Source: Solitalea longa
GTDB taxonomy: Bacteria > Bacteroidota > Bacteroidia > Sphingobacteriales > Sphingobacteriaceae
DNA: 64,000 bases
Reading direction: 5' to 3'
Assembly: GCF_002920915.1 (NCBI RefSeq)
Contig: NZ_PQVF01000017.1
Span: 280-64,279, forward strand
Made by a program: the position numbers and the translations under genes. This document shows, one piece after another, positions 1-64,000 of this stretch; position 1 is the first letter of the stretch, and each line of letters opens with the position of its first letter. Under the pieces are notes generated by a model. It was not told the DNA's origin, did not search any database, and worked only from the letters and a program-made list of their open reading frames with translations.

Positions 1-51
1 GCGTACGACGGTTTAGCAAACCGTTCCTTTCGGCCTCTCAGGCACCTCACC
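1..51 (-). tRNA. tRNA-Ser (GCT), truncated by window edge
   Basis: Read on the minus strand from position 51, the acceptor strand GGTGAGG is followed by TG and a D-arm, then an anticodon stem ACGGT/ACCGT enclosing loop TTGCTAA with anticodon GCT. The 5' half closely resembles serine tRNA for AGC/AGU. The long variable arm, T-arm and 3' end lie outside the window, so only the 5' half is seen. A consensus promoter sits just upstream at 97-126. Confidence 0.88.
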
Positions 52-96
52 TGCTTTCGAAAACTTATTTAAGAACTCCGTTTCGTAACGGGACTG

Positions 97-126
97 CAAA
101 TATAGAAATAAGAAGTTTCCACCAAA
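97..126 (-). promoter_or_regulatory. Promoter of tRNA-Ser
   Basis: On the minus strand a TTTG (-33 box, 123-126) is followed after 18 bases by TATATTTG (-7 box, 97-104), an exact match to the Bacteroidota housekeeping pattern TTTG...TAnnTTTG. The bases right after the -7 box, CAGTCCC, recur at the tRNA-His promoter. Confidence 0.75.
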
Positions 127-204
127 AACTTTTTCAAATAATTTTCGGCCAATTGAGCTCACTAGCTCACTTTCAGCCAATTATTTTTTTCAAAATCTCT
201 TCAA

Positions 205-2316
205 TTATGACTCTACAAAGGGTTTCTCGGGTATTTTAACACCCATACTTTGGTATTCAACGCGTACATGATAGATGCTCATCAACATTTGCTTAAACAT
301 TTGCTTAATAGTTTCTATATCTTTTAGTGTGATATCAGTGTTTACCAATTGCTGCTGATCAAGCTTGTAGTTAACTATTTTATCAACTAAATTATCAATG
401 CTACGTGCATCAGGATCTTTAAGTGCTCTAGATGCAGCCTCAACTGAGTCAGCTAACATGAGCACGCCTGTTTCTTTTGAAAATGGTATCGGTCCTGGAT
501 ATCTGAATATCTGTTCATCAAAGATCCTATCAGGAAAGTTTTTAAGGAAAGATTGATAGAAATAGTCCACCCGTGTATTTCCATGATGGGTTCTTATAAA
601 ATCAATGATCGTCTCAGGGATATGATTTTTCTGCGCTATTTCCACTCCATCAGTAACATGGCGGATAATGATCTGAGCACTTTCTTCATAGGTCAGCTCA
701 TCATGAGGATTACCGGTTTTCTTTTGATTTTCAATAAAATAATTCGGCGCGCGCATTTTACCGATATCATGATAAAGTGCACCGGTTCGGACCAGCAAGG
801 CATTCCCTCCTATTTTATAAATGGCCGCTTCAGCCAAATTTGCAACCTGCATTGAATGCTGGAAAGTTCCTGGAGCTTTAAACGCCAGTTCTCGCAACAA
901 AGGATTATTTGTATTGGAAAGCTCCATTAATGTAATATCGGACGTAACCCCAAAAAGCTTTTCGAACAAATAGATCATCGGGTAAGCCAACAATGAAAGC
1001 AGAACGCTTAATACAAAAGGCGCAAAATTTATAAAATCTATCTGCACGAAACTTCCTTCATGAATGAATGAAGTGCCTGCAAAACAAATAAAATAGGTCA
1101 TCAAAATTAAAAAGGCAGAAACCAGGTATTGTGATCGTCTTAATAAAGTTTGAATACTATAAATGGCAGTCATGCCCGCAGTGATCTGATAAAATGCGAA
1201 CTCAAAACCATTCGGCACAAAGAACCCGGCAATAAGTACTACCAAAATATGAATATTGAGTGCCAATCGGGCATCAAACAACAACCTTATTATTATAGGC
1301 ACTATACAATAAGGTATATAATATAAGCTGGGAAGTTCTACTTTGATAGCCCATGAAAGCGTAATGAGCATTCCGGAAACTATAAAAAGGATTAATGAAA
1401 GCTGCCTATAATCGTAATAGAGATCTTTACGGAACAGGAAAAGGAATATCATTAACAATGAAAGCGTAATACCCACTACAATTAATTGTCCAAGCGCAAC
1501 TATTCTTCTGCTACCGGAAAACAGCCCTGTCTGCTCGTATTCTTTCCGGAGTGATTCAATTTTTTTGTAAACATCTTCCGTAACCACATCTTTTTGAGCC
1601 ACGATCAATTCACCCTTTTGAACCATACCACGATATAAGGATACGCTTTCAACAGCTTCCTGTTCTAATTTTTGTGTCAGCCCTTCATCAAAGATCACAT
1701 TTGGCTGAAGATGATCCTGAATGATATCGATAAGAAAAGAAAACTCGAGACTCTTATCCTTCTGAACAGCCATACGAGCCTGATCAAGGGCTCTTGAAGG
1801 TGTATATAAAGCAGATGAGTTCGTGCTGGCCGCAACGTTGTTCTGTACAATGGTAAGATAATAGTCGGCGTTTTTCCTCTTTTGGTAATGATTATTTAAT
1901 TGAATTATACCCTTTTTGTAAAACTCATCGATCAGGTCAATTCCTGCTTTAAAATTTTTTGCCCTGTTTGTTTTTTCCTGAAACCGGGCTTTCCATTTAA
2001 AGTCAAAATCAATCCGAAAAGCTTCTTGTTCAATAGCGGTAACCTTATTATCAAACCTGTATACTGGCAAAACAGCATCCACAGCTTCTTTTTTATCGCT
2101 TTCTAGCTCTCTTGATGATTTTTCAATGGCGAAATTAAATGGAGAAATAAGGTCGGGATGCATCCATACCTTCCCCTTTTCAAATTCGAACTTAAATCTT
2201 TTTTCTTTAGGCAGTATGATTACAACTACTAACACGCAAATAAGCAACATAAAAATATGATAGAGCCCTGCATGTTTAACCCTGAACAATCGGAGTAATT
2301 TGCTGTTAATGATCAC
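205..2316 (-). CDS. 7TM-HD family membrane phosphodiesterase (PgpH-like)
   Basis: This 703-residue protein has the layout of PgpH-type enzymes, which hydrolyse the second messenger cyclic di-AMP. One transmembrane helix lies at about residues 18-36, then an external 7TMR-HDED region (about 40-265), then a block of membrane helices (about 275-452), then a cytoplasmic HD domain. In that domain the metal-binding HDIGK motif lies at 516-520 and an upstream QHS at about 486-488. The domain order and motif are seen; the cyclic di-AMP substrate is inferred from the family. It stands alone, divergent from the thiolase gene. The ATG at 2316 gives a short basic N-terminus before the first helix. Confidence 0.9.
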   Translation of the reverse strand: MIINSKLLRLFRVKHAGLYHIFMLLICVLVVVIILPKEKRFKFEFEKGKVWMHPDLISPFNFAIEKSSRELESDKKEAVDAVLPVYRFDNKVTAIEQEAFRIDFDFKWKARFQEKTNRAKNFKAGIDLIDEFYKKGIIQLNNHYQKRKNADYYLTIVQNNVAASTNSSALYTPSRALDQARMAVQKDKSLEFSFLIDIIQDHLQPNVIFDEGLTQKLEQEAVESVSLYRGMVQKGELIVAQKDVVTEDVYKKIESLRKEYEQTGLFSGSRRIVALGQLIVVGITLSLLMIFLFLFRKDLYYDYRQLSLILFIVSGMLITLSWAIKVELPSLYYIPYCIVPIIIRLLFDARLALNIHILVVLIAGFFVPNGFEFAFYQITAGMTAIYSIQTLLRRSQYLVSAFLILMTYFICFAGTSFIHEGSFVQIDFINFAPFVLSVLLSLLAYPMIYLFEKLFGVTSDITLMELSNTNNPLLRELAFKAPGTFQHSMQVANLAEAAIYKIGGNALLVRTGALYHDIGKMRAPNYFIENQKKTGNPHDELTYEESAQIIIRHVTDGVEIAQKNHIPETIIDFIRTHHGNTRVDYFYQSFLKNFPDRIFDEQIFRYPGPIPFSKETGVLMLADSVEAASRALKDPDARSIDNLVDKIVNYKLDQQQLVNTDITLKDIETIKQMFKQMLMSIYHVRVEYQSMGVKIPEKPFVES

Positions 2317-2473
2317 GTGTTAACAAATAAATAAAACTAAGAAATACAAAATAACACAATAATGCGAATATATGTTCAAAAGGCTTATTTACGGTTTTAA
2401 ATTGCAATTTTAGATCCATAAAATTTGTCTAAATTGCAGCTCTTAAACAATCAATATAACCTTATAATTTAGC

Positions 2474-3649
2474 ATGAAAGAAGTTGTTATAGTTTCTGTA
2501 GCCCGTACTCCTATTGGCAGTTTGGGAGGCAGCTTATCATCATTATCAGCCACTAAATTAGGCGCAGTAGCTATTAAAGCGGCAGTTGAAAGAGCCGGAA
2601 TAAAGCCTGAACAAGTTCAGGAAGTTATTATGGGAAATGTTCTTTCGGCTAATTTAGGACAAGCACCCGCCACGCAGGCCGCCATATTCGCTGGCTTACC
2701 TTACCTTCCTGCAACATCGGTAAACAAAGTTTGTGCATCGGGAACAAAAGCAATTATGTTGGCTGCTCAATCAATAATGAATGGCGACAACGATATTATG
2801 GTTGCCGGTGGAATGGAAAGCATGAGCAATGCGCCATATTACCTCGACAAAGCCCGCCAAGGATACCGGTTAGGTAATCAGCAGGTGGTAGATGCCATGA
2901 TCAAAGATGGTTTATGGGATGTTTACAAAGACTACCATATGGGTAGCGCTGCTGAATTATGCGCCACCGAATGTAATATTACCCGTGAAGATCAGGATAA
3001 CTTCGCCATCGAATCATACAAAAGAGCATTGAATGCTCAGGAAAAAGGTTTATTCAAAGATGAGATCGCTCCGGTGGAAATTGAAGGCAAAGGAGGGATA
3101 ACAGTGGTAAGTGAAGATGAAGAGCCTAAAGCAGTTAAATTTGATAAGATCCCAGGCTTGCGTCCTGTTTTCAAAAAAGAAGGAACTGTTACCGCGGCAA
3201 ATGCATCCAGCATTAATGATGGCGCTGCGGCTGTGGTATTAATGAGTGCCGACAAAGCAAAAGAATTGGGCATTAAACCATTAGCTCGCATTGTTTCTTT
3301 TGCTGATGCTCAGCAGGCACCTGAATGGTTCACCACTGCTCCTGCAAAGGCAATCCCCCTTGCTTTATCAAAAGGTAAAATCGATATAAAAACTGTTGAT
3401 GCTTTTGAAATTAACGAAGCATTTGCTGTAGTGTCAGTGGCCAATAATCGTGAGTTAAATATTGACCCTGCAAAAGTTAATATCAACGGTGGAGCTGTTG
3501 CACTTGGTCATCCAATTGGTATGTCGGGAGCGCGTATTGTTATTACTTTACTATCGGTATTAAAACAACAAAACGGTAAAATTGGCGTAGCTGGTATTTG
3601 TAATGGCGGAGGCGGAGCATCTGCCATAGTAATTGAAAACCTGAATTAG
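2474..3649 (+). CDS. Acetyl-CoA C-acetyltransferase (thiolase)
   Basis: This 391-residue protein is a full-length thiolase II that condenses two acetyl-CoA or cleaves 3-ketoacyl-CoA in the cytoplasm. The acyl-accepting cysteine is Cys87 in the VCASG motif. The C-terminal catalytic pair is seen as His346 in GHPIG and Cys376 in CNGGGG. Length and motif spacing match biosynthetic thiolases (AtoB/PhaA type) rather than the trifunctional FadA type, but the direction of use cannot be told from sequence. It is monocistronic, with a clear terminator just after the stop. Confidence 0.94.
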   Translation: MKEVVIVSVARTPIGSLGGSLSSLSATKLGAVAIKAAVERAGIKPEQVQEVIMGNVLSANLGQAPATQAAIFAGLPYLPATSVNKVCASGTKAIMLAAQSIMNGDNDIMVAGGMESMSNAPYYLDKARQGYRLGNQQVVDAMIKDGLWDVYKDYHMGSAAELCATECNITREDQDNFAIESYKRALNAQEKGLFKDEIAPVEIEGKGGITVVSEDEEPKAVKFDKIPGLRPVFKKEGTVTAANASSINDGAAAVVLMSADKAKELGIKPLARIVSFADAQQAPEWFTTAPAKAIPLALSKGKIDIKTVDAFEINEAFAVVSVANNRELNIDPAKVNINGGAVALGHPIGMSGARIVITLLSVLKQQNGKIGVAGICNGGGGASAIVIENLN

Positions 3650-3668
3650 TTAAATCTTACATAGCATA

Positions 3669-3698
3669 CAAAAGAGCCGGCAAAAGCCGGCTCTTTTA
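3669..3698 (+). terminator. Rho-independent terminator after thiolase
   Basis: Perfect inverted repeat AAAAGAGCCGG / CCGGCTCTTTT with a short CAAAAG-type loop, ending in a T-run. Confidence 0.85.
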
Positions 3699-3909
3699 TG
3701 TTAAATAATTAACAATCAATAACATTCGCCTCACTACTAATAACTAAAATCTATTTCTCACCTATTTTATCAAACTGTAATATTTAAATTATAAACTATA
3801 AGTAATCTTTTGACAGATTTTATATATATTTAATATAGACACTTAGTTATCAGCTAATTGTTAAAAAAACACTAATCGCTAAATATTAGAAATCTATACT
3901 AATAGACTT
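3699..3909. other. AT-rich spacer without gene
   Basis: Very AT-rich spacer between the thiolase terminator and the lipoprotein gene. No open frame, hairpin or exact promoter match was found. Confidence 0.5.
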
Positions 3910-4578
3910 ATGATCAAAAATTACGCTCTTAAAAGTGTTGGCACCAGGTGTCTGGCACTCATTATCTCTTCTGCTATCTTATTTAATTCCTGCTCTCCCG
4001 CCACAAAAGTAACCGCCACCTGGAAAGATAAAGATGCTGCACCTAAAGCCTATAAAAACTTGTTCATTGTTGCTTTAGGCCAGAATTTAGCCTATAAAAA
4101 AACAATAGAAGACAAAATGGCGGCGGCTTTAACAACCACTGGTGCAAAAGCAACCGAAAGTACATCGGTATTTCCTCCTGATTTTACAAAAGACAAAAAC
4201 ATAGACAAAGAAAAACTAATTCAAAAATTCAAAGAAGCGGGTTGCGATGGAATTGTTTCAGTGGCATTAGTAAATAAAGATTCAGAAACTCGCTACGTTC
4301 CCGGAACCACCTATATGCCAGGCCCCTATTATGGTAATTTCTATGGATATTATGGTGGAATGGGCGCCATGTACGATCCGGGTTATTACACTACCGATAA
4401 AACCTATTACCTCGAAACTAACTTATATGATCTTACCACTGAAAAATTAGTATGGTCTGGTCAGTCATCTACGCTAAACCCTACCGATATTGATAAAGCT
4501 GCTACCGAATTTGCTAATATTATTGTGGCTAAAATGAGCAGCGATGGTGTTGTTAGCCCAATAGCTAAAGCTAAATAA
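3910..4578 (+). CDS. Predicted lipoprotein, DUF4136-like
   Basis: This 222-residue protein starts with a hydrophobic leader ending in a lipobox-like FNSC at Cys28, so it is probably lipid-anchored in the cell envelope. After the cysteine comes a mixed alpha/beta region of the kind seen in DUF4136-type lipoproteins, including a pattern about a self-assembling or nucleotide-independent 'taking care of two strands' fold that I cannot assign further. Around residues 135-160 there is a striking Tyr/Gly/Pro-rich stretch (GPYYGNFYGYYGGMG) that may be a flexible loop. Function is unknown. It is not obviously in an operon: 150 bp separate it from the next gene. Confidence 0.75.
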   Translation: MIKNYALKSVGTRCLALIISSAILFNSCSPATKVTATWKDKDAAPKAYKNLFIVALGQNLAYKKTIEDKMAAALTTTGAKATESTSVFPPDFTKDKNIDKEKLIQKFKEAGCDGIVSVALVNKDSETRYVPGTTYMPGPYYGNFYGYYGGMGAMYDPGYYTTDKTYYLETNLYDLTTEKLVWSGQSSTLNPTDIDKAATEFANIIVAKMSSDGVVSPIAKAK

Positions 4579-4727
4579 AACCGATTTATCAATTAATAAA
4601 TAAAAGGTCAATCATTTACGTGGTTGGCCTTTTCGTTTACATCATTTAGCTATCATTTTTGTGACAAATAAAAGTTTAAAGTTGGAATATTAGCCATTAA
4701 TTATATTTGAGGCAGATTATAAGGCAG

Positions 4728-5636
4728 ATGAAAAAGAGTATAACCTTAATGGCCTGTTTTTGTTTGATGTTAACCACTGCATTTGCACAAACAAGAACGG
4801 TTGAACAGCTTAAAGAGTACGAAAAAACGTTACGAAAGATTGACGCCGAGGCAATAAACAGTGAAAACGAGATGGAAAGACGCAATTCCACCTATACATT
4901 TATTAAAACATTAGTTACTGCTCTTAAAACGCCCGGATCATTTAACTATCCATTTGATTCATTAAAAACCATTTCGATCACTAAAGATCCTTCAAATAAG
5001 TTTAGAATTTTTAGCTGGCCTTTCGCAAATGAAGATGGCACTTATCGTTATTATGGAGCGATTCAAATAAATAATTCAAAGCAACTGGAGCTTTATCCTT
5101 TAAAAGACTATACCGACTTTATCATCAACCGACAAGATACGGTTACATCCAATGAAAATTGGTTTGGTGCTCAGTATTATCAAATTATAGCTCCATCGAG
5201 CTCAAATGAACCTTATTTATTACTTGGCTGGAAAGGCAATAGCCCTAAAACCTCGATGAGAGTAATTGAGCCTTTGACCATTTCTGATGGATTTATTAGC
5301 ATGGGAGCTCCAATATTGCAAGACAGTACCGGTAAAACTGTTAACCGTATGATTTTTGAATACAGTAAATCAGCTTCGATGATGTTAAAGTATATTCCAT
5401 CGAAAAAATGGATTGTTTTTGACCATCTGGTTCCGACTGATCAGAGTAAAAAAGGGAATTTCGAATATTATGGGCCCGATCTTTCATACGATGGTTTGAA
5501 ATATGAAAAAGGCAAATGGGTTTATATGACCAATATAAACTTAACCAATGAGGCCTCAGAAGCGGATGAACTTTATAACGATCCCAAAAAACTTGCAAAC
5601 CCTCAAGGAATACCAATCAACAAAAAGAAGAACTAA
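4728..5636 (+). CDS. Secreted protein of unknown function
   Basis: I place the start at the ATG at 4728, because it yields a clean signal peptide (MKKSITLMACFCLML..AFAQ) directly, whereas the in-frame ATG at 4707 adds seven residues before it. The mature protein (302 residues in all) has no cysteine-rich or enzymatic motif I recognise. It has alternating aromatic and charged segments typical of beta-rich periplasmic or outer-surface proteins of Bacteroidota. It lies 31 bp before the DPP IV gene on the same strand, so co-transcription with it is likely. A role linked to peptide use is only a guess. Confidence 0.75.
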   Translation: MKKSITLMACFCLMLTTAFAQTRTVEQLKEYEKTLRKIDAEAINSENEMERRNSTYTFIKTLVTALKTPGSFNYPFDSLKTISITKDPSNKFRIFSWPFANEDGTYRYYGAIQINNSKQLELYPLKDYTDFIINRQDTVTSNENWFGAQYYQIIAPSSSNEPYLLLGWKGNSPKTSMRVIEPLTISDGFISMGAPILQDSTGKTVNRMIFEYSKSASMMLKYIPSKKWIVFDHLVPTDQSKKGNFEYYGPDLSYDGLKYEKGKWVYMTNINLTNEASEADELYNDPKKLANPQGIPINKKKN

Positions 5637-5667
5637 TCACCCATATCAATAACCTGTTCAAATTATT

Positions 5668-7839
5668 ATGAAGAAGATTTTTACTCTGGTACTTTTATTT
5701 TTAGTACCGCTGGCAGGCATTGCACAAAAGAAGCCAATTACCCTCGAAGATATTTACATGAAACGCAGTTTTGTGGCAGGAGGAGTTTTCGGTTTAAATT
5801 CAATGAAAGATGGAAAAAACTATTCATCATTGGTTAATGACCGAACCAAAGGCGATAGTTATGTGGTGAAATACGAATATGCCACAGGCCAGGCTAAAGA
5901 CACCATTCTTAAAAACAGCCAGCTGAAATACAACGGCAAAAACATTAAGTTAGATGATTATTCATTTAGTAACGATGAGAACAAAGTATTGATCGCAACC
6001 GAGACGGAGCCTGTTTATCGTCGTTCAAATCTGATCAACAATTATATTTTAGATCGAAATACCCAAACATTAACTCCTGTTTCTGAAGGCGGCAAGCAGA
6101 AATATGCTAATTTCTCACCTGATGCTTCAAAAATTGCATTCGTTCGTGATAACAATATCTTCATAAAAGACCTTCTTAGCGGCGAAGAGAAAAAGATCAC
6201 CACTGACGGGGTAAAAAACAAGATCATTAATGGAGGCACTGACTGGGTTTATGAAGAGGAATTTGAATTTGCCCGAGCTTTCTTCTGGTCGCCGGATGGC
6301 AAGAAAATAGCCTATTATAAATTTGATGAAACGGAAGTTCCGGAAATCAGCATCCCGGTTTATAACGGATTATATCCTGAAGAATATCGTTATAAATACC
6401 CTAAAGCGGGCGAGAAAAACTCAATTGTAAGCATCCATGTTTATGATCTTGGCAGTGGTTCAACTACAACCGTTAACGTTGGACCGGAAAAAGATCAGTA
6501 CATTCCTCGAATCAAATGGACCAATGACGCGAATACTTTATGTGTATTCAGAATGAATCGTCATCAGGATAAGTTGGAATACTTATTGGCAAACGCACAA
6601 ACCGGAACAACGAAATTAATGTTTACTGAAACTGATAAACGTTATGTTGAAGTAACCGATGACTTATCCTTTTTAAGCGACAATAAATCATTTATCACCA
6701 CTACTGAGCAAGATGGTTACCGCCATATTTATTTATATGATTTAAACGGAAAACAAATCCGTCAGATCACCAAAGGGCCTTGGGAAGTAACATCTCTTTA
6801 TGGATTTGATGAAAAATCAAAAATCATCTATTATCAGGCTGCTGAGACTTCGCCAACCAAAAGAGACATTTATTCAATTAAATTAGATGGTACCGGCAAA
6901 AAGAAATTAACCACTACTGAAGGCACCAATAATGCTACTTTCAGTACTGATTTTTCTTATTTCATTAATTCATATAGTAATTTCAATACGCCTGCTGTTT
7001 TCAGTTTAAAAGATAAAACCGGAAAAGAAGTTCGTGTTTTAGCAGACAACCAAAAATTGAACACACAACTTGCAGGTTTTAACTACCAAAAAAAGGAGTT
7101 AATGGAAGTTCCAATGCCGGATGGAACCAAATTAAACGCATGGGTTGTAAAACCGGCTAACTTCGATGCAAGCAAAAAATATCCTGTGTTTATGTATGCT
7201 TATGGCGGTCCGGGTCATCAGTTAGTATTAGATAGCTGGAACAGTGGTGACATCTGGTTTCAAACCCTTGCAGATAAGGGATACATTGTATTCTGCATGG
7301 ATAACCGTGGAACTGGTGCTCGTGGAGCCGATTTCAAAAAGGCAACGTACCTGCAATTGGGTAAATATGAAATTCAGGACCAAATTGATGCAGCCAAATG
7401 GTTAGGAACCCAATCATACGTTGATGCATCGCGCATAGGCTATTATGGATGGAGCTTTGGTGGGTATATGGCATCATTAGCTATTACCCGTGGTGCCGAT
7501 GTCTTTAAAATGGCTATTGCAGGTGCACCGGTAACCTCATGGAGATATTATGACTCGATCTATACTGAGCGTTTCTTAAGAACTCCGCAGGAAAATCCTT
7601 CTGGCTATGATGACAACTCCCCTATCAATTATGCCGATAAACTAAAAGGTAAATACTTAATTATTCATGGCACTTTTGACGATAATGTTCATTTCCAAAA
7701 TTCGGCAGAAATGTCATTAGCGTTAATTAAAAAGAATAAACAGTTTGAGAGTTTCTATTACCCTAATGAGCATCACGGAGTAAATTACCGCTATCAACTG
7801 CAAACCATGATGATTAACTTTATTCTTAATAATTTATAG
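5668..7839 (+). CDS. Dipeptidyl-peptidase IV (S9 family)
   Basis: A signal peptide (cleavage near AGIAQ, residue 20) sends this 723-residue serine peptidase to the periplasm. An N-terminal beta-propeller (about 30-470) carries the DWVYEEEFE motif (192-200), whose glutamates bind the substrate N-terminus in DPP IV. The C-terminal alpha/beta hydrolase domain has the triad Ser596 (GWSFGG), Asp672 (in FDDNVHF) and His703 (in EHHGV). Family knowledge: it removes X-Pro or X-Ala dipeptides from peptides. Two peptide permeases lie downstream, which fits a scheme in which the enzyme makes dipeptides and the permeases import them. A terminator follows the gene. Confidence 0.93.
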   Translation: MKKIFTLVLLFLVPLAGIAQKKPITLEDIYMKRSFVAGGVFGLNSMKDGKNYSSLVNDRTKGDSYVVKYEYATGQAKDTILKNSQLKYNGKNIKLDDYSFSNDENKVLIATETEPVYRRSNLINNYILDRNTQTLTPVSEGGKQKYANFSPDASKIAFVRDNNIFIKDLLSGEEKKITTDGVKNKIINGGTDWVYEEEFEFARAFFWSPDGKKIAYYKFDETEVPEISIPVYNGLYPEEYRYKYPKAGEKNSIVSIHVYDLGSGSTTTVNVGPEKDQYIPRIKWTNDANTLCVFRMNRHQDKLEYLLANAQTGTTKLMFTETDKRYVEVTDDLSFLSDNKSFITTTEQDGYRHIYLYDLNGKQIRQITKGPWEVTSLYGFDEKSKIIYYQAAETSPTKRDIYSIKLDGTGKKKLTTTEGTNNATFSTDFSYFINSYSNFNTPAVFSLKDKTGKEVRVLADNQKLNTQLAGFNYQKKELMEVPMPDGTKLNAWVVKPANFDASKKYPVFMYAYGGPGHQLVLDSWNSGDIWFQTLADKGYIVFCMDNRGTGARGADFKKATYLQLGKYEIQDQIDAAKWLGTQSYVDASRIGYYGWSFGGYMASLAITRGADVFKMAIAGAPVTSWRYYDSIYTERFLRTPQENPSGYDDNSPINYADKLKGKYLIIHGTFDDNVHFQNSAEMSLALIKKNKQFESFYYPNEHHGVNYRYQLQTMMINFILNNL

Positions 7840-7856
7840 TTTTAAATTAAAATATA

Positions 7857-7892
7857 ACAGAAAAGCACGTATCTGGCGTGTTTTTCTGTTTT
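7857..7892 (+). terminator. Terminator after DPP IV gene
   Basis: Inverted repeat of 13 bases (ACAGAAAAGCACG / CGTGTTTTTCTGT, one G-T pair) with a 7-base loop and trailing T residues. Confidence 0.75.
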
Positions 7893-8088
7893 GTAACAAC
7901 ATACTTATAAAAGTACCGTTACGCCATACAGAAATAACAAACTGATAATCAATACCTACCACCCGCACATAAACTAATCCCTCCATCCTCAAACTTAGCA
8001 ACCATTTGATATTCAATCAATAGCGATCAAAATCCCTCTTCAGGGCTTTTTCTTGATCCTTATCATTTCCATAACAGAAAAATATTTC

Positions 8089-8096
8089 TACTTTAG
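8089..8096 (+). promoter_or_regulatory. Likely -7 box for first POT transporter gene
   Basis: TACTTTAG is one base from TAnnTTTG, with a TTTC at 8066-8069 at the right distance upstream. Transcription would start near 8103, which argues against translation from the TTG at 8102 and for the ATG at 8168. Confidence 0.45.
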
Positions 8097-8167
8097 CACC
8101 TTTGGGAAAATCTTTTCCCTCTAAACCAATCAATAAAAGAATAAATATAAAACCAAGTAACCGAAAG

Positions 8168-9805
8168 ATGCCAATTAATAAATCTGCCCACCCAAAAGGG
8201 CTGAGGGTTCTGTTTTTTACAGAAATGTGGGAACGATTTGGGTATTACTTAATGCTGGGTATTCTGGCATTATATCTCATGGATCCTAAAGGGGGTATGG
8301 GCCTTCATCGGGCAGAAGCTTCTGATATTGTTGGCACCTACTTAGGTTTAGTCTATCTTACACCTTTTCTTGGAGGTTTATTAGCTGATCGTTTATTGGG
8401 TTATCGCAAATCAATTTTAATTGGTGGCGTTTTAATGGGTATAGGCTACCTTGGATTAGCCGTTCCTGGGTATACCGCCATGTGGATCTCCCTTTTATTA
8501 ATCATTATCGGAAACGGTTTCTTTAAACCCAATATTTCTACCCTCCTGGGTAATTTATATTCAACTGAAGAATTTAAAGCCAATAAGGACTCCGGTTATA
8601 ACCTGTTTTATATGGGTATTAACATAGGGGCCTTTATATGCAATTTTGTGGCTGCGTATATGCGTAACGCCTATGGTTGGGGTTATGCCTTTGCTGCTGC
8701 AGGCATTGGAATGTTTATCGGCCTGGCATGGTTCTTAGCAGGAACCAAACACATTAAGGAAGCTGATATAATTAAACCTGCCAATCCTAATGACACCCCA
8801 GTATCTAAAGTTCTGCTTTTCGTTTTCTTGCCGGTAATTGTAGTTGGAGCTTTAGCATGGATAGCTATTCCGGGTAATATTTTGGGTTCTGATTCAACAG
8901 ATGCCTTTATTTTCGGATGTATCCCTGTAATTATTTATTATTTCAGCATCTGGTGGAAAGCTGATAAAAATGATAAACAGCAGATTTCAGCGCTGTTAGC
9001 AGTATTTGTTGTGGTCATTGTGTTTTGGGCTGTATTCAAGCAAAATGCATCAGCTCTAACGTTCTATGCTGAAACTCATACTGATCGTTCAATTTCTCCG
9101 CAAGTCGCGCCCATTGCCAAACCGTTTGGAATGATTCAGGAACTGGACAGCAAAGTTGATTCATTTCCAAAATATGATGCTTATTTCCGACCAGTAATGT
9201 TGGATGGGCATAAACAAAATGTTTTAACACCTGATCCTTATTTCCAGAATCTGTCAAAAGATAAATGGCCTCAAGAGGGTCAAAAACTAGATCTTGTTTC
9301 AACAGAGATTTTCCAATCAATTAACCCTTTCTTTATAATTATACTAACACCTGTTGTTATTTCATTCTTTGGATTTTTAAGACGAAAAGGTAAAGAACCT
9401 TCAACGCCGGCAAAGATTGGATGGGGACTGGTCATTACTGGATTATCAACCTTAGTAATGGCAGCAGCTGTACTAAGTACTGATATAACTACTGAAAAAA
9501 CATCAGCATGGTGGTTAATAAGCACCTATGCGGTGGTTACCATTGGAGAATTATGTTTAAGCCCAATTGGTTTATCATTAGTTTCCAAAGTAAGTCCTCC
9601 ACGCTTAACTTCATTGATGATGGGAGGATGGTTTTTAGCCACATCTATTGGTAATAAACTATCAGGAGTATTGGCAAGCATGTGGGATAAATATGACATC
9701 AAAGCATGGTTTTTCTTCGTAAATTTCGCAGCTTGCATGGTAGCTGCTTTAGCTATTGCCATAATGCTCAAGTGGTTACGAAACATCATCAATCAGCACT
9801 CTTAA
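8168..9805 (+). CDS. POT/PTR family proton-dependent peptide transporter
   Basis: A proton-coupled oligopeptide transporter of the major facilitator superfamily, with about 12-14 membrane helices. The N-terminal family signature FFTEMWERFGYY is seen right after HPKGL, and GNGFFKPNIS occurs in helix 4. I use the ATG at 8168 (545 residues): the longer frame opens with TTG at 8102, on the predicted transcription start, and its extra residues are basic and unconserved in the paralogue downstream. A soluble loop of about 90 residues between helices 8 and 9 (HTDRSISPQ onward) is longer than in the paralogue. It is paired with the next gene, 28 bp away. Confidence 0.92.
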   Translation: MPINKSAHPKGLRVLFFTEMWERFGYYLMLGILALYLMDPKGGMGLHRAEASDIVGTYLGLVYLTPFLGGLLADRLLGYRKSILIGGVLMGIGYLGLAVPGYTAMWISLLLIIIGNGFFKPNISTLLGNLYSTEEFKANKDSGYNLFYMGINIGAFICNFVAAYMRNAYGWGYAFAAAGIGMFIGLAWFLAGTKHIKEADIIKPANPNDTPVSKVLLFVFLPVIVVGALAWIAIPGNILGSDSTDAFIFGCIPVIIYYFSIWWKADKNDKQQISALLAVFVVVIVFWAVFKQNASALTFYAETHTDRSISPQVAPIAKPFGMIQELDSKVDSFPKYDAYFRPVMLDGHKQNVLTPDPYFQNLSKDKWPQEGQKLDLVSTEIFQSINPFFIIILTPVVISFFGFLRRKGKEPSTPAKIGWGLVITGLSTLVMAAAVLSTDITTEKTSAWWLISTYAVVTIGELCLSPIGLSLVSKVSPPRLTSLMMGGWFLATSIGNKLSGVLASMWDKYDIKAWFFFVNFAACMVAALAIAIMLKWLRNIINQHS

Positions 9806-9833
9806 ACTAATAAAGCACATTAATAATACAGAA

Positions 9834-11249
9834 ATGAATCAAAATCCATCACACTCTCCTGTATTGGAGCAAAAAGCAGCCACAGGACATCCTAAAGGCT
9901 TGTATGTGTTGTTTGGCACTGAAATGTGGGAGCGTTTTAGCTATTACGGTAACCGCGCATTGCTAACACTATTTTTAACAAAAGCATTATTATTTGATAA
10001 ACAAGCTGCTTCAGCATTGTATGGTAACTACACCTCGTTAGTATACCTTACTCCTTTAATTGGAGGTTATGTTGCGGATCGTTACTGGGGTAATCGTCGT
10101 TCCATCATGGTGGGCGGTATTTTAATGGCTATTGGTCAGTTATTGATGTTTTTCTCTGGACATTATTACTCCGATCCTGCCATGTTCACTCCATTTTTAT
10201 ATGCAGGTTTAGGATTTTTAATTTTAGGTAACGGTTTCTTTAAGCCAAACATTTCAACAATGGTAGGCCAACTATATGAGCCGCAAGACAGCCGAAAAGA
10301 CTCTGCATACACCATTTTCTACATGGGTATCAACTTAGGTGCATTCATTGCTCCTTTAGCTTGTGGACTTGTTGGAGATACTGGTTCAGCTGCTGATTTT
10401 AAATGGGGCTTCCTTGTTGCCGGTGTGGGCATGGTGCTAGGCTTAATCATGTTCCATTTCTTAAAAGATAGATACATTGTTACTCCTGATGGAGCAGCAA
10501 TTGGCGGAAAACCTACTCAAGCTGCTAAATCGGCTGATGGAACTGTAAAAAAAGATGCTCCACTTACTTCTATAGAAATTCAACGAATTGCAGTAATCTT
10601 CATTTTATCGTTCTTCGTAGTATTTTTCTGGGCTGCATTTGAACAAGCAGGTGCTTCTTTGAACTTCTTTGCTGAAGAACAAACCAACCGTGTGTTATTT
10701 GGATATACTATTCCTGCAAGTTGGTTCCAATCAGTTAATGCATTCTTTGTAATCTCTTGTGCACCTTTATTTGCCATGCTGTGGACTTATTTAGGTAAAA
10801 AAGGTATAGAACCATCTTCTCCTTTGAAAATGGCAATCGGTCTTTTATTACTTTCTGTAGGTTATTTATACATCGCATTTGGTGTAAAAGATGTAGCTTC
10901 AACTACTAAAGTAAGCATGATGTGGTTGGTAGGCATGTATGCTATGCACACCTTTGGAGAGTTATGTTTATCTCCTATTGGTTTATCAATGGTAAATAAA
11001 TTAGCTCCTGCAAAATTTGCTTCTTTAATGATGGCTGTTTGGTTCCTTGCTAACGCAGCTGCAAACAAATTTGCTGGCGTATTAAGCGGTTATTATCCGG
11101 AGCCAGGCAAAGTCACCGAATTCTTTGGATTTGCTATCAATAACCTTAATGACTTCTTCATGTTATTAATGTTTATGTCATTAGGTGCAGCAGGTGTATT
11201 ATTCCTGATTTACAAAGCAATCATCAAAATGATGCACGGCGTTCATTAA
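9834..11249 (+). CDS. POT/PTR family proton-dependent peptide transporter (paralogue)
   Basis: The second of two tandem peptide transporters, 471 residues. It has GTEMWERFSYYGNRALL near the N-terminus (the ExxER-type proton-coupling motif of the family), GNGFFKPNIS in helix 4 and FGELCLSPIGLS in the C-terminal half. It lacks the large external loop of its upstream neighbour, so the two may differ in substrate size or affinity. Both probably import the di- and tripeptides made by the DPP IV upstream (inference). A strong terminator follows. Confidence 0.93.
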   Translation: MNQNPSHSPVLEQKAATGHPKGLYVLFGTEMWERFSYYGNRALLTLFLTKALLFDKQAASALYGNYTSLVYLTPLIGGYVADRYWGNRRSIMVGGILMAIGQLLMFFSGHYYSDPAMFTPFLYAGLGFLILGNGFFKPNISTMVGQLYEPQDSRKDSAYTIFYMGINLGAFIAPLACGLVGDTGSAADFKWGFLVAGVGMVLGLIMFHFLKDRYIVTPDGAAIGGKPTQAAKSADGTVKKDAPLTSIEIQRIAVIFILSFFVVFFWAAFEQAGASLNFFAEEQTNRVLFGYTIPASWFQSVNAFFVISCAPLFAMLWTYLGKKGIEPSSPLKMAIGLLLLSVGYLYIAFGVKDVASTTKVSMMWLVGMYAMHTFGELCLSPIGLSMVNKLAPAKFASLMMAVWFLANAAANKFAGVLSGYYPEPGKVTEFFGFAINNLNDFFMLLMFMSLGAAGVLFLIYKAIIKMMHGVH

Positions 11250-11277
11250 TATTCATTCAGAATTCTATTCTTTAAGA

Positions 11278-11308
11278 AGCCCTTTCTATTGTAAGAAAGG
11301 GCTTTTTT
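11278..11308 (+). terminator. Terminator after POT genes
   Basis: Perfect 10-base inverted repeat AGCCCTTTCT / AGAAAGGGCT, 6-base loop, then TTTTT. Confidence 0.88.
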
Positions 11309-11386
11309 ATTGAGCCATGGACGCTTCATCATGTAAAACTTACAGTAATATTTAAATCGAAATTCCGTTTTAATACTTCTTAAAAG

Positions 11387-11394
11387 TATATTCG
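11387..11394 (+). promoter_or_regulatory. Possible -7 box for the glycosyltransferase gene
   Basis: TATATTCG, one mismatch from TAnnTTTG, lies 19 bp before the GTG start at 11414. No good -33 box was seen. Confidence 0.35.
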
Positions 11395-11413
11395 CATTCC
11401 AAATCAATTAGCA

Positions 11414-12157
11414 GTGTTTTCAGATAGCATCGTCATAATTCCTACTTATAATGAAAAAGAGAACGTAGAACGAATGATTCGCAAAGTGTTCTCATTAGAT
11501 TTCCCTTTTCACGTTTTAATCATTGATGATGGCTCACCTGACGGAACTGCAGAAATTGTAAAAGAATTGCAGAAAGAATTTCCGGAGCGCTTGTACCTGG
11601 AAGAACGTAAAGGTAAGCTAGGACTAGGTACTGCCTATATTCATGGTTTTAACTGGGCACTAAATCGCAAGTACGAATACATTTTTGAGATGGATTGTGA
11701 TTTTTCGCACAACCCTGAAGACTTAGTTCGTTTACGCGAGGCTTGTGTTGGAGGAGCGGATGTAGCCGTTGGATCAAGGTATATTACCGGGGTAAATGTG
11801 GTTAACTGGCCAATGGGACGTGTTCTAATGTCATATTTTGCTTCCCGTTATTGCCGTGTGATTACAGGCGTTGAGATCCACGATTATACCGCAGGATTTA
11901 AATGTTACCGCAGGAAGGTTTTAGAAACCATTGAACTGAACAAGATCAAATTCATTGGTTATGCTTTTCAGATAGAAATGAAATTTACCGCCGTTAAGCA
12001 TGGTTTTAAACTGGTAGAAGTACCCATTATTTTTACCGATCGTACAGCAGGCACTTCCAAAATGAGCCCGAAGATTTTCAGGGAAGCAATTTTGGGCGTT
12101 ATCCAACTTAAACTAAGAAGCTGGTTCAAGAAATATAAGCAAGCCGAATTAAAGTAA
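11414..12157 (+). CDS. Polyprenol monophosphomannose synthase (DPM1-like GT2)
   Basis: A 247-residue family 2 glycosyltransferase. The GT-A nucleotide-binding start IIPTYNEKENVERMI, the IDDGSPDGT motif and the metal-binding EMDCDFSHNP (DxD-type) are in the order seen in dolichol-phosphate mannose synthases. It has no C-terminal membrane anchor, so it would act as a soluble or peripheral enzyme moving a sugar from a GDP- or UDP-sugar to a polyprenyl phosphate. The start is a GTG at 11414: no ATG lies between it and the first conserved strand. Exact sugar donor is not shown by the sequence. Confidence 0.88.
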   Translation: MFSDSIVIIPTYNEKENVERMIRKVFSLDFPFHVLIIDDGSPDGTAEIVKELQKEFPERLYLEERKGKLGLGTAYIHGFNWALNRKYEYIFEMDCDFSHNPEDLVRLREACVGGADVAVGSRYITGVNVVNWPMGRVLMSYFASRYCRVITGVEIHDYTAGFKCYRRKVLETIELNKIKFIGYAFQIEMKFTAVKHGFKLVEVPIIFTDRTAGTSKMSPKIFREAILGVIQLKLRSWFKKYKQAELK

Positions 12158-12252
12158 GATTTTAGAAGGACGGTTTTAGATCCAGTCGTTATTTGAGGCT
12201 GCCCAAGGTATAAATGAATTTTATTTCCTGAATGATCATAAGAGTTCTTTTT

Positions 12253-12285
12253 CAAAAACCGTATGGAGTTTCCATACGGTTTTTG
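12253..12285 (+). terminator. Long perfect hairpin terminator
   Basis: A 14-base perfect stem CAAAAACCGTATGG / CCATACGGTTTTTG with a 5-base loop. It lies 95 bp after the glycosyltransferase stop; the sequence between holds no gene. Confidence 0.8.
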
Positions 12286-12354
12286 CGTTGCAAGAAACTA
12301 TTAATTGATGACTTTTATTAAGCAGAAATGTGAACTTAAAACCATAAATTATTC

Positions 12355-12362
12355 TACTTTTG
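12355..12362 (+). promoter_or_regulatory. -7 box for mgtE
   Basis: TACTTTTG matches TAnnTTTG and lies 48 bp before the mgtE start. The -33 region is poor (TGTG). Confidence 0.5.
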
Positions 12363-12409
12363 CAAAAAATTAAATTCACACCCATGTAGCATTTTATTAG
12401 TCGGAAAAC

Positions 12410-13792
12410 ATGATTGAAACAACTCAGATCCAGGAAATTTTAGAACTGATTGAGCAAAAAAAGTTTTTTGCCCTAAGAAAAATTATAAAAGACTGGCACC
12501 CTAGTGAGTTAGCCGAGTTGTTTGAAGATATTCCGATTGATGACCGCGCTATTGTTTTCAGGGTTCTTCCCCGCGAATTAGCCTCCGATACTTTTGAATA
12601 CCTCGACATCAAGATCCAGAAAGATCTGATGAAGGGATTAGGACAGGAACGCGTTGCCGACATTTTGAATCAAATGTGGGCCGACGACCGTACTGCGCTA
12701 TTCGAAGAACTACCGGGTCCGGTGGTTAAACAACTCCTTGAACTTTTAAGTCCCGAAGAACGTCGCGTGGCCAGTACCTTACTTGGCTACCCCGAAAACA
12801 GCGTTGGGCGTTCCATGCTTCCTAACTATATTTCTGTAAAAGAATACTGGACCGTTGAGCGCGTACTCGACCATATTCGTCGTTATGGCCATTTAACCGA
12901 ATCATTAGGCATTTTGTATGTTATTGATGGTGGTGGACATTTAATCGATGAAATTCGAATTAATGATATCCTTCTTTCGCCTATAGATCGAAAAATAAAC
13001 GAACTGATGGATGGCAATTTTATTTACCTGCATGCAAATGACGATAAAGAAGATGCCATTGAGGTTTTTAAACAATACGACCGTGTTTCGCTACCCGTTG
13101 TAAACTCCGACAATGTACTGATCGGTATCGTTACCATTGATGATATCCTTGACATTGTGGAGGAAGAAGATACCGAAGATATTCAGAAATTCGGTGGTAT
13201 GGAGGCTTTGGAAGACTCCTACATAGAAACACCTCTTTTTGAAATGATCAAGAAACGTGCGGGTTGGTTAATTATCCTTTTTGTGGGTGAAATGCTTACC
13301 GCAACGGCCATGAGCTATTTTGAAGATGAAATTTCGAAGGCGGTGGTACTTGCCTTGTTTGTTCCATTAATTATTTCCAGCGGTGGTAATTCAGGTTCTC
13401 AAGCGGCTACACTTATTATCCGTTCGCTTGCACTAGGCGAAATTTCATTGAGCGACTGGTGGAAAGTAATGAACAAAGAGATCGTTTCGGGTATTATCTT
13501 AGGATCAATGCTTGGAATTGTAGGCTTTGCTCGTATAGCCATCTGGCATGCCATATTCCCCTATATGTACGGCCCTCATTGGCTATTGATAGCCTTGGTA
13601 GTTGGCATATCATTGATTGGTGTGGTTTTATGGGGAACCCTGTCGGGCTCCATGATGCCTTTGGTTTTACAAAAACTTGGCTTCGACCCTGCAACATCTT
13701 CAGCTCCATTTGTTGCTACTTTAGTTGACGTAACTGGTTTGGTCATCTATTTTACAGTAGCTTCAATAATTCTTTCCGGAATACTACTTTAA
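12410..13792 (+). CDS. mgtE: Magnesium transporter MgtE
   Basis: This 460-residue protein has the full MgtE architecture. An N-terminal superhelical domain (about 10-130) and a pair of CBS domains (about 135-255) sense Mg2+ in the cytoplasm. The C-terminal membrane domain of five helices (about 285-460) contains the pore motif SGGNSGSQAATLIIRSLALGE. It works as a dimer in the inner membrane. It has its own -7 box and a terminator, so it is probably a single-gene unit. Confidence 0.95.
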   Translation: MIETTQIQEILELIEQKKFFALRKIIKDWHPSELAELFEDIPIDDRAIVFRVLPRELASDTFEYLDIKIQKDLMKGLGQERVADILNQMWADDRTALFEELPGPVVKQLLELLSPEERRVASTLLGYPENSVGRSMLPNYISVKEYWTVERVLDHIRRYGHLTESLGILYVIDGGGHLIDEIRINDILLSPIDRKINELMDGNFIYLHANDDKEDAIEVFKQYDRVSLPVVNSDNVLIGIVTIDDILDIVEEEDTEDIQKFGGMEALEDSYIETPLFEMIKKRAGWLIILFVGEMLTATAMSYFEDEISKAVVLALFVPLIISSGGNSGSQAATLIIRSLALGEISLSDWWKVMNKEIVSGIILGSMLGIVGFARIAIWHAIFPYMYGPHWLLIALVVGISLIGVVLWGTLSGSMMPLVLQKLGFDPATSSAPFVATLVDVTGLVIYFTVASIILSGILL

Positions 13793-13812
13793 GCTTAAAA
13801 CCTTTATAATTG

Positions 13813-13842
13813 AAAAGGCTTCCGTTTTGCGGAAGCCTTTTT
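13813..13842. terminator. Bidirectional terminator between mgtE and TPR gene
   Basis: Perfect stem AAAAGGCTTCCG / CGGAAGCCTTTT with loop TTTTG. It lies between convergent genes and has T-rich flanks on both strands, so it can serve both. Confidence 0.85.
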
Positions 13843-13869
13843 ATGTTATTTAAGATCGATCTGTGTAAA

Positions 13870-15003
13870 TTATTCCAACGCTTTTAAAGCAGCATCAACC
13901 TTATCATATTTTTGTTTTTGGTTGGTGCGGGCGTAAACCTCTTTCAATGAAATGATAACATTTCTGTCTTTTGGATTGATCTCGTAAGCTTTTTCTAAAT
14001 ACGGTAATGCTTCATTAGCCTTAGCCTGGAATTTAGCACGCTCAGTATCGTATTCTTTTACTTTGTTGGCAGGCAACATATTTGCCTTTTTAATGATCTC
14101 AGCCGCCTCATTATAATACAAAGCACCAAGGTTATAATTGGCATCAAAGTAATTTGGATCTACCTGTAATGCTTTCTTGTAAGCAGCTTTGGCATCTTCT
14201 GGTTTTTTAGCATTCTCGTAAGTAACACCTAAAGTGAAATATAAGGTTTTATTATTAGGGTCTGCTTCAATAGCTTTATTCAGCTTATCAACTATTACAT
14301 CTGATTTTCCTTCCCCTAAATAAAAATTGATTTCATCAATCATTAAAGTGTTATCACTAGGGAAAATTTTACGGCCTTTATCTAAAGTTGCTACAACAGC
14401 CTCTTTATTACCCTCAGCTTTATATAATTCTGCCAGCTGATGGTAAACATAAGGCTCCTTGTTATAATTCATATCAGCAAGCTTTTGATAAGATGCTTTA
14501 GCTGAAGCATTGTCCTTAACCTTCTCAGCCATAATACCGATATTCAAGTACAAAGAAGTATCCTGTGGATTTACCTCCGAAGCAAATTTGAATTCTTTTA
14601 AAGCTGTTTGATAATCTTCTTTATTGTTGGCTGCAATCCCTTTATTATAAGCCGAAGCATATACATTGAAATAACCGTTTTTCAATTCGGTTTCATCCAA
14701 TTGCTTTTTAGTATCTAACTCTTTTGCCTTATTTAAAGATTCGTAAGCGATTTGAGTCGGATCATAATCCAAATTCTTTTTAGCAGTATCTAAGGCAATT
14801 GCACCATAGATCTTACCCTTTAGCAAATAGGTTTTAGGCTGAATGCCTGTTTTAGGATGTAAAGCTGCTTTATCGATTGATGCTTTAGCTTGATCCAATT
14901 GACCAAGTAACATCATCTTTTCGGCATTATCGACTTCTGAATTCTGTGCTTTAGCAACAACGGCAGCTGCTAACAACAAACCTGATAACAAGATTTTTTT
15001 CAT
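13870..15003 (-). CDS. Periplasmic tetratricopeptide-repeat protein
   Basis: A 377-residue exported protein: the signal peptide ends at VAKAQ (about residue 20). The rest is a run of TPR helical hairpins; clear units include DTSLYLNIGIMAEKVKDNAS, KTLYFTLGVTYENAKKPED and YFDANYNLGALYYNEAA, each with the small-residue pattern of TPRs. TPR proteins act as scaffolds for protein complexes; no partner can be named here. It starts 32 bp after gyrA ends on the same strand, so it may be co-transcribed with gyrA. Confidence 0.88.
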   Translation of the reverse strand: MKKILLSGLLLAAAVVAKAQNSEVDNAEKMMLLGQLDQAKASIDKAALHPKTGIQPKTYLLKGKIYGAIALDTAKKNLDYDPTQIAYESLNKAKELDTKKQLDETELKNGYFNVYASAYNKGIAANNKEDYQTALKEFKFASEVNPQDTSLYLNIGIMAEKVKDNASAKASYQKLADMNYNKEPYVYHQLAELYKAEGNKEAVVATLDKGRKIFPSDNTLMIDEINFYLGEGKSDVIVDKLNKAIEADPNNKTLYFTLGVTYENAKKPEDAKAAYKKALQVDPNYFDANYNLGALYYNEAAEIIKKANMLPANKVKEYDTERAKFQAKANEALPYLEKAYEINPKDRNVIISLKEVYARTNQKQKYDKVDAALKALE

Positions 15004-15035
15004 TACTGAATGTCTATTTATCGAATTAATTAATT

Positions 15036-17573
15036 TTATTCATTCTCTGATGACGCTTCCGATTCATTACCGGTTGCTTCTTGTGAACCATCCATCTCAT
15101 CAGTATCCTCACCTGCATCTTCAATTTTAGCTACCGAAGCAATTTCATCATCTTCGCCAAGCTTAATTAAGCGAACGCCTTGAGTAGCTCTACCCATAAC
15201 ACGAAGCTCATCAACTCCAATGCGGATGGTTATCCCCGATTTGTTGATAATCATCAAATCATCTGTTTCCTTAACGTCTTTGATGGCAATAAGTTGTCCT
15301 GTTTTTTCAGTAACATTGATGGTTTTAACACCCTTACCGCCACGGTTGGTCACCCTATACTCATCAATATCAGAGCGTTTACCGTATCCTTTTTCCGATA
15401 CCACCAAAATATTGGTTTCACTATCATCAACAGCAATCATACCAACCACCTCGTCGTTAATACCGCTTAAGGTGACACCTCGCACTCCAGCCGCAGTACG
15501 ACCCATTGGACGAACAGTGCTTTCGTTAAAGCGAATGGCGCGGCCCGATTTCAATGCCATTAAAATCTCCGAACTTCCGGTAGTTAACCTTGCCTCGAGA
15601 AGCATATCGCCTTCATTAATTGAGATCGCATTAATACCCGTAACACGAGGACGAGAATAAGCCTCTAAAGTGGTTTTCTTAATGGTACCTTGTTTGGTAC
15701 ACATCATAATGAAGTTACTTTCGAGATAAGCCGGATCATTCAACGTTTTAACAGTGATGAATGCTTTTACTTTATCGTCTTTATCAATTTGCAGCAAATT
15801 CTGAATAGCACGACCCTTAGAGGTACGGCTTCCTTCAGGTATTCCGTAAACTTTTAGCCAGAAACAACGCCCTTTTTCTGTGAAGAATAACATATAGTTA
15901 TGCGTTTGGGCAATAAGTATATGTTCAATGAAATCCTCATCTCGGGTACTGCCACCCATAGAACCACGGCCACCTCTTCCCTGTTTGCGGTATTCGGTTG
16001 CTTTGGTACGTTTAATATAACCGGCATGAGAAATGGTAATTACTACCTCCTCATTTTCTATCAGTGACTCAATATCGATCTCACCTTCGGCATGAACAAT
16101 TTGAGTTTTACGCTCATCGCCGTATTTATCTTTTATTTCAGCCAGTTCATCTTTGATGATATTCATACGCAAACCTTCATCAGCCAAAATAGCTTTTAAG
16201 CGTTCAATTGTGGCCATCAATTCAGCATATTCATCTTTGATCTTATCGCGTTCCAGTCCGGTTAAACGACGCAAGGTCATATCTAAAATGGCACGAGCCT
16301 GGATATCCGACAAACCAAATTTCTCCATCAAGCCTAAACGGGCATCCTCTGGAGTTGGAGAGCTTCGGATCAGGGCAATCACTTCATCAAGGTGATCCAG
16401 GGCAATCAGTAAACCTTCTAGAATATGCGCACGCTTTTCGGCCTCTGATAATTCGAATTTGGTACGACGAACAATAACCTCATGACGATGCTCCACAAAG
16501 TAATGGATCATGTCTTTAATGTTCAGCAACATCGGACGCCCTTTTACCAGGGCAATATTGTTGATGCTGAAAGAAGTTTGTAATGCAGTGTATTTATAAA
16601 GGTTATTTAAAACGATGTTGGCATTTGCCTCACGCTTTACCTCGTACACCACGCGCATCCCTTCACGATCCGATTCATCACGTATTTCAGAAATACCTTC
16701 AATTTTCTTTTCGTTGATCAATTCGGCTGTACGCTCAATCATTGCCGATTTATTGATCTGGTAAGGGATCGCATTAACGATAATACGCTCACGACCGTTG
16801 TCAAGTGTTTCGATCTCAGCGTTAGCACGCATTACCACTCGTCCACGTCCGGTTGTACAGGCATCCCTAATTCCTTCGAATCCATAAATGGTTGCTCCGG
16901 TAGGAAAATCAGGGCCCTTAATGTATTTCATTAATTCATCAATAGTAATATCGCGATTATCGATATAAGCTACCGTTGCATCAATTACTTCAGATAAATT
17001 ATGCGGGGCCATATTGGTGGCCATACCCACAGCAATACCTGAAGCACCGTTAACTAAAAGATTAGGGATTTTAGCCGGTAGAACGGTTGGTTCTTCCAGC
17101 GAGTCGTCGAAGTTAAGCTGAAAATCGATTGTATCCTTATTGATATCGGCCAGCATCTCTTCAGCAATTTTGCGCAAACGGGCTTCCGTATAACGCATTG
17201 CTGCTGGATTATCACCGTCAATCGATCCAAAGTTTCCTTGTCCGTCAACAAATGGGTAGCGTAGCGACCAATCCTGGGCCATACGTACCATTGTATCATA
17301 AACAGAGCTATCGCCGTGAGGGTGATACTTACCTAACACCTCACCCACAATACGGGCTGATTTTTTATAGGGTTTACTGCTGCCAACTCCCAGTTCCAAC
17401 ATACCGAATAAAACACGGCGGTGAACAGGTTTTAAGCCATCGCGAACATCGGGTAATGCTCGGGAAACGATAACCGACATCGAATAATCGATGTAGGCCG
17501 CTTTCATTTCCTCTTCAATATTTATTGGAATTATCTTACTTCCGTTTGTCTGGTCGTTATTCTCTTCTGCCAT
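15036..17573 (-). CDS. gyrA: DNA gyrase subunit A
   Basis: This 845-residue protein is the breakage-reunion subunit of DNA gyrase, which with GyrB introduces negative supercoils using ATP. The catalytic tyrosine is Tyr128 in AAMRYTE. The quinolone-determining region [10 protein letters not shown] (84-93) keeps Ser89 and Asp93, equal to the drug-sensitive Ser83 and Asp87 of E. coli. The GyrA box QGRGGRG at 531-537, needed for DNA wrapping, marks this as gyrase rather than topoisomerase IV. The C-terminus ends in a very acidic tail. The TPR gene follows at 32 bp. Confidence 0.97.
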
Positions 17574-17698
17574 TTATTGCTTTTTGGTGATTCAGAAATT
17601 ATAGAATGCGTGCGAATTTAACAAAATAGAATGATAATCTTGTCTTTTTTTAAGGTTGAATCCTGCCATTTGAGCATTAAGTTTTCCTATTTTGTTCA

Positions 17699-17736
17699 AA
17701 AAAAAATTCGATCGCTAAAATCAATTAACGATCGAA
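17699..17736 (-). terminator. Terminator after hemF
   Basis: Inverted repeat TTCGATCG / CGATCGAA with a 14-base loop; read on the minus strand it is followed by a run of T (A-run at 17699-17706), fitting the end of the hemF transcript. Confidence 0.75.
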
Positions 17737-17762
17737 CTCTGGTGTATTTTTAAACGGGTATT

Positions 17763-18662
17763 TTATACCCAATTAATGTCTTTTCGCAGCAAATTGAGCG
17801 TTTTATATTCCACCGAATCCTTTTCAGGTTGGTAATTATAAGCCCAGTTAGCCTGCGGCGGCATACTCATTAATATCGACTCTATTCTGCCATTGGTTTC
17901 CAATCCGAATTTTGTACCTGCATCATAACAAAGGTTAAATTCAACATATCGGCTGCGTCGCAAATACTGCCAATTCTTTTGTTCTGGACTGAATTCTTTA
18001 TTTCGATTTTGATCAATTAAAGGAATATAAGCTTTAGTAAACGTTTCACCAACCGCCTTCACGAATTCCCAACGATCGGAAATTGTAAAGTGCTCTGATT
18101 CACCCAAACGGTCAAAGAAAATCCCTCCCACTCCACGGGTTTCATTTCTATGTTTTATAAAAAAATAATCATCGGCCCAACGTTTAAACTGCTCGTAATA
18201 ATGCTCATTGAACTGGTTGCAAGTATTTTTGAGCTGCTGGTGGAAAAATTTAGCTTCCTCTTCGTTTACATAATGCGGAGTTAGGTCTATCCCTCCTCCA
18301 AACCATTTTAAATCAGCTTCTGGAGTCTCGAAATAACGTACATTCATATGGATGATCGGCACCAAAGGATGATTGGGATGGATTACGATGGAGACACCGG
18401 TAGCAAAGAAAGTAGTTTTTTGATCGAGTTTAAATGAACGTTGTATCGCTTCAGGTAAATCACCATGAACAGCAGAAAACATAACTCCACCCTTTTCCAA
18501 AACATTACCATTTTGCAAAACCCTGCTTCGACCACCTCCGCCTTCAGCTCTTATCCAGTTTTCTTCCTGAAATTTTCCAAGGCCATCCACAGCTTCTAAC
18601 TGCTTGCAAATATCATCTTGTAAGCCTTTAAACCAATCGGCAATATGTTCTTTTGTGATCAT
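17763..18662 (-). CDS. hemF: Coproporphyrinogen III oxidase, oxygen-dependent
   Basis: HemF converts coproporphyrinogen III to protoporphyrinogen IX with oxygen in haem synthesis. The frame is open to 18797, but the first 45 codons read through a degenerate spacer repeat and look like junk, so the ATG at 18662 (MITKEHIADW) is chosen, giving 299 residues, the usual HemF length. Family motifs seen: GGGGRSRVL, FGGGIDLTPHY, the RRSRYVEFNLCYDAGTKFGL block and ESILMSMPP near the end. The enzyme needs oxygen, while nrfHA at the window end implies nitrite use under low oxygen, so the cell is probably a facultative user of both. Confidence 0.95.
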   Translation of the reverse strand: MITKEHIADWFKGLQDDICKQLEAVDGLGKFQEENWIRAEGGGGRSRVLQNGNVLEKGGVMFSAVHGDLPEAIQRSFKLDQKTTFFATGVSIVIHPNHPLVPIIHMNVRYFETPEADLKWFGGGIDLTPHYVNEEEAKFFHQQLKNTCNQFNEHYYEQFKRWADDYFFIKHRNETRGVGGIFFDRLGESEHFTISDRWEFVKAVGETFTKAYIPLIDQNRNKEFSPEQKNWQYLRRSRYVEFNLCYDAGTKFGLETNGRIESILMSMPPQANWAYNYQPEKDSVEYKTLNLLRKDINWV

Positions 18663-18688
18663 AAAGACAAAAATAGGTTTTAGTTGTG

Positions 18689-18882
18689 AGTTATACCAGT
18701 TGGCAGTCGACAGTCCGTAGTAAACAGTCCATAGTCGATAATCAATGGACCATAGACTGCAGTCGGCAGTAGGCAATCCACAGTCAGCAGTCAACATTAT
18801 TCAGGCTTTAACAATTAACAACTGTCAACTGAGTACTGGAGACTAACAACTAAATACTGCCGACTGAGTACTGAGAACCGAC
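18689..18882. repeat. Degenerate CAGTC/GACTG word-repeat spacer
   Basis: The spacer between hemF and the MFS gene is made almost wholly of variants of CAGTC, CATAGTC and ACTGAGTACTG in both orientations. The words are not exact tandem repeats. It contains no sensible gene. Confidence 0.7.
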
Positions 18883-20142
18883 CTATTTCTCTACGTAATC
18901 CAAATCCTTCCCGTAGGTTTCAGATAAGTTAAATAGTGCAAAATAGGCGATACCAATAGTGAAAAGACCCACAATCAAACCACTATGAATAACGCCCTGT
19001 GTAGGTTTTAACCAATTATAGAAAAGTAAAACCACCACCAATGAACCTCTTACAAAATTGGGAATCGTTGTGGCCACCGTTGCCCTGATATTAGTTCCAA
19101 ATTGTTCAGCTCCCATGGTCACAAACACCACCCAATATCCTGTCGAAAGTCCCATGATAAAGCACATAATATGAAAAAACTGTGCATTAAAATTGCGTGA
19201 GAATAAGAAGAATACTACTGATACAAGTGTTGCCGTTAAAAATATAAAAACAATCTTTTTACGTGTTTTAAACACCTGGCTTAATGCTCCGCATAGCAAA
19301 TCACCGATGGCAATACCAATATAAGCGTACATAATACCATTACCCGGACTGAGCGGTTCGGTGGCGTTCATCTCCTTCCCAAAATCATTGGCAAATGTTA
19401 CTATAACCCCTATAACAAACCAAACCGGTACCGCTATCAATATTGAATTGATAAAACGTTTAAATTTATTCCACGAAGTGAACAGCATAAAAAAGTTACC
19501 ACGCTGAACCTCTTCACTTTTAACCTTATGAAACATCCCCGACTCAATAACGCCCAAACGTAGCAACAGGAGCACTAACCCCATAATACCTCCTACAATA
19601 AACGAGGTTTGCCAATCGTAATGCTTACCCACTTGTGCTGCCACAACGGCACCAAATAACCCTATACCTGCAATGAGCATCGTGCCATAACCACGATTTT
19701 CTTTACTCATGGTTTCGGTGATCAAAGTTATCCCTGCGCCCAGTTCACCTGCCAAACCAACTCCTGCAATAAATCGTAAAATAGCATACTGATCAACGCT
19801 CGTTACAAAACCGTTAGCAATATTAGCCAGTGAATATGTAATAATAGAGCCGAACAACACCCATAAACGCCCTTTTTTATCACCTAAAACACCCCATAAA
19901 ATCCCTCCGGTTAACATTCCAATCATTTGACAATTAAGCAAGAACGAACCAATGGAAGCCAGCTGATCCGGATCTGTAATTCCTAAGCCATTTAAACTTT
20001 TAATCCGAATAACCGAAAACAGGATCAGATCATAGATGTCGACGAAATAACCAAGTGCTGCCACTATGATTAAAAGCGTAATGTTTTTCTTTGTTGATGA
20101 TTTTTCCTTCTCCATTTGCTGAGCCGGTTCAATAATTTGCAT
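18883..20142 (-). CDS. MFS transporter (sugar or organic-acid porter type)
   Basis: A 419-residue permease of the major facilitator superfamily with 12 predicted helices. The loop 2-3 motif is seen as GVLGDKKGRLWVLFGS, and helix 4 has RFIAGVGLAGELGAG, which is typical of the SP/AAHS/MHS group of proton symporters. The substrate cannot be told. A later ATG (MEKEKSSTKK, ten residues in) is an alternative start. A possible -7 box TATTTTAG lies at 20196-20203 on the minus strand. Confidence 0.85.
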   Translation of the reverse strand: MQIIEPAQQMEKEKSSTKKNITLLIIVAALGYFVDIYDLILFSVIRIKSLNGLGITDPDQLASIGSFLLNCQMIGMLTGGILWGVLGDKKGRLWVLFGSIITYSLANIANGFVTSVDQYAILRFIAGVGLAGELGAGITLITETMSKENRGYGTMLIAGIGLFGAVVAAQVGKHYDWQTSFIVGGIMGLVLLLLRLGVIESGMFHKVKSEEVQRGNFFMLFTSWNKFKRFINSILIAVPVWFVIGVIVTFANDFGKEMNATEPLSPGNGIMYAYIGIAIGDLLCGALSQVFKTRKKIVFIFLTATLVSVVFFLFSRNFNAQFFHIMCFIMGLSTGYWVVFVTMGAEQFGTNIRATVATTIPNFVRGSLVVVLLFYNWLKPTQGVIHSGLIVGLFTIGIAYFALFNLSETYGKDLDYVEK

Positions 20143-20296
20143 ATATAAATTAGTAATTGGTTGCTAAAAGTTTAGACTTACATTTTTTAGAATCCCTAAA
20201 ATAGCAGAATATTCAAAATATCTTGCCTGCGGGTCACATTTACAATTTTTAAAGCATAGGCATTCATATGTGTGCATAATATTTTAGCCAGACCAA

Positions 20297-20326
20297 TTGT
20301 TTAAATGGTTCAAAATTGTAGTTTAG
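20297..20326 (+). promoter_or_regulatory. Promoter of the DUF4442 gene
   Basis: TTG at 20297-20299, a 19-base gap and TAGTTTAG at 20319-20326 (one mismatch from TAnnTTTG), 22 bp before the ATG at 20349. Confidence 0.5.
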
Positions 20327-20348
20327 GCTTACAAAATCAGTTCAATCA

Positions 20349-20834
20349 ATGAAGCTATCCAACAACTCCCTTAAATGGTTAATGCGCTTTTACCCACCGT
20401 TATTTTTTCAGCGTATATGGGTGAAGCATATTTCTAAAGATTTTAAAACTATTGAGGTTGTTATTCACAAAAGCTTATTGAACAGAAACTATAACGGAAC
20501 TATATTCGGAGGAACGATTTTCAGTGCCGCCGATCCGTTTTATTCGGTAATGTTTTGGCAGCATTTCCGCCAGAAAGATTTTAAAGTTTTAGGCTGGTTA
20601 AAAAGTGCCGACATTCAGTATAAAAAACCGGGAAATACCAACCTAACTCTTATCTTTACCCTTACCGACGAAGATGTATCAGAGGCCGAAAATGCATTAA
20701 ATTCGGTAGGTAAGTTTTCAAAAGCTTATCCGGTAGAAGCCCGAAACAAACAAGGAGAATTGTGCGCAATGATCTATACCGAAATTTGGATGCGAAAAAT
20801 AAAGCCCGATCAGCATTCTCAGGCGGGTTTTTAA
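20349..20834 (+). CDS. DUF4442 hotdog-fold protein, thioesterase-like
   Basis: A 161-residue cytoplasmic protein of the DUF4442 family, which has the hotdog fold of PaaI-type acyl-CoA thioesterases. The central segment NYNGTIFGGTIFSAADPFY corresponds to the hotdog helix region, where the N/G-T-x-x-GG pattern is typical. Substrate is unknown. It is followed 12 bp later by the AlbA_2 gene, so the two form a small operon. Confidence 0.8.
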   Translation: MKLSNNSLKWLMRFYPPLFFQRIWVKHISKDFKTIEVVIHKSLLNRNYNGTIFGGTIFSAADPFYSVMFWQHFRQKDFKVLGWLKSADIQYKKPGNTNLTLIFTLTDEDVSEAENALNSVGKFSKAYPVEARNKQGELCAMIYTEIWMRKIKPDQHSQAGF

Positions 20835-20846
20835 ACCGTTACAGCT

Positions 20847-21470
20847 ATGAACCTCAAACGATTGATCCTGTCAGGAGAAAGTGCTACCCTCGATTTTAAG
20901 AAAACAATTACCAGCTTTGAGAAAATAGCAAAAACGATGGTTTCTTTTGCCAATACCAAAGGTGGCCGACTGCTTATTGGCGTGGCTGATGATGGTACTA
21001 TTAAAGGGGTTAAATCAGAAGATGAGGAACGTTACATGATTACCCAAGCCGCAACCCTTTATTGTCGCCCACAATTGGAACCCATTTTTGAGGAGATATT
21101 TTGGGATGATAAAATTGTTTTATCAGTTGAAATAAAAGAAAGTGATGTTAAGCCTCATTATGCACTTGGCGAAGACAATAAATGGTGGGTTTATATTCGG
21201 ATAAAAGATCATAGTGTATTAGCCAGTAAGATTGTGGTTGATGTTTTAAGCAAAGAAACCAAAGGAGATAACGTACTGATCGAGTATTCTTCAAAAGAAA
21301 AAGCCTTATTGGAATATCTGGCCTGCAATGACCGAATTACTTTGCCCGAATACACTAAAATGCTTAACATTTCAAAACGAACTGCTTCTCGTATACTGGT
21401 CAACCTTGTTCTTTCGGGAGTAATTAGAGTACATACCACTGAAAAATTTGAGTTTTACACAGCGAGCTAA
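20847..21470 (+). CDS. AlbA_2 (Schlafen-type) domain protein with C-terminal winged helix
   Basis: The N-terminal two thirds (about 1-130) form an AlbA_2 domain, as shown by SATLDFKK, the FANTKGGRLLIGVADDGTIKG core and the segment EERYMITQAA. These domains bind nucleic acid in bacterial regulators and in Schlafen proteins. Residues about 145-205 (LEYLACNDRITLPEYTKMLNISKRTASRIL) look like a winged helix-turn-helix. So it is probably a DNA-binding regulator; its targets are unknown, and no ATPase (AAA_4) domain follows, unlike many family members. Confidence 0.8.
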   Translation: MNLKRLILSGESATLDFKKTITSFEKIAKTMVSFANTKGGRLLIGVADDGTIKGVKSEDEERYMITQAATLYCRPQLEPIFEEIFWDDKIVLSVEIKESDVKPHYALGEDNKWWVYIRIKDHSVLASKIVVDVLSKETKGDNVLIEYSSKEKALLEYLACNDRITLPEYTKMLNISKRTASRILVNLVLSGVIRVHTTEKFEFYTAS

Positions 21471-21557
21471 TCGCATTTTTGATTTAGTAATTAATTATTG
21501 AGAACAAATCTTCTCTTTTTAAGTTATTAGTTTTTCTTTTCTCATGATTCATGCTTC

Positions 21558-22958
21558 ATGGATCTCACTTATATGCAGCAACTTTACTATAAATATCAGG
21601 ATCAATATAAAAGTAATTTCAAACTCGCCTACCCTGTTGTTATTTCGCAATTAGGCCATGTGGCCGTTGCCATTGCCGATAGTATCATCATTGGACAAAA
21701 AACCGGCAGTGATGTTTCATTAGCTGCTGTAGCCTTAGGCAGTAGTATTTTCACCTTATTTATGGTTACAGGAATTGGCATTTCTTATGGACTTACTCCT
21801 CTAATAGCTCAGGAAAACGGCCGAAAAAACAAAGCAGAATGTGGTCGCTTGTTAGCCAACAGCTTAATAATCAATATCATTACCGGGCTAATCTTGTTTG
21901 CCATTATCTTTTCCGGAGTTTTTCTTATTCAATATCTTAACCAGCCTGCCGAAGTTGCACGACAAGCTAGACCTTTTTTAGGGCTGCTTGGCTTTTCGAT
22001 AATTCCATTAATGGTTTTCTTAACCTTTAAGCAGTTTACTGAAGGATTGGGTTTTACCAAACAAGCCATGAACATTACCATATGGGGCAACCTGCTTAAT
22101 ATTTTAGTGGGAGTAACATTGGTATTTGGGTTATTTGGCATAAAACCGATGGGTGTTATCGGTGTAGGTATTGCCACTTTAACCGATCGTATTTTAATGG
22201 CCATTGCAATGGGGCTTTATGTATTTCGTTCGGCCCGTTTTAAAGAATATTTGCAGGAATTTAAGTTCCGGATTTTATCATGGACCTTAAGCAAGCAGAT
22301 ATTAGGTATAGGTGTTCCGGTGGCCCTGCAATATATTTTTGAAGTGAGTGCTTTCAGTGGCGCTGCTATTATGATCGGTTGGTTAGGGGCTAAAGAATTG
22401 GCCGCTCATCAAATTGCTTTAAGTATGGCTTCCTTAACCTTTATGATGGCAAGCGGCATATCAGCAGCAGCAGGGATTAAAGCAGGAAATTATTTCGGTC
22501 AGCAAAACTATAAGGACCTTCGTTTTTCAGCCATTGCAAGTTATCATATGGTCATCGCCTTTATGCTAACTACGGCTTTCATATTCACCGTTTTCAACCA
22601 TTTCCTTCCTTCATTATATATTCAAAATACGGAAGTGATAAACATTGCAGCAGGACTTTTGATCATTGCTGCACTTTTTCAACTTTTTGATGGCATGCAA
22701 GTGGTTGGCCTTGGTATTTTACGAGGCATGGGTGATGTGAAAATACCAACGGCAATTACACTTACTGCCTACTGGATCATTGGTATTCCATTAGGATATT
22801 TCTTCGGATTTAAACTAAATATGGGTGTAAATGGTGTTTGGTGGGCTTTATTACTCGGACTGTTGGTTGCTGCAGTTTTGCTATTTATCCGATTTCAAAT
22901 ACTTACCCGTAAACTAGAAAGGTCTATGCCTAAAGTTGAATTGAACCGATTATCTTAA
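21558..22958 (+). CDS. MATE family multidrug efflux transporter
   Basis: This 466-residue protein has the two bundles of six helices of the MATE superfamily, which export cationic drugs with Na+ or H+. The start YPVVISQLGHVAVAIADSIIIGQ and the mirrored segment ILGIGVPVALQYIFEVSAFSG in the second half are typical of NorM-like members. The last bases, including the stop, overlap the stop codon of the convergent deacetylase-like gene. Confidence 0.92.
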   Translation: MDLTYMQQLYYKYQDQYKSNFKLAYPVVISQLGHVAVAIADSIIIGQKTGSDVSLAAVALGSSIFTLFMVTGIGISYGLTPLIAQENGRKNKAECGRLLANSLIINIITGLILFAIIFSGVFLIQYLNQPAEVARQARPFLGLLGFSIIPLMVFLTFKQFTEGLGFTKQAMNITIWGNLLNILVGVTLVFGLFGIKPMGVIGVGIATLTDRILMAIAMGLYVFRSARFKEYLQEFKFRILSWTLSKQILGIGVPVALQYIFEVSAFSGAAIMIGWLGAKELAAHQIALSMASLTFMMASGISAAAGIKAGNYFGQQNYKDLRFSAIASYHMVIAFMLTTAFIFTVFNHFLPSLYIQNTEVINIAAGLLIIAALFQLFDGMQVVGLGILRGMGDVKIPTAITLTAYWIIGIPLGYFFGFKLNMGVNGVWWALLLGLLVAAVLLFIRFQILTRKLERSMPKVELNRLS

Positions 22959-23857
22959 AAGAACAGGTCTTTTGCCAGCCGAAAGGTGTTACAATGGGCA
23001 TCAACAATATCAGCAACACGTGGAGAATAACCACCGCCCATGCTTACCACTACAGGTAATTTATTGTGAATGCATTGCTCAAAAACAAAGCGATCACGTT
23101 CTTTACAACCAGCTTTACTTACAGAAAGTTTTCCCAGTTTATCGGTTGCAAGAATATCTACGCCCGATAGATAGAAAATAAAATCAGGCTGTTCCCTTTT
23201 GATTAAATGAGGCAGCGTTTCCTTTAACAATCCCAGGTACAGTTGATCATCGGTATGATCAGGCAATTCGATATCTAAATCGGACCGCTCTTTTTTATAG
23301 GGCCAGTTACCTTTTCCATGCATCGAAAAGGTAAAAACAGCAGGATTATTTTGAAAGATTTCAGCCGTTCCATTGCCCTGATGAACATCCAGATCAACAA
23401 TCAGTATTTTCTTTGAAATTCCTTTGTTCAACAGATAATTGGCTGCAATAGCTATGTCATTCAGCAAACAAAAACCTTCGCCTTTATTTGTAAACGCATG
23501 ATGAGTGCCTCCGGCAACATTTAGCGCCACACCATATTCCATGGCAAAATAACAGCAATCAATGGTTCCCCGGGCAATGGTAATTTCGCGCTGAACCAAT
23601 TGTTGTGAAAGCGGAAAACCGGTTTTTCGTTCTTCCTGAGGAGTTAGCGAAAGTGTTTTTAATTTATTCCAATAGTCGGGCTCATGAGTTAATAATATGA
23701 TCTCCTCATCAATCAGATCCGGTGCAAAAAGGTTCTCATTGGTAATAGTCCCTTCATGTAAAAGCTGCTCTGGGATTAGTTCATACTTTACCATCGGAAA
23801 GCGATGACCTTCGGGCAAGGGATGAGCATAAATTGGATGGAATGCGATTTTCAACAT
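22955..23857 (-). CDS. Histone deacetylase-like amidohydrolase
   Basis: A class I/II histone-deacetylase fold enzyme of the bacterial AcuC/acetylpolyamine group, removing acyl groups from an unknown amine. The zinc and active-site motifs are present: GGTHHAFTNKGEGFC, LIVDLDVHQGNGTAEIF and the third metal aspartate in LSGVDILATD. The start is set at the ATG at 23857 (MLKIAFHPIYAHPLPEGHRFP), five codons inside the longest frame, because the conserved fold begins there. The 3' end overlaps the MATE gene by 4 bp on the other strand, so the two transcripts run into each other. Confidence 0.9.
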   Translation of the reverse strand: MLKIAFHPIYAHPLPEGHRFPMVKYELIPEQLLHEGTITNENLFAPDLIDEEIILLTHEPDYWNKLKTLSLTPQEERKTGFPLSQQLVQREITIARGTIDCCYFAMEYGVALNVAGGTHHAFTNKGEGFCLLNDIAIAANYLLNKGISKKILIVDLDVHQGNGTAEIFQNNPAVFTFSMHGKGNWPYKKERSDLDIELPDHTDDQLYLGLLKETLPHLIKREQPDFIFYLSGVDILATDKLGKLSVSKAGCKERDRFVFEQCIHNKLPVVVSMGGGYSPRVADIVDAHCNTFRLAKDLFF

Positions 23858-23921
23858 AGTTAAAGAACGCAAAAATTCAACTTAAGATTTGATAAAGCAA
23901 AGATTTACTTTCAGAAAATGA

Positions 23922-24479
23922 TTAAACAGCATTCAGCAAAACAGCCTTTGATTTAGCCAGCCACATTTTCCGGTCGTCAAATCCATTAAAGCCACCGTTC
24001 ACTTTTTTGGTAATGGAGGTAATATCATCCAGATCGGCCAGGTCATTTAATTTTTTGCGTTTCCAAAACCAACCCGAAACCAAAGCCGCCCAAGGGTAAT
24101 CATGGATCAAACTGGGATCACTAATAAAATCCTGACCAAATTCAGTCGTTGCCAATTTATAATTTGTTTTCCCCGTCAGTTGAATCCAACCTCTCCCCCT
24201 AAATTTAAACCCATCCCCATCCAATTCCGGAGAATTACCTAAATCCACCCGAGTGTCATAACGACGCTGAGCCGGAGTTGGCCCCCAAATCTCTACAGTA
24301 AACTTAAAGGCCGAGGACTCATGTAGCACCTGGGCCAAAAAATGACAGGCTCTCAAGGGTGTAGAAATATCATAACGATCAAAAGTTTGAGCTATTGATT
24401 CGGTAATTTTTTCAAGTTGCGCTTGCTCATATTTTGTGGGTTTAATTATAGCAGCAAGCTGTTCAGTAGTAATTTTCAT
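23922..24479 (-). CDS. Glycoside hydrolase family 19 (lysozyme/chitinase-like)
   Basis: A 185-residue single-domain GH19 enzyme, a fold shared by chitinases and phage or bacterial endolysins that cut peptidoglycan. Seen motifs: ACHFLAQVLHESSAF with the catalytic-type glutamate, FRGRGWIQLTGKTNY (substrate-binding loop) and VNGGFNGFDDR near the end. It has no signal peptide and no wall-binding domain, so unless another route exports it, it resembles a phage endolysin or an effector-like enzyme. It forms a pair with the small gene 24 bp upstream. Confidence 0.88.
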   Translation of the reverse strand: MKITTEQLAAIIKPTKYEQAQLEKITESIAQTFDRYDISTPLRACHFLAQVLHESSAFKFTVEIWGPTPAQRRYDTRVDLGNSPELDGDGFKFRGRGWIQLTGKTNYKLATTEFGQDFISDPSLIHDYPWAALVSGWFWKRKKLNDLADLDDITSITKKVNGGFNGFDDRKMWLAKSKAVLLNAV

Positions 24480-24503
24480 ATAGATGTGTTTAAATTGATA
24501 TTA

Positions 24504-24809
24504 TTAATGGGAATGTATTGTCAGCTTTTTCAGTAATTCTTCCGACATCGGGTCTCCATAAATGCCGTAAGCACTTACAAAAACGCCTTTCTGTCCGTCA
24601 TCCGACTGAATAGCATATACAGCGGCCTGTTCATCCGGGTCGGTCATACCCTCAAAACGGTATACTTCCACAATTTCAAAATGTTCGGGATGCCAAAAAA
24701 GGTCATGCTCTTCACAAGCCAAGTGATCTTTCTTTAAATTGAAGTTGAGTGTATAACCACGCTCTTTCAGGCCATCTAAGGCTTCTATAAGTGTATCGTA
24801 AGTATACAT
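24504..24809 (-). CDS. Small conserved protein of unknown function
   Basis: A 101-residue acidic protein without signal or membrane segment. The pattern YDTLIEALDGLKERGYTLNFNL and FEIVEVYRFEGMTDPDEQAAVYAI is conserved in Bacteroidota, where relatives are sometimes labelled phosphoribosylpyrophosphate synthetase; no PRPP-synthetase motif is present here, so that label is not supported. It is the first gene of a two-gene unit with the GH19 enzyme. Confidence 0.7.
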   Translation of the reverse strand: MYTYDTLIEALDGLKERGYTLNFNLKKDHLACEEHDLFWHPEHFEIVEVYRFEGMTDPDEQAAVYAIQSDDGQKGVFVSAYGIYGDPMSEELLKKLTIHSH

Positions 24810-24932
24810 AGAGGAATGTTTTTCTTAAATTTATCCAGTTTTTTACTAATAAACAATTGATAATCTGACAATAAGAAACTCATTCAAACAAAGCAGAATT
24901 AAAACTTATTCATCGTAAAAAAATCAAAACCG

Positions 24933-24940
24933 TATCTTTG
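24933..24940 (+). promoter_or_regulatory. -7 box for queD
   Basis: TATCTTTG matches TAnnTTTG exactly and lies 18 bp before the queD ATG. No clear TTTG at -33. Confidence 0.5.
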
Positions 24941-24957
24941 CGCCTCAATTTTAAGTA

Positions 24958-25410
24958 ATGGCTAAAATCAGACTGACCAAATATTTCAATTTTGAAACAG
25001 CTCATGCCTTATACGGCTACGATGGAAAATGCAGAAACGTTCACGGGCACAGCTACGAATTGTATGTAACTGTTGTTGGGGATGCTATTGAGGATGCCAA
25101 CCATGTAAAAAACGGTATGGTAATGGACTTTGGTGATCTGAAGAAAATAGTAAAATCGGAAATTGTTGACGTTTTTGATCACGCAACAGTGCTGAACAAA
25201 AACTCACCGCATATTAAACTGGCAAGTCAGTTAATGGAACATATGGAACGCGTTCTTTTAACCGAATATCAGCCAACCTGCGAAAATATGCTAGCTGATT
25301 TTGCACAGCGTATCAAAAAACGCTTACCGGATAATATTAAACTGCATTCGTTGAAATTACACGAAACACCTACTTCGTTTGCAGAGTGGTTTGCTAGTGA
25401 TAATGAATAA
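24958..25410 (+). CDS. queD: 6-carboxytetrahydropterin synthase (QueD)
   Basis: A 150-residue T-fold enzyme that makes 6-carboxytetrahydropterin from dihydroneopterin triphosphate for queuosine. Zinc ligands His16, His29 and His31 (FETAHAL and NVHGHSYEL) and catalytic Cys25 (GKCRNVHG) are seen, which favours QueD over a eukaryotic-type pyruvoyl-tetrahydropterin synthase. The glutamate near the end (LHETPTSFAEW) fits substrate binding. No other queuosine gene is nearby. Confidence 0.93.
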   Translation: MAKIRLTKYFNFETAHALYGYDGKCRNVHGHSYELYVTVVGDAIEDANHVKNGMVMDFGDLKKIVKSEIVDVFDHATVLNKNSPHIKLASQLMEHMERVLLTEYQPTCENMLADFAQRIKKRLPDNIKLHSLKLHETPTSFAEWFASDNE

Positions 25411-25557
25411 CTATAGTTCATAGACCATAGACCATAGTCGATTGTTAATGGTTATTTATTAAGAACAGCAACTAAATTATCTTATAGTTTTGCGGTAACC
25501 TATACTCAAACCCTTAAAAACTATGGTCTATAGACCATGGACTATCTACTATTTTAG
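25411..25557. repeat. Inverted CATAGACC/GGTCTATG word-repeat spacer
   Basis: Between the convergent queD and kynureninase genes, copies of CATAGACCATAG at the left edge (about 25419-25436) face the inverted ACTATGGTCTATAG and CCATGGACTAT at the right (about 25520-25546). They could pair as a large stem with an AT-rich loop, and may act as a two-way terminator. Confidence 0.6.
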
Positions 25558-26832
25558 CTAACAGTTAAGGGCTAATATCTCTCCAAAGCGATAAACATCC
25601 TCAAAGGTATTATACAGCGGAACCGGAGCGAATCTCATAACATTTGGTTCGCGCCAATCGCCTATTACGCCGTTTTCAGTTAGCTTTTCGAAAACTTTTT
25701 TAGGCTCTGGATGATGTGCTATAATCGATAACTGACAACCACGTTGCTTCTTATCACGAGGAGTAACAATTTCGTATAATAGTTTTCCGGCTTTCTGATT
25801 CACCCCATCAATGATAAACTCTAAATAAGCGGTAAGCAATTCGCTTTTTGCACGAAGGTTCTCAAAACCTGCACGATCGAAAATATCCAAAGATGCCTTA
25901 TGCGCAGCAAGTAAAAGCATTTGCGAAGTACTTACTTGCCAACCTTCAGCACCCTGTTCTGGCTTAAACTTACGGGTCATTAAAAAGCGGGTCTCTTTTT
26001 CATAACCCCACCAACCGGCAAAGCGCTGCAACTCTTTATTTGCATAATTGTTTTCATGAACAAAAATTCCGCTTATACCTCCGGGACTAGAGTTCATGTA
26101 TTTGTAGGAACACCACATGGCAAAATCAACTCCCCAGTCATGCAGTTTTAATGGTGCGTTACCCATAGCATGAGCCAGATCAAATCCAACGGTAATTCCA
26201 TATTGTTTGGCATGTTTGGTAATGGTTTCCATGTCAAACAATTGACCCGATAAGTAATTGATGCCTCCCATTAAAATCAATGCAAGTTCATCCTTATGCT
26301 TATCAATGGTCGCCAAGATATCTTCGGTTCTTAACAGGTTCTCCCCTTCGTTTGGACCAAGTTCTATCACGGCCTCTTCTGGTTGATAGCCATGAAACTG
26401 CACCTGACTGTCAATTGCATACTGATCAGATGGAAAAGCCCTGGCTTCCATCAAAATCTTATGACGTTTTGCCGTAGGCTTGTAAAAGCTTACCATCATC
26501 AAATGCAGGTTAACCGTCAGGTTATTCATTGGAGTAACTTCCGAAGGTTTTGCACCACAAATTTTGGCAAGCGAATGCTGCATGCTTTCATGAAAATGCA
26601 TCCATTCAACGCCTTTGGTAAACCAACCTTCAACAGCATGGTTTTCCCATTGGTTCAATAAAATTTCAATCTGTTTTTTGGTTGATTTTGGTTGCAATCC
26701 AAGTGAATTGCCACAGAGGTAAATAATGTCTTTGCCATTATGCTGAGGAATTAAAAATTCATTTCTGAATAAACTCAGCTTATCTTGCCGGTCTAAATCC
26801 TGAGCAAAACTCAATGTATTTTCAAAATTCAT
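25558..26832 (-). CDS. kynU: Kynureninase
   Basis: A 424-residue fold type I PLP enzyme that cleaves kynurenine or 3-hydroxykynurenine to anthranilate types plus alanine. The PLP lysine is in WCSYKYMNSSPGG, and the cofactor-site segment VGFDLAHAMGNAPL with its aspartate precedes it. The C-terminal GDWREPNVMRFAPVPLYN is typical of the family. No tryptophan dioxygenase or NAD-synthesis partner is nearby, so it probably acts with genes elsewhere. Confidence 0.94.
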   Translation of the reverse strand: MNFENTLSFAQDLDRQDKLSLFRNEFLIPQHNGKDIIYLCGNSLGLQPKSTKKQIEILLNQWENHAVEGWFTKGVEWMHFHESMQHSLAKICGAKPSEVTPMNNLTVNLHLMMVSFYKPTAKRHKILMEARAFPSDQYAIDSQVQFHGYQPEEAVIELGPNEGENLLRTEDILATIDKHKDELALILMGGINYLSGQLFDMETITKHAKQYGITVGFDLAHAMGNAPLKLHDWGVDFAMWCSYKYMNSSPGGISGIFVHENNYANKELQRFAGWWGYEKETRFLMTRKFKPEQGAEGWQVSTSQMLLLAAHKASLDIFDRAGFENLRAKSELLTAYLEFIIDGVNQKAGKLLYEIVTPRDKKQRGCQLSIIAHHPEPKKVFEKLTENGVIGDWREPNVMRFAPVPLYNTFEDVYRFGEILALNC

Positions 26833-26855
26833 GTTTAGGTTTAAAGAATGATGGT

Positions 26856-26863
26856 CAAAAGTA
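26856..26863 (-). promoter_or_regulatory. -7 box for kynU
   Basis: On the minus strand TACTTTTG matches TAnnTTTG and lies 23 bp before the ATG at 26832. The -33 box is not evident. Confidence 0.5.
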
Positions 26864-26914
26864 AAAAAATGCGTTCAGGAAACGCTAGTAGAAATATAAA
26901 ATAACCTGGGCGAT

Positions 26915-27523
26915 CTATACTTTTAATCGCTTACTCACAAACTTGTTATCAGCCAGGTAAAACCGCCAGGGCCTCAAAGCATCATCACCGGCATAGTCAA
27001 CACCTACTCTTGGCGCCGAAACTATTTGCTGATCAGGTATTACCAAGCCTTTGTCTTCTATCCAAATTTCATCAGAAAGCAAACTCAAGGCATTATGTTG
27101 CCTTGTTATACCTAGGGCTTTGGCCATTGCACCCGGACCAGATGTCATTTTGGGATGCAGCTTTGTTAACCCCCGACGCTGCAACTGTATATCAATCCCT
27201 TCAACCGGTTCAATAGACCTGATCAATACAGCATGAGGCACATTCTGAATATTTGTCACTACGTTAAACAAACTGTGAATGCCATAACACAGGTAAACAT
27301 AGGCCGTTCCACCTGTCTTGAACATGGTTTCTGTACGAGCTGTTCGTCTTAAATTATAGGCATGACTGGCTTTATCGTCAGGTGCACGGTATGCTTCCGT
27401 TTCAGTTATCATTCCGCCAGTAAGCACACCGTCAGTTTTAGTATACAAATGCTTACCTAAAAGATCTCTGCTAATTTGTACAACATCATCTCTTAAATAA
27501 AATTCAAAGGGTAATTTATACAC
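26915..27523 (-). CDS. 3-methyladenine DNA glycosylase (MPG/AAG family)
   Basis: A 202-residue alkylpurine glycosylase of the AAG type, which removes 3-methyladenine and other alkylated bases from DNA. The catalytic glutamate is in GMITETEAYRAPDDKASHA, followed by the GGTAYVYLCYGIHSLFN strand and RSIEPVEGI, all conserved in the family. The gene starts 35 bp after the sulfoxide reductase gene on the same strand, so the two repair functions (DNA and free methionine) may share a transcript. Confidence 0.92.
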   Translation of the reverse strand: MYKLPFEFYLRDDVVQISRDLLGKHLYTKTDGVLTGGMITETEAYRAPDDKASHAYNLRRTARTETMFKTGGTAYVYLCYGIHSLFNVVTNIQNVPHAVLIRSIEPVEGIDIQLQRRGLTKLHPKMTSGPGAMAKALGITRQHNALSLLSDEIWIEDKGLVIPDQQIVSAPRVGVDYAGDDALRPWRFYLADNKFVSKRLKV

Positions 27524-27558
27524 TTAAATTAAAATCTAATTAACTATAGATGAATAAA

Positions 27559-28035
27559 CTAAAATTTGAGCAAAGTAACAATTTGTTCAAGGAAGTGAGC
27601 ATCGGTTTCATCGAACTGCGCCAGCTCATCACTATCTATGTCTAAAACAGCTACAACAATTCCGTTTTTCAGTACAGGCACAACTATTTCCGATTTAGAA
27701 AGCGAACTACAGGCTATATGCCCAGGGTACTCGTCAACGTTGTCAACAATAATGATTTCCTGTTGTTTCCATGAAGAACCGCAAACACCCTTTCCATAAC
27801 CAATTCGGGTACAAGCAATTGAACCCTGAAAAGGGCCTAAAACCAATTCCTGATCCTTTACCAGGTAAAAACCAACCCAAAAAAAATCGAATGTTTGCTT
27901 TAAGGCAGCGGCCGTATTTGCCAGATTGGCAATCAGATCATCCTCCCCTTTTAACAATTCTTTAAGTTGCGGAATTAACGATTCGTATTGCTGTTTTTTG
28001 TCAGCTTCTGCAATAATTTTAAGTTCTTCGGCCAT
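27559..28035 (-). CDS. msrC: Free methionine-(R)-sulfoxide reductase (GAF domain)
   Basis: This 158-residue single GAF domain protein has the three redox cysteines of fRMsr at Cys75, Cys85 and Cys109, with exactly the spacing of E. coli residues 84, 94 and 118. It therefore reduces free methionine-R-sulfoxide in the cytoplasm; plain sensor GAF domains lack these cysteines. Other seen signature: FFWVGFYL near residue 51. Confidence 0.92.
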   Translation of the reverse strand: MAEELKIIAEADKKQQYESLIPQLKELLKGEDDLIANLANTAAALKQTFDFFWVGFYLVKDQELVLGPFQGSIACTRIGYGKGVCGSSWKQQEIIIVDNVDEYPGHIACSSLSKSEIVVPVLKNGIVVAVLDIDSDELAQFDETDAHFLEQIVTLLKF

Positions 28036-28252
28036 GATTATAAAAGTTTAATTTTTCCGGGAATATAAGGTATTGACACTCCATTGTTTACCTTACGAAG
28101 ATAAAACATTAAAATTGGCTATTAAATATTGGCACAGTTTTTATGTATGATATGTCAACAAAGAAAGTTTAAAAAACACATTCCTAACACTGCTTAGCGA
28201 ATGTTTAGATATAAAGATTTTTTTTGGTTTTTGGTTTGGTTTAATTGTTGGA

Positions 28253-28285
28253 AAAGCACCCACCACCCCGGTGGGGCTTTTTCAT
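28253..28285 (+). terminator. Terminator-like hairpin in the leader of the S46 gene
   Basis: Stem AAAAGC-(A)-CCCACC / GGTGGG-GCTTTT with one bulged A and a 5-base loop, followed by TTC ATTTT. No plus-strand gene precedes it in the 218 bp back to the divergent msrC start, so it may end an unannotated short transcript or act as an attenuator. Confidence 0.55.
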
Positions 28286-28327
28286 TTTATACGTACCTTA
28301 GCTCCCTGTAATTTTCAATAACCTTTT

Positions 28328-30499
28328 ATGAAGAAGTTTTTATTAAGCATCCTTTTGGGTGTTAGTTTGATTATTGCTTCGGCATTTACAACTAAAGTTG
28401 CCCCTTTCGATGAAGGAATGTTTCCTCTGAGTGAAATCAAGAAACTTGATTTAAAAAAAGCCGGTTTAAAAATTAACCAATCAGACATTTACAACCCTAA
28501 AGGTATTAGCCTAATTGATGCTCTTGTTCAAATAAGCGGTTGTACCGGTTCATTTGTTTCTGATGAAGGCTTAATTATAACCAATCACCATTGTGCTTTC
28601 AGCGCAGTTCAATTGGCCAGTACGCCCGAAAGCAATTATCTTGAAAATGGCTTTGTGGCCCGCACCCGTGAACAAGAAATTGAAGCAAAAGGCTTGACAG
28701 TTAGAATTACTGATTCCTACGAAGATGTTTCTACCAAAATATTAAATGCCGCGGCTAATGCTACAGACCCTGCCGAACGCATCAGAATTATTCAAGCAAA
28801 AAGTGCGGAACTGGAACGAGAAGCTGAAGCCAATGACAAAACCATTAAAGCCCAGGTTTCAGAAATGTTTATCGGTAAATCATATGTGCTATTTAAGTAC
28901 AAAACTATAAAAGACATTCGCTTGGTTTATATACCGCAACGTTCTGTTGGTGAATTTGGCGGAGAAACCGACAATTGGGTTTGGCCACGTCATACCGGCG
29001 ACTTTTCGTTTGTAAGAGCTTATGTTGCCAAAGACGGTTCGGCAGCTGCTTATTCAAAAGACAATGTTCCCTATAAACCTAAAAAATTCTTAAAAGTGAA
29101 CCCGAAAGGTGTTAATGAAAACGATTTCGCTTTTATTTTAGGTTATCCGGGCAGAACCTTCCGCCATCGTCCAGCTCAATATTTAGAGTACCAGGAAAAA
29201 TACCTGCTTCCTTATGTTGCCGATCTGTATACGTTTGAGAACCAAACGATGGAAGAAACCGCCAGCAATGATGTAGGACTTCAATTGAAACAGGCAACCC
29301 GCATTAAACGTAATGCCAACCGATTGAAAAACTATCAAGGAAAACTTCAGGGCTTAAAATCAATTGGCTTGGTTGATCAGAAAAGAGCCGAAGATGAAGA
29401 CATGCAAAAATTCATTAACGGCGATGCTAAACTAAGTGCTCAATATGGTTCTTTAATGCAAAACATCGACAATTTATACAAGGAAATTTTTGTTGATGCG
29501 CAGCGCGATCTGTGGTTAACTGAAATTTTTAACAGTACTAATTTATTGGGTGTTGCCAATGCATTAAACATATTCAAAAAACAAATTGAAGCTGCTCCTG
29601 ACAAAACGACTTATTTCCAACAAAATAAAGATCGAATTAAAAAAGCAATAGATGGTATTTACGAAAGTTACGTTTATGAATCTGACAAAAAGATCTTTAA
29701 ACGCATGATGCTTGACGGATTTAAACTTCCTCAAAACCAAAAAGTAAATGCGGTTCAACGTTTGCAGCTGATGGATGTTGGAGATGAAACCAGTGCCGAC
29801 CAGGCTGTAGATCGGGTTTTAAATACTTCATTAAAAGATCAGAAATTCACTACCAAATTATTAAACAGCACAACTGAAGCCGACTTAATGGCTTTTGATG
29901 AACCAATTTTAGGTTTTGTAAAAGATATTAGTGCCCAACAGGCCCTACTTGATCCTATTAAACAAAACCGCGAAGGAACATTAAACAAACTAATGGGTGA
30001 TTATGTAACTGTAAAAGAGCTTTACAAAAAGAAAGACTTTATTCCGGATGCAAACAGTACACTACGTTTAACCTACGGTTATATTAAAGGATACAGCCCT
30101 GTTGATGCTACTTATTACACCCCATTCACGGGTATTAAAGGTATTATTGAAAAAGGTGCTACCGGAAACCCAGAGTTCAGATATCCTGATGCCATTCGTG
30201 AATTATATAAAAAGAAAGACTTTGGAATGTTCAAAAACCCTAAGACGAACGATGTTCCCGTTGCCTTATTATATAACATGGATACCACCGGTGGTAATTC
30301 CGGAAGCCCGATCATGGATGCCAATGGAAACTTGATCGGTGTGAACTACGATCGTGCGTACAGTGCTACCATCAATGATTTTGCCTGGAACGAAAGCTAC
30401 AGCCGTTCAATTGGTGTTGATATCCGATATGTTCTTTGGGTGGCACAAAAAGTAGATAAGGCTGATTTTATCTTAAAAGAGCTAAAAGTGATTAAATAG
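28328..30499 (+). CDS. S46 family dipeptidyl-peptidase, DPP11-like
   Basis: A 723-residue exported serine peptidase; the leader ends near residue 22. The chymotrypsin-like triad is His88 (TNHHC), Asp225 (RHTGDF) and Ser658 (GGNSGSP), with the long helical insertion of S46 enzymes between. Family knowledge: P. gingivalis DPP11 has Ser655 and Arg673, an arginine that selects Asp/Glu at the second position, while DPP7 has glycine there. Here Arg676 (VNYDRAY) lies at the same offset (18) from the serine, so acidic specificity is inferred. The enzyme should release dipeptides in the periplasm. Confidence 0.92.
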   Translation: MKKFLLSILLGVSLIIASAFTTKVAPFDEGMFPLSEIKKLDLKKAGLKINQSDIYNPKGISLIDALVQISGCTGSFVSDEGLIITNHHCAFSAVQLASTPESNYLENGFVARTREQEIEAKGLTVRITDSYEDVSTKILNAAANATDPAERIRIIQAKSAELEREAEANDKTIKAQVSEMFIGKSYVLFKYKTIKDIRLVYIPQRSVGEFGGETDNWVWPRHTGDFSFVRAYVAKDGSAAAYSKDNVPYKPKKFLKVNPKGVNENDFAFILGYPGRTFRHRPAQYLEYQEKYLLPYVADLYTFENQTMEETASNDVGLQLKQATRIKRNANRLKNYQGKLQGLKSIGLVDQKRAEDEDMQKFINGDAKLSAQYGSLMQNIDNLYKEIFVDAQRDLWLTEIFNSTNLLGVANALNIFKKQIEAAPDKTTYFQQNKDRIKKAIDGIYESYVYESDKKIFKRMMLDGFKLPQNQKVNAVQRLQLMDVGDETSADQAVDRVLNTSLKDQKFTTKLLNSTTEADLMAFDEPILGFVKDISAQQALLDPIKQNREGTLNKLMGDYVTVKELYKKKDFIPDANSTLRLTYGYIKGYSPVDATYYTPFTGIKGIIEKGATGNPEFRYPDAIRELYKKKDFGMFKNPKTNDVPVALLYNMDTTGGNSGSPIMDANGNLIGVNYDRAYSATINDFAWNESYSRSIGVDIRYVLWVAQKVDKADFILKELKVIK

Positions 30500-30619
30500 A
30501 GCTAATGGCTTTTAGCGATCAGCTGTTAAACATTGGCTTAAAACAAAAGAAAAAGGTAATTCAACAACTAATGACCAATCGCTAAAAGCTAAGGGCTAAA
30601 ACCTAACCGCTAACAACAA
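30500..30619. repeat. Degenerate GCTAA/TTAGC word-repeat spacer
   Basis: The spacer consists largely of GCTAATGGC, TTTTAGCGATC, CGCTAAAAGCTAAGGGCTAA and similar words in both orientations. It contains no gene. Confidence 0.6.
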
Positions 30620-30844
30620 ATGACTTCAGAAACGGGTAAAATCATTATTGGACTTGGATTACTGATCTTTTTGGCTGGAATAGTTATCTATTTTTTTCAT
30701 GATAAACTAAATTGGATCGGCAACTTGCCCGGTGATATAAGGGTGGAAAAAGAGAACTTCAGGTTTTATTTTCCAATAACCACTATGATTTTGGCAAGTT
30801 TGTTATTCACGATCATCTCCCAAATAATCAAACGTTTCTTTTAG
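30620..30844 (+). CDS. DUF2905 small membrane protein
   Basis: A 74-residue protein with two membrane helices (about 8-26 and 52-69) separated by the conserved loop DKLNWIGNLPGDIRVEKENFRFYFP, which marks the DUF2905 family. Function is unknown. A terminator follows closely. Confidence 0.85.
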   Translation: MTSETGKIIIGLGLLIFLAGIVIYFFHDKLNWIGNLPGDIRVEKENFRFYFPITTMILASLLFTIISQIIKRFF

Positions 30845-30853
30845 TGTATATAC

Positions 30854-30883
30854 AAAAGGCAGCCCATAAATGGACTGCCTTTT
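30854..30883 (+). terminator. Terminator after DUF2905 gene
   Basis: Inverted repeat AAAAGGCAG / CTGCCTTTT with loop CCCATAAATGGA (itself able to pair CC/GG), then T residues. Confidence 0.8.
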
Positions 30884-30960
30884 ATTGTTTTAATCAAGTT
30901 AATCCTCGAACTCTTCAGGAACTTCTCCAGGGAATGAATTAACAAATCCATTCTAAAACA

Positions 30961-30990
30961 AAAAGGGATTTCAAAATTGAAATCCCTTTT
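30961..30990. terminator. Terminator downstream of first FucP-type gene
   Basis: Perfect palindrome AAAAGGGATTTCAA / TTGAAATCCCTTTT. On the minus strand it lies after the permease stop and is followed by TTTTTGTTTT. Confidence 0.85.
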
Positions 30991-31028
30991 ATAAAAATTA
31001 AATGTTATTAGTGAGCCAGAGAAATCTC

Positions 31029-32495
31029 TTAATGTCCACCAGATACTTTTTTATCAAAATCAATACCGTGCGCTTTTAAGATCCCGCTTACTTTCCAAGC
31101 ATAAAATGCCAGGTAAGCAAAGCAAGCGATACCAACGATGTAGCTATTTTGTATTCCAATGATTTCGGCAATTTTACCTTGAAATACACTGACAAAACCA
31201 CCGCCCATAATCATCATGATCAAGAAACTACTTCCTTGACTAGTGTGTTTTCCTAACCCACTAACAGCCAAAGTAAAGATACATGGCCATAATGTACTAC
31301 AGAATAAACCTACACTTGTGAAAGCATATACACTCAGCATTCCTGTAGTTAACATACCAACGGCAGTTGCTAAAATTCCCAAAAATGAAAAAATAAGAAG
31401 CATTCTTGCTGGATTACCTTTACTTGCCATGTCAGCAACAATTAAGACTACGATTACCGCCGCATATACATAAAAAGGTGTCAAATCATGTTTTGCAATT
31501 GCATTAACAGCCAGGAAAACACCGAATGCTAAATAAGGAGCAATGAAACGTAGAATTTTCTGTAAACTCATATTTTCAGTAAAAGCTTCAACAGCTCCGG
31601 TCCAACGACCAATCATTAAACTTGCCCAATATAAAGATATGTAAGGAGCTACCTCTTTAGTTAAAAAACCTAATTTACTTTCCATGTAAGCAGGTAAATT
31701 ACTTGCAGTAGAAACTTCAACTCCAACATATAAAAATATGGCAATCATACCCAATACTAATTGAGAGTATTGCAAGGCCGATGTTTTTACGGTTACCTTA
31801 TCATGAGAATCATCTTCTTCAACTAATTCAGGTCGATCTGGTATTGACGAGAATTTTAATAAAACAGCTACTACTAAAAAAGCAACTCCTAGTACCAGGT
31901 AAGGAATCTTAACACTTTCAATACTTGCATTCGTATTGCTATCAGCACTTGATCCGAAAATGGCAAAACTTACAATTAAAGGACCTATTGTTGTACCAAG
32001 ATTATTGATCCCTCCTGCCAATGTTAAACGTTGTGAACCTGTTTTAATTGGCCCCATGGCAATTGCTAAAGGATTTGCTACAGTTTGCTGTAATGAAAAA
32101 CCTAGACCAACAATAAAAAGACCCGCTAACATTAATGCAAAAGAGCCTGTGTTGGCGGCTGGATAAAACAAAAGTGTACCTAATGCAGAAATAATTAATC
32201 CTACTGACAATCCATTTTTGTATCCAATTTTATTGACTAAATCTTCTTTTATTATAACTGAAACTCCCCAGTAAATAAGAGAACCAACTGTATAAGCAAT
32301 GTAAAAAGCAAAAGCCACTAATTGACTTTCACTTTGCGTTAAGTTAAAGGCTGTTTTGAATACAGGGATAAGAATGTCGTTACTTGCAGCAACAAATCCC
32401 CAAAAGAAGAATACGATAACTAAGGGAATGAATTGCCCCCATTGGGTCGACTGTTTAGCCGGGGGTAAAGTCTGAGTTAATGATGAATCTGTCAT
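31029..32495 (-). CDS. FucP-family sugar MFS transporter
   Basis: A 488-residue permease of the FucP/glucose-galactose type (FHS family), about 12 helices. The N-terminal segment VIVFFFWGFVAASNDILIPVFK with its conserved Asn-Asp, and GLGFSLQQTVANPLAIAMGP in helix 4, are typical of H+/sugar symporters GluP/FucP. The exact sugar is unknown. A charged loop (VEEDDSHDKVT) joins the two halves. It has its own terminator and lies 455 bp from a related permease gene; the two seem to be separate transcription units. Confidence 0.88.
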   Translation of the reverse strand: MTDSSLTQTLPPAKQSTQWGQFIPLVIVFFFWGFVAASNDILIPVFKTAFNLTQSESQLVAFAFYIAYTVGSLIYWGVSVIIKEDLVNKIGYKNGLSVGLIISALGTLLFYPAANTGSFALMLAGLFIVGLGFSLQQTVANPLAIAMGPIKTGSQRLTLAGGINNLGTTIGPLIVSFAIFGSSADSNTNASIESVKIPYLVLGVAFLVVAVLLKFSSIPDRPELVEEDDSHDKVTVKTSALQYSQLVLGMIAIFLYVGVEVSTASNLPAYMESKLGFLTKEVAPYISLYWASLMIGRWTGAVEAFTENMSLQKILRFIAPYLAFGVFLAVNAIAKHDLTPFYVYAAVIVVLIVADMASKGNPARMLLIFSFLGILATAVGMLTTGMLSVYAFTSVGLFCSTLWPCIFTLAVSGLGKHTSQGSSFLIMMIMGGGFVSVFQGKIAEIIGIQNSYIVGIACFAYLAFYAWKVSGILKAHGIDFDKKVSGGH

Positions 32496-32950
32496 GATAA
32501 AAAGTGGTAAACTTTAATTTTTATTAGTTGTGAATAATAGGTTTTATTATGTTCAAGAACTTTATTCTCAAGCTCAAAATATTAATTGAGCTAATCTAAA
32601 TACTATTTCTAAAAATCAAAAAAATAATATTAGTGTACACCTTACAATATTGAGGTTAAGGGCATTAAATTACAAAAAACGCCTTAATGCACCAACAACA
32701 AAGCCTTTCCTATAAATACATTTCAATCTCAATCTCCTATGCCTATTTAGGGTTTTTCAATTATTTCCCGCAATACAAAATATACAAGTATATATTAAGT
32801 AAAAGCCAACTATCCGCAACAAGCTCTCTTAAGGCTTCATGAGCAATAGGAACCTTATCAATCACAATCAACCAATAGCTTTCTGCTAAATAAAGGAAGG
32901 CTGCCAAAAAATGGACAGCCTCATTTATATCATTTAATTAAAAATCTTGA
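32496..32950. other. Spacer between two permease genes
   Basis: 455 bp, AT-rich. At 32904-32928 lies a hairpin AGGCTG / CAGCCT with loop CCAAAAAATGGA, probably the terminator of the upstream-reading permease (32951-34267). A 58-codon minus-strand open frame (32764-32937) has no ATG and is judged non-coding. Nothing else was recognised. Confidence 0.5.
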
Positions 32951-34267
32951 TTAGTATTTGTGTTTTATACCAACTTTATGCCCTGCTACTGCAAAATATA
33001 AAATGTATAAGTAACATGGCAATACGGCTAAAAAGTATGCAAATTGAAAGTTAAAGTGTAAATTATCCTTTAAAAAGGCATAAAACAAAGGCCATATAGC
33101 TCCCCCTGCAATACCCATAATCATAATTGCAGAACCTATTTTAGTAAACTTGCCCAAATGACTAATACCCAATGGGAAAATTGCAGGCCACATTAATGAA
33201 TTGGCTAAACCTAACAAGGCAATAAATATAACTGATACATAGCCGGTGCTAACGTATGCAAGGATGGAGAAGATAATTCCCAAGCTAGCACAAACTCGCA
33301 AAGCTCCTTGCTGTGTAATATATTTTGGGATAGCCACAATCCCTAAAACATAACCGATTAACATACTTGAAAGGGTTAATGCCGTAAAATATTTGGCTAT
33401 ATCAGCATGAATACCTAGCTCTTTTCCATATACACCAATAATATCTCCTGCCATAACCTCAGCAGCTACATAAACGAATATACAAAAGGCTCCTAAGAAC
33501 AAGTGAGGGAACTGGAATATGCTTTTATGTTGAATTACCTCACCACTTGCATCATCAACAACATCTTCTTCAACTTGTACTTCTGGCAAATCAGTAACCT
33601 TAATTAACAGGGCAAACAAAATAAAAACAATGGCCATAACTATATAAGGAGTATTTACACGCCCTAAAACCTCATTTAACAATTGCTCTTTATCCAAACC
33701 TGTAGCTGCCGCAATTTTCGCTTCCACATCATGCGCATTTTTTAAAAAAACACTACCCATAATGAAAGGAACCAGAATTCCGGCAAATTTGTTACATATA
33801 CCCACAATACTGATCCTTTTGGCAGCACTTTCAATTGGCCCTATAATGGCAATATATGGATTAGCCGCAGTTTGTAATAAAGCTAAAGCTGCTCCCTGAA
33901 CAAAAATACCAGTTAAAAACAATCCAAAAGTACGTGTCTTAGCAGCAGGAATAAAAATCAAAGACCCCATACCCAATACCAATAAACCAACAATAATTCC
34001 ATTTTTAAACCCAATTTTCTTTAATATCCATGATGAAGGCAAAGCCAAAAAGAAGTAAGCCATATAAGAGGCAAATGTTACAAGAAAGGCCTGAATGTCA
34101 GATAACCCGAATGACAATTTAAAGAAAGGTATTAATGTTCCATTGGCCCAGGTAACAAACCCGAAAATGAAAAACAAGATACCTATAACCACAATTGGAG
34201 AAAGGAATCCGCGCGAAATCGAAGGTTTTTCAATTTCAGGTGCAAGTGTTGAAGTAGAATTTGACAT
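32951..34267 (-). CDS. FucP-family sugar MFS transporter (second copy)
   Basis: A 438-residue paralogue of the permease that follows on the same strand. It has GILFFIFGFVTWANGTLIPFFK (the W-A-N-G-x-L-I-P signature of FucP/GluP) and GAALALLQTAANPYIAIIGP in helix 4. The middle loop is acidic (EVQVEEDVVDDASGEV). It probably imports a hexose or fucose with protons. The two copies are quite diverged, so this is an old duplication or separate acquisitions rather than a recent repeat. Confidence 0.88.
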   Translation of the reverse strand: MSNSTSTLAPEIEKPSISRGFLSPIVVIGILFFIFGFVTWANGTLIPFFKLSFGLSDIQAFLVTFASYMAYFFLALPSSWILKKIGFKNGIIVGLLVLGMGSLIFIPAAKTRTFGLFLTGIFVQGAALALLQTAANPYIAIIGPIESAAKRISIVGICNKFAGILVPFIMGSVFLKNAHDVEAKIAAATGLDKEQLLNEVLGRVNTPYIVMAIVFILFALLIKVTDLPEVQVEEDVVDDASGEVIQHKSIFQFPHLFLGAFCIFVYVAAEVMAGDIIGVYGKELGIHADIAKYFTALTLSSMLIGYVLGIVAIPKYITQQGALRVCASLGIIFSILAYVSTGYVSVIFIALLGLANSLMWPAIFPLGISHLGKFTKIGSAIMIMGIAGGAIWPLFYAFLKDNLHFNFQFAYFLAVLPCYLYILYFAVAGHKVGIKHKY

Positions 34268-34541
34268 TATATAAATTTTCTCTTGGTTAAAATTATTTCC
34301 GGCCTAACTTAAAAAAAAATTCCCATACCCACCCTGACTTCTTTAAACAATTTAATAATTACACAATCGATAGTGTATTATTTTAATTACAGTGCTCTTG
34401 AATTATTAACCTTCATTTTAATCTTTCTTTTAAGAATAAATTAAGATATTTACGCGATTTCAGCCTAAAGGCTGTTTTTATTATGGAATCTCTTCAGAAA
34501 TAATCGAATATTTAAAAAATTAAGAAATCTATCTTTATCGA
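34268..34541. other. Divergent promoter region
   Basis: 274 bp of AT-rich spacer between divergent genes. A small hairpin CAGCC-TAAA-GGCTG followed by TTTTTA lies at 34463-34484 on the plus strand, upstream of the nucleotidyltransferase; it is short and may be chance. TATCTTTA at 34530 is too close to the ATG to be a firm promoter. Confidence 0.4.
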
Positions 34542-35444
34542 ATGAAACCTACTTTATTAATATTAGCAGCCGGAATGGGAAGCCGTTATGGAGGTGTTAA
34601 ACAAATTGACAAATTTGGCCCAAATGGCGAGTGTTTAATGGATTATTCGTTGTATGATGCGGTAAAAGCCGGTTTTGGCAAAATTGTATTTATTGTTCGC
34701 GAAGAAATTGAACAAGACGTTCGTGCTCTTTTCGACCATAAATTGAAACCATTAGTTGAAGTTGAATACGCTGTTCAACGTTTAACAGAACCTGCTGATG
34801 TTATACCTGAAGGTATTGAGCGTGGTAAACCTTGGGGTACAGGCCATGCGGTAATGGCTGCTGCCGACAAAATCAACGAGCCATTCGCTGTAATTAATGC
34901 CGATGATTATTATGGTCCGGAGGCGTATAAGATTTTAGCTGATTACCTTTCAGGAGATTTAAAAGAAGGCGATTACTCAATGGTGGGCTATATTTTAGGT
35001 AATACACTATCTGATTTTGGTTCTGTTTCTCGTGGCTGTTGCCAGGTAGATGCAAACGGCAACCTATCTGAAGTTATTGAACGTACCAAAATACAGCGCA
35101 ATGACAATGGAGATATTGAATATGATGATGCAACCGGTAAAGGTATTTTACCTGATAACTCAGTAGTATCAATGAATTTCTGGGGCTTTACACCTGATGC
35201 TTTCGGACGATTCAAAGACCGCTTTGCTAAATTCGTAAAAGCAAACAGTCACGATCCTAAATCTGAGTTTTTCATTCCACTTCCGGTTCAGGAAATGATT
35301 GAAGACAAATCAGCCAAGGTTAAAGTTTTTGAAACCGATAGCACCTGGTTTGGAGTTACTTATACAGAAGATAAAGAGTTTGTTAGCAATGAGCTTAAGA
35401 AGTTAATTGCCAATGGTGTTTATCCTGAAAAACTTTGGAAATAA
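34542..35444 (+). CDS. Sugar-phosphate nucleotidyltransferase family protein
   Basis: A 300-residue NTP_transferase-fold protein. The N-terminal LILAAGMGSRYGGVKQIDKFGP is the nucleotide-binding loop of the nucleoside-diphosphate-sugar pyrophosphorylase superfamily, and AVINADDYYGPEAY holds the metal-binding aspartates. The exact activated sugar is unknown. It lies divergently from the FucP-type permease genes; a link in sugar metabolism is plausible but unproven. Confidence 0.82.
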   Translation: MKPTLLILAAGMGSRYGGVKQIDKFGPNGECLMDYSLYDAVKAGFGKIVFIVREEIEQDVRALFDHKLKPLVEVEYAVQRLTEPADVIPEGIERGKPWGTGHAVMAAADKINEPFAVINADDYYGPEAYKILADYLSGDLKEGDYSMVGYILGNTLSDFGSVSRGCCQVDANGNLSEVIERTKIQRNDNGDIEYDDATGKGILPDNSVVSMNFWGFTPDAFGRFKDRFAKFVKANSHDPKSEFFIPLPVQEMIEDKSAKVKVFETDSTWFGVTYTEDKEFVSNELKKLIANGVYPEKLWK

Positions 35445-35483
35445 TCCTTCGTTAATTTAAACGGAGTTAAAACTTATAAAACT

Positions 35484-35518
35484 GAGCCAGAGCACATGAT
35501 TTTCATGTTTTCTGGCTC
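35484..35518 (+). terminator. Terminator after nucleotidyltransferase gene
   Basis: Stem GAGCCAGA / TCTGGCTC extended inward by ACATGA / TCATGT, short loop, then T-rich sequence. Confidence 0.75.
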
Positions 35519-35532
35519 TTCATCATTAAAGT

Positions 35533-35775
35533 ATGCGTGTAGTTGAAGAAATAAGCTTGCCTGGTTGTAAAGTGAGTATTTTGGCAATGAACCAAAAGTT
35601 CATCATCAAATTTGAAAAAGGAAATCTTGAACAAACCTATAAAGTAGCCGAAATTGATTTGATCTTTGGTTTAGAGGATGTAAAAAAAATGCTGAATGAA
35701 GAATTCATTACCAAAGTAATGGAACGCTTCAGGCAGATGGACAATGATTTTGATGAACAACTAGCACAACTGTAA
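35533..35775 (+). CDS. Small conserved hypothetical protein
   Basis: An 80-residue cytoplasmic protein with no recognised domain. The first half looks like a small beta-sheet (EISLPGCKVSILAMNQKFIIKFE), the second half is helical and acidic (DVKKMLNEEFITKVMERFRQM). It lies only 14 bp after the preceding terminator and 48 bp before the DUF6580 gene, so it may be co-transcribed with the latter. Confidence 0.65.
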   Translation: MRVVEEISLPGCKVSILAMNQKFIIKFEKGNLEQTYKVAEIDLIFGLEDVKKMLNEEFITKVMERFRQMDNDFDEQLAQL

Positions 35776-35823
35776 GCATTTTTTGAATTATTTATAAATA
35801 GCCTTTTTTATTATTTTTGACGC

Positions 35824-36345
35824 ATGGAAAATAAACTGATCAATCCTCGCTTTGCGGTGATAACCTTATTGATAATCGCTGCTGCCATAACTCGCTTTTT
35901 GCCACATCCTCCTAATTTTACAGCCATTGGTTCATTGGCATTATTTGGGGGGGCCATGTACACAGACAAACGCCTGGCCATCATTGTGCCTATCGCAGCT
36001 ATGTTTATCAGCGACTTGTTTATTCCGTATGGCTTCTTGCCTTCTGTTTACTTCAGCTTTGCAGGAATAGTGCTTATCGGGTTTATGCTGCGTAATAAAG
36101 TTGGCTTTACCAATGTAGCAGCTGCTACTCTTGCTTCAGCAGTTTTGTTCTTTGTAGTGAGCAATTTCTTTACCTGGTACAGTGGAACAATGTATCCTCA
36201 TAATGGCGCAGGTTTAATGGCTTGTTATACTGCGGCAATTCCTTTCTTTTGGAATATGTTAGCAGGAACAGCATTTTTTAATGCAGTTTTCTTTGGAGGT
36301 TTTTATTTATTAGAAAAGAAATTCCCTGCTTTAGCTATAAAATAA
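35824..36345 (+). CDS. DUF6580 family membrane protein (copy 1)
   Basis: A 173-residue protein with about five membrane helices. The signature PPNFTAIGSLALFGGAMY in the first helices and FFTWYSGTMYPHNGAGLMACY before the last helix is shared with the gene directly after btuB in this window. The size and helix count resemble S-components of ECF vitamin transporters (inference only). A strong two-way terminator separates it from the sirtuin at the tail of the B12 operon. Confidence 0.75.
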   Translation: MENKLINPRFAVITLLIIAAAITRFLPHPPNFTAIGSLALFGGAMYTDKRLAIIVPIAAMFISDLFIPYGFLPSVYFSFAGIVLIGFMLRNKVGFTNVAAATLASAVLFFVVSNFFTWYSGTMYPHNGAGLMACYTAAIPFFWNMLAGTAFFNAVFFGGFYLLEKKFPALAIK

Positions 36346-36366
36346 ATCACCATTATCAAATGATAT

Positions 36367-36402
36367 AAAAAAAGACCAACATGTGGATGTTGGTCTTTTT
36401 TA
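36367..36402. terminator. Two-way terminator between DUF6580 and sirtuin genes
   Basis: Perfect stem AAAAAAGACCAACAT / ATGTTGGTCTTTTTT with loop GTGG, between convergent genes; closes the B12 operon on the minus strand. Confidence 0.88.
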
Positions 36403-36415
36403 CTTTAGAGGGCGA

Positions 36416-37102
36416 TCAGGCAAATTGTTCGATAAGTAGCTGGGCCAGTTTAGGCACTCCTGTTCCGGCTTTTTCTTGTATCACCTGTACATTTCTGGAA
36501 ACGTAAGGAGCATTGGGATCTACTAAGAACTTTGGCGCATCATATTGAACAAAGTCCATTAAACCGGCAGCCGGATATACCTGCAATGATGTTCCAACTA
36601 CAGCAAAAAGATCAGCCTTTGAGCATATTTTGGCGGCAGGTTCGAACATTGGTACAGCCTCTCCAAACCACACCACATGCGGACGCAACTGCGAACCTTT
36701 CTCACATTTTTCGCCCATTCTTATTTCATAGCCTTCAATATCATAAACCAGATTGGGATCAACACTGCTTTGTGATTTGGTAATAACACCATGCAAATGA
36801 ATTACAGAAGTTGAACCTGCCTTTTCGTGCAGGTTATCAATATTTTGGGTAATAATGGTAACGTCAAAATACTTTTCCAGGGCAGCTAAGCTTATGTGAC
36901 CGGCATTGGGTTCGGCCTCAACCACCGCTTTACGACGCATATTATAAAACTCTTGCACCAGTTCAGGATTTCTTCTCCAACCTTCGGGGGTGGCTACCTC
37001 GTTAATATCATAACCTTCCCATAATCCATCGCTATCCCGAAAGGTTTTCAATCCACTTTCTGCACTTATACCTGCTCCCGTTAAAATTATCAGCTTTTTC
37101 AT
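36416..37102 (-). CDS. Sirtuin-type NAD-dependent protein deacylase
   Basis: A 228-residue class III sirtuin. Seen motifs: GAGISAESGLKTFR (NAD binding), TQNIDNLHEKAG, the catalytic His in HLHG, and LRPHVVWFGEAVP. The usual zinc ribbon of four cysteines is lost: only one cysteine (GEKCEKGSQ) is left where two CxxC pairs are expected, so this is a zinc-poor sirtuin. It starts 3 bp after cobC stops and is the last gene of the B12 operon. In Salmonella the sirtuin CobB was found because it can partly replace CobT, so the placement is meaningful. Confidence 0.9.
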   Translation of the reverse strand: MKKLIILTGAGISAESGLKTFRDSDGLWEGYDINEVATPEGWRRNPELVQEFYNMRRKAVVEAEPNAGHISLAALEKYFDVTIITQNIDNLHEKAGSTSVIHLHGVITKSQSSVDPNLVYDIEGYEIRMGEKCEKGSQLRPHVVWFGEAVPMFEPAAKICSKADLFAVVGTSLQVYPAAGLMDFVQYDAPKFLVDPNAPYVSRNVQVIQEKAGTGVPKLAQLLIEQFA

Positions 37103-37105
37103 TAT

Positions 37106-37672
37106 TTAAAACTTATGATTAATGAACTCAACGCTCCAATACCCCTTATTGTATTTTAATTTAGAAACTGAACTATAGTCAATGGCTAATTTGAACGCAT
37201 TAATTAACGGAATTTGTAATACTTCGCACAAAATACTCCTGATCACGCCAGCGTGACTTATAATCACAACGTTTTCCGCTTCGAATTCATTAGTCATCTC
37301 CTCCATAAATGTAGCTACTCTTTGGTGCAGTTGATCAAAACTCTCTCCACCCGAAGCCTGAACATTCACAAAATCTTCCATCCAAAGATCAAGCTCTTCC
37401 TTATCAATTTCTGTCCATGCTTTCAGTTCCCAATTACCGAAATCCATTTCCTTTAAATAATCATCAAAATAAACTTCATCGGCTAACGATTCAGCCAGCA
37501 AGGCACATCTTTTCAAAGGGCTTGAATAAACAACTTTTTGTTTAGGTAGAAAACCTATCAAATGCTCAATCGTGGCATTTAACAGATTGGCATTTACATC
37601 TACATCACTTTGTCCATAACAAATACCCTTATCGGTTTCAACTTCCGAATGACGGATTAAATAGATGTCCAT
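37106..37672 (-). CDS. cobC: Alpha-ribazole phosphatase, histidine phosphatase family
   Basis: A 188-residue histidine phosphatase. The phosphate-accepting histidine is in LIRHSEVETDKG, and the second histidine in VVIISHAGVIRSI. The start ATG at 37672 is chosen because the conserved fold begins at once (MDIYLIRHSE) and the longer frame reads back into cobS. It overlaps cobS by 16 bp, which suggests coupled translation. Position after cobS supports a role in removing phosphate from alpha-ribazole phosphate or adenosylcobalamin phosphate. Confidence 0.88.
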   Translation of the reverse strand: MDIYLIRHSEVETDKGICYGQSDVDVNANLLNATIEHLIGFLPKQKVVYSSPLKRCALLAESLADEVYFDDYLKEMDFGNWELKAWTEIDKEELDLWMEDFVNVQASGGESFDQLHQRVATFMEEMTNEFEAENVVIISHAGVIRSILCEVLQIPLINAFKLAIDYSSVSKLKYNKGYWSVEFINHKF

Positions 37673-38505
37673 AGTGTTGATCCGAAAAAAAGATAAATAA
37701 ATACTTCTGCCAATTGCTGGGTGGTTCCCAAGCAATCACCGGTATATCCGTCAATCCATTTCTGAAAATATCGCCCCAGGAAATACTGAAGTAAAATAAG
37801 CGGAACAATAACCAGTAAGTACAGCCATTCATTTTGCCACCAGCAGAATACCAATAAGGGTAACAATCCCCAAAACAAGGCCAATAAAAGGCTTCGCAGT
37901 GGCAACTTTATAGCAACAGGTTTCGCTTTTGAATCTTCATTTTCACGAGAATATTCATGCGTATAGATAAACGACAATGCCGTTGCCCTGCTTAAGGAAT
38001 GCGCAACAATGATTACAAAAGGAATTATTAATGGATTGATCGCATTTAAACTGAAAAACTTAACCGCTAACATCAGGATGATTCCAATAACGCCATAAGC
38101 ACCTACCCTACTATCCTTCATAATTTCGAGGATTCGTTGCTTAGTCCAACCTCCTCCAAAACCATCACATACATCCGCAAAACCATCTTCATGAAAAGCT
38201 CCGGTCAATAAAATTCCGCTAACCATACTTAAAAGAATAGATAAAGTAGCTGGAAAAAGAAATATTGAGAGCCAGAACACCAATGCGCACACACCCCCAA
38301 CCATCCAGCCGACAATCGGTAAGTAAACTGTAGCGCGATTTAAATATTCTGCCCGATGATCTACCCATTTAGGGCAAGGAATTCGGGTGTAAAACATTAT
38401 CGCAGTAAAGAATAAATTAAGTTGAAGGCCTCCTGGCCTCCTAAGCAAGGAGCTGGTATGGTGCAAATTTGACTGTTCTGGTATGGAATGCTGTGTTTCT
38501 TGCAT
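37657..38505 (-). CDS. cobS: Adenosylcobinamide-GDP ribazoletransferase (cobalamin synthase)
   Basis: CobS joins adenosylcobinamide-GDP and alpha-ribazole in the inner membrane, the last step of B12 assembly. Seen: LFFTAIMFYTRIPCP at the start of the conserved part, the metal-binding FHEDGFADVCDGFGGG, and SRVGAYGVIGIIL. At 282 residues it has about 28 extra N-terminal residues; these are encoded across a GC-rich palindrome (38438-38452), so the true start could be later, for example at a TTG in that region. Overlaps cobC by 16 bp. Confidence 0.9.
   Translation of the reverse strand: MQETQHSIPEQSNLHHTSSLLRRPGGLQLNLFFTAIMFYTRIPCPKWVDHRAEYLNRATVYLPIVGWMVGGVCALVFWLSIFLFPATLSILLSMVSGILLTGAFHEDGFADVCDGFGGGWTKQRILEIMKDSRVGAYGVIGIILMLAVKFFSLNAINPLIIPFVIIVAHSLSRATALSFIYTHEYSRENEDSKAKPVAIKLPLRSLLLALFWGLLPLLVFCWWQNEWLYLLVIVPLILLQYFLGRYFQKWIDGYTGDCLGTTQQLAEVFIYLFFGSTLWTSI
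38424..38457. repeat. REP-like GC-rich palindrome inside cobS 5' end
   Basis: CTCCT-AAGCA-AGGAG hairpin with flanking CCTCCTGG, unlike the AT-rich surroundings. It resembles the CCTCC...GGAGG palindromes common between genes in Bacteroidota. Confidence 0.5.
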
Positions 38506-38633
38506 GTTAAAAGTATTACCCTGAATTCCATAAATGGAAATTTGAAACTGTTGCTAAAAATTAACCACTGAGTTGCAAACAATGAAAAAGCGCTGATTTA
38601 ACATAAAGCACTCCCAAATCTCCCTTTAGGGGG
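38506..38633. other. cobT-cobS spacer with second GC-rich palindrome
   Basis: 128 bp gap inside an otherwise tight operon. At 38619-38652 TCCCTTTAGGGGG and a nearby TACCCCC form a second REP-like element reaching into the end of cobT. TACTTTTA on the minus strand just above 38505 could be a weak internal -7 box for cobS. Confidence 0.45.
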
Positions 38634-39665
38634 CTAATGGGAACTTACCCCCGCACTTTCAAATGAAGCCATTTCATTCATAAAATTAACCGCCGACTGA
38701 ATAATCGGATAAGCCAATGCCACTCCTGATCCTTCGCCAAGACGCATATTTAACTTTAAAATGGCTTTTGCATTTAAATATTCAAGCATTCCTTTGTGGC
38801 CGTTTTCATCGCCCTGATGACAAAAAATACAATAATCAATAACTGCTGGATGGATGGCCTGCGCAATCAGCAAAGCCGAAGTGGTAATAAAACCATCTAC
38901 CAGAAGGATCATTTTATTTGCAGCAGCCTGTAGTATGGCCCCAACCATTTGAGCAATTTCAAAACCTCCAAAGGTGTTTAATATTTCTATTGGAGAATTG
39001 GCAACATGTTTGGCAAGCGCATTTTGCAACACTTGCGTTTTCGATGCAAGCTGTTCATCATCCAATCCAGTGCCTTTGCCAACACAGTTTAACAGAGGCA
39101 AACCCGTTATTTTATGCATTATTACCGAAGCTGAAGATGTATTGGCAATACCCATTTCTCCGAAACCGATAACATTACAACCTTTTGCGGCAATTTGATT
39201 TACTAAATCTGCTCCTTTTTGAATAGCTAATTCAGCGTCAGCAATGCTCATAGCAGGTTCAATAGCAAAATTGCGGGTTCCCTGAGCGATCTTTTGGTTA
39301 ATTACCAAAGGAACATCGACAAAATCTCCTTTTACACCAGCATCAACAATATTAAGTTCGATGCCATGCTGACGCGAAAACACGTTTATTGCTGCACCGC
39401 CATAAACAAAGTTAAGCACCATTTGATAGGTAACTTCCTGTGGATATTTGCTTACACCTGACTCAGCAATACCATGATCAGCAGCAAAAACAATTATGTT
39501 CGGATTGCGTAATGCCGGTTCAAGTGTTTGTTGAATCAAACACAGCTTTTCAGCCAGCTTTTCCAAATCACCTAAAGCTCCAAGAGGTTTGGTCTTAAAA
39601 TCAATTTTATGTTGGATATCGTCCAATGTCGATTGATCTGGTCGTTCTATATTAAATGCTATCAT
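38634..39665 (-). CDS. cobT: Nicotinate-nucleotide-dimethylbenzimidazole phosphoribosyltransferase
   Basis: CobT makes alpha-ribazole phosphate, activating the lower ligand base of cobalamin. The 343-residue length is usual. Seen: KPLGALGDLEKLA near the N-terminus, ADHGIAESGVSKYPQEVT, FGEMGIANTSSAS, and RLGEGSGVALAYP with the general-base glutamate, then ASFESAGVS at the end. It follows the PP-loop gene with no gap. Confidence 0.96.
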   Translation of the reverse strand: MIAFNIERPDQSTLDDIQHKIDFKTKPLGALGDLEKLAEKLCLIQQTLEPALRNPNIIVFAADHGIAESGVSKYPQEVTYQMVLNFVYGGAAINVFSRQHGIELNIVDAGVKGDFVDVPLVINQKIAQGTRNFAIEPAMSIADAELAIQKGADLVNQIAAKGCNVIGFGEMGIANTSSASVIMHKITGLPLLNCVGKGTGLDDEQLASKTQVLQNALAKHVANSPIEILNTFGGFEIAQMVGAILQAAANKMILLVDGFITTSALLIAQAIHPAVIDYCIFCHQGDENGHKGMLEYLNAKAILKLNMRLGEGSGVALAYPIIQSAVNFMNEMASFESAGVSSH

Positions 39666-40379
39666 CTATTTATCATTAGAAATTAAGTCGGTGAACCAGA
39701 AACCCTGTTCTTTTTCTGTCGCATCTGTTTTAAAACTATAGGGTTTAAAAACCGTTTCACCTAGTTCAAATTCAATAGCCTTTGAAAACAAAGGACCATC
39801 AAAACAAAAACTATGAAACTCTCCGTTTTCTCCGCATGGATCAACATTTTTGGGAAGAGCAGCTATGAATTCCGTAGTAATTATTTTTCCGCAGAACTCT
39901 CTATCCAATATTTCTGACTTAACGCAGCATACAACCGATAGAAATCCGAGGTTCATAAATTTAGCAACTAAAGCAGCAGTATCCTGTTTCCATAATGGAA
40001 AATAGCCATTTAAACCTGCCTTATTGAGTAAGTTTTCCCGGTAAAGTTTCAGATCCTCTAAAAAGATATCACCATAAACAATTGTAGTTATACCTTCATT
40101 TTTTAAGTCGATAAACACCTTATTTAAGGCGTTTTCATAATCTTCATTGGTACAAGAGGCAGGAACATACATTTTCTTTAATGGCATACCAATGCGTTGG
40201 GCCTGCCAATCAAGCAATTCCTCCCTTACCCCGTGCATTGAAATTCTTTTGAATTCTTCGTTTACAGTAGTAATAAGACAACATACTTCAAACTGATCAG
40301 ACTGATTTAAAAGATCATACAATGCAAAAGCGGAATCTTTTCCTCCGCTCCAAAACAGGGCTGTTTTAATTCGTTCCAT
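39666..40379 (-). CDS. Dph6-like PP-loop ATPase in the B12 operon
   Basis: A 237-residue protein of the adenine-nucleotide alpha-hydrolase group related to diphthine-ammonia ligase. The ATP pyrophosphatase loop is WSGGKDSAFALYDLL; other conserved parts are ISMHGVREELLDWQA and YGDIFLEDLKLYRENL. Bacteria have no diphthamide, so the family name does not give its job. It is placed between cobU and cobT with zero bases on either side, so a step in corrinoid metabolism (an ATP-dependent amidation or adenylation) is likely, but unproven. Confidence 0.82.
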   Translation of the reverse strand: MERIKTALFWSGGKDSAFALYDLLNQSDQFEVCCLITTVNEEFKRISMHGVREELLDWQAQRIGMPLKKMYVPASCTNEDYENALNKVFIDLKNEGITTIVYGDIFLEDLKLYRENLLNKAGLNGYFPLWKQDTAALVAKFMNLGFLSVVCCVKSEILDREFCGKIITTEFIAALPKNVDPCGENGEFHSFCFDGPLFSKAIEFELGETVFKPYSFKTDATEKEQGFWFTDLISNDK

Positions 40380-40889
40380 TTAAAACCCTTTAACTGTCAT
40401 CGGAATTCCTGAAACCATAAAAACTACTTTGCATGCTTTTGAAGCAGTATATTGGTTAGCGAGGCCCTGCAAATCGGTAAATTTGCGTCCAATGGCCGTA
40501 TCTGCATGAACGCCCATACCTATCTCGTTGGAAACCAAAATAAAGGTTCCGGAAATTTGTTCCAGCTTATCGATTTCAGCTTTAAAAAGTGCTAAGCTGA
40601 CTTCAATATCCTGATCGTGATCCATGAAAAAATTGGTAAGCCATAAGGTCAGGCAATCAACTACCACCACTTTATTTTCAATTGGGAGTAAGCTTACACG
40701 GTGGGTTTCTTCAAAGTTTTCCCATTCAGGACCGCGATCTGACTGGTGACGCTCAACCCGTTCTCTAAAATCATCGTCCCAAATTTTTGCCGTAGCAACA
40801 TAAACAGGATTGGCGCTTAAGCTTTTGGCCAAATTGTGAGCATATCGGCTTTTGCCCGACTTTACTCCTCCGGAAACAAAAATGATCAT
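40380..40889 (-). CDS. cobU: Adenosylcobinamide kinase / guanylyltransferase
   Basis: A 169-residue CobU/CobP enzyme that phosphorylates adenosylcobinamide and adds GMP. The P-loop GGVKSGKS lies at 7-14; the guanylated-histidine region is seen as ERHQSDRGPEWENFEE; VVDCLTLWLTNFF is the Walker B type strand. Directly followed by the PP-loop gene without spacing. With CobT, CobS and CobC it completes nucleotide-loop assembly. The lack of cbiB or a corrinoid adenosyltransferase here means adenosylcobinamide must be supplied by genes elsewhere. Confidence 0.95.
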   Translation of the reverse strand: MIIFVSGGVKSGKSRYAHNLAKSLSANPVYVATAKIWDDDFRERVERHQSDRGPEWENFEETHRVSLLPIENKVVVVDCLTLWLTNFFMDHDQDIEVSLALFKAEIDKLEQISGTFILVSNEIGMGVHADTAIGRKFTDLQGLANQYTASKACKVVFMVSGIPMTVKGF

Positions 40890-40903
40890 GGGTTATAAAG
40901 AAA

Positions 40904-40964
40904 CAACCACAGCCAACACATGTTGCGCAGCTAATTTTGCGAAACCCTGTGTTGACTGTGGTTG
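40904..40964 (-). promoter_or_regulatory. Long hairpin between DUF6580 and cobU
   Basis: 17-base arms CAACCACAGCCAACACA (40904-40920) and TGTGTTGACTGTGGTTG (40948-40964) pair with a single mismatch around a 27-base loop. There is no T-run after it on the minus strand, so it looks like an mRNA processing or stability element rather than a terminator. Confidence 0.6.
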
Positions 40965-40997
40965 ATTAATAGTTTTTATTAAAAATCATTGAAATTT

Positions 40998-41546
40998 TTA
41001 GGCTTTGGCCAAAACAGGAAAACGGTATTTCAACAATTCAAATCCTCCGAACAATAATCCACAGTAAATTAAATCAGATAGAATTGCGCTGTTTAAATAC
41101 GGAAGCCCGGCAATGTAGCATGCTGTTAACCCGCCGGCATTCATTGGATAGATCATACCACCAGCCCAAACGCCAAAGTTAGAGATGATGAAGAATAACA
41201 ATGCCGAAGTAATCGCCATGCCGCCAACTGTTGCCACTTTAGGCTTCTTAATAATTACCGAAGCTAAAACAACCATTAAAATATAAGAGCCATATTGCCA
41301 GTAAAAACCATCGTAAAACGGAACAATTTTATGATAAAACTGAAGGTTTACGATTTGGTCACTGATCCACACCGCTAATAATGGGCATAAAAATGCCAGC
41401 CATTTACGCCCAAAATAAGCACCGCTAAAAATTGCGATCGCATCAATTGGAGAATAGCCATGTACCGGAAATAAATAAATTCGGGTAAGTAGAGCCAAAG
41501 CAATAAAGCTTAGCACAGCAAAAACACGTGGTTTATTATTCATCAT
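40998..41546 (-). CDS. DUF6580 family membrane protein (copy 2), after btuB
   Basis: A 182-residue protein with about five membrane helices, paralogous to the protein at 35824. Shared features: PIDAIAIFSGAYFG in the first third and SNFGVWAGGMIYPMNAGGLTACY before the last helices. It starts 20 bp after btuB, under the B12 riboswitch. This supports the idea that it carries the corrinoid (or cobalt) across the inner membrane after BtuB, since no btuCD genes are present here. MMNN gives two adjacent ATGs. Confidence 0.8.
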   Translation of the reverse strand: MMNNKPRVFAVLSFIALALLTRIYLFPVHGYSPIDAIAIFSGAYFGRKWLAFLCPLLAVWISDQIVNLQFYHKIVPFYDGFYWQYGSYILMVVLASVIIKKPKVATVGGMAITSALLFFIISNFGVWAGGMIYPMNAGGLTACYIAGLPYLNSAILSDLIYCGLLFGGFELLKYRFPVLAKA

Positions 41547-41566
41547 CTATTTTTGATTTATGTAGG

Positions 41567-43486
41567 TTATAAACTAAAACTTAAACCAACGTTTGTGTTA
41601 AAACCACGGCTGTTATAACCGGTAGTTTCAACATAATTTTCATTGGTAATATTCTTTAAATCAGCAAACAATTTAAGCTTTTTCAGCAACTTGTACTCGG
41701 CGTAGGCATCTAGCAGGAAATATTTATTCAAGGTTAGATTTACTGATTGAAAGGTGTTAGGATCATAGAACGGATCAACACGTTTTCCAACCAGTTTTAA
41801 ATTGGCAGAAACAAAAAAGTTCTCACTCAATTTATACCCGGCATTAAAACCAAACGTATTACGCGGGCGGCGGTACAAATTATTGAAGGTTGCATTTTGA
41901 GTGGTTACCTCTCCATAAACCAAGGAGTAAAAACCTGTTAATGTCAAGTCCTTGGCCGGTATAACCTCAGCTTCCAACTCCATTCCTTCATCATTTTGCT
42001 TATTATAATTTACATATTTTGAGGTGAAGGCAATCACATCCCTTCCCTTACGTTTAAAGGCACTCAATGCCAGCTTTGCTTGCCCATCAAAAAACACGGT
42101 TTGAAACCCGGCTTCATAGGTATTTATTTTTTCTGGTTTTAGATTGATATCTCCATAAATTGAATACAATTGATACAAGGATGGAGCTTTAAAGGCTGAG
42201 GAAATATTAACGAAAACCTTGGTGTTTTCATCAACCAAATACGATGGGTTGATGGTATACGTAAAGTTATTTCCGTAGATAGAATGACGATTGAATCGAC
42301 CACCCAATTCAAAATTAAACCCATGTAAATTATTTAAGAAAACCGAAGCATAAAGGCTCGCAATTGAATTCTTAGCTGAATCGGGGTTTAGGTGAGCTAT
42401 TGAAGTATAATTCCAAGACGTATTGATGTATTTACTTTCCTGTTCGGTATTCGAAAACCGATAACTTGTTCCGGCTAATAGCTCTACATGATCTGCAATA
42501 GAAAATTTACCATACAATTCAGCATTGTGCAGGTTGCCCTTCGTGTCGTTTAGATTATATTCTACCTTATCAGCAATGGTATCATTTAAGAAATACCTTT
42601 TTACATTATTATAGCTATAGTTAAAAAACCAATCGGCTTTTGACCGTTTCCAATTCGTGGCAAACCCGGTAGCTAATTCAGAAGATTTACCATCGTAATC
42701 CTTATCATCTGTAAACGCGCCGAAATCAAGCATCATCTTCGTTTCGCTGTAGCGCACAAAGGGCCTGATAGAAAGATCAGAAATAGGTGACCATCCAAGA
42801 TTAAGATTTGCCCCTTTTAAACGAAAGTTATCATTTTCAAAAGCGTTGGTAACCTCAGCTGGTTTTTGAGCTGATGAAAACCCTTTTGAACTTTCATTGG
42901 CTAAGGCCAGGTTATAATCAACTTGTTTAAAGCGACCGTTTACACCCAGACTTTGTTTATAGGTCTTATATGTTCCTGCGGTAACCAGGGCATTTAAGCC
43001 AAAGGCTTTCTCTCCCCCTTTTTTGGTAATGATATTAATTACTCCTGCAACGGCATCTGAACCGTAAAGCGTTGAGTGCCCGCCACGAAGAATCTCAATA
43101 CGATCAACCATGGCTAAATTGATAAGGTTTAAATCATAATTGTTTGAAGTTTCCGAAGGATCACTTACCGGAATACCGTCAATTAAAATCAATACATAAC
43201 CACTTGGTGCGCCACGCAAAAAGGTCGAAATATTGGTTCCACGGTTAGAGTTAGCTCCATTTAGATTTAAGGCGGATTGAATATTGAGCAGGTCGTTGAT
43301 GTTTTTACCACCGCTGCGCTCAATTTCTTCACGAGTGATGACTGAAACCACTTTTCCGGTTTCCGAAGATTTTTTGTCGAATTTGGTGGCGGTAACAGAA
43401 ACTTCATTAAGATCAAGTTTCTTTTCTTGTCCAAAGGCAAACAGCGAAACAGCTGTTAGGACAGTAAGAGTAAATAGTTTTTTCAA
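41567..43486 (-). CDS. btuB: TonB-dependent vitamin B12 receptor BtuB
   Basis: A 639-residue outer-membrane receptor. The signal peptide ends at FAFGQ (about 20), the TonB box region is LDLNEVSVTATKFDKK, the plug domain holds IDGIPVSDPSE and RIEILRGGHSTLYGSDAVAGVINIITK, and a beta-barrel of about 22 strands follows, ending in ..GLSFSL. BtuB-type identity rests on size, plug motifs and the riboswitch and cob genes around it; the barrel alone would not distinguish it from other small TonB receptors. Confidence 0.9.
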   Translation of the reverse strand: MKKLFTLTVLTAVSLFAFGQEKKLDLNEVSVTATKFDKKSSETGKVVSVITREEIERSGGKNINDLLNIQSALNLNGANSNRGTNISTFLRGAPSGYVLILIDGIPVSDPSETSNNYDLNLINLAMVDRIEILRGGHSTLYGSDAVAGVINIITKKGGEKAFGLNALVTAGTYKTYKQSLGVNGRFKQVDYNLALANESSKGFSSAQKPAEVTNAFENDNFRLKGANLNLGWSPISDLSIRPFVRYSETKMMLDFGAFTDDKDYDGKSSELATGFATNWKRSKADWFFNYSYNNVKRYFLNDTIADKVEYNLNDTKGNLHNAELYGKFSIADHVELLAGTSYRFSNTEQESKYINTSWNYTSIAHLNPDSAKNSIASLYASVFLNNLHGFNFELGGRFNRHSIYGNNFTYTINPSYLVDENTKVFVNISSAFKAPSLYQLYSIYGDINLKPEKINTYEAGFQTVFFDGQAKLALSAFKRKGRDVIAFTSKYVNYNKQNDEGMELEAEVIPAKDLTLTGFYSLVYGEVTTQNATFNNLYRRPRNTFGFNAGYKLSENFFVSANLKLVGKRVDPFYDPNTFQSVNLTLNKYFLLDAYAEYKLLKKLKLFADLKNITNENYVETTGYNSRGFNTNVGLSFSL

Positions 43487-43601
43487 TTTTGATAGTTTAT
43501 GAGTTTAAAAAAGCCCATAACCAACAAGGAAAGTAATGAAAATACGCTAGCAGTATTTACATTCCAGCTTTGGTCCCCGAAAGCTATGAATAAGTTATCA
43601 T

Positions 43602-43788
43602 GCCTTGGCAGGTCTTCTGACTTACTCATTTTCATCCGGAGCCTTCCCGTCATATACAGACAGTGGCGTGAGAGTGCCGGATAAGCCTGATCATTGATTG
43701 ATCAGGCCGAGCTTACAGCAGCGGGCCTGTTCAGGATTTTCACCTGATTCCCTTTTAACCCCATTAAAAACTATAATGGAGACCAAAG
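43602..43788 (-). ncRNA. Cobalamin riboswitch upstream of btuB
   Basis: On the minus strand the conserved parts appear in order: closing stem CTTTGG (43783-43788) with CCAAGG (43603-43608), GGGAATCAGGTGAAAATCCTG, the CCCGC..CTGTAA core, a peripheral hairpin GCCTGATCA/TGATCAGGC (43685-43707), GCCACTG, GGGAAGG, and the B12 box AGTCAGAAGACCTGCC (43607-43622). B12 binding would lower expression of btuB and probably the operon. About 115 bases separate it from the start codon. Confidence 0.95.
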
Positions 43789-43793
43789 CGCCG

Positions 43794-43824
43794 CAAATGT
43801 AATACTTGATTAAATAAATACAAA
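43794..43824 (-). promoter_or_regulatory. Promoter of the btuB-cob operon
   Basis: TTTG (43821-43824), a 19-base gap and TACATTTG (43794-43801), an exact match to the Bacteroidota consensus. Transcription should begin near 43787, at the base of the riboswitch. Confidence 0.8.
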
Positions 43825-43951
43825 GAGGATATTGGAGTGTCAATAAATTAACAGGAAGAAATTTTATTTGGTTTTAATTATCAGCACTTTAGTTTTTGAC
43901 CATCGTACATTGACCATGGTCGATAGTAAAGAAACTCCATGAACTATCACC
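43825..43951. repeat. Spacer with GACCATNG words
   Basis: About 43896-43945 holds GACCATCGTACATTGACCATGGTCGATAG, again short words in both orientations, close in type to the spacer at 25411-25557. No gene. Confidence 0.5.
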
Positions 43952-44701
43952 TTATTCAAACCAGGCAAACAAATCAGTAAGTTCCAATTGTTTTTTTTCT
44001 TCCGAAGAAATATCACGTAGAATTACACCTTCCGAAAACTGCAAGATACGGTTACCGTAAGTATAAGCATCCTTTAGGTTATGGGTCACTAAAACGGCCG
44101 TTAAATTATAATCCTGAATTATTTTATCGGCGGTTTGCATCACAAAATTGGCTGAGCGAGGATCGAGAGCTGCAGTAGGTTCATCTAACAACAGAATTTT
44201 AGCATCGTCCATCACACTCATTAAAAGCGTTAATGCCTGTCTTTGTCCACCGGATAAACTTCCCATTGGTTGATCCAGCTTGTTTTCCAGACCCATTTTT
44301 AGAGTTGAAAGCTTTTGCTGAACCAACTCTTTGAATGCTTTATCTGTACCAATTGTAAGATTTTTAGGTTTAGTACGAAGCGCCGCCAACCGGAAATTGG
44401 TAAGGATACTGAGATCTGGAGCTGTTCCACTCAATGGGTTTTGAAAAACACGGGCAATCCACTTTGAACGATTATACTCAGCCAATTGGGTTACATCCAC
44501 ATCCTGAAGTAAAATCGTTCCATGAGTTGGGTTCAAATTTCCGGCAATAAGATTCAAAAACGTTGACTTACCCGATCCATTAGCGCCCACTACCACAACA
44601 TTGTCGCCATGTTTGATTTCAATAGTTGTTGATCTTAACGCATTAACTTCGTTGGCTTTCCCCTTGTTAAAGCTCTTGGAAACATTGTTCAGCTTGATCA
44701 T
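43952..44701 (-). CDS. ABC transporter ATP-binding protein
   Basis: A 249-residue ABC ATPase: Walker A GANGSGKST, signature LSGGQRQAL, Walker B ILLLDEPTAAL, H-loop VLVTHN. It overlaps the permease gene by 4 bp, so the two form a complex. The pair belongs to the uncharacterised group related to the tryptophan/amino-acid TrpYZ-type importers; the matching substrate-binding protein gene is not present in this window. Confidence 0.9.
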   Translation of the reverse strand: MIKLNNVSKSFNKGKANEVNALRSTTIEIKHGDNVVVVGANGSGKSTFLNLIAGNLNPTHGTILLQDVDVTQLAEYNRSKWIARVFQNPLSGTAPDLSILTNFRLAALRTKPKNLTIGTDKAFKELVQQKLSTLKMGLENKLDQPMGSLSGGQRQALTLLMSVMDDAKILLLDEPTAALDPRSANFVMQTADKIIQDYNLTAVLVTHNLKDAYTYGNRILQFSEGVILRDISSEEKKQLELTDLFAWFE

Positions 44702-45567
44702 GATTGTTTACGAAAACCTAATTGTGGAATACTTACTATAATTAGCACAAACAGAGCGGTTAAAAGCTTGAGTAAATTGGGATCAATACCAAGTGAAAGA
44801 GTAAAGGCTAAAACCAATTGAAAAACAATAGCTCCGGCAATTACGAATAGCAATTGCAGCCAAATATTGGTTACCGACAACCAATTATTTAGCGTTTCGC
44901 CAATCATTACCGAGCCCAAACCTACTATTACAATACCAATACCCATGCTTATATCGGCAAAACCCTGGTATTGACACACTAAAAAACCTGCCGTTGCAAC
45001 CAAGCCGTTTGAAATTGCCAAGCCAATAATTTTCATCCGGTCGGTGTTTACGCCCAAAGCCTTAATCATGCTTTCGCTGTTTCCTGTGGCACGCATCGCC
45101 AAACCAAAATCGGTTTTAAGAAGTAAAGAAAGTCCTGTCCATAAAAGAGCAATATTGATCAGTAAAGCGATGGAACTATTAATATCGAGGTTGGAAGTAG
45201 GGCTGATGACTTCGAAGATGTTACGAATATTTAGCAATGGAATGTTTGAACGACCCAGAATGCTCAAGTTAACCGAATACAGGGCGGTCATCACTAATAT
45301 TCCCGCAAGCAAGGCATTCACTTTTAACTTGGTATGAATAAAACCAGTAATGCTTCCTGCCAAAGCCCCACCCATTACAGATAACAAATAAGTTAACCAA
45401 ATGGGATAGCCGTGAGTTAAACAAACAGCCGTAATAACGGCTCCAAGTGTATAACTTCCATCTGTGGTTATATCCGGAATGTTAAAAATTTTCATGGAAA
45501 TGAATATTCCCATGGCAATTGCCGAAAGGCTAAGGCCCAATAAAAGCGCGGTAATGTAAAAATTCAT
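44698..45567 (-). CDS. ABC transporter permease (BPD-2, TrpY-like)
   Basis: A 289-residue integral membrane protein with about eight helices, of the branched-chain-type permease fold: IPDITTDGSYTLGAVI near the N-terminus, MRATGNSESMIKALGVNTDRMKIIGL as the coupling loop, and GIGIVIVGLGSVMIG. It pairs with the ATPase whose start overlaps its stop by 4 bp. The group usually works with a lipoprotein binding protein, which is missing here, so the substrate is unknown. Confidence 0.87.
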   Translation of the reverse strand: MNFYITALLLGLSLSAIAMGIFISMKIFNIPDITTDGSYTLGAVITAVCLTHGYPIWLTYLLSVMGGALAGSITGFIHTKLKVNALLAGILVMTALYSVNLSILGRSNIPLLNIRNIFEVISPTSNLDINSSIALLINIALLWTGLSLLLKTDFGLAMRATGNSESMIKALGVNTDRMKIIGLAISNGLVATAGFLVCQYQGFADISMGIGIVIVGLGSVMIGETLNNWLSVTNIWLQLLFVIAGAIVFQLVLAFTLSLGIDPNLLKLLTALFVLIIVSIPQLGFRKQS

Positions 45568-45595
45568 TGGGCCTAATTTATCTTTTTAGGCTGAA

Positions 45596-46060
45596 TTACT
45601 CAGCCATTTTCTTCAGCTCAGCTTCCAGCTTATCAAAATTCTCTTCGTTGGCACCTTCAACAAAGCTTCTTACTTTAGCACATTCCTCAGCCGAATCAAA
45701 TATCATCTTAAAAACCACTTGGGTTTTATCGCCTATATCTTCAAAAGTGGCTATTACCTGGAATAAATGCCCCGACAAATGATCAAAAACCACTTTCTCC
45801 GGCTTTTCAATCTTTACAAAGATACTTTCATTAGGATAATCGCTTCCATCCGGACCATGCATAATAAAACGCCAGTAACCATTGGGGCGCAGATCAAACT
45901 CATTAAAAGTATTGGTAAAACCTTGAGGTCCCCACCAGTTTTTAAGATGTTCCGCCTCGGTCCAGGCTCTAAAAACAAGTTCTCTATTAAAATTGATCAA
46001 TCTTGAGGTAACGATCAGCTGATCAGGTGAAGGATTGGTTATTTCTTGAAGTGGTTGCAT
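45596..46060 (-). CDS. SRPBCC (AHSA1-type) domain protein
   Basis: A 154-residue single START-like domain of the AHSA1 group; seen in VTSRLINFNRELVFRAWTEAEHLKNWWGP and FDHLSGHLFQVIATFEDIGDKTQV. These proteins bind hydrophobic ligands or act in stress; the function here is unknown. It lies 28 bp before the permease start and 63 bp after the endonuclease III gene, all on the minus strand. Confidence 0.85.
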   Translation of the reverse strand: MQPLQEITNPSPDQLIVTSRLINFNRELVFRAWTEAEHLKNWWGPQGFTNTFNEFDLRPNGYWRFIMHGPDGSDYPNESIFVKIEKPEKVVFDHLSGHLFQVIATFEDIGDKTQVVFKMIFDSAEECAKVRSFVEGANEENFDKLEAELKKMAE

Positions 46061-46123
46061 AGTGGATTCTTTTAATCACAATTTAACTTGATTTAGATAG
46101 TTTTACACCCTAAATCTTACTTC

Positions 46124-46762
46124 TTAATTTACAATTCCTTTTTGTGTCTTATAATACTCACAGACCGATCTCATTAAACATATCTCGCATTTAGGTGTAG
46201 GGCGACAAATTTCGCGACCCAAAAACGAAATGGCCATACCTGCATCCCACTCTTCTTTAGGTAAAGTGTCCATTAGCTGCTTTTCAATTTTTTTTGGATC
46301 CGTACCTGTAGCTATTCCTAATCTTGGCGCCACACGAACAACGTGTAAATCAACAATTAACCCTTCAGCAGGCTTACCCGACTCGCGTAAGATCACATTG
46401 GCTGATTTACGGCCAATTCCTGGTAATTCGGTTAACTCCTCCAAATTGGTTGGAATATTCTTATCCTCTTTCACTTTCTGAGCCAACTCCATTAACCATT
46501 TGGTTTTATTGCCAAAGTTGCGCACGCCACTAATAAAAGGGTACAGCGCTTCTGCTGTTGCCCTCGAAAGCGACTCCATATTCGGAAATGCCTCAAATAG
46601 TTTTGGAGCGATTTTATTAATATTCCGGTCAGAGTCTTGGGCTGATAGTATGACCATTACTACTAATTGGTAAATATTCCCATACTCCAATGGGTGACGT
46701 GTGTTTTTATATTTTTCAATCAGCGGTTTAATGGCTTCGGGCCAGTTTACGTTAGCAGACAT
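46124..46762 (-). CDS. nth: Endonuclease III
   Basis: A 212-residue DNA glycosylase/AP lyase that repairs oxidised pyrimidines. The helix-hairpin-helix is LPGIGRKSANVIL (with catalytic Lys) and the catalytic Asp is in IVDLHVVRVAPRLG. The C-terminal 4Fe-4S loop has four cysteines, but the first spacer is five residues (CRPTPKC) instead of the usual six; the other spacers (2 and 5) are normal. Confidence 0.93.
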   Translation of the reverse strand: MSANVNWPEAIKPLIEKYKNTRHPLEYGNIYQLVVMVILSAQDSDRNINKIAPKLFEAFPNMESLSRATAEALYPFISGVRNFGNKTKWLMELAQKVKEDKNIPTNLEELTELPGIGRKSANVILRESGKPAEGLIVDLHVVRVAPRLGIATGTDPKKIEKQLMDTLPKEEWDAGMAISFLGREICRPTPKCEICLMRSVCEYYKTQKGIVN

Positions 46763-46839
46763 ATAGTTTTTGATGTTTAAAGATTGCAGTGCTAAGCTAA
46801 ATAATAGGTAGTAAAGAATAAATTCAAATTAGCAATAAC

Positions 46840-46869
46840 GAAAAAAGCAGCCTTTTGGGCTGCTTTTTA
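46840..46869 (-). terminator. Terminator after tRNA-His
   Basis: Perfect stem AAAAAGCAGCC / GGCTGCTTTTT with loop TTTTG, just after the tRNA on the minus strand. Confidence 0.85.
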
Positions 46870-46874
46870 TTTCC

Positions 46875-46950
46875 GGGTGGAATATGGGGCTCGAACCCAC
46901 GACCTCCTGAACCACAATCAGGCGCTCTAACCAACTGAGCTAAAACCACC
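46875..46950 (-). tRNA. tRNA-His (GTG)
   Basis: Cloverleaf on the minus strand: encoded G-1 opposite C73, D-arm GCTCAGTTGGTTAGAGC, anticodon stem CCTGA/TCAGG with loop TTGTGGT (anticodon GTG), T-arm GTGGG-TTCGAGC-CCCAT. CCA is not encoded. The acceptor stem GTGGTTT / ATTCCAC leaves two adjacent T-T mismatches (5-68 and 6-67), which is unusual. Confidence 0.92.
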
Positions 46951-46972
46951 GTTTATTTCCCGTTTGGGACTG

Positions 46973-47003
46973 CAAAAGTAATACTCCTATCTTTTTTTGC
47001 AAA
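46973..47003 (-). promoter_or_regulatory. Promoter of tRNA-His
   Basis: TTTG (47000-47003), a 19-base gap and TACTTTTG (46973-46980), an exact consensus match. The following CAGTCCC is identical to that after the tRNA-Ser -7 box. Confidence 0.78.
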
Positions 47004-47096
47004 ATATTAATGCAATCTTTTTTCAAAAAAATCGATAATTATCAATAAATGAAGCACTTTAATTTACGAGTTTTTATCAGTTATGCGAAATAAGGC

Positions 47097-47555
47097 TTAA
47101 TCTTTAGGCTCCAACTTCTCCCTACGCATATAAATATGTTCAATTCCGTCTTCTAAATAAATTTCATCGAACTCTATAAACCCAAAGCTTTGGTAAAATC
47201 CTAGAAGGTAGTACTGGGCTCCAATGGTAAGTTCATTAAACCCTAATTCTTCCGCTTTCTCAATCGCTTTTTGCATAAGCAATTTGCCAAAACCATGCCT
47301 TCTTGCTTCTCTTGATGTAACCACGCGACCTATTGATGCGGTTTCAAATGCAACACCGGGAGGAACAATACGTGAATAGGCTGCCAATTTTCCATCTTCC
47401 CATCCCATTAAATGCCAGCAATTCGGGTCTTTGCCATCACAATCCAAAAACGGACAATTTTGTTCCACAATAAAAATATCCTCCCGCAACTGAATTATGG
47501 CATACAGTTCTGCTGCGGTAAGCTCATCAAAAGTTTTAAAAACCCAATTTATCAT
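47097..47555 (-). CDS. ElaA-type GNAT N-acetyltransferase
   Basis: A 152-residue GNAT-fold acetyltransferase. The start LTAAELYAIIQLREDIFIVEQNCPF is typical of ElaA; the acetyl-CoA site is in IGRVVTSREARRHGFGKLLM. Substrate unknown. It lies downstream of the epimerase gene across a repeat-filled gap. Confidence 0.85.
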   Translation of the reverse strand: MINWVFKTFDELTAAELYAIIQLREDIFIVEQNCPFLDCDGKDPNCWHLMGWEDGKLAAYSRIVPPGVAFETASIGRVVTSREARRHGFGKLLMQKAIEKAEELGFNELTIGAQYYLLGFYQSFGFIEFDEIYLEDGIEHIYMRREKLEPKD

Positions 47556-47569
47556 CGATTAACCACTTT

Positions 47570-47660
47570 AATTACCATAATTATTCATCCAGTATTCCAT
47601 CATTCTTTCGTTCCATCACTCGATCATTCTATCATTCACTCATACTATCATTCTATCATT
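47570..47660. repeat. ATCATTCT word-repeat spacer
   Basis: About ten imperfect copies of ATCATTCT, TATCATTC and CCATCATTC in a row, all in one orientation, between the epimerase and GNAT genes. Confidence 0.7.
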
Positions 47661-48062
47661 CTATTCCTTGCTCTGGCACAATTCAACTAAAACACCATTG
47701 CTGGTTTTAGGATGCAAAAAGCAAATCATCTTATTATCGGCACCTTGCTTAGGTTTGTCGGAAATAAACTGAAAACCTTCGTTCTTTAATCGTTCAATTT
47801 CCTTTTCAATATCCTCCACTTCAAAAGCGATGTGGTGAATACCCTCTCCCCTTTTTTCGATGAACTTAGCGATCGGACTATCCTCGCTTTCGGCCAGCAA
47901 CAACTCGATCTTGCTCTCACCGATTTCAAAAAATTCGGTGGTTACTTTTTCCGATTCCACTGTTTCAGTTTTATAGCTAGGTTTTCCCAATAACTGTTCA
48001 ATCAATTTGGATGAAGAGTTGAGGTCCTTTACAGCAATTCCAATATGGTCTATTCTTAACAT
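47661..48062 (-). CDS. mce: Methylmalonyl-CoA epimerase
   Basis: A 133-residue glyoxalase-fold (VOC) protein. RIDHIGIAVKDL, KIELLLAESEDSPIAKFIEKRGEGIHHIAFEV and the final VLVELCQ hold the metal ligands His, His and Glu. It interconverts the R and S forms of methylmalonyl-CoA next to the B12-dependent mutase; the mutase genes are not in this window, but B12 salvage nearby gives a functional link. Divergent from iscS. Confidence 0.92.
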   Translation of the reverse strand: MLRIDHIGIAVKDLNSSSKLIEQLLGKPSYKTETVESEKVTTEFFEIGESKIELLLAESEDSPIAKFIEKRGEGIHHIAFEVEDIEKEIERLKNEGFQFISDKPKQGADNKMICFLHPKTSNGVLVELCQSKE

Positions 48063-48203
48063 GGTGAAAACTATTGATGATAAATTATGTTATTCAATAA
48101 GTTGGTTTTTGACGGCATTAAAACATTTGCAAAAAATGTAAAGCAAATGTAAAAATCAATCAAATAAAACCATATCCCAAGGCACAAATCGGAAAATTTG
48201 TGT

Positions 48204-48211
48204 TACTTTTG
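48204..48211 (+). promoter_or_regulatory. -7 box of the isc operon
   Basis: TACTTTTG matches TAnnTTTG. Transcription should begin near 48218, after the ATG at 48214, so translation must start at the next in-frame ATG (48241). Confidence 0.6.
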
Positions 48212-48240
48212 CAATGCTTTATTTAGACAATTTACAAATT

Positions 48241-49455
48241 ATGTTGGAGTTACCTATTTACTTGGATAACAACGCCACTACACCAATGGATCCTCGTGTG
48301 TTAGAGGCAATGTTGCCGTACTTTACAAATAAATTTGGCAACGCAGCAAGCCGCAATCACTCATTTGGTTGGGTTGCTGAAGAAGCTGTTGATTATGCCC
48401 GCGGTCAAGTTGCTAAAATTATAGGCGCTACTGAAAAAGAGATCATTTTTACTTCAGGCGCTACTGAGTCGAATAACCTTGCTATTAAAGGCGTATACGA
48501 AATGTATCAGCAAAAAGGTAATCATATTATTACCGTTGTTACTGAACATAAATGTGTTTTAGACTCAGCACATCACATCGAAAGAATTGGCGGAAAAGTA
48601 ACCTATCTTCAGGTTAAACCTGATGGTTTGATCGATTTAAAAGAATTGGAAGATGCTATTACTGATAAAACCATTTTAATTTCGGTGATGTATGCCAACA
48701 ACGAAATTGGCGTTATCCAACCGGTTAAAGAAATTTCAGCAATTGCACATAAACACGGTGTATTATTTCACACTGATGCAACGCAGGCGGTGGGTAAAAT
48801 TCCAGTTGACGTAATTGCCGATGGAATTGACTTACTGTCGTTTACTGGCCACAAATTGTATGGTCCAAAAGGTTGTGGAGCTTTATATGTTCGTCGTAAA
48901 AACCCGAGAGTTAAAGTAACCGCTCAAATTGATGGAGGTGGTCACGAAAGAGGAATGCGTTCAGGTACCTTAAACGTTCCTGGTATTGTTGGCTTTGGTA
49001 AAGCTTGCGAAATTGCAATGGAAGAAATGGCTAGCGAATCGGTTCGTTTAGCTGCACTTCGCGATAAACTTGAAAAAGGTGTTACTGTAATGGAAGAAAC
49101 ATATGTAAACGGAAATACCCAAAACCGATTACCTCATGTGTGTAACGTTTCTTTCAAATATGTTGAAGGTGAAGGCTTAATGATGGCGATGAAAGATCTT
49201 GCTGTTTCATCTGGCTCTGCTTGTACATCGGCTTCATTAGAACCATCGTATGTTTTAAAAAGCTTAGGATTAAATGATGACCTTGCACACTCATCTATTC
49301 GTTTTGGTTTAGGCCGCTTTACAACAGAAGAAGAAGTTGATTACGCGATTGAAGTAACTAAAAAAGCAGTTACTCACTTACGCGAATTAAGTCCGCTTTG
49401 GGAAATGTTTAAAGAAGGCATTGACCTTGACAGCATTGAATGGGCAGAACACTAA
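48241..49455 (+). CDS. iscS: Cysteine desulfurase IscS
   Basis: A 404-residue PLP enzyme that takes sulfur from cysteine for Fe-S clusters. With the start at 48241 ([14 protein letters not shown]) the PLP lysine is Lys205 ([11 protein letters not shown]) and the persulfide cysteine Cys328 ([10 protein letters not shown]), close to IscS numbering. The long active-site loop places it in the IscS rather than SufS group. It leads an iscS-iscU-iscA unit with word-repeat spacers of 102 and 116 bp. Confidence 0.96.
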
Positions 49456-49557
49456 GAAAGCAAGAAGTTAGATTTTAGAGGTTAGATTTATCACTTCTAA
49501 AATTGTACCTCAACAGTTAAACTTTAATAATCTTACGACTTAAAAAATTAAGAAAAT
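49456..49557. repeat. TTAGATTT word-repeat spacer
   Basis: Spacer between iscS and iscU with AGAAGTTAGATTTTAGAGGTTAGATTTATC and related words; no gene. Confidence 0.45.
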
Positions 49558-49971
49558 ATGGCTTACTCAGAAAAAGTTATCGATCATTACACTCACCCAC
49601 GTAACGTAGGTACTCTCGATAAAGCTAAAAAGAATGTGGGCACCGGTTTAGTTGGTGCTCCTGAATGTGGCGACGTAATGCGCTTACAAATTGAGGTTGA
49701 CGATAATAATGTGATCACTGATGCTAAATTCAAAACATTTGGATGCGGATCAGCTATCGCTTCTTCATCACTTGCTACAGAATGGTTAAAAGGTAAAACC
49801 GTTGATCAGGCTATGGAAATTGACAATATGGATATTGTTGAAGAATTGGCCTTACCTCCGGTAAAAATTCACTGTTCAGTTTTAGCTGAAGACGCTATTA
49901 AATCAGCAATTAACGATTATCGTGTTAAAAACGGTTTTGAGCCTATTCAATTAGAAAAATCGCACCATTAA
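49558..49971 (+). CDS. iscU: Fe-S cluster scaffold IscU
   Basis: A 137-residue scaffold on which new Fe-S clusters form. The three ligand cysteines are Cys37 (GAPECGD), Cys63 (FGCGSAIASSS) and Cys106 (KIHCSVLAEDA); the chaperone-binding LPPVK is seen at 99-103. It accepts sulfur from the IscS upstream. Confidence 0.96.
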   Translation: MAYSEKVIDHYTHPRNVGTLDKAKKNVGTGLVGAPECGDVMRLQIEVDDNNVITDAKFKTFGCGSAIASSSLATEWLKGKTVDQAMEIDNMDIVEELALPPVKIHCSVLAEDAIKSAINDYRVKNGFEPIQLEKSHH

Positions 49972-50087
49972 TTGAGATAAAAGAACCTGGAAACAAGACA
50001 GAAGACAATTCAAAGCATTCCTTGTTTCTCTAATATGAAAAAAGAGCATTTCTTGTCTCTTGTTTCTTAACTCTTGATTCTATACGA
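49972..50087. repeat. AAGACAAGAA/TTCTTGTCT word-repeat spacer
   Basis: The spacer holds GGAAACAAGACAGAAGACAA facing TTCTTGTCTCTTGTTTC, so the two sides can pair in part; no gene. Confidence 0.5.
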
Positions 50088-50414
50088 ATGATTACAATAA
50101 CAGATAAGGCAAAATCAAAAATTGATAACCTGATGAGTGATGCACAGCTTGATAACACTTATTTTTTAAGGGTAGGTGTACAAGGTGGCGGTTGCTCTGG
50201 TTTATCGTACAATTTAGATTTTGACAACGAGGTTAAAACCGGCGATCAGATGTTCGAGGATAAGGGACTCAAAATCGCATTGGATATGAAGAGCTTTTTA
50301 TACCTGGCCGGCACTGAACTGGATTTTACAGACGGTTTAAATGGTAAAGGATTTAACTTTATTAACCCTAATGCCAGCCGTACTTGCGGCTGCGGAGAGA
50401 GCTTTTCAGTTTAA
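50088..50414 (+). CDS. iscA: A-type Fe-S carrier IscA
   Basis: A 108-residue A-type carrier that passes clusters to target proteins. The three conserved cysteines are Cys36 (GGGCSGLSY), Cys100 and Cys102 (CGCGESF). Which subtype (IscA, ErpA or SufA) cannot be decided by sequence alone; the name follows its place in the operon. Confidence 0.92.
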   Translation: MITITDKAKSKIDNLMSDAQLDNTYFLRVGVQGGGCSGLSYNLDFDNEVKTGDQMFEDKGLKIALDMKSFLYLAGTELDFTDGLNGKGFNFINPNASRTCGCGESFSV

Positions 50415-50435
50415 GTAATTGATTTACATTAAAAT

Positions 50436-50468
50436 AAAGGGGCTTCTGTACCAAACAGAAGCCTTTTC
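50436..50468 (+). terminator. Terminator of the isc operon
   Basis: Stem GGCTTCTGT / ACAGAAGCC with loop ACCAA and T-run after. Confidence 0.82.
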
Positions 50469-50535
50469 TTGTATAGTTGGATTTTTTTTTTGCACATTTG
50501 AAACTTTGCTTTCAAAATTCTTATGAAACAACCTT

Positions 50536-52449
50536 ATGGCGCAAATAACTGAACGAACTACTATTCCTCAACTATTAAGAAATGTAGTTCAGGGAGTTAA
50601 ATCACCTAATGACCCTTTTTTATCAGAAAAGATCGGTACAGAATATAAGTCGATAAGCTTTGGTGAAACATTGGCCAATGCAGATGCTCTTTCGGCTTGG
50701 TTCATGGAAATTGGCATTAAAAAGGCTGACCGACTAGGTCTTCTGATTGAAAATGGACCTAAGTATGTTTTCTTCGATCAAGGTCTTCAGCAATTAGGCG
50801 CAATAAACGTTTCCATTTACCCTACTCTTTCCGAACCTGAAATTGAACACATCATCAATGATTCAGGAATGAAAACCCTGTTGGTTGGTAACCATTTTTT
50901 ATTGCGCAAAGTTTTAAAAATTGCCGACAATTGTTCTTCCCTTGAATATATTATTCCCGCTTTTGATGATTACGCGAAGATCACTCATCATTATCATGGT
51001 TCAAAGAAGGTAATTGCATTTAGTGAGGTTCTGGAAGAGGGCAAAGCTCTATTATCAAAATACGCCGGAAAAATATTTCAGGCCCGAGAAATGGTTCAGC
51101 CTGATGACGTAGCAGCCCTAATTTACACTTCAGGAACCACGGGAACACCCAAAGGTGCCATGCTTACCCATGCGAACTTTATAAGTAATGTGAGAGAGTG
51201 TCTTGTACAAATCCCTGTGATTACTTCCGATGATGTGTTCCTTTCATTTTTACCACTATCCCATGTTTTTGAGCGCACAGCCACCTATCATGTTTGTTGT
51301 GTCAAAGGTGCTCAAATTGCCTATGCTCAAAGTTTAGAATTGTTGGGAAAAAACATGATGGAAGTGCAGCCAACGGTAATGAGCGTTGTTCCTCGATTGT
51401 TAGAACGAATCACCGAAAAAGCTACTAAAAACGGAACTGCCGGTGGAGGGCTCAAATCAAAAATATTTTTGTGGGCAATGGAAATTGGACGCAAAGCAAG
51501 AGAGCGAAAAGAAGTTGGAGAGCCATTGGGAATAATTTTGTCAGCACAATTGGGCCTTGCCGAAAAGCTTGTTTTCAGCAAGATCAAAGAAAAAACCGGT
51601 GGAAACCTCAAGTTTATGATTTCTGGTGGCGCCGCTTTACCTAAAAATGTTGGTGAGTTTTTCGGAAACCTTGGTATTAAGATCCTGGAAGGTTATGGCC
51701 TGACGGAAACCTCTCCTGTAATGGCTGTTACCGAATTTCATCGTCAGGTAATTGGTACGGTTGGAAGAGTGATCCCGGGAATTGTTGTAGCTATACAAAA
51801 TACCGATACTAAAGAAATTTATACCAAACAAACCTATGAGAGTTTTGACCCTAACTTTGAATCTGCCGAAGGCGAGATCATTGTTAAAGGGCCTTGCGTA
51901 ATGAAAGGATATTGGGGCAAACCAGAAGAAACGGCAATAGTTATAGACGAAGATGGTTGGTTTCATACAGGTGATGTTGGAAGATTTAACAAGGGCAACC
52001 TTCAGATCACTGATCGTATAAAAAACATTTTGATCAATTCTTACGGAAAAAACATTTATCCCACTCAGGTTGAAAATACTTATTTGAAAAGTACCCGTAT
52101 TGAACAGATTTTCCTGATCGGTGATAAGCGGGATTACCTAACTGCAATTATCGTCCCCTCTCATGATTCGCTAAGAGAAAGCTTTGACCTGGATGAAGAT
52201 TTCTTTAATGAACCCGATCAGTTTATTGAAGATGAGCAAATCGTTAACTGGATCAAGGAAGACATAAAAAGACTCTCTAACGAACTTGCCAAATTCGAAC
52301 GGATTAAAAATTTCGCTATTAAACGTCATCCTTTCAGCATTGAAACCGGCGAACTTACACCTACATTAAAAACCAAACGGAGGATTATTGAAAAGAAATA
52401 CGCCGACGAAATTGATGAACTATATGAAGATGTGGTAGAAGCTGATTAA
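50536..52449 (+). CDS. Long-chain fatty acid-CoA ligase
   Basis: A 637-residue AMP-forming acyl-CoA synthetase. The P-loop YTSGTTGTPKGAMLTH, the GYGLTETSPV motif and DGWFHTGDVG with KNILINSYGKNI are all present and spaced as in long-chain FadD/ACSL enzymes of the type found in Bacteroidota. It activates fatty acids with CoA and ATP at the inner membrane. Terminators lie on both sides, so it is a single-gene unit. Confidence 0.93.
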   Translation: MAQITERTTIPQLLRNVVQGVKSPNDPFLSEKIGTEYKSISFGETLANADALSAWFMEIGIKKADRLGLLIENGPKYVFFDQGLQQLGAINVSIYPTLSEPEIEHIINDSGMKTLLVGNHFLLRKVLKIADNCSSLEYIIPAFDDYAKITHHYHGSKKVIAFSEVLEEGKALLSKYAGKIFQAREMVQPDDVAALIYTSGTTGTPKGAMLTHANFISNVRECLVQIPVITSDDVFLSFLPLSHVFERTATYHVCCVKGAQIAYAQSLELLGKNMMEVQPTVMSVVPRLLERITEKATKNGTAGGGLKSKIFLWAMEIGRKARERKEVGEPLGIILSAQLGLAEKLVFSKIKEKTGGNLKFMISGGAALPKNVGEFFGNLGIKILEGYGLTETSPVMAVTEFHRQVIGTVGRVIPGIVVAIQNTDTKEIYTKQTYESFDPNFESAEGEIIVKGPCVMKGYWGKPEETAIVIDEDGWFHTGDVGRFNKGNLQITDRIKNILINSYGKNIYPTQVENTYLKSTRIEQIFLIGDKRDYLTAIIVPSHDSLRESFDLDEDFFNEPDQFIEDEQIVNWIKEDIKRLSNELAKFERIKNFAIKRHPFSIETGELTPTLKTKRRIIEKKYADEIDELYEDVVEAD

Positions 52450-52471
52450 TAAAAGTAAAGCTTATATAATT

Positions 52472-52504
52472 AAAAGACCGATGCCCTTATAGCATCGGTC
52501 TTTC
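52472..52504. terminator. Two-way terminator after the acyl-CoA ligase gene
   Basis: Perfect stem AAAGACCGATGC / GCATCGGTCTTT with loop CCTTATA, between convergent genes. Confidence 0.86.
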
Positions 52505-52522
52505 TGTTTCAAATTTCGCTTA

Positions 52523-54928
52523 TCAATAGACAATTGTTACAGAGCCTGAAATAGGCAGTAACCGGGAGCTATTGGGTCGGATAACATAATAATAAGTTGC
52601 AGATGGAATTGCCTTTCCTTTTGTTCTTCCATCCCATGGAACTGCATAACCATGTGAATAGAACATCTCATCACCAAATCTGTTAAACACATGCACATCA
52701 GCATCCGGATAGTTTACAATACCTTTTATGATCCATGTATCATTTAAGTTGTCGCTATTAGGTGAAAACACATTGGGGATTTTCAAATCACTAAAAACTC
52801 TTACCGTAACCGTATCCTTACAAGTGCAGCCATTTGCAGCAGTTCCTGTAAGAACATAGTCTGTATTTTCAGTTGGATTAGCTATTGGAGTGAGACTATT
52901 AGGGTTATCAAGGGTTGCTAAAGGCGACCAACTAAATGAAGACACATCACTGCTTAAACTACCAGACAATGATATACTTTCACCTAAATCAATGGAGACA
53001 TCCTCTCCAGCGTCTGCTATTGGAGAAGTTTTAACATTTATTGAAAAGGAAATTTGCTTACTGCAATTACCATTTTCACTTTTGTAAGAAAGATTAATTA
53101 CATGCGTGCCAGGACCGGCAAGCAAAGGATTGAAAAGAGAATCTGTAATGGCCTCTCCTGAAAATTCATAGGTATTAATTGGTCGCTGACTTAATAACGC
53201 TAGTAAATTGATCAAACCATCGCGTTGACAAGTTTCGATAAGGGGTTGAGTGCGAATATCAGGTATCGATTCAATATTTAATTCATATAATAATTCATCA
53301 ATAGCTTCGCAACCTGCTTCACCAGGCCTGGTGCTTGTTACTTGAATTGTATACTTTCCTGCCTGTGTAAACGTTACCTGATTTCCTGCATTTCCATTAC
53401 TGTACTCATAAATAAATGGTGCCTTTGTTGAAGTACTGATTGGGTTATCATCTGTAACTATCAAGCCATTACCAAAGTTCCAAACCAATTCGGATGGTTG
53501 ATAAGGTAATACTACTTCAAAAGTCAAAGGAACTTCAATACATGCGCCCTGTATTTCAATGTTATTAGATTTAACAATGATCTTTTTGTCGAGATCCTCA
53601 ATATTGGAGCCGGCAGAGTAACCATACGACTCTATATCGCCAAATCCATATACAATTGCGTTAAAGCCCGAATCTGCAGTGAGTGTAAAACTTCCTGCCT
53701 GAATATCTTCTTGTAAATAGGAATAAGCTGTACCACCAATATCAGTAAAACTCGTACGTGGTGGTCGTCCATTAATTCGAAAACTGCTTTTGCCACTCGC
53801 TTTAATTAATACATTTACATAATTCCTGGATATTTGATAATTATTTGTGGAGTACATGGTGATACGTTTCAGGTTTTGCTCTACCGGATTCAATATGATC
53901 ATTTCCGGATCTCCCAAACTGCCATCACAAACCTGTGTAACACTAAACTGAACAACAGAGATAGGCTTATCAGCCACTATATGCAAAGGTTTATTAACCA
54001 TCTCGGTTTCAATAAACTCGCCAGCGCTCAATGTGGAATTAAAGCCATCAATACTCACTGTTGTCCCATTTTCAGCTGCAAATACTCTAAAAAAATCTCC
54101 CCCCCTTGTTTTAAATGGCATCGTGATAAACTCCCTTCCCCATGAATTAACCGGATACATTTGTTGAAATAAATTATCTCCCGTGTCGGCATTCGGACAG
54201 CCCAGCGGTGACCAGGTCGTTCCTCCAAATACGGCTATCCGCTTACAGGTTTCTTCATCATTCCCATTCCCTATTGATTCGACTGTAGACCCCGAAAGAT
54301 CGCCCTTAGATTGAACCTCGTAAACATCTCCTTCATTCATAGTAACATCAAAAGACACACCAGCTACATTTCCATTAACCGTATTCGCTTTAGGGGTTAT
54401 TCGTACTGTAGTGTTGTTATTGGTGGCAATCACCATGAACTGTGAAAAGCTGCCTCCTTCGCTTGCATTGGGTCGATAGCTTGACACTACGTATTTTCGG
54501 CCTAGCGTATTTGTTGGTAAAACCAATGTAGAGCCAGAGATAACAAAGGCATAAATATGCGCATATACAACAATGGGGTCATTTGAAACAATATGAATGC
54601 CTCGGTTTAGCACCGACTGCTGGTTATCGACATAAGCCCCTACCGGAATCCTTACCGTTGTTACTGTATTTGCTGTGACTGAAAAAGTTTGAATGGAACT
54701 GATACCCGGAACTGAAACTGTGCCGGAGGTGGAAATATCCGAAGTAATATAGATAGACATGATAGCCCCTCGAGGTCCGGAAACACCTTCGATATGTGTC
54801 ATAAAACCGACCCAAAAATCGGTTCCTTTATTGGAGTTTTGTGCGACTGACTGGTGTGGAATAAACGCATTTAATATACCTAAACAGTATATCAACGGAA
54901 GAAAGTTCCTTATACGAATGTAAAGCAT
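52523..54928 (-). CDS. Secreted IgGFc-binding-like protein with T9SS type B sorting domain
   Basis: An 801-residue cell-surface protein. After a signal peptide (to about residue 29) comes an IgGFc-binding-type N-terminal domain: GTDFWVGFMTH, NDPIVVYAHIYAF, LPTNTLGRKYVVSSYRP. Then follow PKD-like domains (SELVWNFGNGL..) around 460-560, and the last 85 residues are the gliding-motility-associated C-terminal domain (NVFSPNSDNLNDTW, HVFNRFGDEMFYS, WDGRTKGKAIPSATYYYVI), the sorting signal for the type IX system. It is probably displayed outside as an adhesin. The PorP-like gene lies upstream on the same strand. Confidence 0.9.
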   Translation of the reverse strand: MLYIRIRNFLPLIYCLGILNAFIPHQSVAQNSNKGTDFWVGFMTHIEGVSGPRGAIMSIYITSDISTSGTVSVPGISSIQTFSVTANTVTTVRIPVGAYVDNQQSVLNRGIHIVSNDPIVVYAHIYAFVISGSTLVLPTNTLGRKYVVSSYRPNASEGGSFSQFMVIATNNNTTVRITPKANTVNGNVAGVSFDVTMNEGDVYEVQSKGDLSGSTVESIGNGNDEETCKRIAVFGGTTWSPLGCPNADTGDNLFQQMYPVNSWGREFITMPFKTRGGDFFRVFAAENGTTVSIDGFNSTLSAGEFIETEMVNKPLHIVADKPISVVQFSVTQVCDGSLGDPEMIILNPVEQNLKRITMYSTNNYQISRNYVNVLIKASGKSSFRINGRPPRTSFTDIGGTAYSYLQEDIQAGSFTLTADSGFNAIVYGFGDIESYGYSAGSNIEDLDKKIIVKSNNIEIQGACIEVPLTFEVVLPYQPSELVWNFGNGLIVTDDNPISTSTKAPFIYEYSNGNAGNQVTFTQAGKYTIQVTSTRPGEAGCEAIDELLYELNIESIPDIRTQPLIETCQRDGLINLLALLSQRPINTYEFSGEAITDSLFNPLLAGPGTHVINLSYKSENGNCSKQISFSINVKTSPIADAGEDVSIDLGESISLSGSLSSDVSSFSWSPLATLDNPNSLTPIANPTENTDYVLTGTAANGCTCKDTVTVRVFSDLKIPNVFSPNSDNLNDTWIIKGIVNYPDADVHVFNRFGDEMFYSHGYAVPWDGRTKGKAIPSATYYYVIRPNSSRLLPISGSVTIVY

Positions 54929-55122
54929 GTAAATTTAGATTAGAGCGCAACAATGAATTTTTAAGCAAGTATGTTCATTTATAAGAATTAACAACCATTT
55001 CTGACCATTTGATTGTTGTAATAATTTACTAAAAATTAATGTGAGATTAAAATGGAAGAGTCAATTAATAAAAACCTTAACAATATTGTCACAGATTGCT
55101 ACTACACCCTTTTCAGTAAAAG
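54929..55122. other. Spacer in the T9SS pair
   Basis: AT-rich spacer of about 190 bp before the adhesin gene. No gene or exact promoter match was found. Confidence 0.4.
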
Positions 55123-55160
55123 AAAAAGCGGCTCTGGAGATCCAGAACCGCTTTTTCTTT
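55123..55160 (-). terminator. Terminator after the PorP-like gene
   Basis: Stem AAAAGCGGCTCTGG / CCAGAACCGCTTTT (one G-T pair) with loop AGAT; T-rich flanks on both strands. Confidence 0.82.
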
Positions 55161-55178
55161 TTTATAAATAAATGATTG

Positions 55179-56111
55179 TTACCAAACGTTGCGAGGACAT
55201 TTTAATCGTCCTGAATTATTCAACTGAAGACCTAAGATGACCTCATGGCTACCTTTATGAAAATCTGTTAATTCGTTTACACCATAATCATATGAATAGG
55301 CCACATTTATTAATGAGCTGATATTTACCCCAAGCAACGCTGAAAAGCTGTCGGCTTTACGATAAGAAACACCTGCCCAAACTGTTTCCTGATACATCAG
55401 TTTAAAGTTAAAATCCATTGAAGCAGGAGCCGGATCGATCCATTTGATCATAATAGATGGTGTTGCTAAGAAATCATATCCAATAGGAAAACGATAACCT
55501 CCCGTAAAGAAGTAATGGGCACGATAGCGATTATCATCGGTATTATTAGCTGCACTTCCATAATTCAAGGTTACAGGAACAAGTTGCAAGCCAGAAGCTC
55601 CAACATAAAACTTATCAGAATATAACCAGATACCAGCAGATACGTCAGGTAAGAACTGAGAAATACGACTATTTGCAATTGCCGGATCATTAGGATCAGC
55701 AGGATTTAGCAAACTTGCATCGGTAGTATATTGGGTAAAGCCCGCTGATACACCAAATGAAACTTTCATCGCACCTGAAATAGGCAAGTGATAGGCATAA
55801 CTTCCATCAAAGGATAAGCGGCTGGTAGGACCTGTTTTATCAGAAACGATATTTCCTCCTATACCATGGTGACGATCATCAACATCTCCTATTGGCATTT
55901 GAAAAGAAAGATAACCGGTTTTAGGAGCAGCTTCAAGACCAACCCACTGAGAGCGGTAGCTCAATTTCATATCATAATAATCTTCAATACCGGCAATAGC
56001 AGGATTAAGGATATAATTGTTCTGCATGTAGAGTGTGTATTGCGGTCGTTGTTGACTATATACAAACCCGCCTAGCAGCAGTAAAATAAACGTTAGTAGT
56101 AAATTCTTCAT
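55179..56111 (-). CDS. PorP/SprF family type IX secretion membrane protein
   Basis: A 310-residue outer-membrane protein. The longest frame begins at 56165, but the ATG at 56111 gives the signal peptide directly (MKNLLLTFILLLLGGFVYSQ). The mature start QRPQYTLYMQNNYILNPAIAGIEDYYDMKLSYRSQWVG is the family hallmark, followed by beta-strands of a barrel. SprF/PorP proteins are partners for type IX substrates with type B sorting domains; the adhesin gene 250 bp downstream is the likely client. Confidence 0.93.
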   Translation of the reverse strand: MKNLLLTFILLLLGGFVYSQQRPQYTLYMQNNYILNPAIAGIEDYYDMKLSYRSQWVGLEAAPKTGYLSFQMPIGDVDDRHHGIGGNIVSDKTGPTSRLSFDGSYAYHLPISGAMKVSFGVSAGFTQYTTDASLLNPADPNDPAIANSRISQFLPDVSAGIWLYSDKFYVGASGLQLVPVTLNYGSAANNTDDNRYRAHYFFTGGYRFPIGYDFLATPSIMIKWIDPAPASMDFNFKLMYQETVWAGVSYRKADSFSALLGVNISSLINVAYSYDYGVNELTDFHKGSHEVILGLQLNNSGRLKCPRNVW

Positions 56112-56483
56112 TAAAATTACGGTTACGGTCTCGTTGCTGGTAAATCTACTCCTTTTGTACGGCAAATCATTAATATTAGTTTCATTATCTAAAACAAATG
56201 GTAGTCAAAATTTAAGCCAAAAGCCTCTTTAAAATTAATTCTTTTAACAGTTCCTAAAAGTAGCATTTATAAAAAACAGCCCTAATTAATGTACTAAAAA
56301 ACATTCAAAATATTAACTATTGATTTACATTTTTCGTGTTTACCAAATATAAACCAACATATAAAAAAATGATGCTTTATGTAACTTTTAAAACAAAAAT
56401 ACGGTAATAAACTCTAACCAAACTATTACATTATTACTTATTAATTAAACCAACACTTACCATACTTATTATTTGTAAATTTT
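56112..56483. other. AT-rich divergent spacer
   Basis: 372 bp, very AT-rich, between the divergent PorP-like and DUF4468 genes. It must hold both promoters, but no exact TTTG...TAnnTTTG pair was found and no gene or hairpin is evident. Confidence 0.45.
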
Positions 56484-57656
56484 ATGAAGAAATTTTTACT
56501 ACCGCTCCTATTTATATTACCTGTTACCCTGCTTGCACAAACTCCTCAATTTGCATTGAGTGACAGTACCAATAAAATTTCATACAAAGCTTCTGTCTCT
56601 GTAGATACCTCTTTCAATAAAGTAGAGCTTTTTCAACGTACAAAAGAATGGATCCAACTTAATTTCCAACAGGAAAACAAAGTACTTCATAAAGATGATT
56701 TAAAGAGCGGGACCATCATAGCAAAAGGATTTGCGGGTTACATTACTAAACTAAACAACGCTGAGTTTCAAAACAAACTTACCTGGACCATGACCATTAC
56801 AGTTCGCAATGGTGGGTATAATTATGAAATGACTGATATCTATTCATCAGAAAACGCTTCGGGCAATAATGCTTTTACTGCCACATGGACCACTCCTATT
56901 GAAGATCTTCTTTTAAAAGAAATAGCATTTAAAGATAATGGCGATTATAAACCATTAAATAAAATGCATGCAGTTGCTACAGATAAATTAATCAAGGAAG
57001 CAATTGCAAGTTTGAATAAGTTCCTAAATCCGGTAGATGTATCAGCCATTGCCAAAAGAGCTGATCAACTAAATTCCGAATTCAATAAAAATACACCTGC
57101 ACAAACTGTAGCTTCAACAAATCCAGTCTCAGTAGTTGTTGAACAAAAAACTGCACCTGTTCAAACTGTGGCTGCAAATAATAATCAACCTAAAGCTGAA
57201 ACCAAAACAGAGGTTTTGGTAGCTAATAACACTTCGACGATCGAACCTGTAAAACAACAATCGGTTGCAGCCCAATTATCGGCCAGCAAACCAGCAGAAG
57301 CTCCAAAAACAATGGAAGATTTGAAGAAGATGCAAGACGACATTAAGAAATTAGAGTTGGAGTTGAAGAAACAAAAAGAGACTGATGAGTTAAAACTGAA
57401 ACTGCAAAAAGAAATTGATGAGTTAAATGCAGAAATAAAGCAGTTGGAAAATAAAAAGGCCGCCTTAAAAACAGAAAGCACTGCTAACACCGATTCTCCT
57501 AAAACAATGGAGGATTTGAAAAAAATGCAGGATAATATTAAAAAGCTTGAAGCAGGAATTAAGATTCAGAACGAAATAGATAAACTGAAAGACGATGTTA
57601 AAAAATTAGAAGCTAAAAAAGCTGAATTAAGATCACCGATTGCCAGCGCCAAATAG
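56484..57656 (+). CDS. Secreted DUF4468 protein with coiled-coil repeat tail
   Basis: A 390-residue exported protein: the signal peptide ends at LLAQ (about 19). Residues about 30-185 form a DUF4468-type domain (KVELFQRTKEWIQLNF .. GFAGYITKL .. WTMTITVRNGGYNYEMTDI), followed by a low-complexity Ala/Val/Thr/Gln linker (190-270) and a charged coiled coil. That tail contains a duplicated unit starting PKTMEDLKKMQD (about 276 and 341), so it grew by internal duplication. Function is unknown. Confidence 0.82.
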   Translation: MKKFLLPLLFILPVTLLAQTPQFALSDSTNKISYKASVSVDTSFNKVELFQRTKEWIQLNFQQENKVLHKDDLKSGTIIAKGFAGYITKLNNAEFQNKLTWTMTITVRNGGYNYEMTDIYSSENASGNNAFTATWTTPIEDLLLKEIAFKDNGDYKPLNKMHAVATDKLIKEAIASLNKFLNPVDVSAIAKRADQLNSEFNKNTPAQTVASTNPVSVVVEQKTAPVQTVAANNNQPKAETKTEVLVANNTSTIEPVKQQSVAAQLSASKPAEAPKTMEDLKKMQDDIKKLELELKKQKETDELKLKLQKEIDELNAEIKQLENKKAALKTESTANTDSPKTMEDLKKMQDNIKKLEAGIKIQNEIDKLKDDVKKLEAKKAELRSPIASAK

Positions 57657-57684
57657 TACTACGATTTTAACTTTTTCAAGCATT

Positions 57685-57715
57685 TGACCCCTGTCCATAA
57701 AAGGCAGGGGTTTTC
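57685..57715 (+). terminator. Terminator after DUF4468 gene
   Basis: Stem ACCCCTG / CAGGGGT with loop TCCATAAAAGG and TTTTCTTTT tail. Confidence 0.78.
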
Positions 57716-57829
57716 TTTTGCTAACCCCAAATCCAAAGCAAATCAAGTTTGTTTATAGATGTGCATGGTAAGGATCTTAAAAATCATCGAAACCTTATGA
57801 GCTTAACACCTTGAATTAACATACCCCAC

Positions 57830-57869
57830 AAAAAAAATGCACCGTCCGACGGGGAGCCGAAAGGTGCAT
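57830..57869 (-). terminator. Structured terminator on the minus strand
   Basis: On the minus strand ATGCACC / GGTGCAT encloses a GC-rich inner part (CCGTCGGACGG-like) and is followed by eight T. It lies about 240 bp after the DUF1801 stop and is more complex than the other terminators here, so it may end a small RNA. Confidence 0.6.
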
Positions 57870-58112
57870 ACAATTAAACCAAACCGTATATGTATATACA
57901 ATCTTCATTCCGAATATTGCCAAACCCTATTCAACTATAGGTAATCAATAAAAATTACTTATAACCAATAGTTTATCAAATTGATTAAAAATTAGAATAT
58001 TTTCAATAAGTGCATTATAATTTGGACACATGTGTATGGAGATTTTGACAGTATTGCAACAGAAATTATTATTTTATGAAAATATCATACGAAACAAATC
58101 AATAGATAGATC
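57870..58112. other. Spacer before DUF1801 gene, possible sRNA region
   Basis: About 240 bp of AT-rich sequence between the structured terminator and the DUF1801 stop. It has no open frame. It could be the 3' untranslated region of the DUF1801 transcript or a separate minus-strand small RNA. Confidence 0.35.
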
Positions 58113-58514
58113 TTATTTCAATCGATCTAACCTTCCTTTTCTTTTGATCAGGTTTTTATAATCCCATTGAATATGGATCGCTTTCTCCAACCAGCGTCTT
58201 AAATCTTCGATATTTATTTCGTTTGAAGAGGTATAACGCGCTTCGGCAGCTTTAAATGACCCTTCATTAGCCAAGCCTGTTTCATCAAATGATTGTCCGC
58301 TCCAAAATAACAATCGTACACAATCTTTTAATTTGCTATAACCGGCAATAGGGTTTCCGTCTAAAAACCATACTGGATGAGCATGCCAGATCTTTCGTTC
58401 GGCGCCAGGTAAATTATTGGTAATTTCTTGGGCGAGTATGTTACAAATATTCCGATCCTCTTGCGCAAGCGCATCATTATACGATTGTATATCTATGTGT
58501 TTTTCAGTAGCCAT
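58113..58514 (-). CDS. DUF1801 domain protein
   Basis: A 133-residue small cytoplasmic protein of the DUF1801 (YdhG-like) family: KIWHAHPVWFLDGNPIAGYSKLKDCVRLLFWSG is the core. No enzymatic function is established for the family. Confidence 0.83.
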   Translation of the reverse strand: MATEKHIDIQSYNDALAQEDRNICNILAQEITNNLPGAERKIWHAHPVWFLDGNPIAGYSKLKDCVRLLFWSGQSFDETGLANEGSFKAAEARYTSSNEINIEDLRRWLEKAIHIQWDYKNLIKRKGRLDRLK

Positions 58515-58770
58515 GATTGTGTATGTTTTTCTTGCAACAAATCAGCTCAATTTACCAATTTAAAACATGAAATGAGTTGAGAACCCGAGCCTACCATCTT
58601 TTGCAACAGGCAGAGTTATCTGCTTAACAATAAAACTCCATCCTGCTGTATTTCAATAATTTAAATATATTTTGCTTTTGTAATTTTTTAATTACAATTT
58701 ACATATCACACTATGTATATTCTAAATCAGCCAGTTAGAATTTTTATTAAAAACAGCCAATTTTATCATT
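58515..58770. other. Divergent spacer before the amylase gene
   Basis: 256 bp, AT-rich, between divergent genes. TATTTTGC near 58669 is a loose -7 match. No gene seen. Confidence 0.35.
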
Positions 58771-60639
58771 ATGAAAACAAACTTAATGCATCCCTGCATT
58801 ACAGTCTCTCCTGCCAGGGAACGTGTTGTAATGCGACTATTTAAACAAACATCACTATTACTCGGATTATTCCTTACGCTAAACTTTTCATTTTCATCCT
58901 GTAAAAAAGATTCAGAATTAATCACAAGCGGAGAGCTAAACAAAGAGCTTTCAAAGCAAAATAGTTCCAAATCTACCGAAGCCGTTACAAGTGGAGGTCA
59001 AACAGGGGTAATGATGCAGGGCTTTTATTGGGACGTACCAATGACTACCCCAGCAGGGTCCTGGTGGCAAAACCTGCAAGCTAAAGCAACTGAATTATCA
59101 CAAGCAGGAATCACAGCCATTTGGATTCCTCCGGCCAATAAAGGTGGAAGTGTATACGATGTAGGTTATGGCGTATATGACCATTATGATTTAGGGGAGT
59201 TTAATCAAAAAGGAACGGTAGCTACCCGTTATGGAACTTTAGGTCAGCTTCAGTCGGCCATTTCAGCACTTCATCAAAACAATATAGGCGTTTACGAAGA
59301 CATTGTAATGAACCATATGATGAATGCTGATTATTCGGAAACGGTGAATGGTAAAACCGTATGGACCGGGTTTAACTTTCCCGGCAGAAACAATACCTAC
59401 AGTTCATTTACCTGGAATCATAATAATTTCAATGCGGTTGACCAGAGCGGCTGGATCATGTTTAACAATTGGGATTTTCAGCCTTATAACAATGGCGATT
59501 TTTATGATGGATTGATGGGCTGCGAGATCAGATTTTCAGATGCAGCACAAAGAAACGAAATGGTTACATGGGGTAATTGGATCACGCAGAAATTGAGTCT
59601 GGACGGCTATCGCTTGGATGCGGTAAAACATATCCATACCTCATTCCTAAACCAATGGCTCGACAATGTAAAGGGTTCCCGTTTTGCGGTGGGTGAATGC
59701 TGGTCAAATGACATACAAAACCTTCAAAATTACGTTTCATCAACCGGAGGCAGAATGAGCGTTTTTGATGTTCCATTGCATTACACATTTAAAGCGATGA
59801 GTGACGGTAATGGAAGTTGGGATATGCGAGGCTTGCAGTTTGCTGGCTTCACTGAGGCCAATGGAGATCTATCAGTTCCATTTGTTGACAACCACGATAC
59901 CGATGCCCCTTCCGGTGCTTTACGTTCGCCGGTAGTTAATTTAAAGATGCTGGCATACAGTTATATTTTGTTGCGTCAGAAAGGATATCCATGTGTGTTT
60001 TACAGAGATTATTATGAATATGGATTGGGTAATCAAATAAAGAAACTGATAGAGATCAGAAAGAACAATGCTTATGGAGCTTCTTATGAATACACCAGCG
60101 TTAACGATGCAAATGTATATGTTTATTCACGTTCAGGTGATGCTACACACAAGGGCTTATTAATGTTGTTGAATGACGGAAGCAATGCAGCAAGTAAAGG
60201 CGTTACTACTCCATTCCCTAATGCAACTCTGACAGACAAAACAGGTAATACCGCCGGCACTGTTACTACAAATGCAAGCGGTTACGGTGTTTTCCCGGTT
60301 AACGCTCGAAATTATGCAGTTTGGGTACCAAATAGCACAGGAGGCGGATCCAATACATCTGTAACTTTCAATATTACCTACAACAATACCGTTTCCGGAC
60401 AGGATCTTTACATTATTGGAAGTATACCGGCATTGGGAAGTTGGAATACGGCAAATGCTGTAAAAATGACTTGCCCGGCATGGCCGGCATGGACACAAAC
60501 CATTTCATTACCAACCGGGCAATCTATCGAGTATAAGTATATCCGCAAGGATGCAAGCGGTAATGTTTTATGGGAACCAGGTTCAAACAAAAACATTACA
60601 CCTACGGGTTCAACACAAACCCGAAACGACACATGGTAG
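58771..60639 (+). CDS. Surface alpha-amylase: GH13 with C-terminal CBM20
   Basis: A 622-residue starch-degrading lipoprotein. The catalytic barrel has the GH13 signatures: nucleophile Asp in GYRLDAVKHI, acid/base Glu in VGECWS and the transition-state Asp in FVDNHDT. The last 95 residues are a starch-binding CBM20 (GQDLYIIGSIPALGSW, QSIEYKYIRKD, WEPGSNK). A lipobox-like SFSSC ends the leader, so it is probably cell-anchored. The first ATG (58771) gives a long N-terminus of 20 residues before MRLFKQTSLLLG; the ATG at 58831 is a good alternative start. A terminator follows. Confidence 0.92.
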   Translation: MKTNLMHPCITVSPARERVVMRLFKQTSLLLGLFLTLNFSFSSCKKDSELITSGELNKELSKQNSSKSTEAVTSGGQTGVMMQGFYWDVPMTTPAGSWWQNLQAKATELSQAGITAIWIPPANKGGSVYDVGYGVYDHYDLGEFNQKGTVATRYGTLGQLQSAISALHQNNIGVYEDIVMNHMMNADYSETVNGKTVWTGFNFPGRNNTYSSFTWNHNNFNAVDQSGWIMFNNWDFQPYNNGDFYDGLMGCEIRFSDAAQRNEMVTWGNWITQKLSLDGYRLDAVKHIHTSFLNQWLDNVKGSRFAVGECWSNDIQNLQNYVSSTGGRMSVFDVPLHYTFKAMSDGNGSWDMRGLQFAGFTEANGDLSVPFVDNHDTDAPSGALRSPVVNLKMLAYSYILLRQKGYPCVFYRDYYEYGLGNQIKKLIEIRKNNAYGASYEYTSVNDANVYVYSRSGDATHKGLLMLLNDGSNAASKGVTTPFPNATLTDKTGNTAGTVTTNASGYGVFPVNARNYAVWVPNSTGGGSNTSVTFNITYNNTVSGQDLYIIGSIPALGSWNTANAVKMTCPAWPAWTQTISLPTGQSIEYKYIRKDASGNVLWEPGSNKNITPTGSTQTRNDTW

Positions 60640-60666
60640 AATGGTTTAGATATATATAGTGAAACC

Positions 60667-60700
60667 AAAACAGGTAAGCATTTTTCGCTTACCTGTTTGT
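60667..60700 (+). terminator. Terminator after the amylase gene
   Basis: Perfect stem AAACAGGTAAGC / GCTTACCTGTTT with loop ATTTTTC and T residues. Confidence 0.85.
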
Positions 60701-60871
60701 TTTATAATTATTCCATCTATAAGAAGGGCAGTAAGTAAACGACTGGGTAACTTTTAGGAAATAACTTGAACTACCTTTAAATAAGAGATTTACTGCACGT
60801 AATTTTAATTCATAACCACCCATTTAAACTTTTTTCTGTAAGTTTAATATAACCTATTAAAACGCTGCTTC

Positions 60872-61525
60872 ATGGGGGGTAAGCTTCACAAACTTGAACG
60901 ATTTCTTTTCAGGTATAACCTGATCCCACCTAAGAAATGGAGACCTGCTGCAATTGTAGCAGTAGCTACCTTTATTGGATTAGGTCTTTATGTATTGCGA
61001 TTAAGCAATGCTGCATCTTACCTTTCAGATGACCCTCAGGCCTGCGTCAACTGCCACCTAATGACACCACAATATATTACCTGGAGTCATAGTTCACATA
61101 GAGAAGTGGCTAGCTGCAACGACTGTCATGTGCCTCATAATAATGTTTTCAGCAAGTATTATTTTAAAGCTAAGGATGGATTATACCATGCCTCCATTTT
61201 TACATTGCGGGCAGAGCCCCAGGTCATTAAAGCCAAAAGTGCTTCTATTGAGGTGATCCAGGAAAACTGCGTCCGGTGCCATGTAAACCAGGTAACAGAT
61301 GCAAAAATGGCCGGGTTTGTAGAAGATCACCATGCCAAAAGAACTGATAGAACTTGTTGGGAATGTCATCGGGAGGTTCCGCATGGCAGGGTAAAAAGTC
61401 TGTCTTCCGTAGGTTTACAATTAGAGCCTATACGGGAGTATGCTTCACCCGATATGAAAATTATACCCGACTGGCTTCAAAAAACAATGGAAGAAAATAA
61501 ACAGAAATCAACCCAAACGAAATAA
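60872..61525 (+). CDS. nrfH: Cytochrome c nitrite reductase small subunit NrfH
   Basis: A 217-residue NapC/NirT-type quinol-oxidising cytochrome. One membrane helix (about 24-43) anchors a periplasmic domain with four haem sites: CVNCH (58-62), CNDCH (82-86), CVRCH (133-137) and CWECH (162-166). It hands electrons from menaquinol to NrfA, whose gene starts 23 bp later. Codon choice here looks richer in G and C than in the genes to the left. Confidence 0.95.
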   Translation: MGGKLHKLERFLFRYNLIPPKKWRPAAIVAVATFIGLGLYVLRLSNAASYLSDDPQACVNCHLMTPQYITWSHSSHREVASCNDCHVPHNNVFSKYYFKAKDGLYHASIFTLRAEPQVIKAKSASIEVIQENCVRCHVNQVTDAKMAGFVEDHHAKRTDRTCWECHREVPHGRVKSLSSVGLQLEPIREYASPDMKIIPDWLQKTMEENKQKSTQTK

Positions 61526-61548
61526 GGATATCAATCAATAACTGTTCT

Positions 61549-63036
61549 ATGAAAAATTGGATACTTTTTTTAGGAACCATAGTAGTAACTTTTTTGCTGG
61601 CTATGCTGGTCTTTTCTATCATGAATAGAAAAACTGAAGCAAAGTTTGCTTACCATGCTCAGGTGGCCATTGAAGGCATTGAGCCGAGGGATACCTTGTG
61701 GGGATTGAATTATCCCCGTCAATATCAATCTTACCAGAAAACCAAGGATACTACATTCAAGAGCATGTATAACACCAGTGGTTTCCGTGATGCATTAGCA
61801 GAAAACCCGGAAACGATCATTCTTTGGGCAGGCTACGCTTTTAGCAAAGGGTATAATCAGCCCAGGGGGCATAACCATGCCGTGCGGGATGTACTTGCCT
61901 CGGTGCGCATCGGGGCCCCGAAAGAACCGGGTGGCGGAGTGATGCCCAGTACTTGCTGGACCTGTAAGAGTCCGGATGTCCCTCGCCTGATGAAGGAAAT
62001 AGGCGTAACTCAGTTTTACAGTAAAAAGCTATCAGATTTTGGGAGCCAAATAATCAATCCTATTGGATGTGCAGACTGCCATGATCCCCAAACAATGAAT
62101 CTGACCATCACTAGACCGGCACTTATAGAAGCATTCCAGTCGATGGGAAAGAATATCAACCAGGCCTCCCACCAGGAAATGCGTTCGCTGGTATGTGCAC
62201 AATGCCATGTTGAATACTATTTCGACAAAACCAATCCAACAAAAAAAGGTGCCCAATACCTGACCTTTCCATGGAAAAATGGATATACCGTGGAAGATAT
62301 GATTGCCTACTACGACAGCATTGGTTTTGCTGACTGGGTTCATCCTTTGAGCAAGGCAAAAATGCTGAAAGCACAACATCCGGATTATGAGATTTACACA
62401 TTTGGCGTACATGCAAAAAGAGGTGTTTCCTGTGCCGACTGCCATATGCCTTACGGCACAGAAGGCGGTCAGAAATTTACCGATCATCATATCGGCTCTC
62501 CTTTGGCGAATGTTGAAAACTCCTGTTTTGTGTGTCATAGAACGAAAGTGGAAGATTTGGTAAGTGATGTATATGAACGCCAGGGAAAGGTAAAAGAAAG
62601 CATTTCCCAATTGCAAAGACACATTGCCATGGCCCATCTGGAGGCCGAACAAGCATGGAAGTTAGGAGCAACTGAAGCCCAGATGAAAAATATTCTCCTG
62701 GGAATTCGGCATGCGCAGTTCCGCTGGGATTATGTTGCCGCCTCCCATGGTGCGGGATTCCACGCTCCATTAGAATCGAGCCGCATCTTAGCTGCTGGTA
62801 CTGCTATTATACAAGATGCACGGATAGAGCTAGCCCGATTATTGGCAACTTTAGGTTATAACCAACAAGTGAAAATGCCCGATTTAAACAGTAAATCTGC
62901 GCTGCAGGCTTATATTGGAGTTAACCTCGAAAAAGAAAAAATGGATAAGGCAGATTTTCTGGAACAGGTAGTTCCTAAATGGCTTAAGGAAGGAAAAGAA
63001 AGAGAAGCCCGGAAAAAAGTGACCATGCTCAGATAA
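61549..63036 (+). CDS. nrfA: Ammonia-forming cytochrome c nitrite reductase NrfA
   Basis: A 495-residue pentahaem enzyme reducing nitrite to ammonium in the periplasm. The active-site haem is the lysine-ligated CWTCK (136-140); the others are CADCH (174-178), CAQCH (216-220), CADCH (295-299) and CFVCH (326-330). A single N-terminal helix (about 5-24) serves as signal or anchor. With NrfH it forms the membrane complex for respiratory nitrite ammonification. Calcium-site and nitrite-pocket details cannot be judged without an alignment. Confidence 0.97.
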   Translation: MKNWILFLGTIVVTFLLAMLVFSIMNRKTEAKFAYHAQVAIEGIEPRDTLWGLNYPRQYQSYQKTKDTTFKSMYNTSGFRDALAENPETIILWAGYAFSKGYNQPRGHNHAVRDVLASVRIGAPKEPGGGVMPSTCWTCKSPDVPRLMKEIGVTQFYSKKLSDFGSQIINPIGCADCHDPQTMNLTITRPALIEAFQSMGKNINQASHQEMRSLVCAQCHVEYYFDKTNPTKKGAQYLTFPWKNGYTVEDMIAYYDSIGFADWVHPLSKAKMLKAQHPDYEIYTFGVHAKRGVSCADCHMPYGTEGGQKFTDHHIGSPLANVENSCFVCHRTKVEDLVSDVYERQGKVKESISQLQRHIAMAHLEAEQAWKLGATEAQMKNILLGIRHAQFRWDYVAASHGAGFHAPLESSRILAAGTAIIQDARIELARLLATLGYNQQVKMPDLNSKSALQAYIGVNLEKEKMDKADFLEQVVPKWLKEGKEREARKKVTMLR

Positions 63037-63206
63037 AATATTCCTTCATACTTAAAACGATGTATACCTTAAATTTCTAACATAAGACCGGTCTGGTTCT
63101 GACCTTCGTCTCGGCAATTTAAAAAACATTCAAAAATGGGAATACCTTATGTTAATCTTCAGACCTGGCATGAAAAACAAGTTTATTAGCATTTTACTAT
63201 AAGAAC

Positions 63207-64000
63207 ATGAGGTATATTAACTTCTTACTTTCCACGAGGGTCACGCTTGTATTATTGATTTCCTTTGCGGCTGCAATGGCGGCTGCTACATTTATAGAAA
63301 ATGACTATGGCACTCCTGTAGCACGAGCCCTGGTATACGAGGCCTGGTGGTTTGAAATGATCATGGTATGGCTGGCGATTAATTTCGTGGCCCATATAGG
63401 CCATTACAAACTTTTTCATAAAAACCGATGGCCTATTGGCATGTTCCACCTAGCTTTCGTTTTTATCATTTTAGGGGCAGGTGTTACCCGGTACTTTGGC
63501 AGGGAAGGCACTATTCATATCCGTGAAGGGAAGGCTGAAAGTATTTTTTATACCCACAACCGCTACCTCCAATTAAAACAACTGTCAGTTACTTCCAGTA
63601 AACGTTTCGAAAAACCTATAACGCTGATCAGCCATAACTTCAAGCCCCAAAGTACAACGATCCTATTCAATGAACCTTTATTCAAAGTCATTTTTCAGGA
63701 ATACATTACAGGGGGAAAAGAGCAGATCATAAAAGGAAATCAAACCTATTTTGATTTGGCAGTGGCACTAGGTAACGGAAGAGAAGATCACCTGATTAGG
63801 CGAGGTGACTCCTTGCTGATGGGTAATATATCCCTGGGAACACTAAAAGAATCTAGCAATCCAATAAAAGTATTTAAGATTGATAATGCTTGGATGATCC
63901 GCTCGGATATACATATGCAAATCATGGAAATGTCCACGCAGAAAATCAGCGTTTTACATGCCCGAGAAATCAAACCTTTACAGTTACGATCATTATACCA
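63207..64000 (+). CDS. Cytochrome c assembly protein, ResB/CcsB part (partial, runs off window)
   Basis: An open frame from the ATG at 63207 reaches the window edge (264 codons, no stop). It begins MRYINFLLSTRVTLVLL and has three early membrane helices (about 8-28, 48-68, 78-98), then the segment YFGREGTIHIREGKAES and a long periplasmic part, as in ResB/CcsB of system II. In Bacteroidota this is often fused to CcsA and sits next to nrfHA, so it probably attaches the nine haems of NrfH and NrfA. The CcsA half lies outside the window. Confidence 0.85.
   Translation, partial: MRYINFLLSTRVTLVLLISFAAAMAAATFIENDYGTPVARALVYEAWWFEMIMVWLAINFVAHIGHYKLFHKNRWPIGMFHLAFVFIILGAGVTRYFGREGTIHIREGKAESIFYTHNRYLQLKQLSVTSSKRFEKPITLISHNFKPQSTTILFNEPLFKVIFQEYITGGKEQIIKGNQTYFDLAVALGNGREDHLIRRGDSLLMGNISLGTLKESSNPIKVFKIDNAWMIRSDIHMQIMEMSTQKISVLHAREIKPLQLRSLY

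Follow-up and report, generated by a model that had tools for sequence, protein, structure and literature searches.

DUF6580 membrane proteins at a riboswitch-controlled B12 operon of Solitalea longa: candidate corrinoid transporters of Bacteroidota

DUF6580-b, a small membrane protein encoded directly after a btuB-like gene in a B12 operon of Solitalea longa, is in our judgement likely to be a solitary, S-component-like importer that carries corrinoids (cobalamin/cobinamide) across the inner membrane in place of BtuCDF. A candidate role of DUF6580 in corrinoid transport is supported by its placement in an operon headed by a cobalamin riboswitch, its enrichment near such riboswitches in other genomes, its near-replacement of the FecCD permease family, the lack of an EcfT match, and a predicted S-component fold. 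Transport itself, along with binding, direction and energy source, is what we infer from these observations. We take it that NCBI names such DUF6580 proteins a putative transport family.

The window is the whole 64,000-nt stretch of S. longa DNA that was analyzed (GCF_002920915.1, NZ_PQVF01000017.1, positions 280-64,279 of the forward strand). Locus coordinates are positions within it, and the locus itself occupies 35,824-43,824 (Table 1). The riboswitch is the only RF00174 match genome-wide, and the receptor gene behind it has TIGR01779 as its best NCBIfam model, at 232 bits, under that model's cut-off of 599.7. As the initial annotation had it, a DUF6580 gene follows btuB by 20 nt (41547-41566) under this riboswitch, and a paralogue, DUF6580-a, lies past the operon's terminator. 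It is convergent with the Sir2 gene, just beyond the operon's end, and separated from it by the terminator-like hairpin, the longest of the region's terminator-like sites (9, vs 7.9 in shuffles). It was also right that the window holds no btuCD, yet one FecCD operon is found elsewhere in the genome. The description of DUF6580 genes at both ends of the operon fits DUF6580-a, just past one end, but DUF6580-b is the operon's second gene, followed by cobU, the Diphthami_syn_2-type ATPase, cobT, cobS, cobC and Sir2. Both open reading frames exist, and in the models each protein has six membrane segments instead of some five. Both proteins pass the curated DUF6580 (PF20221) cut-off of 27 bits, at 191 and 162.8 bits, and neither matches PF01032 (FecCD/BtuC permease). 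The listed TTG start of cobC overlaps cobS, and translation may in fact begin at an internal ATG.

Table 1. Features of the locus, in window positions
Feature	Position	Strand	Basis
Cobalamin riboswitch RF00174	43590..43802	-	Rfam 107.4 bits, E 6.5e-26
btuB-like TonB-dependent receptor	41567..43486	-	NCBIfam TIGR01779 TonB-B12, Pfam Plug + barrel
DUF6580-b (P0002), 182 aa, proposed inner-membrane corrinoid importer	40998..41546	-	PF20221 E 1e-47
cobU	40380..40889	-	PF02283 E 2.5e-51
Diphthami_syn_2-type ATPase, operon role unassigned	39666..40379	-	PF01902 E 3.5e-40
cobT	38634..39665	-	TIGR03160 above cut-off
cobS	37657..38505	-	TIGR00317 + NF001277, both above cut-off
cobC	37106..37735	-	TIGR03162 above cut-off
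Sir2-family deacylase, operon's last gene	36416..37102	-	PF02146 E 1.4e-42
Terminator-like hairpin	36368..36401	-	15 pairs, loop 4, T-rich tail
DUF6580-a (P0001), 173 aa, second copy	35824..36345	+	PF20221 E 2.2e-56

The linkage to B12 extends well beyond this operon. The initial annotation had suggested searching other genomes for DUF6580 enrichment near B12 elements, and such enrichment was found: among 100 DUF6580 neighborhoods from other genomes of Bacteroidota, 42 contain RF00174, vs approximately 0.25 expected by chance, which rules out chance placement. The riboswitch-bearing neighborhoods come from 37 of 83 genera and 14 of 26 families, all 47 RF00174 matches lie on the strand of the DUF6580 gene, and in eight loci no other gene intervenes between the riboswitch and DUF6580. 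The Diphthami_syn_2-type ATPase recurs in 10 of the 100 loci, nine of them riboswitch-linked. The remaining 58 neighborhoods had no riboswitch in the stretch examined, and no B12 theme was seen among their recurrent neighbors; among the riboswitch-negative genomes listed, 5 of 20 carry DUF6580. A BtuF-like periplasmic partner was considered and dropped: Peripla_BP_2 relatives occur in 7 of the 100 loci (six of them linked), and no signal peptide was evident by eye in those six. The S. longa genome has a similar leaderless-looking Peripla_BP_2 relative, far from the window. A direct homologue search with P0002 found only five in genome contigs, because it reaches close relatives only, and gave no match in plasmids.

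DUF6580 also seems to be carried by some marine viruses of bacteria. In phage contigs it is preceded by AdoCbl-II riboswitches, another B12-riboswitch family, and in some of these contigs the riboswitch and DUF6580 occur along with a gene for a BtuB-like receptor; pairing of DUF6580 with BtuB was counted in 37/80 for viral contigs. Relatives of two viral-contig DUF6580 proteins were sought among INPHARED phages with no match, and a viral-contig receptor gave 12 INPHARED matches, several of them to entries resembling bacterial DNA.

Alongside these neighborhoods, it is worthwhile asking which genomes carry a BtuC-type permease. FecCD, the family in question, takes in heme and siderophore permeases besides the BtuC type. 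Across 395 Bacteroidota genomes, DUF6580 occurs in 153, 130 of them with DUF6580 only and 23 with both; FecCD only was found in 236 and neither in 6. By genus, 16 have both, 72 DUF6580 only, 83 FecCD only and 0 neither. DUF6580 and FecCD thus nearly replace each other, in counts whose lineages are not independent. The single FecCD operon of S. longa, which lies outside the window, is probably of the heme type: its ATPase passes a heme-transporter model. Four B12-binding domains score above cut-off in this genome, and therefore B12 is used by this bacterium. A riboswitch lies within 8 kb of FecCD in 5 of 18 DUF6580-lacking vs 0 of 22 DUF6580-bearing genomes, a hand count with a limit set post hoc that is suggestive only; in one genome (G108) the distance is 11.8 kb, beyond that limit.

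Would such a protein act alone? Nearly all characterized S-components use an ECF module, and DUF6580 might likewise require an energizing partner, be it an ABC ATPase that it shares or an ECF module that has diverged. The available part of PMC5997447 describes CbrT as inactive without its ECF module. CbiQ is present in 9 of the 153 DUF6580 genomes, and a module too divergent for the PF02361 profile would escape this search. With that profile, however, no CbiQ/EcfT match was found in S. longa, nor in the other 144 of the 153 genomes, and in phage contigs DUF6580 is accompanied by BtuB alone. The available part of PMC6072759 supplies a precedent in BtuM, a solitary B12 transporter that does without an ECF module. 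We therefore consider the need for a partner unlikely and continue with the solitary carrier.

The predicted fold agrees with a carrier of this kind. AlphaFold models of the two window proteins (pLDDT 91.6 and 92.0) conform to the six-helix ECF S-component fold. The initial annotation had also called for a comparison with S-components, and these are indeed the best structural matches, BtuM ranking first for DUF6580-b (Z 14.1 to 8c7p) and second for DUF6580-a (Z 13.4 to 8c7p), in a range, Z 13-14, that is possible among helical bundles generally. Neither outcome that the initial annotation had named as refuting, a lack of enrichment or a fold unrelated to transporters, was thus observed. Folate, biotin, riboflavin, thiamin and CbiM/NikM S-components match at Z 8.4-13.5, and Foldseek E-values are weak, at 0.07 and up. 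We take PDB entry 4huq to be an S-component complex and 4m58/4m5b to be NikM. By sequence, the sole PDB match of the DUF6580 profile is 6fnp_A (E 0.013, covering approximately the first half); no BtuM chain appeared at E up to 10 in this comparison of profile with sequences, in which no BtuM profile was used.

Two other functions deserve consideration here. DUF6580 could import a B12 building block rather than a corrinoid, namely dimethylbenzimidazole, alpha-ribazole or cobalt, for use by CobT, CobS and CobC. The S-component CblT is a predicted dimethylbenzimidazole or alpha-ribazole carrier, and CbiM carries cobalt. The genes cobT, cobS and cobC lie within the operon, CbiM-type S-components are among the fold matches (Z 9.4-9.7), and the placement evidence suits any B12-related substrate; but this would leave the near-replacement of FecCD and the viral pairing with BtuB unexplained, and the B12-binding proteins match better, BtuM by fold and CbrT by sequence. 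We consider it distinctly improbable. Alternatively, DUF6580 could be a corrinoid receptor or accessory protein, with transport by another, unrecognized protein. The S-component fold is found also in receptors, according to the available part of PMC11109136, and the non-transporter MreD matches a DUF6580 model at Z 9.2. DUF6580, however, is small and stand-alone, with no signaling domain, it nearly replaces FecCD, and the clusters scanned showed no further membrane protein recurring in riboswitch-linked loci; we would be very surprised if this explanation were correct.

It is important to remember that support for a corrinoid importer applies first to the btuB-linked copy, DUF6580-b, and is less certain for DUF6580-a, probably a further carrier with this fold whose substrate may be a related compound. 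Corrinoids may be handled by the riboswitch-linked copies only, while unlinked ones, DUF6580-a among them, would carry something else. Where both copies of two-copy genomes were fetched, exactly one is riboswitch-linked in 7/7, as in the window; in the tree DUF6580-a falls among unlinked rows, of which several are second copies, and in Solitalea agri (L005) the interval from Sir2 to the 80-aa ORF contains no DUF6580 gene. Against this, the nearest row to DUF6580-a (L072, support 98/78) is the sole DUF6580 of its genome, G122, in the same convergent place by Sir2, ATPase and btuB, with a riboswitch farther along (C88:47270-47456), and no FecCD was found in G122. Such a division of labor is possible, a little short of an even chance.

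For DUF6580-b as importer, BtuB would bring the corrinoid into the periplasm, and DUF6580-b would bind it on the periplasmic side and carry it inward with no ECF module, as is thought for BtuM. Net uptake would probably be driven by trapping in the cytoplasm, here by CobU, CobT, CobS and CobC, and by binding to enzymes. In most genomes that carry it, DUF6580 would take the place of BtuCDF. The wider picture, whose chances we regard as evenly balanced, is that DUF6580 proteins are widespread ATPase-free corrinoid importers that have taken over from BtuCDF across much of Bacteroidota and make up, together with BtuB, a complete two-membrane B12 import system that is among the smallest, and that T4-like marine phages carry both genes as a cassette controlled by an AdoCbl-II riboswitch of their own, to secure the host's B12 supply.

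In the open-licence PMC literature we found no paper on the DUF6580 family, which does not imply that it is unpublished, and the string PF20221 only in papers unrelated by title. Many B12-dependent Gram-negative bacteria have BtuB and lack BtuCDF, according to the available part of PMC6072759, and for the 153 sampled genomes DUF6580 offers a concrete inner-membrane candidate; as an importer it would alter predictions of which bacteria take up B12. In addition, the available part of PMC11109136 treats substrate movement by solitary S-component-like carriers as poorly understood, and a large family lacking BtuM's cysteine would show which of their features are general and which are special. If this is true, phages that possess a B12 receptor, carrier and riboswitch of their own would have an unexpected hold on the host's cofactor supply.

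Among known systems, BtuCDF would perform the same step, FecCD being found where DUF6580 is missing, but BtuCDF is an ABC importer that is driven by ATP, consists of several subunits and includes a periplasmic binding protein, whereas DUF6580 is a single small protein. BtuG has the form of a YncE-like propeller. The folate, biotin, riboflavin, thiamin, CbiM and NikM S-components share the predicted fold but have other substrates and an ECF module, which was not detected here. CbrT, the S-component of ECF-CbrT from Lactobacillus delbrueckii (PDB 6fnp), is a B12 S-component with a marginal match to the DUF6580 profile. BtuM of Thiobacillus denitrificans (PDB 8c7p, 8ovv) has the predicted fold in common at 11-12% identity in structural alignment and occurs, like DUF6580, without an ECF module. 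Its function was assayed by B12-dependent growth of Escherichia coli deficient in btuF, btuC and metE, a species itself without an ECF module, as the available part of PMC6072759 describes. DUF6580 occurs in Bacteroidota and in phage contigs, BtuM in proteobacteria. As a cobalt ligand BtuM requires the loop-3 residue Cys80, and DUF6580 has no counterpart: an invariant cobalt-binding cysteine was hinted at by 30 aligned sequences and dropped with 102, in which no column has Cys in ≥85% and the best, column 143, where helix 6 begins, holds Cys 73 times and Ser 20 times. Because the invariant loop-3 cysteine is missing, DUF6580 is not a BtuM, and in the best reading it would be a new, BtuM-like variant among solitary carriers.

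On the minus strand of the Solitalea longa window lies an operon with the order riboswitch, btuB-like receptor gene, DUF6580-b, cobU, Diphthami_syn_2-type ATPase gene, cobT, cobS, cobC and Sir2. DUF6580-b and the convergent DUF6580-a are the only two copies in the genome, which carries one cobalamin riboswitch and four B12-binding domains above cut-off. In Solitalea agri, the closest named relative (81% identity to DUF6580-b), the riboswitch, btuB, DUF6580 and cob order is as in the window, with no DUF6580-a at the corresponding place.

Features of the window around the two DUF6580 genes
Feature	Position	Strand	Remarks
Cobalamin riboswitch RF00174	43590-43802	-	E 6.5e-26
btuB-like receptor	41567-43486	-	
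DUF6580-b	40998-41546	-	PF20221 match; start 20 nt past btuB
Diphthami_syn_2-type ATPase	39666-40379	-	
Sir2 deacylase	36416-37102	-	
DUF6580-a	35824-36345	+	PF20221 match; opposite Sir2, terminator-like hairpin between

Of 395 genomes of the phylum, 154 have a DUF6580 match (153 above cut-off); none of 14 control genomes does. We sampled 100 stretches of ~7.3 kb (4.4 kb upstream and 2.4 kb downstream of DUF6580, shorter where the contig ends) from 93 genomes and 83 genera. The enrichment near B12 riboswitches that the initial annotation had proposed looking for is there: Rfam RF00174 occurs in 42/100 stretches (38/93 once seven extras are removed) versus 0.25 per 100 expected from riboswitch density in 40 genomes (52 above cut-off in 151 Mb), and only the size of this excess counts, since placement is not truly random and the loci are related. 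Such linked loci are present in 37/83 genera and 14/26 families, and each of the 47 riboswitches shares its strand with DUF6580. On a tree of 102 DUF6580 proteins, the linked label requires 13 changes versus 33 in shuffles, and exactly one copy is linked in all seven two-copy genomes with both copies fetched. DUF6580 is the first gene in eight loci (L084, L087, L110, L116, L135, L136, L145, L154), 27-136 nt from riboswitch to stop-to-stop frame, and a second riboswitch lies 3' of it in five (L110, L116, L135, L145, L154). In 4/5 of these flanked loci, a BtuB-like receptor follows the second riboswitch.

In the 58 unlinked loci the neighbouring genes encode, for example, YceI, MutS and methylpurine glycosylase, and no B12 theme was seen among them; in one (L072) a riboswitch lies outside the fetched stretch. 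A Leptospiraceae MAG has a weak cobalamin riboswitch (L009:8601-8735, 34.4 bits, cut-off 31.5) ~1.3 kb 5' of DUF6580 and in the same orientation, so linkage may extend outside Bacteroidota.

Common to linked loci are TonB receptors, Peripla_BP_2 proteins, the Diphthami_syn_2-type ATPase (10/100 DUF6580 loci, nine riboswitch-linked), Sir2 (8/100, seven linked) and a protein cluster whose representative is a DUF5074/YNCE beta-propeller. The BtuF-like (Peripla_BP_2) proteins beside DUF6580 in B12 operons (L069:5069-6034, L073, L087, L098, L106, L165) have no evident signal peptide, and their host genomes mostly lack FecCD, the BtuC-type permease family; the S. longa genome also encodes such a protein (L170:1435-2238). 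These proteins may be cytoplasmic and bind corrinoids.

Across the same 395 genomes, strong FecCD matches (E < 1e-30) occur in 259; 27 further genomes with weak matches only (E > 1e-15) were scored as lacking FecCD, and one with DUF6580 under cut-off (G062) as lacking DUF6580. Both families occur in 23 genomes, DUF6580 only in 130, FecCD only in 236 and neither in 6 (by genus, n=171: 16, 72, 83 and 0). Including weak FecCD matches changes both/DUF6580-only from 23/130 to 48/105. Shared ancestry would inflate any test here, but genomes of both kinds are found within five families (f1, f2, f15, f24, f36). RF00174 is found in 373/395 genomes; DUF6580 occurs in 5 of 20 listed negatives. CbiQ/EcfT, of the ECF module, matches in 9/153 DUF6580 genomes and not in S. 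longa. FecCD also includes heme and siderophore permeases, so its presence is no proof of a B12 permease. The single S. longa FecCD permease, on a different contig from the window, neighbours a TonB receptor, a binding protein and an ATPase. The ATPase passes heme-transporter model NF010068 (280.3 vs 261 bits); the permease scores best with BtuC models (256.7 vs 334 bits), and neither it nor the binding protein passed any model. We regard this operon, not firmly, as heme-type.

Structure models built from a 30-row alignment (pLDDT 91.6 and 92.0) were compared with known folds, VIA-align 2 re-ranking Foldseek's own list. The initial annotation had noted that both proteins have the size of ECF S-components and had proposed a structural comparison; the top rows for both predicted models are S-components. 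The DUF6580-b list opens with 22 rows of S-components or CbiM/NikM-type chains (Z down to 8.4; next row 6.7), led by BtuM 8c7p (Z 14.1, rmsd 3.7, 170 aligned), 8ovv (14.0, 3.6, 167) and 4huq_S (12.8, 3.1, 155). For DUF6580-a, S-components reach row 20, followed by MreD (Z 9.2 and 6.6); 4huq_S (Z 13.5, rmsd 3.0, 156 aligned) and BtuM (13.4, 3.4, 160) are tied, being within 1 Z, so BtuM is not singled out. Plain Foldseek, for DUF6580-b only, gives E 0.07 upward with S-components including BtuM on top, and the sole PDB sequence matching the DUF6580 profile at E <= 10 is 6fnp_A (E 0.013), from the entry for ECF-CbrT, whose S-component binds B12. Loops 1, 3 and 5 average 0.0-0.4 K+R, against 1.4-2.9 for the termini and for loops 2 and 4, and are thus predicted to be periplasmic. 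Many columns conserved in >=85% of 102 sequences lie periplasm-ward, judged by helix ends alone (R22, 30, 36, D63, Y85, N123, W127, Y133, G139, P149); P55, 95, F166 and G167 lie away from that side.

DUF6580 also occurs on viral contigs. In IMG/VR loci it adjoins a TonB receptor for which TIGR01779 (TonB-B12) is the top NCBIfam model, with a score below cut-off (4/4 tested). Ten scanned proteins of L043 include a terminase (E 2.8e-127), single-strand DNA-binding protein, UvsX, helicase, virion protein and head-closure protein; five of L063 include a head maturation protease and DNA ligase; five of L065 gave no clear phage hallmark. AdoCbl-II (RF01689) is present in L042, L043, L059 and L063 and was not found in L064, L065, L066 or L068; Weinberg et al. 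2010 (PMC2864571) class the AdoCbl variant as Marine. Of 86 viral loci, 80 were kept: 37 have DUF6580 and receptor on the same strand within <=600 nt (~22 distinct DUF6580 at 90%), the receptor following DUF6580 in 25 and preceding it in 12, with overlapping stop-to-stop frames in 35. A phage hallmark relative lies in 14/37 stretches, so phage origin is supported for part of them only. A model built from four viral-contig AdoCbl-II riboswitches finds 19/80 loci at E < 1e-10, among them the four training contigs (L042, L177, L178, L244) and several near copies; 17 riboswitches lie immediately 5' of DUF6580 and two between it and the receptor, and three stretches (L194, L223, L253) lack a receptor. 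The compact cassette of AdoCbl-II riboswitch, DUF6580 and BtuB-like receptor is seen at L043:9821-12381, in L042, L059 and L063, and in many of L177-L253. Some cassette-bearing contigs are clearly T4-like phage.

Riboswitch enrichment, FecCD replacement and the S-component fold support and sharpen the initial annotation's idea of a candidate corrinoid transporter. DUF6580 is most likely the missing inner-membrane step in S. longa and many relatives: BtuB would bring corrinoid into the periplasm, DUF6580-b would carry it across the inner membrane, and trapping by CobU and later steps may drive net uptake. BtuM is described as transporting B12 in E. coli without btuC and btuF and with no ECF module (PMC6072759). 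Its cysteine chemistry is not expected in DUF6580, given that the best cysteine column of the 102 sequences has 73 Cys and 20 Ser, and we do not class DUF6580 as BtuM because BtuM's defining cysteine is absent. The evidence supports DUF6580 as a putative solitary, S-component-like B12 transporter in a new variant form.
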